Virus record (IMG/VR): IMGVR_UViG_3300027851_000099 | Span: 1-29,015 of that record | DNA from: a virus | Length of the DNA stretch: 29,015 nt | Strand: one strand, 5' to 3' | Made by a program: the position numbers and the translations under genes | In this document: positions 1 through 29,015 of the stretch, in pieces | Numbering within the stretch: the stretch's first letter is position 1 | How the letters are laid out: each line of letters opens with the position of its first letter | The notes under the pieces: generated by a model | Database searches by the model: none | Seen by the model: only the letters and a program-made list of their open reading frames with translations | What the model was told of the DNA's origin: nothing

Positions 1-379
1 GGTTCGCGGCCTCGGTGGCTGCGGTGTTGTGCAGTGTGCTGGCAGCGGCATCGTCGGCCGGGGTCGCGTGCACCGCTGGCGCAGGGGCCGGCTGTAGCAG
101 GGTTTCGTCGTTGATCAGTGCAGCAGCCGCAGCGAGCCCACCATCGGGCTGTGGGGTCAGCTGTGCCTGGCTGGTGGGATCGTCTTCCGCGTCACCGCGG
201 GCGTCGTCGACGATCTTCTGGGCATCGGCCGGAACCGTGTAGCCCTTGGGGGCGAACGCGGCGTCAAGGATCTGGTATCCGCGGCCGCGAAGCTCACGCT
301 TCACAAGGTCGGCGTTGATCACCGGGTGTTCGAGATAGACCGGACGCATCTGGTCCGCGTTCAACTTCTTGGGAGCCAC
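1..379 (-). CDS. Partial protein of unknown function downstream of the capsid gene
   Basis: The reading frame begins at a GTG preceded by a strong ribosome binding site (AGGAGAG, 5 bases away) and is still open at the window edge, so at least 126 codons are seen. The first ~60 residues are mixed charged and hydrophobic and could fold. From about residue 70 it becomes rich in Ala, Pro, Asp and Thr, like a flexible linker. It follows the major capsid gene in the same direction, so a virion or head-completion role is a guess from position only. I do not recognise the family. Confidence 0.75.
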   Translation of the reverse strand, partial: MAPKKLNADQMRPVYLEHPVINADLVKRELRGRGYQILDAAFAPKGYTVPADAQKIVDDARGDAEDDPTSQAQLTPQPDGGLAAAAALINDETLLQPAPAPAVHATPADDAAASTLHNTAATEAAN

Positions 380-430
380 TTGCTCTCTCCTGAAGGGTTT
401 CGATGGGCATGCACGACGCTATGACGACTT

Positions 431-460
431 CAGGCGCGGCAGGTTTCCCCGCCGCGCCTG
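431..460 (-). terminator. Perfect 10-bp stem-loop after the capsid gene
   Basis: CAGGCGCGGC at 431-440 pairs perfectly with GCCGCGCCTG at 451-460 around a 10-base loop. It lies 19 bases beyond the capsid stop codon and before the next ribosome binding site. There is no T-run on either strand, so it is not a canonical intrinsic terminator. It may be a weak terminator or an mRNA-stabilising hairpin for the abundant capsid transcript. Confidence 0.4.
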
Positions 461-478
461 GAGCTAGTTCAGGTCGTA

Positions 479-1432
479 TTAGTCACCGATGGCGAGGACG
501 CCCGCAGTGTGCTTGTACGACGTGGCGACCTTGTCCCAATTGGTGCCGGTCGCCAGTTCGGCGTCGGTCGGGGACTTGCCGCCGTTGGTCTCGTCCCAAG
601 TGTAACCCTTGAGGCCGAGACCGAACGTGTAGTCGATCTGCAGCGTGGTCTCGATGCGCAGCTTGCCGTTCGTCGTCTCGATGTTCGAGATGATGTCGTT
701 GCTGTCGTGGACCATGGCGGCGCCGGCCGTCAGGGTGAGCACGCGCTGCTTCGAGGACGCATACAGTGCCGGGGCGTCGGTGACGACGCTCGGCTTGCCC
801 AGGATGTCGATAACGCGAACGTTGCCGGCCTGGAACAGGTTGGTCGTGTTGCCGAGGTTCTGACCGATGAACTTGTGGTACGTGGTACCGGTCATGACCT
901 GCCCGACGAGCAGCGACGAGTGATCGCCGAAGAGCGCGTGCGAGTCATTCAGATCACCGTAGTCGAGAACCGCACCGCCCGACACGTCGACGGTCGTCGA
1001 GGCGCCCTGCTGAGCGATCGCTGCCACGAGAGCGGCGATGGCGGTGTTGAGCTGGTCCTGGAGCAGCGCTTCGGCGAAGTTGCGGGAAGCAACCTCGATG
1101 CCCTCGGCGGTGGGCTTCAGGAGCCAGGTCATCTGCGACGGTTCGAAACGCACCGGGCCGAAGCCGCCGGCGACCTTCACCGAGCTGTGCTTCAGCTGGG
1201 TCAGATCCGTCGGGGTGGCGTCTTCGTTGGTGGCGTAGCGGTCAACACGCCGGCGGGCCGAGTGGATGGCCGCGTAGAACGATTCCTGGAGGAAGTCGCC
1301 TTCGAAGCCCTCGGTCGTCAGCATGATGCAGTTGTTGGAAGCTGCATTGAACTGATTGACCATCTGCGCCAGCGTCTCGATGGTCGCCGGCATGATATAC
1401 TTGTTGAAAACCTGCATCTGCGAGAGCGACAT
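479..1432 (-). CDS. Major capsid protein
   Basis: This 317-residue protein would form the icosahedral shell. The frame can be extended upstream, but ATG at 1432 has AAGGAG five bases before it and begins MSLSQMQVFNKY, so I use that start. Supporting features are the position directly after a coiled-coil scaffold gene, the length typical of HK97-fold capsid proteins, and a composition rich in beta-strand with Thr/Asn-rich loops. A charged helical stretch lies near residues 55-70 and a GGFGPV segment near residue 88. Stem-loops flank the gene on both sides. The assignment rests on gene order plus general character, not on a diagnostic motif. Confidence 0.82.
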   Translation of the reverse strand: MSLSQMQVFNKYIMPATIETLAQMVNQFNAASNNCIMLTTEGFEGDFLQESFYAAIHSARRRVDRYATNEDATPTDLTQLKHSSVKVAGGFGPVRFEPSQMTWLLKPTAEGIEVASRNFAEALLQDQLNTAIAALVAAIAQQGASTTVDVSGGAVLDYGDLNDSHALFGDHSSLLVGQVMTGTTYHKFIGQNLGNTTNLFQAGNVRVIDILGKPSVVTDAPALYASSKQRVLTLTAGAAMVHDSNDIISNIETTNGKLRIETTLQIDYTFGLGLKGYTWDETNGGKSPTDAELATGTNWDKVATSYKHTAGVLAIGD

Positions 1433-1459
1433 GGTATCTCCTTGGGTCACTCGATTGTT

Positions 1460-1487
1460 GACGGGCACTGCCCAATGAATGCCCGTC
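1460..1487 (-). other. Stem-loop between scaffold and capsid genes
   Basis: GACGGGCA (1460-1467) and TGCCCGTC (1480-1487) form a perfect 8-bp inverted repeat around a 12-base loop. It lies in the 111-base gap between scaffold and capsid genes and there is no T-run. It could be an RNA processing or stability element that lets the capsid message be expressed more than scaffold. That function is inference. Confidence 0.45.
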
Positions 1488-1543
1488 ATCAGAAGGACGG
1501 GTGCTTTCCTACTGCACCACAGGCGCAGGTTTCGAGTTGAGGG

Positions 1544-2302
1544 TTAGCTCAGCTCGGGGAACTTGTTCTTGATCGCGTTGACGCGGTCATTGGTCTTGCC
1601 GCCGAAGTCACCGGTCACGCGGCCGGTACGGCGGTTCACGTTGCCCTGGACGTCCGGGCCCTTGGCGGTCGAGATGTAGGGTTTCCCCTTGTCGCCCGAC
1701 CAGTCCTTGACGAAGTCTGCCACAGGCACCTCGCCGATGTCGGTCTCGACGACCGCGACACGCTCCTGCTGATCGTTTGTGGTCACCTTGACCTTGGGGC
1801 GCAGTGTTGCCACAGCACCGTCCAGCAGGTCCGGGTTCACGCCGATGTCGAGCAGCGCGTCCTTGAGGCCGTTGTCCACCAACGAGTTGTTGATATACCC
1901 GTCGAGCTGGGTGATCTGGCCCTGCGCAGCGGTGAGTTCGGCCGTATGCTTGTCGGTCAGCGTCTTGATCGCCGCCTTGTGCTGGTCCTGGAGCGACTTG
2001 ATCGCTTCCGGGGTCTCGCCCGTGCCAGCCTTGAGACGGTTCCATTCGTCGACCGAGAAGCCCTCGTCTTCAGCGAGCGCACCGAACTTGGCGTTCAGTT
2101 CGTTCAGCTTGGTCTCGAGGTCCTTCTTGTCCTTGTCGACCTTGTTCAGCGAGCCCTTGAGGGTCACTGCCCCGGGGTGCTTGCCGAAGTCGGTGATGTC
2201 GAGGTAGAAGACGGACTTGTCACCGGTCTTCTGTTCCTTGTATTCACCGCGGAACGCTTCGTCGACTTCGTTGATGTCCTCAACGATTGCTTTGAGAGCC
2301 AC
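1544..2302 (-). CDS. Capsid scaffolding protein
   Basis: This 252-residue protein is predicted to guide prohead assembly and then leave the head. GTG at 2302 follows an excellent AAAGGAGG site, and an in-frame GTG at 2326 has none, so the shorter form is preferred. Residues ~50-135 are strongly helical and charged, with heptad-like Leu/Lys/Glu pattern and runs such as KDKKDLETKLNELN, a coiled coil typical of phage scaffolds. The C-terminal part is basic (residues ~215-252), as expected for the capsid-binding end. It lies immediately before the capsid gene, the usual place for a scaffold in siphovirus head cassettes. Confidence 0.82.
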   Translation of the reverse strand: MALKAIVEDINEVDEAFRGEYKEQKTGDKSVFYLDITDFGKHPGAVTLKGSLNKVDKDKKDLETKLNELNAKFGALAEDEGFSVDEWNRLKAGTGETPEAIKSLQDQHKAAIKTLTDKHTAELTAAQGQITQLDGYINNSLVDNGLKDALLDIGVNPDLLDGAVATLRPKVKVTTNDQQERVAVVETDIGEVPVADFVKDWSGDKGKPYISTAKGPDVQGNVNRRTGRVTGDFGGKTNDRVNAIKNKFPELS

Positions 2303-2336
2303 AGGCTCCTCCTTTGTTGCCAGCACTGCTGGCGGG

Positions 2337-2588
2337 TTAGCGGATCAGTTGCGTGACCTTACCTCGGGAGAGGCAGTACGGACAGATCCAAGCCTTGGTG
2401 CCACCGGCCTTACGGCCGTCAGCGGTTCGTAGTGGTGCGACGAACATCTGTATCACCGCACTGGTGGCCACACCTGTGTCAGCTTCGCATTCGTGACAGG
2501 TCACTTGCTCAGGCTGGTCTAGGGTGCGGCGGCGATATGGCTTCCGCTTGCGCGTAGGCCCTTCGACTACCGTCAGCGTTGGCTTCAT
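2337..2588 (-). CDS. Small zinc-ribbon protein in the head cassette
   Basis: This 83-residue protein has a very basic N-terminus (around TRKRKPYRRR) and two Cys pairs, CHEC near residue 35 and CPYC near residue 70, spaced like a zinc ribbon. It overlaps the MuF-like gene by an ATGA junction, so it is translationally coupled to it. Small zinc-ribbon proteins are common between head genes of phages, but their role is usually unknown. A nucleic-acid-binding function is inferred from the basic tail and zinc motif only. Confidence 0.7.
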   Translation of the reverse strand: MKPTLTVVEGPTRKRKPYRRRTLDQPEQVTCHECEADTGVATSAVIQMFVAPLRTADGRKAGGTKAWICPYCLSRGKVTQLIR

Positions 2589-3616
2589 GCCGCTCTAGCT
2601 CGAAGCTGCTCCAGGGTGAGAGCGTCACCCGCGCGATTCGTAAACGAATCAATCTGCTGCCCCTCGCGGAACAGCTTGGCCCGGGCTGGACCAAGAGCGT
2701 CGTCCTGGACCTTATTCGACTGACGCCGCAGCCAGCTCTGGAACGACTCAGGTCGAGTCGCAAGCCCATCGAACTGCATACGCACGTCGGCCGGAAGGTC
2801 GTCCAGGCCAAGCTGGTCCCAGCTCTTGAGCACAGGAACACGAATGCACCTGCATGAGATGTGAGCCGGGGTTTTGATACCTGTCCCGATGTCGAACAGG
2901 CGTCCATCAAGGCCACCGCACGTAAGACAGACTCTGCTGTCGAGCGTGGAGACCCATTGTTCCTTCGAAATGTACGCACGGTTCTTATCGAACAGTGCGT
3001 CCCTCGCAGCCGTAACGGTATGACTGACAGCGGTGCGCACCAGTGCCTCAGCACCGCGCTTGCCGATTTCCAGGATACCGTCCTTGAAGCGCAGCGCCTC
3101 GGTACCGCGGACACGCCGAACGATCTCTTCAATCGACTCGCCCTGCACAACACCCTGACGGATCGCATCGCGCAACCGCCGCGCTTTGTTCTGGTCCAGC
3201 TCGCTGACCCAATCGCGGAGCAGCTTGCCTTGGAACGGCCGACTGTTGACAACCGCGTCAAGCATCTCGGTCGTCGGAACCTTGATCTTCAACCGGTCGA
3301 GCAGTGCTTCCCGGAGCATCTTCTCCTGGGCCTGTAGCTCATAGCGGCTAATGCCCCGTAGCTCCGAGCGAAGCTCTTTTCCGAGCTCCACATGCACGTC
3401 GCGGTTGATCTCGCGCAGGGTGTCGAGCAGCGCCGAGAGCCGTGCACTTGCATAGCCCACTTGGGTAGCGCCACCCCGCCTGATCAGCGTGTCAACGATC
3501 TCAGCGTCAGCACGGTCAAGCAGCCTGCGCAACTTCCGCAGGGTAGCGGAGGAGAGACGCGACACCATTATCTGATGCCGGATTTCTGCGTCGCGAAGGT
3601 CGTTGTTCGCGCTCAT
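2585..3616 (-). CDS. Phage Mu F / SPP1 gp7-like minor head protein
   Basis: This 343-residue protein belongs to the minor head morphogenesis family. Members attach to the portal, and a few copies enter the prohead. The diagnostic region is residues ~220-260, with WVSTLDSRVCLTCGGLDG followed by a P-x-H-x-x-C-R-C segment, the conserved Cys/His signature of the Mu F domain. The N-terminal ~200 residues are largely helical with many Arg and Leu. Start and stop are fixed by ATGA overlaps with the portal gene and with the zinc-ribbon gene. The order portal, MuF, scaffold, capsid is the classic one, which strengthens the call. Some relatives carry C-terminal toxins; this one ends with a short Arg/Gln-rich tail of ~60 residues and no visible toxin domain. 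Confidence 0.88.
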   Translation of the reverse strand: MSANNDLRDAEIRHQIMVSRLSSATLRKLRRLLDRADAEIVDTLIRRGGATQVGYASARLSALLDTLREINRDVHVELGKELRSELRGISRYELQAQEKMLREALLDRLKIKVPTTEMLDAVVNSRPFQGKLLRDWVSELDQNKARRLRDAIRQGVVQGESIEEIVRRVRGTEALRFKDGILEIGKRGAEALVRTAVSHTVTAARDALFDKNRAYISKEQWVSTLDSRVCLTCGGLDGRLFDIGTGIKTPAHISCRCIRVPVLKSWDQLGLDDLPADVRMQFDGLATRPESFQSWLRRQSNKVQDDALGPARAKLFREGQQIDSFTNRAGDALTLEQLRARAA

Positions 3617-5088
3617 TCGACGACAGGCGGGTTGTTCTCCGCCGCGATCTCAGCAGCGAGGCGCATCTCTTCTTCGTTCCGAGCTGCAACCTCGTCAGCT
3701 TCCCGGTTGATCTCCTCGAGCTCTTCTTCGAGGGTCCGATCCGGGTTGATGACGCCACCGCGCTGAAGGTTCCAGAACAGGGTCGAGCGGCTGTAACCGC
3801 CGGACATCCAGCCGGACACCAGTGCGGTGATCTCCTGACCGCTGAGGGTGTGGTCAGCGAAGTCCAGATTGGGCTCCACGGTCACAGCTTCAGGGTCAGC
3901 GCCCACCCACACCGCAAGGTTGCGGAGAGCCTTCTCAAGTCCGGCAGCGCTGGTCATGGCCACACTGCGAAGCGTGGCATGCTGCGAGCCGAGACGGGTC
4001 TCTAGTGCGTCCCCCGATTCAGCGGACTTCTTGTTCTCCATCAGCTGCACGCCGAACACCAGCGCACGGGTGAGGGAGTCCTCGATTGCCTTCTGCTGAG
4101 CGTCCAGGCCCTGGCCGGAGAACTCAAGGTAGCCGGCCGAACCGTGCAGCGGAAGGATCCAGAGCTTGCTGGAACCGATGGTCGTCGGCACTGCGCCGTT
4201 CTTGATCGATGCACCGGGGTCGGGGAAGCCCGATGCCCAAGGCGTCGGCTCGGACGTCATGTGCAGCGCGAAGGTGTAGTCGGCATCCATCCGGTAGACG
4301 CGGACTGCAATCTTGGCGAGCCCGTACAGGGGCACGTCATCGGGTTCAGCTGACAGGTCGTTGGTGTCAACGAACACGAACGGGAGGATGCCGAGGGGCC
4401 TTGCCTGTCCGCCGCGCGGAGTCATCTGCGCAACGGTGTCAGCACCCGCTTCCCACTTGGTACCAGGCTGACCCGCGCCAGTGGTGAGGGTGTAGACCCG
4501 GGACACGTAAGCACCGTTCTCCACGAAACATTCGCGGTAACGTTCGACGTTCTCCCACTTACCCGTGGACCGGTCAAGCTCCATCCCGCTTTCGTCCAGG
4601 AGCACCCACCCTTGCTCGGGCTCGGGGACATCCCAATTGCGGATGGCTTCCGCGCAATACTGCGCGATGTAGGGGTTGCCGCGATCGTCGATGCTGGGCA
4701 GCAGGCCGTAACGGCCAACCGACATGATCTCCGCCGCAATACGACGGTGCAGCGCGTCGAGCGTAAGGCCGTCCCTTGTCGCACGCTCACGCATGCTTTC
4801 CAGCTGCGGCGGCAGCTCGATCTTGGCAGGCTGTGCCAGCATGGTGCCGAGAGCGCCACGGATGGTGGGAGCAACGATCTCCGGGAACTCCGCGCGGACC
4901 ATGTACGCTTCGTAGGCGGCCTGCCGGTCGGTGGCGTCCTCGATGGCGCGGGTGCCCGACTTGATCGGCAGGTACAGCTCCATCCCCTTCTTGATGGCGT
5001 CTTCGCCTTCAATGCAGTCGCGCATGGTCTTCCAGATGGGAAGGTTCCAAGTGAACGACGGATGGACTGACTTCGGATCGAACGGCAT
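3613..5088 (-). CDS. Portal protein, DUF4055 type
   Basis: This 491-residue protein would form the dodecameric ring through which DNA enters and leaves the head. Its N-terminus (W near residue 14, then IWKTMRDCIEGEDAIKKGMELYLP) matches the pattern seen in DUF4055 portal proteins. The length fits that family. The C-terminal ~50 residues are Glu-rich and helical, probably the barrel or tail of the portal. The ATG lies inside the stop codon of the terminase gene (TAATG) and the stop overlaps the MuF start. I place it in DUF4055 from remembered family features, not from a search. Confidence 0.87.
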   Translation of the reverse strand: MPFDPKSVHPSFTWNLPIWKTMRDCIEGEDAIKKGMELYLPIKSGTRAIEDATDRQAAYEAYMVRAEFPEIVAPTIRGALGTMLAQPAKIELPPQLESMRERATRDGLTLDALHRRIAAEIMSVGRYGLLPSIDDRGNPYIAQYCAEAIRNWDVPEPEQGWVLLDESGMELDRSTGKWENVERYRECFVENGAYVSRVYTLTTGAGQPGTKWEAGADTVAQMTPRGGQARPLGILPFVFVDTNDLSAEPDDVPLYGLAKIAVRVYRMDADYTFALHMTSEPTPWASGFPDPGASIKNGAVPTTIGSSKLWILPLHGSAGYLEFSGQGLDAQQKAIEDSLTRALVFGVQLMENKKSAESGDALETRLGSQHATLRSVAMTSAAGLEKALRNLAVWVGADPEAVTVEPNLDFADHTLSGQEITALVSGWMSGGYSRSTLFWNLQRGGVINPDRTLEEELEEINREADEVAARNEEEMRLAAEIAAENNPPVVE

Positions 5089-6371
5089 TACCAGTTCCTC
5101 AACGGAATCACGACGCCTGGCCCATTGGCTTTGATCATCGGTGCCAGGGCGTATCGGATGGCGTCGATGTAGTGGTTGTTAGCATCAACGATCACCGCCA
5201 GCACCTCTTGGGTCAGACGATCAATCTTGAAGCTGTAGACACGGAACTCACGTGCAGTCTGCACGCACCGCGGATGGATGACGACCTTCTCGAACGAGCG
5301 AATGAACGCAATGCCGTCCTCGACGCTGCCTGGCCACTTCTCTACGGCCACACTGCGGGTGAGCGGCACCCGTTCGTCTTCGTCCCGCGCCTTGGGCTTC
5401 CGCAGGTGGCTGATGCTCTCAGGACGTGCGTTGTCCCAGCGCGTGCCCACCTTGTCGAAGTCCGGGATGCGGTCGCAGAGGTACTTGCCGGTATCGTCAA
5501 GCTCAAGCTTGGCCTTACCTGCTTCGTACTCAACCCACAGGCACCCGTCACCGATCCAGACACGCACAGCAGCGGTCGGGTCCTGGCTGAAGCCGAAGTC
5601 ACCGCCCTGATACGGCCCGTCCCAATTCCAGGCCGGGGTGAACTCTTCGACGACGAACTTGCCGTGGAAGATCTGCGCCTCTGTGTTGGTGAGGAACGCG
5701 CCCTCCCACACATGGTCGTAAGTGTCTGCGCGCAGGCGCTGGTCTTCGAGGCGCTGGAGGTTCGACAGCCTTGGGAACCAAGGGTTGTCCATCCAGTTGA
5801 CTTCAGTGACGATGCAGTCTTCTGCCTGATCCATCACGAAGCGCTTGTGCGTCGGGCTGTCGGGCGACTCCGGGTTATAGCTGATCCAGTTCTCAGCCAT
5901 CCACCCGGGACCTTCCTCGCGGAGGGTACCCGTCAGCTTCCGCCATGCCACTTCAGACACTGCTTCCGCTTCGTCAGTCCAGTTCCCAATGATGCGGGCC
6001 TTGGACTTGATCGCGCTGTCCAGGTTGGTGCGCAACCCTGCAAAGACGTAGTCGATCCGCCGGTTCTTGGTGCGGATGTACTTCTCACCGATGTCGAAGT
6101 AGTCGGTGAGCCAGGGCTCGGAATAGATCGCCTGCTTGATTTCCTCAAGCGAGCTTTCCTCGAGCGAGTTCAGGTGCTCGCGGGAGCTAAGGAACACCCC
6201 GCGGACGCCCATCTCTGCCAGTTGGTAGACGCGGATCGCTGACCGCTTAGCCAGCCCCCGCGTCTTCCCGCTGCCTCGTCCACCCTTGAATATCCGGGTG
6301 CGGGCAGGCTGCATGAAGTTCCCCGTGATCTTGGGGATCTCTTGGATGGTCGCCTTAACCGGGTGCGCCAC
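5088..6371 (-). CDS. terL: Terminase large subunit
   Basis: This is the packaging motor: an N-terminal ATPase that pumps DNA and a C-terminal RNase-H-like nuclease that cuts it. Walker A is GGRGSGKT at residues 30-37, and an acidic Walker B-like segment (NWTDEAEAV) lies near residue 130. Nuclease motifs are GGDFGFSQDPTAA in the middle third and HYIDAIRYAL near the end, the latter highly typical of phage terminases. I use GTG at 6371 because GGAG lies 7 bases upstream. It overlaps the small-subunit gene by 17 bases. The frame is open further upstream, so a longer form starting at 6413 cannot be excluded. Length of 427 residues is normal. Confidence 0.93.
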   Translation of the reverse strand: MAHPVKATIQEIPKITGNFMQPARTRIFKGGRGSGKTRGLAKRSAIRVYQLAEMGVRGVFLSSREHLNSLEESSLEEIKQAIYSEPWLTDYFDIGEKYIRTKNRRIDYVFAGLRTNLDSAIKSKARIIGNWTDEAEAVSEVAWRKLTGTLREEGPGWMAENWISYNPESPDSPTHKRFVMDQAEDCIVTEVNWMDNPWFPRLSNLQRLEDQRLRADTYDHVWEGAFLTNTEAQIFHGKFVVEEFTPAWNWDGPYQGGDFGFSQDPTAAVRVWIGDGCLWVEYEAGKAKLELDDTGKYLCDRIPDFDKVGTRWDNARPESISHLRKPKARDEDERVPLTRSVAVEKWPGSVEDGIAFIRSFEKVVIHPRCVQTAREFRVYSFKIDRLTQEVLAVIVDANNHYIDAIRYALAPMIKANGPGVVIPLRNW

Positions 6372-6909
6372 TACCGGGCTCCGGGTTCTGCTGCTGCGGA
6401 GCCACGAACTCAATCACCGTGGGCTTCTGCGACATGCTGCCGTCGGAGCTGGTGTGGTCACTGACTTCCGCCAGGCCCAGGTCACGGGAGACAATGTTCG
6501 CATTCAGCAGCCCTGCGGCCGCTGCGCTGAACTTCATCTCCCACATGATGGTCTCGCACCACTCAATCGCGGGCACAAGGTCCGGGCGTTCCTGCTTCCA
6601 GCGCAACCACTCGCGGCGGCTGGTGCCAAGAAATGCACACAGGCCCGCAATGGTCAGCGCACGGAGCTTCTTCGAGCCGTGGGTCGAAGCATCGCCCTGA
6701 TACCAGCCAACGACCTCCTCCTCGTGCGGGTTCTCATCTGCCCACTGGAAGTAGGCGATGGCTTCCTCGACAAGGTGCTCAGCCGACTTGACCAGGCGCT
6801 CCGGGCCCTTGTTGAACTTGCGGAGCTGCCACAGCTTGTTCCCCGCGTAGAACCCCTCGGGTTCCTGCGGGCGAATCGGCACATTGATTTCGGATTCATC
6901 GTCCGCCAC
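6355..6909 (-). CDS. terS: Terminase small subunit (gp3-like)
   Basis: This 184-residue protein would recognise the packaging site and recruit the large subunit. The pattern FYAGNKLW near residue 20, then AYFQWADENP, KKLRALTIAGLCAFLGTSRREW and LLNANIVSRDLGLAEVSD matches the small terminase family sometimes named DNA-packaging protein gp3. The LGTS-RREW part is the helix-turn-helix-like DNA-binding core. Start is GTG at 6909 with GAGGTG six bases before it. The C-terminal ~25 residues are Pro/Gln/Gly-rich and probably bind the large subunit. A 63-base gap separates it from the NusG-like gene, the widest gap nearby. Confidence 0.9.
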   Translation of the reverse strand: MADDESEINVPIRPQEPEGFYAGNKLWQLRKFNKGPERLVKSAEHLVEEAIAYFQWADENPHEEEVVGWYQGDASTHGSKKLRALTIAGLCAFLGTSRREWLRWKQERPDLVPAIEWCETIMWEMKFSAAAAGLLNANIVSRDLGLAEVSDHTSSDGSMSQKPTVIEFVAPQQQNPEPGSGAPG

Positions 6910-6972
6910 TTGGACACCTCATGGCTGCGCACTCGCCGAGACACGGTCCCGGGTGCTAGGTATCGGAGGGTG

Positions 6973-7539
6973 TCAAACACTCATCCCCGGCGCCTCAAGG
7001 GAGGCATTAACCCTGACTGTTAACAGAGAGCCGTGGAGCAGTAAAGTGGAAAGGTTAAGTCCACCGTCTTTGGTGATCTTCAGCTTAACTTCACCTGACC
7101 TTCGAACGTCCATCACTATACCTTCGACTTCGGCCAAGAACGTACCCGCTTTGACAGATACCTCGTCGCCTTTGCGGAAGATACACTCGGGACCAAGTAT
7201 TGACGGTTCGGGGACAACCCAATGGTCAATGGCGTAAACTTCCTTGTCAGAACAGGTTGCGTACCCGCCGTGCGGTAGACGCATGATCTTGACGAACGGG
7301 AACTTGCGCTCAACATAGTTCGCCCAGTAGAGGTCGCCTGTCCATTGGATGAACAGGAAGTTGCCCAGGAGCGGGACGTCGCATTCGACCCGCTCCCGGT
7401 TGCGCCCCACCCGCTTCTCTACGCGGATGGTTGGACACTGCACGCCGGTCTTGTCGATGCCAAGCTCGTGGGCGTAGTTGCGCAGCGCGTCAAGCTGCTT
7501 GAGGGCATCGGAAGGTCGGCAGCGCAGTATCAGGAACAT
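6973..7539 (-). CDS. NusG/RfaH-like transcription elongation factor
   Basis: This 188-residue protein has the two-domain plan of NusG. Residues 1-110 resemble the NGN domain: a first strand MFLILRCRPSDAL, then the hallmark region ECDVPLLGNFLFIQW (52-66) that parallels the PGYVFV element of NusG. Residues ~120-175 carry a KOW-like beta-barrel, with FRKGDEVSVKAGTFLAEVEGIV matching the GD.V.V..G.F....G.V KOW pattern. NusG-type factors bind RNA polymerase and reduce pausing or termination. It sits directly upstream of the terminase and head genes, so a role in letting polymerase read through the long leftward operon is likely but inferred. ATG at 7539 overlaps the upstream stop (TGATG). No search was run; the KOW half is the stronger evidence. 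Confidence 0.8.
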   Translation of the reverse strand: MFLILRCRPSDALKQLDALRNYAHELGIDKTGVQCPTIRVEKRVGRNRERVECDVPLLGNFLFIQWTGDLYWANYVERKFPFVKIMRLPHGGYATCSDKEVYAIDHWVVPEPSILGPECIFRKGDEVSVKAGTFLAEVEGIVMDVRRSGEVKLKITKDGGLNLSTLLLHGSLLTVRVNASLEAPGMSV

Positions 7540-7772
7540 CAGGTCGGGCTCGGGAGGTTCACAAGGACGAAGATGGTGATGAGGAAGAACGTCACCAGCA
7601 TCACAGCGAGTGCCCAGCGAGCCCACACGGGCAGGTCGGGGATGCGCTTGTAGCCGAAGCCGTGGCAGTTGTGGCAGGGGAGGCCGAAACCGCTCTCAGT
7701 CATCTCGCTGCCCGTACCGTTACAGGTCTCGCAGATGTAATGGCGGGGAGTCGCAGCATAGTGTCCGTACAT
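7539..7772 (-). CDS. Membrane protein with DnaJ-type zinc finger
   Basis: This 77-residue protein contains two CxxCxGxG repeats (CETCNGTG near residue 14 and CHNCHGFG near residue 33), the zinc-finger repeats of DnaJ. They are followed by a ~22-residue hydrophobic helix (residues ~52-74, from WALAVM to LVNL). With Arg/Lys before the helix, the zinc finger should face the cytoplasm. There is no J domain. It is coupled to the NusG-like gene by a TGATG overlap. Such short DnaJ-finger proteins may bind unfolded proteins or redox partners; the function is unknown. Confidence 0.75.
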   Translation of the reverse strand: MYGHYAATPRHYICETCNGTGSEMTESGFGLPCHNCHGFGYKRIPDLPVWARWALAVMLVTFFLITIFVLVNLPSPT

Positions 7773-7814
7773 GGATCAGTTTTCCTAGGTTGGTGACCAC
7801 ACTACAGGGGTAAG

Positions 7815-8249
7815 CTACCTCCGAGGTATCGGCAAGCGGCGGTTGCGCTGGCGCTGCATGAGCTCGGCGAAGGGCGCGGTCAGCAGGTAGTGCGACTCGA
7901 AGCTGAGCGGGATGTCGTTCGCTGTGCGGGTGCCGTCGCGCCGCTTCTCGATGATACCCTTGCGCATCACGTCGTGCCAGTGCGGGTCTGCCTGCTCGAA
8001 GAACACCGTCTCAACGGTGCGCACCTCGACGTCCCCTGCCAGGGTCTCCGTCAGCAGGTTGCCCCGGTTGCGCGGGTCCTCCATGTAGTCGCCGTTCGCC
8101 TTGCGCGCGAACCGGGTAAGGGTGCCGCCTTCGGTATCCACCTCGAGGACGCTGTCTTGCAGCTCCCCGCCAATGTAGATGCGGAAGTCCTGGTCCCCCA
8201 TAACCAGCCGCCAGTGATCGGGGCTGGACTCACTTACGCTCAGTCGCAT
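7815..8249 (-). CDS. Hypothetical protein (144 aa)
   Basis: The family is not recognised. ATG at 8249 has GGAG seven bases upstream and overlaps the preceding stop as TGATG; the longer frame would start at a TTG without a site. The sequence is soluble and charged, probably alpha/beta, with a basic C-terminus (QRQRNRRLPIPRR). It is coupled to the kinase-like gene upstream, so it could be a partner or substrate, but nothing in the sequence shows this. A 42-base gap follows before the zinc-finger membrane protein. Confidence 0.7.
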   Translation of the reverse strand: MRLSVSESSPDHWRLVMGDQDFRIYIGGELQDSVLEVDTEGGTLTRFARKANGDYMEDPRNRGNLLTETLAGDVEVRTVETVFFEQADPHWHDVMRKGIIEKRRDGTRTANDIPLSFESHYLLTAPFAELMQRQRNRRLPIPRR

Positions 8250-8707
8250 CAGAAACTCCAATCTGCAGTTACGAGCTTTTTGCTCAGGTTCGTGTTTTGC
8301 TGAGTATAGTCGTGCAGGACGGGCCTTCGCTCACCGTCGATGACCAGCCAGCCGAAGTTCTGCGGCTTAACGTCCATCATCCACCCGGGAACCTTCTCGG
8401 GCATGGGGTCACCCTCGCGGAAGGGGATGACCTTGCGCTGGATCAACGTGAGTCCGTTGGGACTGATGTCGATGCATGGGGCCAGCCACTGCGCGACTGG
8501 TTTATACCAACGGCAGTCGTCCCATATCGTCCATTCGCGCACGTTGGCGAAGGTGGAATGGTCCTGCTCGCACTTGATGACGTAGTCAGGGTTGAGCCTG
8601 CATTCGAACACCTTGCGGTGGATGCCCTGCCCCAGCAACTCGCCAGCGACGAGGTTGAAGAAGTCTTTGTATTGGTCTTCGTTGTCAATGGCGAAGTTGC
8701 GGGGCAT
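8249..8707 (-). CDS. Minimal protein-kinase-like protein
   Basis: This 152-residue protein shows the ordered hallmarks of the eukaryotic-type kinase fold in a very short form. They are a glycine-rich loop LLGQGIHRKVF (24-34), the beta3 lysine in YVIKCE (Lys45), an acidic residue in a helix NVREW (Glu58), a catalytic-loop-like segment MDVKPQNFGW (Asp112, Lys114, Asn117) and a metal-binding-like Asp in PVLHDY (Asp133). A normal kinase is ~260 residues; most of the C-lobe (activation segment, substrate helices) is missing. It could be an active small kinase, a phosphotransferase-like fold or an inactive decoy. Start ATG at 8707; its stop overlaps the next gene as TGATG. Confidence 0.68.
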   Translation of the reverse strand: MPRNFAIDNEDQYKDFFNLVAGELLGQGIHRKVFECRLNPDYVIKCEQDHSTFANVREWTIWDDCRWYKPVAQWLAPCIDISPNGLTLIQRKVIPFREGDPMPEKVPGWMMDVKPQNFGWLVIDGERRPVLHDYTQQNTNLSKKLVTADWSF

Positions 8708-8713
8708 GGCGCG

Positions 8714-8899
8714 TCACTGTCCCGTGCGCTTGAAGTGGATCGCAGCAAGCGCGCTCGCGATCATGACGATCACGAGTACCACCAGCCAGGCCGCATTCCA
8801 CGCGGTCAGCGGATGGAAGAACAGCAGGATGCAGAAGCGCAGCACCGTCACGATCAGGACGAAGAGCTGCAACCAGAGCAGATATGGGATGCGTGGCAT
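8714..8899 (-). CDS. Small two-helix membrane protein
   Basis: ATG at 8899 is preceded by AAAGGA, giving 61 residues. Two hydrophobic helices are plain: roughly residues 7-29 (LLWLQLFVLIVTVL onward) and 33-55 (WNAAWLVVLVIVMIASALAAI). The end is short and basic (HFKRTGQ). It is probably an inner-membrane protein with both ends on the same side. A holin is possible in principle, but no endolysin is nearby, so no function is assigned. It ends 6 bases before the kinase-like gene starts. Confidence 0.65.
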   Translation of the reverse strand: MPRIPYLLWLQLFVLIVTVLRFCILLFFHPLTAWNAAWLVVLVIVMIASALAAIHFKRTGQ

Positions 8900-8965
8900 G
8901 GGGGATTCCTTTCGGGTTTGTGCCGGGGGCAGTGTTGCACGCACCCCGGCAGCATCGCAAGCGGG

Positions 8966-9274
8966 TTACGTTGCGGGCCGTTTCGGCATTACAGGCTGCG
9001 CACGCGACGGGACGCCGTTGACATGCACCATAGCCGCACCCGAGACGCCAAGTGGCGGTGGGCCAACGTTGGCCGAATGCTGCCACACACTGGTCCACAC
9101 GACACCCGTCGCAACGATCTCGGCGATCTCTTCCGGGGTCAGCCGCCAGCAGCTGATGAACTCAAAGGGCTCACCTTCCACCGTCTTGTGGAAGACCGGG
9201 AGGTCCATGACCTCCTTGCCGTTGCCGCGCAGGTAGAGGTTCGCACCCTCGAAGTCGACTGGTGTGGCCATCAT
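8966..9274 (-). CDS. Hypothetical phage protein (102 aa)
   Basis: The central segment FISCWRLTPEEIAEIVATGVVWTSVWQ (residues ~39-65) has the look of a small protein family found scattered in phage accessory regions, usually of unknown function. The C-terminus is Pro-rich. Two adjacent ATG codons (9274 and 9271) share one GGGAG site; the first gives an ATGA overlap with the upstream gene. No catalytic motif is visible. Confidence 0.65.
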   Translation of the reverse strand: MMATPVDFEGANLYLRGNGKEVMDLPVFHKTVEGEPFEFISCWRLTPEEIAEIVATGVVWTSVWQHSANVGPPPLGVSGAAMVHVNGVPSRAQPVMPKRPAT

Positions 9275-9567
9275 TCTTCTCCCAGGAGTCGGTGATAGAA
9301 CGTGCCGTCGCCCTTGAAGCTAAGGTACTGCGGCGCGTCGTAGAGGTGCGGCCCGTAGTGGGTCAGCCCCTCGGTGGCGAGGTAGTGGATGGGTTCGAGC
9401 GTCACGGTGTTGACCGCTTCCCACTCGATCTGTTGCTTGCCGTCCATCAACTCGGCCTTCAGCACGGGCGCTTTCGTCACCCGTGCTTTGAGGTTCATGC
9501 CCATCTCGCACTCGAAGTATTCCTCTTCGACGCACAGGGCGCGCATCCGATCGAAGTCGTAGGACAT
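9271..9567 (-). CDS. Hypothetical protein (98 aa)
   Basis: This is a soluble, acidic protein, probably with several beta-strands in its middle part (residues ~25-60) and an aromatic-rich C-terminal third (HYGPHLYDAPQYLSF). The family is not recognised. It starts one base after the stop of the WYL-like gene and overlaps the next gene by four bases, so it is part of one translated chain. Confidence 0.62.
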   Translation of the reverse strand: MSYDFDRMRALCVEEEYFECEMGMNLKARVTKAPVLKAELMDGKQQIEWEAVNTVTLEPIHYLATEGLTHYGPHLYDAPQYLSFKGDGTFYHRLLGEE

Positions 9568-9568
9568 G

Positions 9569-10066
9569 TCAGTTCTCGCTCAGGATGTGCTGAGCCTCGA
9601 GATAGTGGTCGTCGGGACTGAGTTCGGGATTGTTGTGCACAAGGGGCTGACCGTGCGAGGGGCCCTTCAGCTTCTCGTACTCTTCCAGCGCGTCGATCAT
9701 CTCGTAGACGGTAATCGACGCACCGACCGTGATCACCTGCGGTCTGCTTGTCAGCCACATGGCGAACTCACGGACCTTGTCGGTGCTGGGGACCGCATCA
9801 CCGGGACGGCGCTCGCGGGGGAACTTGAGCAGCGCCCAGTTGAAGAGCGACACCTTGCCGGTCTCGGGCAGGATGATGTTGTGCAGGTGGAACGAGCGGT
9901 ACGGTGACCCGTCGCGGCCGCGGCTGTAGTCCCAGCCCGCGATGACCCATCCGGGCTGATAACCGAAATCGGGGTGGCTGGTGAAGTCGAAGCCCATGAA
10001 CACCATGTCGATGTCCCGGTCTTCAATTTTGCCCTCGTGGTTCTTGTACTTGAACTGGATCCTCAC
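9569..10066 (-). CDS. WYL-like protein
   Basis: The first ~70 residues follow the pattern of WYL-type beta-barrel domains: QFKYKNHEGKIEDRDID (a strand pair with the typical Y-x-N-x-x-G-x-x-x-x-R), then HPDFGYQPGWVIAGWDYSRG and an Arg-containing YRSFHLHNIIL strand. WYL domains bind ligands or nucleic acid and often regulate transcription or nucleases. The C-terminal ~60 residues, helical and acidic, are not recognised. There is no DNA-binding helix-turn-helix in this protein, but the gene directly upstream encodes one, and the two overlap as GTGA. The GTG start at 10066 has AGGGA six bases upstream. Confidence 0.55.
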   Translation of the reverse strand: MRIQFKYKNHEGKIEDRDIDMVFMGFDFTSHPDFGYQPGWVIAGWDYSRGRDGSPYRSFHLHNIILPETGKVSLFNWALLKFPRERRPGDAVPSTDKVREFAMWLTSRPQVITVGASITVYEMIDALEEYEKLKGPSHGQPLVHNNPELSPDDHYLEAQHILSEN

Positions 10067-10650
10067 GGGTTGTCCCTTCTGATAAGCATACGGATGTAAT
10101 CCGCCTTGGATGAGCCACGGCGCTTGGCTCCAGCGTAGACTTTCTGATTGAGCTCTTTGTCGAGCTGCAACCGGAACAGTATGTTGCCTCCGAGAGCAGG
10201 TCTACGGGTTCGTAACAGCCCCGCGCGTTGCTGGTTACTGACCTCGTTCTTGACGGTCTTTTCTGACACGTCAAGCTCAGCAGCAATAACGGACAGCTTC
10301 GTGCCGTCCTTATACAGGCGGGTGACGTACCGCTTGTCGTCCTCTGTCAGCAGCGCAGGGCGCCCAGGCTTGGACACCGACTTGGTGACCTCCTTGGCAC
10401 GCGCTACCCACTTCTCTGTCAGCTTGGCTTCGGTCCATTGACCGTCGCGAGGTGCTTCGGACACCCGGTTGGCTTGGGGTTCAGCACGGATGACGCCCAA
10501 CGTCTTGGCGTTACGCGAAATGAACCCGGTGATCGCGTTGGCAGTGGTGCCGTGCTTGGCTCCCATCTCCTTCTGCGATAGCCCGTCGTGGAGGCCCGCA
10601 GCTACAGCCGCGAGCTTCTCGTTTGAGGTGTAGGTTGACCACACTGTCAT
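10063..10650 (-). CDS. Multi-domain DNA-binding regulator, GcrA-like N-terminus
   Basis: This 195-residue protein appears to hold three DNA-binding units. Residues ~1-50 resemble the GcrA type of helix-turn-helix (W near the start, GLSQKEMGAKHGTTANAITGFISRN). Residues ~95-145 form a second helix-turn-helix after a GRP motif (SKPGRPALLTEDDKRYV, then LSVIAAELDVSEKTVKNEV). Residues ~157-192 look like a ribbon-helix-helix (LFRLQLDKELNQKVYAGAKRRG, then KADYIRMLI). GcrA acts with sigma-70 at methylated sites in alphaproteobacteria; whether this protein does so is unknown. It overlaps the WYL-like gene and the small helical gene upstream. Confidence 0.72.
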   Translation of the reverse strand: MTVWSTYTSNEKLAAVAAGLHDGLSQKEMGAKHGTTANAITGFISRNAKTLGVIRAEPQANRVSEAPRDGQWTEAKLTEKWVARAKEVTKSVSKPGRPALLTEDDKRYVTRLYKDGTKLSVIAAELDVSEKTVKNEVSNQQRAGLLRTRRPALGGNILFRLQLDKELNQKVYAGAKRRGSSKADYIRMLIRRDNP

Positions 10651-10853
10651 TCGACGCCAGCTCGCTTCAGCAAGTCGCGGATGTCCTTGAACTGCTCGTT
10701 GAGTGCGACCAGCTTCTCCGCCGCTTCACGTGACTCCATCTGCATCATCGCCTTGAGGGCGAACTCGATGTTGGAGTCACAGTTGCGGAGCAGAAACTGC
10801 GCCTGCGCAGTGGTTAGCTCAAGGACGACGTCGGGAGGGTTGTTACCAGCCAT
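10647..10853 (-). CDS. Small helical protein (68 aa)
   Basis: This is predicted to be almost entirely helical, with Leu, Ala, Glu and Lys in heptad-like spacing through residues 12-62. That suggests a small coiled-coil or helix-bundle protein. The ATGA overlap with the regulator gene and TGATG overlap with the gene upstream make it part of the same translational chain. The function is unknown. Confidence 0.65.
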   Translation of the reverse strand: MAGNNPPDVVLELTTAQAQFLLRNCDSNIEFALKAMMQMESREAAEKLVALNEQFKDIRDLLKRAGVE

Positions 10854-11152
10854 CAGCGCCTCGGGTAATGCGGGTTCGGCGCCTGGAACGTCTTGATGCG
10901 CTCCATGAGGTCCTTGTCGAGCTCCTCACAGGTGTTGCCGTAGGTCTCGTCGAGGAGCTCCTGGAGTAGCTGCTCCGCAGCATGCAGACGCCCAGCGATG
11001 GCCATGAGCATGTTGTTCCCTCGGTTGACGTTGGTGCCTTCGTACCACGACTCGCCGTTGCGGTAACAGGTCACCCGCCCGTCCATCTGCGCGATGAAGC
11101 GGTACTTATCCGCCGCCACGTCGATGGTGATCAGCTTGGGTGTGTCAGTCAT
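10853..11152 (-). CDS. Hypothetical protein (99 aa)
   Basis: An N-terminal half with alternating strands and an aromatic patch (YRNGESWYEGTNVNRG) is followed by a helical acidic segment (residues ~50-90). The family is not recognised. The start overlaps the preceding stop by eight bases and the stop overlaps the next start (TGATG). Confidence 0.62.
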   Translation of the reverse strand: MTDTPKLITIDVAADKYRFIAQMDGRVTCYRNGESWYEGTNVNRGNNMLMAIAGRLHAAEQLLQELLDETYGNTCEELDKDLMERIKTFQAPNPHYPRR

Positions 11153-11327
11153 CGGGCAAGTCCTTGGCGTGCTCGTAAGACGGGGTGCCGATCTTGTCGT
11201 TCCATTCGGTCTCCGTCATACCGTGCGGGTACTCGCACAGCCAGCCGCCCGAGTTCCGATAGAAGTGAGGGTCCTCAGACGCCTCCGCATAACCCGGTTC
11301 ACCGGGTTTGATTACTCGCTGTGCCAT
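11145..11327 (-). CDS. Hypothetical protein (60 aa)
   Basis: This is a short, acidic, Gly- and aromatic-containing protein with no helix pattern or known motif. It is supported by its exact fit between two other genes (TGATG with the MazG-like gene, 8-base overlap with the next gene) and by codon use like its neighbours. The function is unknown. Confidence 0.58.
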   Translation of the reverse strand: MAQRVIKPGEPGYAEASEDPHFYRNSGGWLCEYPHGMTETEWNDKIGTPSYEHAKDLPDD

Positions 11328-11899
11328 CAGTATTTCTTCCCTCCGGGTTTGGCGCGGTTGGCGAGCGCGTGATCGGGACGCACCGCGTTGAACGTGCCCT
11401 TGTGGAGTATGGCGTGGATCAGACTGAGTTGCAAGTCGTCAGCCAGCCCTTCCTGCGCCTGGATGCCCAGCACCTCGAACGGGACGCTGTTGAGCATGCC
11501 GAACAGGTCGAACACGCGGATCATGATGTCAGCGCCCTCGGCAGTGACACCCGGGAGCCGCACCTTGTCGTCGAGCGCACCAGTGCGCACCGCTTCCAGC
11601 ATCTCCGACGTCTCGGAGTGGATCAGCGCGATCTTGGTGGCGATGACGTAGGGGAACCAGGCGGTGCGCAGCTCCTCGTCGCTGGACGATGCCATCTCGT
11701 TGTCGTTCACACCCGGTATCAAGGACAGGCCCGTGACCGGGTCGTGCCACCATCCGCGGTTGTACGACGCCGCGTGGAAGTGCTGCTGGAGCAGCTCGAA
11801 CGCACCCGTGACGACGTCACGGTTATTGAGGATTTCGTCAGGGTTCAACTTCGTAACATAAGCATCATCCCAGTCGATAGTCTGCTTAGCTTCGATCAT
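11327..11899 (-). CDS. MazG-like nucleotide pyrophosphohydrolase
   Basis: This 190-residue protein fits the all-alpha NTP pyrophosphatase family. It has the metal-binding pairs ExxE (Glu96 and Glu99 in HSETSEMLEA) and ExxD (Glu121 and Asp124 in AEGADIMIR) with the usual spacing. The first ~80 residues and the Lys-rich end (KPGGKKY) are seen in phage members. These enzymes hydrolyse NTPs or alarmones, and some phages use them to adjust host nucleotide signalling. ATG at 11899 has GGAG seven bases upstream and overlaps the preceding stop as ATGA. Confidence 0.8.
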   Translation of the reverse strand: MIEAKQTIDWDDAYVTKLNPDEILNNRDVVTGAFELLQQHFHAASYNRGWWHDPVTGLSLIPGVNDNEMASSSDEELRTAWFPYVIATKIALIHSETSEMLEAVRTGALDDKVRLPGVTAEGADIMIRVFDLFGMLNSVPFEVLGIQAQEGLADDLQLSLIHAILHKGTFNAVRPDHALANRAKPGGKKY

Positions 11900-12093
11900 T
11901 CGTCTTCTCCATGATTGATGTAGTACCGGCGCTGACCACACACTGTCTCAGCCCACCGGGGTTCGCTTCTACCTGTAGGGAGCATCCGACGCTCGTTCAA
12001 CAGGGGTATGCCCGGCAACTGCTTTGAACGGTTAACGGCCTCGCAGTACAGCTGAGGTCCGAGCCTTGGGGTCACCGTGTCCGTTTCGTCCAT
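11896..12093 (-). CDS. Hypothetical protein (65 aa)
   Basis: A short Arg- and Pro-containing protein with two Cys residues. Its stop overlaps the MazG-like start as ATGA. The start at 12093 has only a weak site (GAGGCGAG). Using it creates a 62-base overlap with the upstream gene, unusually long for this genome. Either the real start is further in, or one of the two overlapping ends is wrong. No family is recognised. Confidence 0.45.
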   Translation of the reverse strand: MDETDTVTPRLGPQLYCEAVNRSKQLPGIPLLNERRMLPTGRSEPRWAETVCGQRRYYINHGEDE

Positions 12094-12412
12094 GCGTCTC
12101 GCCTCTAGTCAGCCCAGCAACGATGTCCGTCCACCTGCCGCGTGCGCAGCGGATGTCCCGGATGACGTCATAGCTGACGCCATATCGCTCCTGGAGCTCT
12201 TCATACGTGTCGGTTGACTGGTAGATCGCCCGGGCGGTGTCGTCCGAGGTGCGGGTGACGCGGTATGCGTGGTGGCGAGGGGCTGGTGCTGTAGGGATGT
12301 TGAACCCGTGCTCAGGGTTCCAGCGCGCACCGCAGGAGTCGCACTCGTCCCAATGCTGATATCGGGTCATGTGCCCGCCGCAGTGGCACTCGTAGGGTTT
12401 GTCAGCTGTCAT
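12032..12412 (-). CDS. Zinc-finger/helix-turn-helix protein
   Basis: This 126-residue protein starts with a four-cysteine zinc ribbon (CHCGG near residue 9 and CDSCGARW near residue 25). Then comes a helix-turn-helix-like segment at residues ~60-105 (TYEELQERYGVSYDVIRDIRCARGRW), a pattern also seen in the DNA-binding tails of phage HNH endonucleases. No nuclease motif is present, so it is more likely a small DNA-binding regulator. The C-terminus is basic and low-complexity. ATG at 12412 lies within the end of the upstream gene (11-base overlap). Confidence 0.6.
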   Translation of the reverse strand: MTADKPYECHCGGHMTRYQHWDECDSCGARWNPEHGFNIPTAPAPRHHAYRVTRTSDDTARAIYQSTDTYEELQERYGVSYDVIRDIRCARGRWTDIVAGLTRGETHGRNGHGDPKARTSAVLRGR

Positions 12413-12638
12413 TGTGCACCCTGCTATGACGCCGACGCTGGTCGATGGTGCCCAGCGGGTTCTGGAAGGGGAGTGCGTCATCGTCGTACGGTAGCGGGTG
12501 CCTGATGGTGATGACGCCCAGCACCTTGAGCGCATAGTCCCGGTTCTGCTTCTCAACGATGTTCGCAGCGTTGCGGGGTCTGAAGCCCTTACGCTCAAGC
12601 GCAGCTCTGCGGATGTGCTCCGGGTACTTAGCCGCCAC
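12402..12638 (-). CDS. Hypothetical protein (78 aa)
   Basis: A basic N-terminal helix (residues 1-40, many Arg and Lys) is followed by a Pro/Asp-containing loop and an Arg/His-rich tail. A GTG start at 12638 with AAGG eight bases upstream gives an 11-base overlap with the zinc-finger gene before it. The family is not recognised. Confidence 0.58.
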   Translation of the reverse strand: MAAKYPEHIRRAALERKGFRPRNAANIVEKQNRDYALKVLGVITIRHPLPYDDDALPFQNPLGTIDQRRRHSRVHNDS

Positions 12639-12837
12639 GATGCACCTTCCGGTTCACCTTGGTGGCACGCACGCTGCCGACGTGGGGCATTGCGTCGTCC
12701 CCTTGGCGCACGTTGCCCGGTACGCGACCTGTGCCGTGGCAGAGGTTACAAGGGGTGTCCTCGTGTCCCTTGGCCCACACGCCCGAACCATGGCAGACGG
12801 GGCAGCAGAGCTGGGCCGCCGTCACGGTAGCACCCAT
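12628..12837 (-). CDS. Small DnaJ-type zinc-finger protein
   Basis: This 69-residue protein carries two CxxCxGxG repeats (CPVCHGSG near residue 12 and CNLCHGTG near residue 30), the second DnaJ-finger protein in the window. It has no transmembrane helix and a basic C-terminus (KVNRKVHRGG). ATG at 12837 lies inside the small membrane-protein gene before it; a TTG at 12858 would add seven residues. The shared zinc motif may reflect a common metal-binding role with the membrane protein at 7539-7772, but their other parts do not match. Confidence 0.65.
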   Translation of the reverse strand: MGATVTAAQLCCPVCHGSGVWAKGHEDTPCNLCHGTGRVPGNVRQGDDAMPHVGSVRATKVNRKVHRGG

Positions 12838-12935
12838 GACCAATATAGGATGACCCAAGGCGCCGCCAGCACGGCGATCGTGGCGACGATGCCAAGCTGC
12901 CAGGGGAAGGGCAGTTTGTCCCAGAGCTCGATCAT
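12822..12935 (-). CDS. Very small membrane protein (37 aa)
   Basis: A short frame of 38 codons starts with ATG at 12935, overlapping the preceding stop as ATGA. It reads MIELWDKLPFPWQLG, then a ~20-residue hydrophobic helix (IVATIAVLAAPWVILYW), and ends WVLP. The neat overlap and clear transmembrane helix support it as a real gene, though at this size chance cannot be ruled out. The function is unknown. Confidence 0.5.
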   Translation of the reverse strand: MIELWDKLPFPWQLGIVATIAVLAAPWVILYWSWVLP

Positions 12936-13183
12936 TTGCCCCTCCGTTGCGCCCGGTTCGGGCGCTGCGCCTTGCGCTTCGGCTGGTGCCGCTTGGCGGG
13001 CAGCCTGGACAGTAGCTCGGAAGCTTGCTGCCCAGCGGCTAGCGCCCGAACAGCGTCGCGCTGGTAGGGGTACAGGCCGTCGTCACCCGGTCCGGTGAAG
13101 CGCTCCCGGCGCTGCGGTGCTGCCATGCTGCTCTGGATGGCGGTTGTGGCCAGTATGAGGCCGAGCAGACTTGCGAGACGCAT
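12932..13183 (-). CDS. Small exported basic protein
   Basis: ATG at 13183 overlaps the upstream stop as TGATG and gives 83 residues. The N-terminus is a textbook signal peptide: MRLASLLGLILATTAIQSSMAAPQ, with likely cleavage after an A-x-A-like site near residue 22. The mature part is helical and increasingly basic, ending KRKAQRPNRAQRRGK. It would be periplasmic or envelope-associated. Whether it acts in lysis, entry exclusion or otherwise is not shown. Confidence 0.62.
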   Translation of the reverse strand: MRLASLLGLILATTAIQSSMAAPQRRERFTGPGDDGLYPYQRDAVRALAAGQQASELLSRLPAKRHQPKRKAQRPNRAQRRGK

Positions 13184-13512
13184 CACGAACACCCGGTCGT
13201 TGTGCCACAGTCCTCGCAGACCATGCAGTGTCCGGAGACCTTCATGCGCATTGACTGGCAGTTGGAACACTGGTCGCCGGTGTAACCGGACATGACCGCT
13301 TGCTGCTTCCCCATTGCGGGCTGGACCGGGGGGCTGAGCTCGGTCTCCGGGTGCGCGGGGTCACGTGCGGGCTTGATGTGCTCGACCGCGATCTGCGCCT
13401 TGAGGTCGTCGGGGTGATCCAGCTGGAACCGGTAGCTGCCGAGCTCCCGGTTGCTGAAGCCGGGCAGCTTGCCGGCTACGTTGGCACCCATGCGATGGAA
13501 TCCGGTGCTCAT
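13183..13512 (-). CDS. Orphan class II ribonucleotide reductase-type C-terminal tail protein
   Basis: This 109-residue protein ends with a cysteine-rich segment (residues ~75-109): GYTGDQCSNCQ, then GHCMVCEDCGTTTGCS, with Cys at 82, 85, 96, 99, 102 and 108. The arrangement closely resembles the extreme C-terminus of B12-dependent (class II) ribonucleotide reductases, where Cys pairs relay electrons to the active site. The catalytic enzyme is absent here. The first ~70 residues (GKLPGFSNRELGSYRFQLD and onward) are unrelated to that enzyme as far as I can tell. It may act on the host reductase or just be a zinc ribbon. Confidence 0.65.
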   Translation of the reverse strand: MSTGFHRMGANVAGKLPGFSNRELGSYRFQLDHPDDLKAQIAVEHIKPARDPAHPETELSPPVQPAMGKQQAVMSGYTGDQCSNCQSMRMKVSGHCMVCEDCGTTTGCS

Positions 13513-13766
13513 AGGAACAGCTCCAGGCGGGTGCCTTCGGGCAACCAGTCGAGTTGGTGCTCTTCCTGCTCGCTGGTCTGGCCGGGGCGCATGTCGGTCT
13601 GGTTCTTCTCGCCGGGGACGATCAGGATCATCATGTGATGGCCGCTCCAAGGGGTCGGACCCTTGGGGAACGGACCTGCGGCCCGCATGTACAGGTTCCC
13701 GGTCAGCTTGCCGATCGCAAAGATCGACTTCTGACTCGGTGGCAGTGCTGCAACGAACTTGGTCAT
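13509..13766 (-). CDS. Hypothetical protein (85 aa)
   Basis: A soluble protein with a probable beta-strand in HHMMILIVPG (residues ~43-52) and a polar Glu/Gln segment after it. The family is not recognised. ATGA overlaps link it to the orphan reductase tail and to the gene upstream; the start has AAGAAGGA nearby. Confidence 0.6.
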   Translation of the reverse strand: MTKFVAALPPSQKSIFAIGKLTGNLYMRAAGPFPKGPTPWSGHHMMILIVPGEKNQTDMRPGQTSEQEEHQLDWLPEGTRLELFL

Positions 13767-13924
13767 TCCTTCTTCTCTCCTTCGAGTCTGCGCATGGCCT
13801 CTGCATACTCCGCAGGGTGCTCACGCTTCATCTTCGCCAACCATTTGGCCGTCATGCGGGTCTTGGCCCGCTCCCCTTGTGCGGCGATAGCCACACGTCC
13901 ACCGCGTCGACGCCCGTGTCTCAC
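13763..13924 (-). CDS. Small basic helical protein (53 aa)
   Basis: A GTG start at 13924 overlaps the preceding stop as GTGA. The N-terminus is Arg/Gly-rich (RHGRRRGGR), followed by one amphipathic helix (WLAKMKREHPAEYAEAMRRLEGEKKE). The charge suggests nucleic acid or membrane surface contact. The same frame is open further upstream through the neighbouring gene, but there it only shadows that gene. Confidence 0.55.
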   Translation of the reverse strand: MRHGRRRGGRVAIAAQGERAKTRMTAKWLAKMKREHPAEYAEAMRRLEGEKKE

Positions 13925-14124
13925 CAGAGGATCCCCGCCAGGAACGCGCTGAACTGCATCAGCAGGATGCAGCCCACCGCAATGAGGATGAGCAGGTCCG
14001 AGCGCGGACCCTGTCCCATCGTAGAGTTGATGGTGCCGCGCACAATGAGCAGCACGGTGGCGAACGCCAGCAGCAGGCAGAAGAGGATGAGCCCTGTGAT
14101 CAGGACGACATTCGGGATAAGCAC
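13921..14124 (-). CDS. Small two-helix membrane protein
   Basis: A GTG start at 14124 has a near-perfect site (AAGGAGG, five bases away), giving 67 residues. Two hydrophobic helices lie at about residues 2-28 and 43-65, joined by a polar loop with Arg (RGTINSTMGQGPRSD). It is predicted as an inner-membrane protein. The function is unknown. Confidence 0.65.
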   Translation of the reverse strand: MLIPNVVLITGLILFCLLLAFATVLLIVRGTINSTMGQGPRSDLLILIAVGCILLMQFSAFLAGILW

Positions 14125-14406
14125 GGCAACCTCCTTGGTTGACGACTAAGGGAGGTCCCTGCAGAGACCTCCCTATCCGGTGCCAGACTCCTATCAGCCA
14201 GCGCTGCCTATCCTTGCGGGAATCGGGGTACTGCGCCACCGGCTGACGATGCGGGACCGCACCTCGGGGGAAGTGCGGTCCCTGACGACCGAGTTGGGAG
14301 TAGCGTCAGCGGGGGCAATGCTTCAGCTAGCCAGTGGCCCTGGCACCCGGTCGTTGTGGTGTAGCGTGCGCCAGGATCAAGGAGCTACGCAAGCGGGTAT
14401 TTGCAC
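14125..14406 (-). other. 282-base gene-free stretch with two hairpins
   Basis: No convincing gene is seen here. Two perfect inverted repeats are present: AGGGAGGTC/GACCTCCCT at 14149-14157 and 14166-14174 (9 bp, 8-base loop), and GGGACCGCAC/GTGCGGTCCC at 14253-14262 and 14273-14282 (10 bp, 10-base loop). Neither has a T-run. They may be factor-dependent terminators or RNA processing sites between the upstream small genes and the next leftward group. Confidence 0.45.
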
Positions 14407-14673
14407 TCAGAGGCCGTGCATGCGGGCCCACTGTGAGCGGTTGGGCATGAAGTGCCGCCATGCGGGACGCTTGCGGTGGATCCAGCTTCGCTTCCATCCG
14501 CGCATGAGAGCCGCGTCATGGTACCGCACGCTCAGCACCTTGGCGCTGTAGGTGCCCGGCGGGAGCAGCCCGAGGGGTATGCTAGGCGCACCGTCTTCGG
14601 CCTGTAGCGCCAGCTTCATCAGCAGTGTCTTGCCAACCCTGCGCCCACCTGTGTTGATCGTGAACCGGGTCAT
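14407..14673 (-). CDS. Short protein with a Walker A-like motif
   Basis: This 88-residue protein begins MTRFTINTGGRRVGKTLLMKLALQ, which contains a P-loop (GGRRVGKT, residues 9-16) in the right strand-loop-helix context. The remainder is too short for a full ATPase and has no Walker B. The last ~30 residues are Trp/Arg-rich. It could be a remnant of a larger ATPase or a nucleotide-binding peptide. ATG at 14673 has AGGAGG upstream and an ATGA overlap with the gene before it. Confidence 0.55.
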   Translation of the reverse strand: MTRFTINTGGRRVGKTLLMKLALQAEDGAPSIPLGLLPPGTYSAKVLSVRYHDAALMRGWKRSWIHRKRPAWRHFMPNRSQWARMHGL

Positions 14674-14999
14674 GCCTGTGCCTCCTCCAGGAACCCGGTC
14701 ACCTCGTCGAAGGCGTCCAGGGACAGCGCTTCCACCTGCTCCTTGAGCTCGGCCAGCTTGTCGATCGCCTCCTGCATCTTGTCGATGGCCTCCTGCATGG
14801 TGTCCTTGCGCTCGTCACCGTCGAACAGGTTCTCCATAGCCTCGTCCTCGTCCGACCGGTCCTGGTCGATCTCGTTGGACAGGTCATCGAAGTCCTCGGT
14901 AACGTTGGCCAGCTGCGCGAACAGGGGTTCGAGCTTGGCCTTGAGAGCGTGCACCTTGGCTGCGGTGCGGGCGAGGGACTTGCGGCGTGCAGCGTTCAT
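14670..14999 (-). CDS. Acidic coiled-coil protein (109 aa)
   Basis: ATG at 14999 follows AGGAGG. The first ~20 residues are basic. From residue ~25 the protein is very acidic and helical, with heptad-like repeats in the second half (MQEAIDKMQEAIDKLAELKEQ). It probably dimerises as a coiled coil. The strong acidity is reminiscent of DNA-mimic proteins, but that is speculation. Confidence 0.65.
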   Translation of the reverse strand: MNAARRKSLARTAAKVHALKAKLEPLFAQLANVTEDFDDLSNEIDQDRSDEDEAMENLFDGDERKDTMQEAIDKMQEAIDKLAELKEQVEALSLDAFDEVTGFLEEAQA

Positions 15000-15026
15000 T
15001 GTAGGCCTCCTGTGGGCGGGTGCGGG

Positions 15027-15269
15027 TTAGAGACAGAAACCGTTGATCTGCTGGCGGGGCTCCCCGGTGACCGGGTCAGTACCCATCTGGTCGTCCTTGG
15101 GCAGGTCCTCGAGCATTGAGAGCCAGTAGCGCAGCGGGTGATATGCGGGGTCGGACGGGTCCAGGTTGTCCGGGTCGGGCTGCTGGAACTGGTGCACGTT
15201 GGCTGCGAGCAGCTTGGCGAGCGCGACGCGCTGGGCTTCGTTGATCTGGATGAGGTAGCTGGTGGGCAT
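15027..15269 (-). CDS. Hypothetical protein (80 aa)
   Basis: ATG at 15269 has AAGGAG six bases upstream. An in-frame GTG at 15326 also has a good site (GGGGAG) just after the previous stop and would add 19 residues, so both starts are possible. The body is helical (residues 8-25), with a Pro/Asp-rich middle (PDPDNLDPSDP). The family is not recognised. Confidence 0.6.
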   Translation of the reverse strand: MPTSYLIQINEAQRVALAKLLAANVHQFQQPDPDNLDPSDPAYHPLRYWLSMLEDLPKDDQMGTDPVTGEPRQQINGFCL

Positions 15270-15339
15270 GGTGGGCTCCTTGGTGACGCGGTTGGGCGCG
15301 GGGAAGTGACGGAAGGGGTAGGGCACATCAACTCCCCTG

Positions 15340-15639
15340 TCAATAGATGCTGATGAACGCAAGGTCGCGCGGTGTCGGCGCAGGGTCTGTCCGAAGGGTA
15401 ATGCGGGCACCGCGCTTCTCCAGCGTAGGGGACAGCATGCCTCGCACCAGCGCTATGGCTTCCATCTTGCTGACGGACAGGAAGGTGACACCCTCGAAGC
15501 ACTTGTCGGGCTCGCCCTCGATGGGGAGCAGTGCGCTGACGCGGAACTGGAAGCGCACCTTACCGTCTGCGTTCTTGATGAGCGCGACCGCTGCATCAGC
15601 GGTGAGGACCAGTTCTTCCTTCTTGGTGATGCGGGCCAT
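15340..15639 (-). CDS. Hypothetical protein (99 aa)
   Basis: The predicted alpha/beta protein has alternating strands (KVRFQFRVSALLPI, CFEGVTFLSV) and a helix (KMEAIALVRGML). There is no known motif. It starts one base after the stop of the preceding small gene. The function is unknown. Confidence 0.6.
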   Translation of the reverse strand: MARITKKEELVLTADAAVALIKNADGKVRFQFRVSALLPIEGEPDKCFEGVTFLSVSKMEAIALVRGMLSPTLEKRGARITLRTDPAPTPRDLAFISIY

Positions 15640-15640
15640 T

Positions 15641-15760
15641 TCAGAGTCCCTTCAGGGCGTTGCGTGCGTTGAGGATGAACTGGGCGCGCAGTGCGCCCGA
15701 AGCGGTGGAAGCGTGCTTGCGCCAGTAGGCAGCACGCTTCAGGCGGACAGCGGCGGCCAT
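15641..15760 (-). CDS. Very small basic protein (39 aa)
   Basis: A 40-codon frame begins MAAAVRLKRAAYWRKHAST and ends RNALKGL, one base after the stop of the gene before it and one base before the next start. It is strongly basic and helical. The exact fit between neighbours supports translation; the ribosome site is weak, suggesting coupling to the upstream gene. Confidence 0.5.
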   Translation of the reverse strand: MAAAVRLKRAAYWRKHASTASGALRAQFILNARNALKGL

Positions 15761-15761
15761 C

Positions 15762-15941
15762 TTAGCGGTACCCGTCTGCTACCCACTCGTTCTGGCGCAG
15801 GCTGACCTGGACCAGCTCGAAGGACATGCCACCGAACCCCTTACCCTGCATGCGGGTGATGAACGCTTCCGCCTGCTTGACGGAGCGGAACATTGCGACG
15901 GGCTGAACTGAGTTGTGGAAGACGTGCACAGCATGGGTCAT
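15762..15941 (-). CDS. Small protein behind the second leftward promoter module (59 aa)
   Basis: ATG at 15941 follows GGAG ten bases upstream and lies directly after the promoter-hairpin module at 15959-16007. The protein has a strand-helix-strand character (HAVHVFHNSVQ, SVKQAEAFITRM, GGMSFELVQVSL), perhaps a small ferredoxin-like fold. The family is not recognised. Likely an early gene because of its own promoter. Confidence 0.62.
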   Translation of the reverse strand: MTHAVHVFHNSVQPVAMFRSVKQAEAFITRMQGKGFGGMSFELVQVSLRQNEWVADGYR

Positions 15942-15958
15942 TTCGACAATTCTCCGAA

Positions 15959-15972
15959 GCGCAAAAGTGCGC
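15959..15972 (-). other. 5' hairpin of promoter module, leftward copy 2
   Basis: On the minus strand, GCGCA-CTTT-TGCGC forms a 5-bp stem with a 4-base loop starting a few bases after the expected transcription start. It stands at the same place as the hairpins at 16511-16525 and 27161-27176 but has a different sequence, so it is the pairing that is kept. Confidence 0.55.
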
Positions 15973-15978
15973 AACACC

Positions 15979-16007
15979 CTTCTAGGATGCTGCGCCATCA
16001 GATGCAA
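15979..16007 (-). promoter_or_regulatory. Promoter of the shared module, leftward copy 2
   Basis: TTGCAT (16002-16007) and TAGAAG (15979-15984) are 17 bases apart, as in a sigma-70-type promoter. The sequence around the -10 (ATCCTAGAAGGGTGTTGC) is nearly the same as in the two other copies. It would drive the small gene at 15762-15941 and the genes after it. Confidence 0.68.
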
Positions 16008-16036
16008 ACGGTATCCGTCCAATGGTTAACGGAAGG

Positions 16037-16267
16037 TCACCCGGCGGTGATGCGATAGTCCTGCGCGTGCAGGAGACGGTAGAGGGTGACCCGGTTGTCT
16101 CCGGAGTCATTGCCGATGCAGGCTCGCAGTGCGTCAAGCAGTGGCTGACCGTCGGTGTCCGCGCTGGGCGCGAAAGCTTGGTGCAGACGCTCGAGGTTGT
16201 GCTGCGCTGTACCGATCGGCTGGGACAGCAGGAGGTTGATGTTGGTCTGGATGGTGCTGCGGATCAT
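16037..16267 (-). CDS. Small helical protein (76 aa)
   Basis: ATG at 16267 has AAGGAG six bases upstream. It is mostly helical, with polar loops (GNDSGDN) and an end resembling YRLLHAQDYRITAG. No family is recognised. It sits between the two leftward promoter modules, so it is read from the first. Confidence 0.6.
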   Translation of the reverse strand: MIRSTIQTNINLLLSQPIGTAQHNLERLHQAFAPSADTDGQPLLDALRACIGNDSGDNRVTLYRLLHAQDYRITAG

Positions 16268-16290
16268 GGTGGGTGCTCCTTGGGTGCAGG

Positions 16291-16494
16291 TTACGGGCAG
16301 ACGCTGATGGTACCGTCCTGGACACGGTAGTCCCTGCGAACGATGCGCTTGGCATGTGCGACCGCACTGGTGTAGTTCGGTGCCCATGGGGTGAAGATGA
16401 TGTGCTCCTCAAACGAGAACGCCCACTGACCCTCACCGCGAGGGGCCTTACCGTGGGCGAACTGATACTGCTCGGTGGACACCTGGATAGCCAT
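16291..16494 (-). CDS. First leftward gene, small phage protein (67 aa)
   Basis: ATG at 16494 follows AGGAGAT and lies directly after the first leftward promoter-hairpin module. The N-terminal half (HGKAPRGEGQWAFSF) resembles a small protein of unknown function I associate with phage and bacterial genomes, in which GK.PRG.G.WAF is followed by an alternating strand and a helix (NYTSAVAHAKRIVR). As the first gene of the leftward transcript it is likely expressed early and strongly. Confidence 0.66.
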   Translation of the reverse strand: MAIQVSTEQYQFAHGKAPRGEGQWAFSFEEHIIFTPWAPNYTSAVAHAKRIVRRDYRVQDGTISVCP

Positions 16495-16510
16495 TTCGTC
16501 AATCTCCTGC

Positions 16511-16525
16511 GCGGCACAGCGCCGC
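16511..16525 (-). other. 5' hairpin of promoter module, leftward copy 1
   Basis: On the minus strand, GCGGC-GCTGT-GCCGC makes a 5-bp stem and 5-base loop just downstream of the expected start and before the AGGAG site. It is comparable with the hairpins of the other two modules. Confidence 0.55.
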
Positions 16526-16531
16526 ACCACC

Positions 16532-16560
16532 CTTCTAGGATACACTCGGATACGTTACAA
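16532..16560 (-). promoter_or_regulatory. Promoter of the shared module, leftward copy 1 (main leftward promoter)
   Basis: TTGTAA (16555-16560) and TAGAAG (16532-16537) are 17 bases apart. The shared TATCCTAGAAGGGTG sequence overlaps the -10. It is upstream of the first gene of the whole leftward block, so it is the best candidate for its main promoter. Confidence 0.7.
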
Positions 16561-16568
16561 GCCCGATG

Positions 16569-16613
16569 GTGTCGGATGCATCACATGATTAACAAGGGAT
16601 TATTGACCGACAC
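16569..16613. repeat. 7-bp inverted repeat upstream of the main leftward promoter
   Basis: GTGTCGG (16569-16575) and CCGACAC (16607-16613) are perfect inverted arms 31 bases apart, beginning nine bases upstream of the -35 box. The spacer is AT-rich and includes a GATGCATC palindrome. The position fits an activator or repressor site, but the function is unproved. Confidence 0.35.
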
Positions 16614-16820
16614 TGCCCACATCTGATGACCACACTTTAGCACGCGCAACCGGCCGCATCTTCAGGGTGATCGGCTCTCGAGCAGCTGAACCCCTTCGTT
16701 TCCGGGCCATATGCCCTACTTTCGACGTATTCGAGCGTACAGCGAGTTTCGCTCAAACTCCGACTACCCATACCGAATTTTGATTTCTTCGAATTTCGCC
16801 TAAAACATGGCTTTTTTGAC

Positions 16821-16980
16821 GCCTACCTTTTCAGGTGGCTTCAGGCCTACAGCTTCCTCATGTCGGGAGTATATCCGGGTCGGCAGTACCCACTCAGGCG
16901 CAACACCGTGGACCATGCTCGTAAGCTGGAGTCGTGTTGCAGGGAGGGGTTCACTTTCCTGTGGCAGAGCTGTAGGCCTG
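16821..16980 (-). ncRNA. Candidate structured RNA with a multi-branched fold
   Basis: A perfect 13-bp inverted repeat (16842-16854 with 16968-16980) encloses three more paired elements. These are AGGGA/TTCCT (16941-16945, 16956-16960), GCAACAC/GTGTTGC (16900-16906, 16934-16940) holding an inner CCA-GCT/AGCTGG hairpin (913-929), and GAGT+GGGT with ACCC+ACTC (16867-16895). This makes a four-way junction. A further hairpin (16821-16839) follows, and on the minus strand its loop is GAAA and the inner loop is UACG, both common tetraloops, which is why I favour that strand. A minus-strand frame (16800-16994) coincides with it but looks like chance. No known RNA family is recognised. Confidence 0.42.
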
Positions 16981-17132
16981 TTGCGCGGGTTCAATGGTGT
17001 TGAGTTCAGTGATGTTGGTCCTCATGGCGTGCGCTGACTGTTGTCTCCTGCCCCGCACGCTGGGGAGTCTGGCGTGTGACACCAGCTTGTCGTCCGCTGT
17101 TCGTAGCCTGGGCAAAGCGGAACCCTGTGATA

Positions 17133-17161
17133 CGGTGTTACCCCGCCTTAGGGGTGCACCG
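17133..17161. other. Stable GC-rich stem-loop
   Basis: CGGTG-tta-CCCC-GCCTTA-GGGG-tg-CACCG pairs over nine base pairs with a small internal loop. A second hairpin, CTGGCGT/ACACCAG with a 3-base loop, lies at 17069-17085, and CCCC/GGGG at 17051-17065. They extend the folded character of the region to the right of the candidate RNA. Confidence 0.4.
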
Positions 17162-17230
17162 CAGCTACACCCCGCACGGTAAGCAGCATCCAACCCCATG
17201 CCAAGCATGAGCTGCACCTTGATCCACCCG

Positions 17231-17259
17231 CAGCACCCCGCAGCACCCCGCAGCACCCC
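17231..17259. repeat. Short tandem repeat, 10-bp unit
   Basis: The unit CAGCACCCCG is present nearly three times in a row, preceded by a diverged partial unit. It lies in the non-coding region between the folded segment and the AT-rich patch. It may be iteron-like or just slippage. Confidence 0.7.
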
Positions 17260-17316
17260 ATTATGGGCAATAGCAGCCCGAGCACACATCTACTATCGCT
17301 GTAACCCCTGCAAACC

Positions 17317-17345
17317 TTGGGGTCTTACTGTACTATTAGTAAATT
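17317..17345 (+). promoter_or_regulatory. Candidate rightward promoter with overlapping direct repeats
   Basis: TTGGGG (17317-17322) and TAAATT (17340-17345) are 17 bases apart. TATTAGTA occurs at 17334-17341, touching the -10, and again at 17353-17360, 19 bases on, which could be a repressor site. Another imperfect direct repeat, TTTGCA(G/A)NGATC, follows at 17394-17405 and 17418-17429. The long leader to the first gene (~220 bases) is a weakness of this call. Confidence 0.4.
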
Positions 17346-17523
17346 AGCATATTATTAGTAGATAGAGTGTCTATACCGTTACGATTACACACATTTGCAG
17401 CGATCACATATGTAACGTTTGCAATGATCGCGACGCGGGCGCGCAAAGCTATCGGCCGGTTCTCGTTACCGTTACCCGTCGCCTTTTTCAAAGTGCACAT
17501 AACCCTTGTCCCGCACATGGATG

Positions 17524-17532
17524 TTGTCCACA
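17524..17532 (+). other. DnaA-box-like site
   Basis: TTGTCCACA differs by one base from the DnaA box consensus TTATNCACA. It lies in the non-coding control region next to the replication gene block. A single site is weak evidence for an origin. Confidence 0.3.
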
Positions 17533-17570
17533 ACCGCTGCACTATACCCGCAAGCGCAAGGAGCGCACCC

Positions 17571-18197
17571 ATGTCTCAAGACCCGTGGAAAGACGTCGAG
17601 AAGCGTGCACCGCTCTTGGCGAAGCTGGCCGACCCTGCTGTGGCCACAACTGCTGACGTGCTGGCCTACCTCGAAGCGCAGGACCGCTCGGATATGCTGC
17701 CCGCGCAGTTCTTCACCGATGCCGACCTCGACCATTACCGCGCTGCCTGCGCTTGGTGGCCCGAGCACGACGACATGCCCCTGCGGTGGCGCAAGCCTTC
17801 CCTTACCCTGCTGTGTGACGGGTACGCCGACCCGTGGACAGACGGTACGGTGCACACCTTCCTTGGGCGACTCAATGTGATCGCCGGGCATGCCGCAGCC
17901 TGGATGAAGGAGCACGGGCCCAAGCCCCTCGGGCGCCCACGGGTGCACCCTACCCTTCCTGGCGAGTCCGAAGCTGACCGCGCTGCACGCCTGAACCGCG
18001 AACGGGTAGCACGCCACCGGGGCACCACTTCGCCTAGGGTCGACCCTGCGCGAGCAGCGCTGATCAAGGAGGTAGCGCAGGAGCTAAAGGTTGCTCGCCT
18101 GCACCGCCAGGAAGCGCTCGAAGGCTGGGACATTAAGATCGCCCAGCTCAAGACCAAGCTCCTCACCCTCAAAACCGAAGCAAAGGACGTCCAATGA
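17571..18197 (+). CDS. Hypothetical protein, first rightward gene (208 aa)
   Basis: ATG at 17571 follows AAGGAG seven bases upstream; the frame is open further upstream into the non-coding region, but without a site. The N-terminal half is acidic and Trp-rich (ACAWWPEHDDMPLRWRKPS). Residues ~120-208 contain a basic Pro/Arg patch (GRPRVHP) and then a long charged helix, probably a coiled coil. As the first rightward gene it may be an early regulator, but no family is recognised. Confidence 0.68.
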   Translation: MSQDPWKDVEKRAPLLAKLADPAVATTADVLAYLEAQDRSDMLPAQFFTDADLDHYRAACAWWPEHDDMPLRWRKPSLTLLCDGYADPWTDGTVHTFLGRLNVIAGHAAAWMKEHGPKPLGRPRVHPTLPGESEADRAARLNRERVARHRGTTSPRVDPARAALIKEVAQELKVARLHRQEALEGWDIKIAQLKTKLLTLKTEAKDVQ

Positions 18198-18463
18198 CCG
18201 TTCACCTCACCTACAAGACCGATTGGGACCCGCGCACCACCCACTTCGACAGCATCCCCGGGGCGGTGGAGCACGCGCTCACACCCGCGCCCTACAGCTA
18301 CGAAGGGGACCTCGAGCGCACCAAGGGGCGGATCGAGCTCCAGACCCGCATGCTGTCGAGGCTGCTCGAGGCTCTGCACGATGCGGGTACCATCGACGAC
18401 ACGGTGCTCGTGCACCTGCTCAACGGGCCCTACACGGTCGAACCCGTCAGAAAGCACATGTGA
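18194..18463 (+). CDS. Hypothetical protein (89 aa)
   Basis: This protein overlaps the previous gene by ATGA. An N-terminal strand-rich part precedes a helix (residues ~38-66, LERTKGRIELQTRMLSRLLEAL). No known motif. It ends in a TGATG overlap with the next gene. Confidence 0.62.
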   Translation: MTVHLTYKTDWDPRTTHFDSIPGAVEHALTPAPYSYEGDLERTKGRIELQTRMLSRLLEALHDAGTIDDTVLVHLLNGPYTVEPVRKHM

Positions 18464-18696
18464 TGAGCAAGAACCTTCCGTACTACCTGACCGGGACGCT
18501 GCACTACCAGACCGAAGACCAAGCGGTTGCGCGGTCAATCGAGTGCGCACCAGCTATCGCGCTCAAGGAGTCCGACGACACATGGTCCGTCTACTACCTG
18601 TCGAAAACGCCCCGCGTACCAGGGCAACCGCTGTATCACCGTCCGGCTGGCGAGCATATCCTCACCGAAATACTGGAGCCACCACCCCTGACCTAG
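18463..18696 (+). CDS. Hypothetical protein (77 aa)
   Basis: ATG at 18463 overlaps the preceding stop. It is a small Tyr- and Pro-containing protein with probable beta strands (TWSVYYLSK) and a Pro-rich C-terminus. No family is recognised. It ends the first rightward gene group; a 127-base gap with a possible promoter follows. Confidence 0.6.
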   Translation: MSKNLPYYLTGTLHYQTEDQAVARSIECAPAIALKESDDTWSVYYLSKTPRVPGQPLYHRPAGEHILTEILEPPPLT

Positions 18697-18769
18697 TATA
18701 GAGTGAACAACCGTGTGCCCCACATGTAGCGTTGTCCCCGTCAGGGTGCAAAATTCTACTAACAACCGT

Positions 18770-18798
18770 TTGCGATATTCTGCGGTGCTCGCTAGGGT
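18770..18798 (+). promoter_or_regulatory. Candidate promoter before the replication gene block
   Basis: TTGCGA (18770-18775) and TAGGGT (18793-18798) are 17 bases apart. They are followed by GCTGC and the gene start 26 bases on. The form resembles the shared module (TTGC, N17, TAG) but lacks the extended conserved sequence and the hairpin. Confidence 0.4.
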
Positions 18799-18823
18799 GC
18801 TGCTCCTGACCGGGGTGATCTAC

Positions 18824-19039
18824 ATGACCGCACAAGAAGAGTTCGACAAGCTGTACGTAACGTCCAGCGAGATCTGCCGTGTTGCAGGTATCAGTCGGCT
18901 TCGTGTGATGGTTGATAAGCAGCGCGGTAAGCTTCCCGAACCCATCGAGATCAACGGTGGGCAGATCACTGTGTGGCGGAGGGTGGACGTGGCACCCTAC
19001 CTGTCCGCCTGCAGTGCAAGGAGCGGTGAACTAGCTTGA
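18824..19039 (+). CDS. AlpA/excisionase-like helix-turn-helix protein
   Basis: This 71-residue protein has the pattern of a small winged helix-turn-helix of the AlpA/excisionase type: YVTSSEICRVAGISRLRVMVDKQRGKLPEPI (residues ~11-42) and a conserved wing with W in ITVWRRVDVAPYL. Such proteins regulate transcription or assist recombination. It overlaps the TTG start of the primase-helicase gene by four bases, suggesting it controls or works with replication. The start at 18824 was chosen because the upstream extension has no ribosome site. Confidence 0.72.
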   Translation: MTAQEEFDKLYVTSSEICRVAGISRLRVMVDKQRGKLPEPIEINGGQITVWRRVDVAPYLSACSARSGELA

Positions 19040-21438
19040 CCACACTACCCGCAATCCACCGCCTCCCATCGGCGCTCAAACAGCGACCTCAGTGGGCGCT
19101 AGCAGGTGCCAGCAAGGCACCCATGTCCGTCGACAGCAATGGCAAGCTGTACCTCTGCGCACCTACCCGTCCCGGGGAGTGGCTGAGCTGGGAACAGGCG
19201 CTGTACTGGTCGGAGCACTTTAAGGCCCTAGTCACCTCGCACGTTGACAAGTACGGCCGCACCATTACGCAGACCGGGTTGCACCAAGGGTTTATGCTCA
19301 ACGAAGCAGACGAGTTCTGCATTATCGACCTCGACGTCAAGGACGCCGACACGGACCCTGGACACCCGGAGCTCTGGACCACACAGGAGCAGTTTGACCG
19401 GTATTGGTCCATGGTGCTGTCGATTGACAGCTACGCGGAGAGCAGCCGCAGCGGTAAGGGGCTGCACATCATCACCGAGGGGAACATTGGCGCGGGGTTC
19501 CGCCGCGACGGTGTTGAGATCTACAGCCAAGAGCGGTTCATGATCTGCACGGGTAACGTCGTGCATGACCGCCCGGTGCAACCCCGCCAGTCCATGCTCG
19601 ACAACATGGTGACGCAGATGCGTCCCGTGCCCAAGGAATTCAAGCTGGTGGAGCTTGAGGAAGAGGAAGACGACTGGTCCGTGCTCATGCGCGCAACCAA
19701 CGCTTCCAACTCCGACAAGTTCAGCAAGCTGTGGGCGGGCAACCTGCCAGCACTGCAAAGCGAGTACGGGTTCCCCTCGCAGTCCGAAGCCGACCTAGCA
19801 CTCATGTCCATGCTAGCGTTCTACTCGAAGTCGAATGCGCAGTGCAGGCGCTTGTTCCGTAGCTGCCCGCTCGGGACACGGGAGAAGGCGGTCAAGAACG
19901 ACAAGTACGTCAACTTCACCCTCAGCCTAATCCGGGAGCGCCAGCACCGGGAAGTCCGAGCAGACGTCAGCCAACTTATGGCGGCCGCAGCTACATTGGC
20001 GCAGGTTCGGGCTACAGCCGAACCGCCTGCCGAAGCACCAGTTGCACCGATCGCACCAAGCTCAGCGGCTGTGCCCGAAGCGCCGCGAGCGCTACCCGCG
20101 TCCACGGAGATCAGCTGGCCCCCCGGTATAGCTGGGGAGATCGCGCGGGACATGCTTGCGATGTCCGTTCGACCCGTCAAAGAGATCTCCATCTGCGCTA
20201 CGCTGGGAATGCTGGCGGGCATCGTGGGTAAAGCGTGGCACATCCCGCAGTCAGGCCTCAACCTGTACATCACCCTGATCGGACGGTCCGCGGTGGGCAA
20301 GGAAGCGCTGCACTCCGGGATCAGCGCCTACCTCAAAGCGTCCCTCATGCACGGGACGGGTATTGCTCGCTTCATTGACTTCACCGACTACGCATCCGGG
20401 CAAGCGCTGATCAAAGCGTGTGTGGTCAACCCGAGCTTTGTCAACGTGAGCGGTGAGTGGGGACGCAACCTGCGGCGCATGGCTGCTGACGATGGTAAGG
20501 ACGGACCGGTCGCAACCAAGATGACCTTCATGGTGAACACCTACCAGAAGTCAGGCCCTGCTTCCATCGTGGGTGGCATCGGGTACAGCAGCACCGATAA
20601 CAACGTCGCCAGCGTCCAGGGTGTCAACTACAGCTTTGTCGGGGAGACTACCCCGCAAACGTATTTCCGTTCCCTCACCGACAGCATGATGGAGGACGGG
20701 TTCCTTTCGCGCTTCTTGACGATCGAGTACAGGGGTGAGCGTCCCGACGAAAACGAGTTCCGCAAACTGGTCCCTGACGAGCGGCTGGTAAAGGGTCTGT
20801 CCGACCTCGCCAAGTATGCAGAGAACCTAATCCACAAGGACCAGTCGCAGCCCGTTGAGCTGTCCCCTGAGGCCCGTGCACTGCTCAAAGCGTTCAGCGC
20901 TGAGTGCGACAGGCAGATCAACATTGCGGGGGAAGACGAGTCCAAGCGTCAGATGTGGAACCGTGCTGCACTCATCGCGCACCGCATCGCAGCGATCCTG
21001 GCGGTTGTCGACAATTGGGTCCTCCCGGTGATCAGCTATGACCACATGCTCTGGGCCGTGCAGATGATGCAGCGCAGCATTGACATCATGCGCACCCGGT
21101 TGTCGGAAGGCGATGTTGGTACGGACGATCACAGCAGGGAGCGCAAGCTGCTGAAGATCATGCACACATACCTCCAGTCGCCTATCCCTGCTGGCTACAA
21201 GCTACCGGACGCAATGCGCGAGAACAGCATCGTTCCGCACCAGTATCTGCAGATCCGCATCCAGCGCACGCCAACGTTCACCTCGCACCGCTTCGGCGCC
21301 AACAAAGCACTGGAGGACGCGGTGCGCACGCTGCTCACCAACGGTTACTTGATGGAGGTGCAGAAGGACAAGATAAGTGACGCCTACAACTTCCACGGTA
21401 AGGCGTATCGCATCTTGAAGCTGCCCGATGACATCTGA
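19036..21438 (+). CDS. Primase-polymerase/helicase fusion protein
   Basis: This 800-residue protein starts at a TTG overlapping the previous stop. Residues ~80-175 have the motifs of archaeo-eukaryotic primase-type polymerases: a catalytic D-x-D in FCIIDLDVKD (Asp98, Asp100), SRSGKGLHII with His144, and a basic EIYSQERF. Residues ~315-360 are a Pro/Ala-rich linker. The C-terminal half is a DUF3987-like helicase: Walker A LIGRSAVGKE near residues 415-424, then an acidic segment SGEWGRNLRRM and FVGETTPQTYFRSLTDSMMEDGFLSRF typical of that family. It would prime and unwind DNA for replication, so it is the likely main replication initiator or primosome of this phage. Confidence 0.83.
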   Translation: MTTLPAIHRLPSALKQRPQWALAGASKAPMSVDSNGKLYLCAPTRPGEWLSWEQALYWSEHFKALVTSHVDKYGRTITQTGLHQGFMLNEADEFCIIDLDVKDADTDPGHPELWTTQEQFDRYWSMVLSIDSYAESSRSGKGLHIITEGNIGAGFRRDGVEIYSQERFMICTGNVVHDRPVQPRQSMLDNMVTQMRPVPKEFKLVELEEEEDDWSVLMRATNASNSDKFSKLWAGNLPALQSEYGFPSQSEADLALMSMLAFYSKSNAQCRRLFRSCPLGTREKAVKNDKYVNFTLSLIRERQHREVRADVSQLMAAAATLAQVRATAEPPAEAPVAPIAPSSAAVPEAPRALPASTEISWPPGIAGEIARDMLAMSVRPVKEISICATLGMLAGIVGKAWHIPQSGLNLYITLIGRSAVGKEALHSGISAYLKASLMHGTGIARFIDFTDYASGQALIKACVVNPSFVNVSGEWGRNLRRMAADDGKDGPVATKMTFMVNTYQKSGPASIVGGIGYSSTDNNVASVQGVNYSFVGETTPQTYFRSLTDSMMEDGFLSRFLTIEYRGERPDENEFRKLVPDERLVKGLSDLAKYAENLIHKDQSQPVELSPEARALLKAFSAECDRQINIAGEDESKRQMWNRAALIAHRIAAILAVVDNWVLPVISYDHMLWAVQMMQRSIDIMRTRLSEGDVGTDDHSRERKLLKIMHTYLQSPIPAGYKLPDAMRENSIVPHQYLQIRIQRTPTFTSHRFGANKALEDAVRTLLTNGYLMEVQKDKISDAYNFHGKAYRILKLPDDI

Positions 21439-21451
21439 GTGCATTTCGTAT

Positions 21452-21480
21452 TTGCTTCAAAACGCCCGTTTCTGTACGGT
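21452..21480 (+). promoter_or_regulatory. Candidate promoter before the recombination genes
   Basis: TTGCTT (21452-21457) and TACGGT (21475-21480) are 17 bases apart in the only sizeable gap of this part. The next gene starts 33 bases downstream. Confidence 0.4.
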
Positions 21481-21512
21481 CCGGGTAAGTGTTGCTAACA
21501 GAGGAAACCAAC

Positions 21513-21956
21513 ATGGCCGACATCCCTGAAGACGTTGTTACCCTCCAGGACCTCAAGGACTGGTATCTCGTCAAGGACGAGCTCAGCAAGCTGAAGCAAC
21601 AGGAAGCGCTGATGCGCTCCCGCATCTTCAAGTTCTACTTCAAGGACCCCAAGGAAGGGACCAACGATCACGAGGTCGGCGACGGCACTGGTGCGGTGAT
21701 CAAGGGCGGGTACGTCATCAACCGCAAGATCGACCCCGGTGCACTCGACGCACTGCGCGAGGCGCAGCGGGTGCCTGACAGCAACGCACCCAAGATCAAC
21801 ATCGACGAGCTGGTCAAGTACAACCCGGAGCTGGCGATCAGCAAGTACCGTGAGCTCACCGCCGAGGAGCAGCTTTGGTTCGACCAAGCGCTGATCATCA
21901 AGCCGGGCGCGCCCACCCTCGAGGTCGTCATCCCCAAGCGTGCGAAGGCCACCTGA
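21513..21956 (+). CDS. Phage protein of unknown function in the recombination module (147 aa)
   Basis: ATG at 21513 follows AGAGGA. The start is a helix (LQDLKDWYLVKDELSKLKQQEALMRSRIF), then PKEGTN and a glycine-rich GDGTGAVIKGGYVINRKIDPGALDAL. This pattern is similar to a small protein often placed next to phage recombination genes, for which I recall no known activity. It precedes the Sak4-like gene by four small genes. Confidence 0.68.
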   Translation: MADIPEDVVTLQDLKDWYLVKDELSKLKQQEALMRSRIFKFYFKDPKEGTNDHEVGDGTGAVIKGGYVINRKIDPGALDALREAQRVPDSNAPKINIDELVKYNPELAISKYRELTAEEQLWFDQALIIKPGAPTLEVVIPKRAKAT

Positions 21957-22162
21957 TGCCCACTATCACCCGGACCATCAACGTGCCGGAGCACAAGCTC
22001 GGCGACCTCCAGAAGGACGTCATTGCCCTCATGGACCCGCACAGCTTGTCGTTCAACGACGGGTGGGCCAGTAAGGCGTTCGAGCAGAAGTGGGGCTTTA
22101 CCGTCAACGAGGCGCAGAGCATCACCGGGAAGTATGTGGTGCGGGCAGGGTTCGAGAAATGA
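21956..22162 (+). CDS. Hypothetical protein (68 aa)
   Basis: This is a small soluble protein, with TGATG overlap to the gene before and ATGA overlap to the gene after. The sequence is mixed, with a helix around residues 15-28 and a basic end. No family is recognised. Confidence 0.58.
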   Translation: MPTITRTINVPEHKLGDLQKDVIALMDPHSLSFNDGWASKAFEQKWGFTVNEAQSITGKYVVRAGFEK

Positions 22163-22296
22163 TGGAAGTGCTCGAGCATATCATGCCGCTGCTCCGGTTG
22201 CTGGTCTTGACCTTTTTCACGGTCAAACTCTTCTATGCGCGGAGCCTGACCGACGTCATGCGGTACGGCGTATTCGTGCTGGCGCTCACGCTATGA
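22159..22296 (+). CDS. Very small membrane protein (45 aa)
   Basis: A 46-codon frame with two adjacent ATG codons; the first overlaps the previous stop as ATGA. A hydrophobic helix (HIMPLLRLLVLTFFTVKLFY) is followed by a second hydrophobic stretch (GVFVLALTL). Both overlaps support it as real; the function is unknown. Confidence 0.5.
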   Translation: MMEVLEHIMPLLRLLVLTFFTVKLFYARSLTDVMRYGVFVLALTL

Positions 22297-22529
22297 GCGA
22301 ACAGCTTGTCCCCGCCATCACGCACATGTACCAGCATGAAGGGATGACCGATTTCTTCTGTTGGGTCAGTACCGACCGGTGGGGCGAGCGCAAGTGGCAC
22401 GCTTCCGTGAAAATCGACGAGCGCTCGTGCCACGTTGGCGCGGGTGCAACCCCTATCGAAGCCCTGCTCGAAGCGCTGGGGCAAGCCTATGCAGACCGGC
22501 CCAACCGCAAGGGACCATTCGTTGCGTGA
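22293..22529 (+). CDS. Hypothetical protein (78 aa)
   Basis: Start overlaps the previous stop as ATGA. It is a soluble protein with Trp-rich strands (FFCWVSTDRWGERKWHASVKID) and a helix (PIEALLEALGQAYA) near the end. It ends 48 bases before the Sak4-like gene. The family is not recognised. Confidence 0.58.
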   Translation: MSEQLVPAITHMYQHEGMTDFFCWVSTDRWGERKWHASVKIDERSCHVGAGATPIEALLEALGQAYADRPNRKGPFVA

Positions 22530-22577
22530 ACAGTTGATGCCGCATATGCTGCACAACCCTGCCAACAAGGATTTTTC

Positions 22578-23465
22578 ATGGACAGCATTCTAGGTTCCAT
22601 CAGCGCGGGACCGGTCACAACCGCCGGGATCCGCATAGTGATCGCCGGCCAGGAAAAGATGGGTAAGACTACCCTCGGTTCCGGTGCGCCCGGTGCGCTC
22701 ATCGTGCCGCTCGAGGTCGGTTATGCAGGTGTGCAGACGCCGAAGACCAAGATGCTGCAAACGTTCGCCGAGGTGAACTACCTCGTTGACGAAATCACCT
22801 ACTGGGCGGGGCAGAACAGCTTCCCGCCCATGTGGACGGTAGGCCCTGATGGGAAGCGCACGTTGATCTTCGACAGCGCCACCGCACTCGAGCGCCACAT
22901 CCACGACGCGATCATCCAGCGTGACCCCGCCTACAAGCCTGGCGGTAACAAGGTCATCACGATGGAAAGCTGCCACGGCGGCTACGGTAAAGGGTACAAC
23001 CTCGCTAATGACGAGTTCGACTCGTTCCTGGCGAAGCTCGATATCCTTGCGGTGAAGCACGGTATCAACATTGTGCTGACCTGCCATGTGTTCAGCAGCA
23101 AGGTCATGGACCCTACTGCTGGCGAATATGACTCCTGGGACCTGCTCTTGCACAGCCCCAAGAATCAGAAGACCTACGGCAAGCGGGAACGCATTGCGCA
23201 GTGGGCTGACATCGTTGGTTTCCTCTACGAACCGGTCTTTGTCAGTCAGGATACCGGCATGGTGAAAGCCATGTCGCAGGGGAAGGGCAGGGTGCTCGGT
23301 CTCTCTCGAACGCCGAACTATATGGCGGGCAACCGCTTCGGCATCTCCGGGGAGGTGCCAATCCCGGCACCTGCCAAGGAAAACGGGTCCGGCAAGGACG
23401 GGTGGAACACGTTTGCGAACGAGCTCTACAAGTCCCGCGGAATCGATATCTTCAACCGCCAATAA
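22578..23465 (+). CDS. Sak4-like RecA-fold ATPase, phage recombination protein
   Basis: This 295-residue protein has a P-loop AGQEKMGKTTL (Walker A residues 24-31) and a Walker B strand LIFDSATAL (residues 96-104), with a later strand INIVLTCHVF that could carry the sensor. The form is that of the small RecA-like ATPases (AAA_24 type) called Sak4, which anneal or exchange DNA strands with a partner single-stranded-DNA-binding protein. The next gene encodes such a protein, and a nuclease follows. The start has AAGGA upstream. The ATPase fold is clear; its role as a recombinase rests mainly on the neighbours. Confidence 0.82.
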   Translation: MDSILGSISAGPVTTAGIRIVIAGQEKMGKTTLGSGAPGALIVPLEVGYAGVQTPKTKMLQTFAEVNYLVDEITYWAGQNSFPPMWTVGPDGKRTLIFDSATALERHIHDAIIQRDPAYKPGGNKVITMESCHGGYGKGYNLANDEFDSFLAKLDILAVKHGINIVLTCHVFSSKVMDPTAGEYDSWDLLLHSPKNQKTYGKRERIAQWADIVGFLYEPVFVSQDTGMVKAMSQGKGRVLGLSRTPNYMAGNRFGISGEVPIPAPAKENGSGKDGWNTFANELYKSRGIDIFNRQ

Positions 23466-23476
23466 GGGAGTCCCCC

Positions 23477-24247
23477 ATGGCAGATCTTAACTTCGACGCC
23501 TCCAGTGTCGTACCCGATGCCGGGTTCGAAACGGTCCCCGCTGGCTGGTACAATGTGGCCATCGACGAATCGGAAATGAAGCCCACGAAGGACGGCGCTG
23601 GTGCCTACCTTCAGCTTCGCTTCGACATCCTCGACGGGCAGTACAAGGGCCGCAAGCTCTTCGCTCGCCTGAACCTGAAGAACGCCAACGCGCAGACCGT
23701 CGAGATTGCCTACAAGCAGCTCTCGGCGATCGCACATGCGGTCGGCATCCTCCAGGTCGCCAAGTCCGAGATGCTGCACGGCATCCCGCTCAAGGTGCGG
23801 GTGAAGGTGCGCAAGGCGGACGGCGAGTACGATGATCAGAACGACATCACGTCGTTCAAGAACATCAACGAGCAGGTTGGCGGCACCGCTACCAACGCAC
23901 CCGCCGCAGCACCGTCCGGGTTCGTTCCGCCGGCTGCGCCGCCCGCTGGTGCGACCGCCGCCGCTCCGCCCGCAGCACAGCAGCCCTGGCAGCAGCCTGC
24001 CGCACAGCCGCCTGCTGCGCCGGCAGCTCCCCCGGCACCGCCTGCACCTCCTGCACCGCCGGTTGGCCCGCAGCGTCCCACCGATCCGACCCACATCCAC
24101 GCCGCCGGTACGGCCGACGAGCAGTGGTGGATCGATGGCGCCTGGACCAAGCCGCCCGTACCGGCGGCACCCGCTGCTCCCCCTGCACCGCCGGCCGCAC
24201 CGCCTGCCGCAGGGAAAGCTCCGTGGGAAGTCCCCCCGGCCGCATAA
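23477..24247 (+). CDS. DUF669-like single-stranded-DNA-binding protein with Pro/Ala-rich tail
   Basis: Residues 1-135 fit the DUF669 pattern. MADLNFDASSVVPDAGFETVPAGWYNVAIDESEMKPTKDG is followed by a strand LQLRFDILDGQYKGRKLFARLNLKN and a helix with YKQLSAIAHAVG. This family is usually the single-stranded-DNA-binding partner in phage recombination. Residues ~140-256 are a long Ala/Pro linker ending in a PWE-containing C-terminus, much like the disordered tails of SSB proteins that hold partner-binding ends. It lies 11 bases after the Sak4-like gene, so both are probably co-expressed in a fixed ratio. Confidence 0.8.
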   Translation: MADLNFDASSVVPDAGFETVPAGWYNVAIDESEMKPTKDGAGAYLQLRFDILDGQYKGRKLFARLNLKNANAQTVEIAYKQLSAIAHAVGILQVAKSEMLHGIPLKVRVKVRKADGEYDDQNDITSFKNINEQVGGTATNAPAAAPSGFVPPAAPPAGATAAAPPAAQQPWQQPAAQPPAAPAAPPAPPAPPAPPVGPQRPTDPTHIHAAGTADEQWWIDGAWTKPPVPAAPAAPPAPPAAPPAAGKAPWEVPPAA

Positions 24248-24262
24248 GCGGGCATCAAGCAC

Positions 24263-24286
24263 ATGGGTCCCCTTTAGGGGGCCCAT
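24263..24286 (+). terminator. Stem-loop after the DNA-binding protein gene
   Basis: ATGGGTCCCC-TTTA-GGGGGCCCAT gives a 10-bp stem (one G-T pair) with a tetraloop, 15 bases past the stop codon. A C-run, not a T-run, follows. It may lower transcription into the nuclease and helicase genes relative to the DNA-binding protein, or protect the upstream message. Confidence 0.45.
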
Positions 24287-24307
24287 CCCCCTCCTGGAGT
24301 TGAAGCA

Positions 24308-25273
24308 ATGCCAAACGTGACGATCGCACTCAAGCTCCTCCAGCGCATTGACCGCATGGTGCACGCGGACCAAGGGTCTGCCTACCGAGGGTGGCTCAAG
24401 CAGGTCTTACCGCACATCGGGGACGCCTACCGCCAAGACGAGGACGGCCACAGAACGCACATGGGCGCGTCGATCCTCGGCCACGAGTGCGCGAGGGAGA
24501 TCTGGTACAACTTCCATTGGGCAACCAAATCGAACTTCCCCGGTCGTATCGTGCGCTTGTTCAACCGGGGGCACATTGAAGAGGGTAGGCTGATTGCGCT
24601 CTTGCTGATGGCGGGTGTGCACGTCTACCAGCAGGACGAGAACGGGAACCAGTTCCGTATCAGCTTCGCCGACGGTCACGCTGGTGGCAGCGGAGACGGT
24701 CAGGCACTGCACATCCCGGACCTGCCACCGGATACGATGGCGCTGTGTGAGTTCAAGACCCACGGCGAGAAGAGCTTCATTGAGCTTGCTGGCCCGCTCG
24801 ACGAGTGGCGCAGCTACCTTGCCGGGGAGTCGACGTACTTCGCGGGTAAGGGTGTGCGCGAAGCCAAGTTCGAGCATTACGTGCAGATGCAACTCTACAT
24901 GCACAAGATGGGGATCGCCGCTGCGCTGTACGTTGCGGTCAACAAGAACACCGACGACCTCTACGCGGAGATCGTCACCCTGGACACCGCTATGGCGGAG
25001 CAGTTCATCCAGCGCGGGGAGAAGCTGGTCTGGATGGTGCTACCGCCGGACAAGATCAACAAGAGCCCCGGGTTCTTCAAGTGCAGGTTCTGCGACCATC
25101 GACCCGTGTGCCACCTGAAGGCTGCGCCCGACCGCAACTGCAGAACCTGCCAGCACAGCCAACCAGTCGCAGGCGGTCAGTGGGAGTGCACCCTGCTCAA
25201 GCAGATACTGCCCAAGGAGCTCCAGCTCACCGGTTGCGACCGGTATGACATGGGGCGGATCTATGGCGTTTAA
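24308..25273 (+). CDS. Cas4-like PD-(D/E)XK nuclease with Fe-S cysteines
   Basis: This 321-residue protein resembles the RecB/Cas4 nuclease family. Cys61 lies in SILGHECAREIWYNF, as in Cas4 N-termini. A GSGD segment (127-130) and CEFKTH (Glu148, Lys150) provide the D and ExK catalytic motifs, and HYVQMQLYMHKMG (190-202) is the QxxxY motif. Then come Cys259, Cys262 and Cys268, which with Cys61 would bind a [4Fe-4S] cluster. Further Cys at 278, 281, 294 and 310 add a probable zinc site. Such nucleases make single-stranded ends for recombination. It fits well with the DNA-binding protein before and the helicase after; CRISPR function is not indicated, as no array or other cas gene is present. 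Confidence 0.85.
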   Translation: MPNVTIALKLLQRIDRMVHADQGSAYRGWLKQVLPHIGDAYRQDEDGHRTHMGASILGHECAREIWYNFHWATKSNFPGRIVRLFNRGHIEEGRLIALLLMAGVHVYQQDENGNQFRISFADGHAGGSGDGQALHIPDLPPDTMALCEFKTHGEKSFIELAGPLDEWRSYLAGESTYFAGKGVREAKFEHYVQMQLYMHKMGIAAALYVAVNKNTDDLYAEIVTLDTAMAEQFIQRGEKLVWMVLPPDKINKSPGFFKCRFCDHRPVCHLKAAPDRNCRTCQHSQPVAGGQWECTLLKQILPKELQLTGCDRYDMGRIYGV

Positions 25274-27098
25274 CGACCGGGACTATCAGACCGAAGCGGT
25301 CACCAGTATCTGGACCTACTTCGCCACTCGTTCGGGCAACCCCATCGTCGCGATGCCCACGGGGACCGGTAAGTCGATTGTCATCGGGCGCTTCCTCCAA
25401 TCCGTCTATGCGCGGTTCCCAGCGCAGCGGGTGCTGATGCTGACGCACGTCAAGGAACTGATTCAGCAGAACTTCGAGAAGCTCAAGACAATGTGGCCGT
25501 TCGCACCTGCGGGCATCTACAGCGCGGGGCTCAACAGCAGGGACGCCAGCCAGGCGATCACGTTTGCGGGTATTGCATCGGTCGCCAAGAAGTGGGCCAT
25601 GTTCGGCCACGTCCACCTTGTGCTGATCGACGAGTGTCACCTGCTCAGCCCGGACGACGAGACCATGTACCAAGCGTTCATCGCTGGTCTCAAGTCGATC
25701 AACCCCATGCTCAAGGTGATCGGGTTCACTGCAACGCCCTGGCGGCTGGGGCACGGTAAGCTCACGGACCCCAAGGTCAAGATCGTCGACGGGGAGGAGG
25801 TTGAGATCCCCTCGCTGTTCACCGACGTCTGCTTCGACATTACCGGTATCGAAGCGTTCAACCGCCTCATCGCTGAAGGGTACCTGCTCCCGCTGGTGCC
25901 GAAGCGGATGAAGACCGTGCTGGACGTCGATGGGGTGCATATGCGGGGCGGGGAGTTCATCGAGAAGGAACTGCAGACCGCTGTCGACAAGGACGAGATC
26001 ACGGAAGCTGCACTCAACGAAGCTATTCAGATTGGCGAGGACCGGCACAAGTGGCTCATCTTCGCAGCGGGTACGGAGCACGCCGACAACATCGGTGAGA
26101 TGCTGAACATGATGGGGATCCCGACCGGGGTCGTGCACAGCAAGCGCGAGGGGCGCGACCAGACGATCGCCGACTTCAAAGCGGGTCGATTGCGCGCGGT
26201 CGTGAACAACAATGTGCTGACCACAGGTTTTGACGAACCGGGTATCGACATGATCATCGTGCTTCGCCCGACGGCGTCCGCGGTGCTATGGGTTCAGATG
26301 CTGGGGCGCGGTACGCGACCGTTCTGGACCGCTGGCTACGACCTTGACACCCTCGAGGGGCGCATCCAGTCGATCAAGGCCAGCACGAAGCATGACTGTC
26401 TGGTGCTCGACTACGCTGCGAACACCAAGCGGCTCGGACCCATCAACGATCCGCTGGTGCCGCGTCGCAAGGGACAGGGTGGCGGGGACGCCCCGGTCAA
26501 GTGCTGCGAGAGGTGCGACACATGGGTCCACGCCAGCTTGCGCAACTGCCCCATCTGCGGGTTCGAGTTCACCTTCGAGACCAAGCTGAAGCAGTCCGCA
26601 AGCTCGGAGAAGCTGATCAAGGGGGACAACCCCATCGTCGAGGTCTTCAAGGTCGACCATGTGACCGTGGAGAAGCACACGAAGGTCGGCGCCCCGCCGA
26701 TGGTGCGTATCAACTACTATTGCGGGCTGAAGCGGTTCAGCGAGTTCGTGTGCCCCGAGCACCAGAACTGGGCGCAGAAGAAGGCGCGTGCATGGTGGAA
26801 GGCTCGCAGCCCCGAGCCGATGCCGGAGAGCACTGACGAGGTGCTCGAAGCGACGGGCATGCTACCACCTGCAACGCACCTGCGCATCTGGATCAACAAG
26901 CCAGGCGGGTACCCGGAGATCCTGGCTACCTGCCTTGACGGTACCGCGTTCGGCGCAATCGAGCGGTCCGATAGCTGGGAGCCCCCGCCCGTGGAGACGG
27001 AGCTGCGCTCGCAGTTGCACCGCAGCGTTATCCTCGAAGGGGAGCTGTCCCGGTCCAACGCACCCTTCTACAGCGCCGACGACGATATCCCGTTCTGA
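25263..27098 (+). CDS. SF2 helicase with zinc finger, RadD-like
   Basis: This 611-residue protein has all the main helicase motifs: Walker A MPTGTGKSIV (31-40), DECH box LIDECHLL (~121-128), motif III FTATPWR (~155) and motif VI QMLGRGTRPF (~345). After the helicase core comes a four-cysteine zinc finger (CERC and CPIC, ~415-432) followed by a C-terminal domain with YYCGLKRFSEF and CPEH. That order is similar to RadD/YejH, which aids recombination. It starts inside the last codons of the nuclease gene (11-base overlap), so the two are probably coupled and may act together at DNA ends or forks. Confidence 0.87.
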   Translation: MAFNDRDYQTEAVTSIWTYFATRSGNPIVAMPTGTGKSIVIGRFLQSVYARFPAQRVLMLTHVKELIQQNFEKLKTMWPFAPAGIYSAGLNSRDASQAITFAGIASVAKKWAMFGHVHLVLIDECHLLSPDDETMYQAFIAGLKSINPMLKVIGFTATPWRLGHGKLTDPKVKIVDGEEVEIPSLFTDVCFDITGIEAFNRLIAEGYLLPLVPKRMKTVLDVDGVHMRGGEFIEKELQTAVDKDEITEAALNEAIQIGEDRHKWLIFAAGTEHADNIGEMLNMMGIPTGVVHSKREGRDQTIADFKAGRLRAVVNNNVLTTGFDEPGIDMIIVLRPTASAVLWVQMLGRGTRPFWTAGYDLDTLEGRIQSIKASTKHDCLVLDYAANTKRLGPINDPLVPRRKGQGGGDAPVKCCERCDTWVHASLRNCPICGFEFTFETKLKQSASSEKLIKGDNPIVEVFKVDHVTVEKHTKVGAPPMVRINYYCGLKRFSEFVCPEHQNWAQKKARAWWKARSPEPMPESTDEVLEATGMLPPATHLRIWINKPGGYPEILATCLDGTAFGAIERSDSWEPPPVETELRSQLHRSVILEGELSRSNAPFYSADDDIPF

Positions 27099-27125
27099 TT
27101 TTGTTAACCATCCTGCAGATACGGC

Positions 27126-27154
27126 TTGTATCAACATCAAGCCTATCCTAGAAG
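27126..27154 (+). promoter_or_regulatory. Promoter of the shared module, rightward copy
   Basis: TTGTAT (27126-27131) and TAGAAG (27149-27154) are exactly 17 bases apart. TATCCTAGAAGGGTGTTGC matches the two leftward copies. It starts 28 bases after the helicase stop. Confidence 0.7.
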
Positions 27155-27160
27155 GGTGTT

Positions 27161-27176
27161 GCCGCAACGGTGCGGC
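27161..27176 (+). other. 5' hairpin of promoter module, rightward copy
   Basis: GCCGC-AACGGT-GCGGC gives a 5-bp stem with a 6-base loop at the expected start of the message, extendable by a GTG/CAC pairing around it. It corresponds to the leftward hairpins but has different arms. Confidence 0.55.
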
Positions 27177-27199
27177 GCACAAATTGGAGTGAAACTGAA

Positions 27200-27820
27200 A
27201 TGACCAACTTCGCTGAAATGGGTAAGGAAGCTCTTCGGACCGAAATGCGTGCCGCTGGCCTGTCCTACGCCAAGCTGAACAACGACGGGATGCGCGCCGC
27301 GCTGGAAGCGCACCGGTTCGCACAGCCCGCAGTGATGCGGAGCGTCGACGATGAGCGTGCTGCCTACGTTGAAATGGCGAAGAAGATGGACACCGCGCTC
27401 CTGGGCATCGACGGTGTTGAAGGTCACTGCCCGTGCTGCGGTATCGATCTGTCCAACGGCGTCTGGACGCAAGACGACGCCAACACCCCGGAGCAGGCCA
27501 AGGGTTGGGTCCGCTCCATCGCATGCCTCGGTTGTGGTGGGGAATGGGGTCCCCCGGCCCGCAAGTCGGGCGTCGACCGTCACTCGGGCACTGGTCTGAA
27601 GATCGAGCAGAACCGGGAAGAGCGCAACGGCGTCAAGCGCCCCTCGGCTGGCGGTAAGTGTCGGCAGGTGTGGGACGCCCTGGATGCGAACCGCGCCTCG
27701 ACCAAGACCCTGCCCACTGTGGCAACCGCCAAGCAGATCGCTACCGAGCAGGGTTGGAACGTTTCCAACGCCGCAATCGAGTTCTACCAGTGGCGCAAGT
27801 TCAACGGGCTGGGGAAGTGA
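27200..27820 (+). CDS. Zinc-binding protein behind the rightward promoter module (206 aa)
   Basis: Residues ~6-40 form a helix-extended loop-helix (KEALRTEMRAAGLSYAKLNNDGMRAALEAH), like a small SAP/HeH DNA-binding fold. A zinc ribbon follows (CPCC at 77-80, CLGC at 109-112). The C-terminal ~45 residues (GKCRQVWDALD onward to SNAAIEFYQWRKFNGL) resemble a DNA-binding helix-turn-helix module I associate with other phage and plasmid proteins. The start ATG is 45 bases after the -10 box, with GGAG 11 bases upstream. It is probably a DNA-binding regulator expressed early, but no experimental function is known to me. Confidence 0.68.
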   Translation: MTNFAEMGKEALRTEMRAAGLSYAKLNNDGMRAALEAHRFAQPAVMRSVDDERAAYVEMAKKMDTALLGIDGVEGHCPCCGIDLSNGVWTQDDANTPEQAKGWVRSIACLGCGGEWGPPARKSGVDRHSGTGLKIEQNREERNGVKRPSAGGKCRQVWDALDANRASTKTLPTVATAKQIATEQGWNVSNAAIEFYQWRKFNGLGK

Positions 27821-27821
27821 G

Positions 27822-28085
27822 ATGGGTCGGCACTACGCTTACGTCGCGCCGGAGCGGTTGTACCCCGCTCCGGTCGTAATCCCAACGGACCGGCCTGCAT
27901 GGTTCGGCGGGAACGACAACCGACCCCGCTGTGCTTGCTGCGGTAAGGTCGCCTTTCACTCCCTCGAAACCGCTACCGAAGCGGCTCAGCGTATCACTGA
28001 GCGAGGGACTCCGATGTTCGCTTACCAAGGGCCCGCCTGCGGTAACTTCCATGTGTCGAGGGATCGCCATGCACATCGCGGTTGA
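27822..28085 (+). CDS. Small zinc-finger protein (87 aa)
   Basis: ATG at 27822 follows the previous stop by one base. The sequence has a CxxC (CACCGK, residue ~37) and a later C-x-N-F-H (ACGNFHVSR, near residue 75), the arrangement of small phage zinc fingers that recur as K-x-x-F-x-x-x-x-x-A ... C-x-x-x-H. It ends in a basic stretch. Its stop lies 17 bases inside the following gene. Confidence 0.6.
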   Translation: MGRHYAYVAPERLYPAPVVIPTDRPAWFGGNDNRPRCACCGKVAFHSLETATEAAQRITERGTPMFAYQGPACGNFHVSRDRHAHRG

Positions 28086-28809
28086 ACTTAACGAGCTCAA
28101 GCTCACCCACTATCACGCTGACACCCGCATCGTCGCGGGGCTCGCCTACCTGGAGAGCTTGCACCTCAAGGACGTGCTGTTCGACAACACCGCTTCGCCC
28201 ACCTTCCTGGGGCACCTGACGTCGACCATGCTGCGCCATCTCTACCGCAACACCTGCGGCAAGGACTTCCCCGAGGGGATGGGAGAGCTGGAGATGCGGG
28301 ACGTGCTAGCCACACTGTTCGACCGCATGACCCCGCCCAAGGTCGACCGGGACGAGCTCGAAGCGCAGATCGATCACGTGCTCTACGAGCTCGAGGCCGA
28401 CGCCAAGACGGGTAAACAATTCAAGTACGTTCACGGCTCGCTGGTGCCAAACGTGCTGGACGGGGGCCTGTTCCCCCTTACGACCCCGCCGGCCAGCGCA
28501 GCGGTGCTTGCAGAATCGGCACAGCTGGCACCACAGCGGCGAGAGGTACCCGCCGCGGCAACCATACCGGCCAGCGCACCCAAGCCCCAGCGCACGAGCG
28601 CAGCCGGCCCGCGCGTCCCGAGCGGTGGAGCAAGGCCGATCATATGGGCCCACGCGGACAAGGTGTGGGAGGAGGCCGGGAAGCCTACCCTTGTCTCTGA
28701 CGTGCTAGTGCTGCGCAAGCGCATGATGGTCGAGCTCGAAGAGCAAGGTATCAAGAAGAGCACGTCCAGCACCGCGCTGGGCGACTGGCAGAAAGCCCGA
28801 CTCGGATAA
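28069..28809 (+). CDS. Hypothetical protein (246 aa)
   Basis: ATG at 28069 has GAGGGA nearby; an in-frame ATG at 28051 is possible. Residues 1-130 are helical and acidic with no known motif, then a Pro/Ala-rich linker (residues ~145-190), and a C-terminal domain (IIWAHADKVWEEAGKP onward, residues ~197-246). The C-terminal part is helical and resembles a small DNA-binding or tether domain, but I cannot name it. Followed by a gap with twin palindromes. Confidence 0.65.
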   Translation: MHIAVELNELKLTHYHADTRIVAGLAYLESLHLKDVLFDNTASPTFLGHLTSTMLRHLYRNTCGKDFPEGMGELEMRDVLATLFDRMTPPKVDRDELEAQIDHVLYELEADAKTGKQFKYVHGSLVPNVLDGGLFPLTTPPASAAVLAESAQLAPQRREVPAAATIPASAPKPQRTSAAGPRVPSGGARPIIWAHADKVWEEAGKPTLVSDVLVLRKRMMVELEEQGIKKSTSSTALGDWQKARLG

Positions 28810-28813
28810 AATC

Positions 28814-28849
28814 ACATCGATGTGCAGAAAGTATCTTGCGCATCGATGT
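28814..28849. repeat. Twin CATCGATG palindromes, candidate operator
   Basis: ACATCGATGT (28814-28823) and GCATCGATGT (28840-28849) are 26 bases apart, roughly 2.5 helical turns. The right copy overlaps the -35 of a candidate promoter. The two also pair with each other as a 12-bp stem with one G-T, so they may act as RNA hairpin or as DNA binding sites. Confidence 0.5.
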
Positions 28850-28864
28850 TCGCCTTGTTAAGGT
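28836..28864 (+). promoter_or_regulatory. Candidate promoter for the last gene in the window
   Basis: TTGCGC (28836-28841) and TAAGGT (28859-28864) are 17 bases apart, with the next gene starting 45 bases later behind an AGGAGG site. The palindrome overlapping its -35 suggests repression. Confidence 0.42.
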
Positions 28865-28908
28865 CCCGACGACTACCCGCTGAAGTCCACATCAACTAGG
28901 AGGCCCTG

Positions 28909-29015
28909 ATGGCCAAGAACCAGAACCAGTCCACGAATACCGCTGACGCCGCTGCCGCCGGTGAAGCCCGCCGCAAGGCGGAGGCCGACAAGGCCGCGAT
29001 CGCCAAGGCCGCTGC
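28909..29015 (+). CDS. Partial Ala/Lys-rich protein at the window end
   Basis: ATG at 28909 has AGGAGG six bases upstream and runs off the window after 35 complete codons. The N-terminus is Asn/Gln-rich (MAKNQNQSTN) and then an Ala/Lys/Glu-rich helix. It may be a nucleoid- or structure-related protein, but the visible part is too short to say. Confidence 0.6.
   Translation, partial: MAKNQNQSTNTADAAAAGEARRKAEADKAAIAKAA

Follow-up and report, generated by a model that had tools for sequence, protein, structure and literature searches.

The 29,015-nucleotide stretch of viral DNA analysed here (the window) encodes, directly before its packaging and head genes, a protein whose membership of the NusG/Spt5 family is well supported, and this protein is probably (at roughly 60%) a phage-borne, specialised NusG paralog acting as a late antiterminator. 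Directly supported here are the family membership and the place immediately before the terminase, in the window and in other lineages. To our knowledge, how late genes are controlled is unknown for most non-model phages; a NusG-fold gene occupying one slot before unrelated terminases would offer a testable late-antitermination route besides N-type complexes and Q. The gene and its neighbours in the window are as follows.

7539..7772, minus strand: upstream ORF whose stop codon overlaps the start of the NusG-like gene; its product has two zinc motifs of CxxCxGxG type and, after them, a probable membrane helix
6973..7539, minus strand: NusG-like ORF, 188 aa, with a divergent C-terminal tail
6910..6972, minus strand: gap of 63 bp between the NusG-like gene and the terminase small subunit gene
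6355..6909, minus strand: terminase small subunit (TerS), the first packaging gene downstream (phrog_606, E 4e-31)
5088..6413, minus strand: terminase large subunit (TerL; phrog_3717, E 9e-52)
479..5088, minus strand: portal, MuF-type head protein, scaffold and major capsid protein, the start of the proposed late target

The preliminary description had placed the gene just before the packaging and head genes, and the order found is exactly that, with TerS 63 bp downstream, then TerL, portal, MuF-type protein, scaffold and major capsid protein. The position is that of a Q gene, directly before these genes and on the same strand. The leftward block to which they belong also exists, but its length is nearer 18 kb than the 16 kb first given; the plus strand from 19 kb carries primase, Sak4-like protein, SSB, Cas4-type exonuclease and helicase genes. 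The ATG of the NusG-like ORF overlaps the TGA of the ORF upstream. That upstream ORF was considered as Q proper and rejected, since its weak Q-like matches (E ~0.06) trace to the zinc motifs and its product probably contains a membrane helix.

Several kinds of comparison place the 188-aa protein among NusG relatives. In a PHROG profile search, phrog_6386, annotated “transcription antiterminator,” matches residues 29-158 with an E-value of 6.5e-5; this profile also gives matches in all 14 cellular control genomes, as is expected of a NusG-family profile. A hidden Markov model built from 16 NusG-like sequences, with the window protein left out, recovers it at E 4.5e-8 when searched against every window ORF together with 2000 shuffled copies, while the best shuffle or other window ORF reaches only E 0.9 (0.4 with a second profile). 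With hhalign, the bare sequence aligns to E. coli NusG over residues 33-146. Identity to relatives is about 14-25% across alignments (14-23% in one, up to 25% in another). The Pfam search of the protein gave no match, PF02357 not reaching it, and a search with PF02357 across 50 related records found nothing. At BLAST level the protein has no match in GTDB genomes, nothing credible in phages, and a single match in IMG/VR, a contig of 6.8 kb in which the NusG-like protein is 100% identical.

The window protein is thus a very divergent new member of a kind already known by annotation. Phage NusG relatives had been called little described; they are indeed little studied, but several are already annotated and the one in the window is not the first. 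A literature search for phage-encoded NusG with terminase or late genes, with subscription journals mostly outside its coverage, found no dedicated study, and the kind is experimentally uncharacterised. It is very unlikely that the NusG-like protein is decaying or has been repurposed without a role in transcription. Its very low identity to all relatives and the divergent C-terminal tail would fit decay, and purifying selection cannot be shown with no second, non-identical copy; however, the reading frame is intact, the NGN core motif PLLGNFLFI and the KOW core FRKGDEVSVKAGTF are retained, and complete-looking NusG proteins are encoded in the same slot in relatives.

The predicted structure agrees with the sequence comparisons and divides the protein as follows.

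Residues ~1-90: NGN-like half
Residues ~90-118: linker, low confidence
Residues ~119-168: KOW-like half, followed by the divergent C-terminal tail

An AF2 model computed from an alignment of 13 sequences (the window protein and 12 relatives) has a pLDDT of 61 and a pTM of 0.40, with residues 89-115 and 170-188 unreliable; from the single sequence, AF2 gave a pLDDT of 38 and no usable fold. The top Foldseek matches of the model in the PDB are all NusG, RfaH or Spt5. In a second structure comparison both domains were spanned only by NusG/Spt5 chains, with a Z of about 7 that is not decisive alone. Since NusG-like proteins made up the alignment behind the model, the fold and sequence results are not wholly independent, and the NGN-KOW fold is predicted with moderate, alignment-dependent confidence. 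The best PDB chain by phmmer, the KOW domain of Thermus thermophilus NusG, reaches an E-value of only 1; on the model it superposes at 2.2 Å over 47 columns, 34% of them identical. An NGN-like half joined to a C-terminal KOW-like domain had been proposed from the letters of the sequence, with structure prediction against NusG and RfaH named as a check; phrog_6386, the leave-out model, hhalign and the AF2/Foldseek comparison all bear this out.

Within the KOW half the window protein departs from housekeeping NusG. The I-F-G-R stretch of the E. coli NusG KOW domain makes the S10 and Rho contacts. In an alignment that is moderately certain at this point, the window protein has ITKDGG instead, so that an IFGR-type stretch for S10 or Rho was not found, and its final KOW strands are divergent. 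E. coli NusG shares the NGN-KOW order, the core motifs and the predicted fold, but it is a housekeeping protein encoded in a secE-nusG operon and has only ~19% identity to the window protein. The altered stretch bears on two other explanations. If the protein were an RfaH-like coupling factor, it would mainly boost the translation of late mRNAs rather than suppress terminators; RfaH does both, and RfaH and NusG alike match the fold, but this is very unlikely, as conservation is lacking at the KOW residues that should face S10 and a conserved terminator in a related clade (below) points to control of termination. Alternatively, the protein could be a host-directed NusG mimic that sits on RNA polymerase in place of NusG and generally blocks Rho-dependent silencing or the coupling of transcription to translation, with no specific late target. 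A KOW half without I-F-G-R could act as a competitor of host NusG that gives Rho no support, and any specific recruitment site in the window is putative. This reading is unlikely nonetheless: one would look for a general anti-Rho factor among the early genes, at no fixed position, while relatives repeatedly have the gene last before the terminase and some of them keep FGR.

Searches begun from NusG proteins led to seven other phage or prophage lineages with such a gene: Microcystis phage yong2 (its order read by joining both ends of the record), Bradyrhizobium ppBjS10J-1, Labrenzia V1, Mesorhizobium P1, L185, the L186-L189 group, and L190. In all seven, as read from the neighbourhoods, the NusG-like gene is co-directional with the terminase and ends ~0.3-3.4 kb upstream of it, and the terminases belong to different PHROGs (phrog_2, 9, 38 and 979). 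By our own estimate, a randomly placed gene in a ~40-kb genome would have about a 4% chance per case of lying in this slot. The same gene order is found in phiLM21 and RHph_TM3_3_3. Positions were read for ordinary-sized phages, large phages with NusG-like genes such as MaAM05 being left out, and several “phage” records among the matches of the NusG search look like bacterial sequence. The annotated ordinary-sized carriers are yong2, ppBjS10J-1, V1, P1, phiLM21 and the RHph phages; IMG/VR adds L185, the L186-L198 clade and L190. Searches among relatives of the window by terminase and capsid found NusG-like genes in four further records (L004, L038, L092 and L132), with the order before the terminase read directly in the first three.

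These carriers resemble the window to different degrees. In yong2, V1, P1 and ppBjS10J-1 the protein has both NGN and KOW and the gene occupies the same slot, but identity is 14-23% and most of those aligned keep an FGR-like KOW turn that the window protein lacks. The proteins of phiLM21 (gp34), RHph_TM3_3_3, RHph_N28_2 and PHROG 6386 are likewise of NGN type, encoded last in the early block and before the terminase, but in the phiLM21 and RHph proteins, at ~20% identity, the C-terminal half looks helical and non-KOW in the alignment. Their designation as antiterminators is putative, being one of annotation; in phiLM21-like prophages the early region has already been described as ending with an antiterminator (PMC12429752).

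Three side observations concern these loci. An HNH endonuclease gene (a tRNA-Met gene in two rhizobial phages) recurs between the NusG-like gene and the terminase in L088, L089, L181, L182 and L186-L189. In L092 the NusG-like gene (608-1003, plus strand) overlaps the next gene, whose product has the look of a winged-helix DNA-binding domain of response-regulator type. In L003, a related prophage, an NGN-like gene is seemingly split into pieces at 3722-4633 (plus strand) and 9582-10193 (minus strand) that flank the terminase, as if by inversion or misassembly.

The clearest picture of what such a gene may do comes from the L186-L197 clade. In eight sequences the ~200 nt following its NusG-like gene have a mean column identity of 83%, with predicted stem-loops and a few compensatory changes; in seven of the eight this conserved leader closes with a GC stem and then TTTTTT, ahead of the HNH and terminase genes. 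A U-tract terminator also lies between the NusG-like gene and the terminase of Labrenzia V1. Such a leader with its terminator is what one would predict for a factor that allows polymerase to enter the late genes. This layout resembles the LoaP system, in which a leader hairpin and a terminator are both defined (PMC12691694), and the clade would make a good model system for phage NusG antitermination; such small, divergent NusG paralogs, accompanied in that clade by a conserved leader and terminator, are also material for studying how NusG paralogs choose their targets.

A late antitermination role for the window protein is thus argued by its position before TerS, by the co-directional slot in lineages with different terminases, by the leader and terminator in L186-L197 and the terminator in V1, and by the best-studied NusG paralogs, RfaH and LoaP, which are antiterminators of long operons (PMC7593976, PMC12691694). 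The NGN domain would dock on the host RNA polymerase transcribing the leftward unit and host NusG would be displaced by the phage paralog; the polymerase would become resistant to pausing and termination, with processive transcription of the packaging, head and later genes as the result, in effect a Q-like switch built from the NusG fold. Lambda Q has a comparable position before the late genes and a comparable role to the one proposed, but belongs to a protein family unrelated to NusG; Q loads at a promoter-proximal pause via a specific DNA element (PMC7171158). RfaH and LoaP are likewise NusG-fold antiterminators dedicated to long operons, but they are cellular genes; RfaH uses ops DNA and LoaP requires a leader RNA hairpin (PMC12691694), whereas the window has no ops-like site above chance and a LoaP-like hairpin is not established. 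Any recruitment element for the phage paralog is putative. Against late antitermination, the 63-bp gap of the window leaves no room for a leader and terminator before TerS, so that the window lacks the layout that makes the strongest case for the role in relatives; the AF2 model has moderate confidence and depends on its alignment; and the gene is sporadic among relatives by capsid (2 of 50) and terminase (few of 50, and 1 of 50 by profile search). Since a detectable NusG-like gene is this rare, most related phages manage late transcription without one. The dedicated antitermination factor of the preliminary description stands as to NusG identity and late-gene entrance, while its Q-like role is favoured by comparative genomics.

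That description also raised the possibility that the factor might read through hairpins without a T-tract in a block with few visible promoters, which for the window protein is hypothetical. The hairpins are there, three of them on the late strand.

14253..14282, minus strand: 13-bp hairpin without U-tract, followed by GCA-TCGTCA, in the 283-nt intergenic region 14124-14406
14149..14174, minus strand: 11-bp hairpin without U-tract, followed by TAG-TCGTCA, in the same intergenic region
431..460, minus strand: 13-bp hairpin without U-tract, just 3′ of the capsid gene, followed by AAG-TCGTCA

The scarcity of promoters is uninformative, as consensus promoter-like and U-tract terminator-like sites in the window are no commoner than in shuffles. 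An ops-like pattern is at most weakly above chance (25 vs 17), and an Rfam scan found no family at its threshold. The three hairpins have stems of 11-13 bp and 4-nt loops; the stem sequences vary and are unrelated, while the tail is fixed as N3-TCGTCA. One hexamer at one offset in 3 of 29 hairpins occurs in 0.8% of random draws, which is suggestive rather than proof of a non-random element. A hairpin followed by N3-TCGTCA at the same spacing was not found in about 200 related loci, and two of the three copies lie ~7 kb upstream of the NusG-like gene. They may be candidate terminators, processing sites or recruitment sites. It is quite improbable, as a broader proposal, that NusG-fold proteins are recurrent phage late antiterminators that replace Q in several unrelated siphophage and prophage lineages, and that the window version, without S10 or Rho contact, is recruited by, or reads through, the hairpins and their TCGTCA element. 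A fourth TCGTCA lies directly 5′ of the hairpin at 14253-14282, and a further hairpin, with a 14-bp stem, lies at 28814-28849, at the window's end and immediately beyond the final plus-strand ORF.

Follow-up and report, generated by a model that had tools for sequence, protein, structure and literature searches.

Three promoter-like sequences in a 29,015-nt stretch of viral DNA (the whole analyzed stretch, here called the window) are each followed closely by an inverted repeat, a GGAG site, and a gene. This arrangement raises the question of whether the RNA fold at the start of these transcripts matters and, if so, how it acts. The window is a phage fragment whose replication genes resemble those of Queuovirinae. 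Its left part encodes terminase, portal, and head proteins on the minus strand, and its right part carries primase, Sak4-like, SSB-like, Cas4-type exonuclease, and helicase genes; the putative early genes lie between the terminase/portal/head genes and a divergent region. The nearest kin of the primase and of the gene at 27200 are found in Queuovirinae and their relatives, those of the capsid protein include a Paracoccus phage, and those of the terminase are other Pseudomonas phages. An alphaproteobacterial host is likely, although the terminase and primase relatives, mostly gammaproteobacterial phages, count against it. A near-identical contig, L023/L071 (L-numbers denote IMG/VR loci), repeats the third promoter.

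Three promoters and their upstream boxes

The pattern TTGYAW-N17-TAGAAGGGTG has exactly three sites in the window, P1 to P3, and the next-best match has 2 mismatches. The first-pass annotation had described these three TTGYAW-N17 modules with a constant spacing of 17, and all three proved exact.

16528-16560, minus strand: P1 promoter pattern, 0 mismatches
16555..16560, minus strand: P1 -35, TTGTAA
16528..16541, minus strand: P1 conserved block ATCCTAGAAGGGTG, -10 TAGAAG at 16532-16537
15975-16007, minus strand: P2 promoter pattern, 0 mismatches
16002..16007, minus strand: P2 -35, TTGCAT
15975..15988, minus strand: P2 conserved block ATCCTAGAAGGGTG, -10 TAGAAG at 15979-15984
27126-27158, plus strand: P3 promoter pattern, 0 mismatches
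27126..27131, plus strand: P3 -35, TTGTAT
27145..27158, plus strand: P3 conserved block ATCCTAGAAGGGTG, -10 TAGAAG at 27149-27154

Around the -10, where about 10 near-identical bases had been reported, 14/14 bases are identical across P1, P2, and P3, and CCTAGAAGGGTG occurs 3 times in the whole record, each time at one of these promoters. Only 1 to 5 of the remaining 13 spacer bases agree between copies. An identical block within a divergent spacer is not simply the product of one recent duplication, and the 14-base block has probably been kept by selection. TAGAAG was taken as the -10 because the orthologous place in L005 has TTGACT-N17-TAGAGG and because CTAGAA fits the -10 of the Caulobacter RpoD consensus, TTGaCgS/GCtANAWC (PMC8144410); CTAGAA conforms to CTANAW, the mismatched positions being the first and last bases of GCTANAWC. 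All three sites thus have the alphaproteobacterial RpoD form, with a TTG -35, a spacing of ~17 bp, and a -10 like GCTANAWC/TAnAnn. TATCCT was rejected as the -10, being separated from the TTG by only 12 bp and standing in a register other than the one that L005 supports. An exact-pattern search for the module, with TTG at fixed spacing, found it in no other viral contig. A looser search that included the upstream box described below returned the near-identical L023 and three contigs without such a module, and GATGCARCGGTGCATC alone matched 41 contigs, from which only related phages were used.

Upstream of each promoter lies the sequence GTTAAYCAT, which is not matched exactly anywhere else in the window and is expected there ~0.09 times under a dinucleotide model. 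These boxes, overlooked in the first-pass annotation, are new here.

16585..16593, minus strand: P1 upstream box GTTAATCAT, differing from TTAACCAT at one base; 24 bp from the -35 and centred at about -63
16022..16030, minus strand: P2 upstream box GTTAACCAT, a CtrA half-site; 14 bp from the -35 and centred at about -53
27103..27111, plus strand: P3 upstream box GTTAACCAT, a CtrA half-site; 14 bp from the -35 and centred at about -53

TTAACCAT is the half-site of CtrA, the alphaproteobacterial cell-cycle regulator (PMC3692519). Two boxes thus contain it exactly and one with a single change, all of them at P1 to P3; the P1 box reads TTAATCAT, which counts against a CtrA reading, and its gap to the -35 (24 bp, versus 14 and 14 bp) places it one helical turn farther out. 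The full CtrA site, TTAA-N7-TTAA, does not occur in the window, so that the match is to half-sites only, and we do not file these promoters with the CtrA-regulated phage promoters of PMC9437464. A possible fourth box, GTTAACCGT at 12028 on the minus strand, was not counted because it overlaps a stop codon. TTAA occurs only 16 times in this GC-rich contig; four copies, not N7 spaced, fall within 80 bp (7007-7085) near the end of an open reading frame at 6973-7626 on the minus strand.

The GTTAACCAT string also appears in MMDA13, a phage of Sphingomonas, which encodes a homologue of the 27200 product (67% identity across the C-terminal part). Four copies of an imperfect repeat, TGCGTTAACCAT, precede the early gene gp54 of this phage (PMC7472734). 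Exact copies of this repeat were seen in the phage sequence, and GTTAACCAT is common to the MMDA13 repeats and the window. The repeats overlap predicted CtrA sites, and promoters of other alphaproteobacterial phages are bound and regulated by CtrA, some being activated and one repressed (PMC9437464). The related locus L080 has a full CtrA site before TATAAT and a weak leader stem. GTTAAYCAT is absent from the 50-kb stretches of JG054, PaMx25, and VPv62, and that of HD01 has one isolated copy. The GGGTG that follows the -10 had been suggested as a possible phage-specific operator or initiation signal. The operator idea is half right at most: the box that looks most like a regulator site lies upstream, is common to MMDA13, and matches a host regulator, and the -10 itself agrees with that of alphaproteobacterial RpoD.

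Leader hairpins and their conservation at the 27200 gene

From an RpoD promoter of this type, transcription would be expected to start 6 to 8 nt past the -10. All three copies have a perfect stem of 5 to 6 bp that begins in the same register, 6 nt after TAGAAG, which is the predicted +1. The pairs of arms listed in the first-pass annotation are present as given, as are the GGAG sites and start codons (ATG at 16494 and 15941 on the minus strand and at 27200 on the plus strand).

16511..16525, minus strand: P1 leader hairpin GCGGC-GCTGT-GCCGC, from the predicted +1 (16525)
15959..15972, minus strand: P2 leader hairpin GCGCA-CTTT-TGCGC, from the predicted +1 (15972)
27161..27176, plus strand: P3 leader hairpin GCCGCA-ACGG-TGCGGC, from the predicted +1 (27161); fold conserved in relatives
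16291..16494, minus strand: P1 gene, 67 amino acids, relatives only in Rhizobium phages; GGAG at 16504-16507
15762..15941, minus strand: P2 gene, 59 amino acids, no relatives found; GGAG at 15952-15955
27200..27820, plus strand: P3 gene, 206 amino acids, PHROG 21588 (unknown function); GGAG at 27186-27189

GGAG lies outside the main stems at P1 to P3, so the hairpins do not hide the ribosome site, and the earlier suggestion that they control translation in this way does not fit. The stems are followed by no T run and are therefore not terminators; an intrinsic terminator or attenuator was rejected, a terminator scan having also returned none of the three hairpins. The Rfam 15 covariance models gave no match up to an E value of 1 at 15700-17500 or 27050-27260.

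Taken singly, the window hairpins are unremarkable, within reach of GC-rich sequence, and each is weak evidence. Folding energies relative to shuffled sequences gave z scores of -1.05 (P1), -0.57 (P2), and -1.70 (P3), and the share of random 40-mers of the contig that did as well was 4%, 22%, and 6%, respectively, as would be expected if the promoters were real and the hairpins chance products of base composition. For any single fixed register in this contig, the probability of a perfect stem of 5 bp or more is 0.0107 per site, a value qualified by the fact that the register was picked after it had been seen. Against chance stand the identical register in all three copies and a stem conserved at the orthologous leader in distant phages, and we judge that explanation distinctly unlikely for the set; the P2 hairpin taken alone may be due to chance. 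The leaders of the Rhizobium-phage relatives of the P1 gene do not contain the module and no relatives of the P2 gene were found, so that the claim of pairing kept while sequence changes lacks comparative support for the hairpins at 16511 and 15959.

At the third gene, comparison was possible. Orthologues of the 27200 gene in Pseudomonas, Variovorax, Vibrio, Alteromonas, Acinetobacter, Sphingomonas, and metagenomic phages keep the promoter, leader hairpin, and ribosome binding site. The gene follows the helicase gene in the window and in many relatives (the helicase often ending in DDDIPF), with promoter, hairpin, and ribosome site in the gap between. Leaders were read from IMG/VR loci and named phages, and 20 were chosen to limit redundancy; a stem was scored if it had at least 4 bp and started no more than 13 nt from the -10. 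When pairing was examined in these relatives, as the first-pass annotation had proposed, it proved to be kept at this gene: a stem is present in 18/20 leaders, with unrelated arms. Arms read from the leaders include the following.

Window P3: GCCGCA/TGCGGC
L006: GACGCA/TGCGTC
Nipunavirus: GATGCA/TGCATC
L085: TGCACT/AGTGCA
pVco-14: GAAGC/GCTTC
MiCath: CAGGC/GCCTG
R7M: GTGTTTCATGTG/CACATGAAACAC
L093: TGCGCAACA/TGTTGCGCA
L082: GGCGCGGT/GCCGCGCC

Six leaders could be aligned without internal gaps, and all 36/36 cells pair (100%); 2/6 pairs are doubly compensated and one further pair is kept via U-G. This covariation signal was lost when the partners were slid, and 4/500 shuffles reached the observed score. 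Fisher's combined P value was 8e-10 against dinucleotide shuffles (20 leaders), 4e-6 without the three best leaders, and 6e-6 against random 40-mers from the same contigs (17 leaders); these values serve as guides, since the -10s of relatives were assigned by eye and the leaders, some sharing ancestry, are not fully independent. The leader of L099 (1 of the 20) has no stem and that of L092 only a chance-level one by the same scoring. The L092 leader also shows a longer-range pairing of ~12 bp, GGTCCCGGG with CCCGGGACC and neighbours, enclosing ~45 nt, and is preceded by a TTGACA/TATAGT promoter, in the 170 bases upstream of position 2842. Pairing rather than sequence is thus conserved in the 27200-gene leaders, as in known stabilizing stem-loops. 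The Queuovirinae and Nipunavirus literature, searched by title and abstract with most subscription journals outside the search, and the MMDA13 paper, by text search, yielded no report of this leader hairpin.

A dyad overlapping or just past the -10 would also be well placed as a DNA operator for a repressor or activator, the RNA fold being incidental, and dyads surround the -10 itself in the major capsid promoters of JG054 and HD01. However, the arms differ between three copies within one genome, and G.U pairs, present in the stems of L008, L088, L096, and L101, keep the symmetry of RNA and not of DNA, which points to RNA as the level at which the stems act; we consider an operator quite improbable.

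Many of L006-L008 and L084-L101 have CATG just before or at the start of the stem, and so does the stemless L099. Where CATG precedes or overlaps the stem, ACG is often the fourth codon, and the 5′ element could be a leaderless short open reading frame encoding a leader peptide, with pairing as a by-product. The frame, however, ranges from 2 codons (L085) to an in-frame fusion with the gene (L008, L093, and L098), and the ATG is missing at that place in the window, PaMx25, MiCath, and pVco-14, which makes a leader peptide very improbable.

The loop is a different matter. An ACG loop recurs in window P3, L006, L008, L084-L095 (including L093), L098, L101, and MiCath, and the stem of most relatives starts 7 to 12 nt after the -10, leaving some 5′ bases unpaired. 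These two features mean that recognition by a protein has to be taken seriously as an alternative, at the 27200 gene at least: the loop would be read and the stem, whose sequence changes while ACG is kept, would present it. Candidates are the 27200 product acting autogenously (it has a zinc-ribbon-like CPCC...CLGC motif and a conserved C-terminal domain) or another RNA-binding protein of phage or host. Loops of other types occur at P1 (GCTGT), P2 (CTTT), L005, L010, L080, L082, L096, PBPA162, pVco-14, and HD01; part of the loop identity is explained by shared ancestry, and the 27200 product has no known RNA-binding domain in Pfam. On balance, we regard protein recognition as unlikely. A broader form of the idea is that phages have a scattered class of leader RNAs, marked by a stem near +1 whose sequence is free and by an ACG-type loop; a phage-encoded regulator (perhaps the 27200 product) would bind them, and in the alphaproteobacterial branch they would be coupled to CtrA. 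This we find decidedly doubtful; if true, one phage would combine cell-cycle-timed transcription with RNA-level control of early genes.

Other conserved non-coding elements

A second non-coding block, GACTCCCC-N5/6-GGGGCAGGAGACMACA, lies in the divergent region, at ~16990-17170 on the minus strand of the window, where several hundred bases carry no annotated gene. It was found in all Nipunavirus-type phages identified, in the window, in HD01 (as GACTCCCC...TTGGGCAGGAGACCACA), and in L106; the Nipunavirus phages have a TATAGT-like promoter just upstream of it. The block has no Rfam match, and no tRNA was found there; it is a candidate for a structured RNA in phages of Queuovirinae type and exceeds the leader hairpins in length. 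The major capsid promoter of JG054 has a long dyad across its -10, GGCTCATGC-TACATT...GCATGAGCC, and that of HD01 has the same dyad with compensating changes, GACTCATGC...GCATGAGTC; this dyad is possibly an operator or a second leader fold.

Conserved non-coding block: L067, 47500-47880 (plus); L068, 49640-50000 (plus); L070, 46830-47400 (plus); L069, 10286-10312 (minus); L104-L106
Capsid-promoter dyads, upstream of the major capsid gene: L067, 5394-5543; L070, 5679-5812

Proposed mechanism and comparison with known systems

The reading that we prefer, tentatively and at slightly less than even likelihood, is a reusable phage cassette composed of a host RNA polymerase promoter, probable modulation by CtrA, and an mRNA stem-loop that shields the 5′ end. 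Its basis in the sequence is the conserved promoter block together with the boxes upstream of it, the shared register of the stems, and the fold kept at the 27200 gene; to these it would add a start site, CtrA binding, 5′-end protection, early timing, and an alphaproteobacterial host. Host RNA polymerase would start from the alphaproteobacterial-type housekeeping promoter TTGYAW-N17-TAGAAG, and CtrA would probably modulate it through the half-site, adding cell-cycle control, a step that draws on sequence and on what has been published for other phages. The predicted start is the first base of the left stem arm or a base next to it, and each mRNA would therefore open with a small stem-loop. With such a stem-loop, the single-stranded 5′ end would most likely be too short for RNase E and the pyrophosphohydrolase RppH, and the mRNA would live longer while the ribosome site stays uncovered. 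RppH and RNase E rely on single-stranded 5′ ends, which explains stabilizing 5′ structures (PMC3997798).

With sequestration and termination set aside, 5′-end shielding would be the simplest mechanism, and the position at the predicted +1 fits the earlier proposal of 5′-end protection. Terminator, ribosome-site sequestration, leader open reading frame, and DNA operator were all considered and ranked below it. Counting against shielding are the conserved loop, which it does not need, the unpaired 5′ bases of most relatives, and the L099 leader, which has no stem. Position and the shared promoter make it plausible that the three genes form a co-regulated early set, as first proposed.

If the cassette reading is right, the phage places a simple unit (regulator box, promoter, and 5′ hairpin) before several genes, the reading of the host cell cycle via CtrA extends to another phage lineage and to half-sites, and very distant phages have retained the 5′-end structure of one particular mRNA. 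Protection from 5′-end-dependent decay would then be testable in cultured Pseudomonas phages, such as PaMx25 and NP1.

The closest parallels to the hairpins are the 5′-terminal stabilizing stem-loops of E. coli ompA and papA, as summarized in PMC3997798 from works cited there. In both cases a stem-loop stands at the 5′ end (here predicted), separate from and upstream of the ribosome site, with pairing kept and sequence free. Unlike those stem-loops as summarized, the window hairpins stand ahead of several phage genes, always with the one promoter type, and a loop motif recurs in orthologues; stabilization here is a prediction. The upstream boxes resemble those of MMDA13 and other CtrA-controlled alphaproteobacterial phage promoters ("lytic deferment"; Mascolo et al. 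2022, PMC9437464), which likewise have CtrA-type boxes upstream of lytic-type siphophage genes; MMDA13 also shares the GTTAACCAT string and has a related 27200-family gene. In contrast to the systems of PMC9437464, the window has one half-site per promoter over three promoters, without TTAA-N7-TTAA sites or a dense cluster, and its boxes go together with a -10 block that is the same in all three and with a leader hairpin. As in alphaproteobacterial RpoD promoters (PMC8144410), CTAGAA fits CTANAW at 17 bp (counted between hexamers) from a TTG -35, but the -35 lacks the AC of the Caulobacter consensus, and the 14-base block runs through the discriminator (GGGTG), exceeding what RpoD alone would demand.
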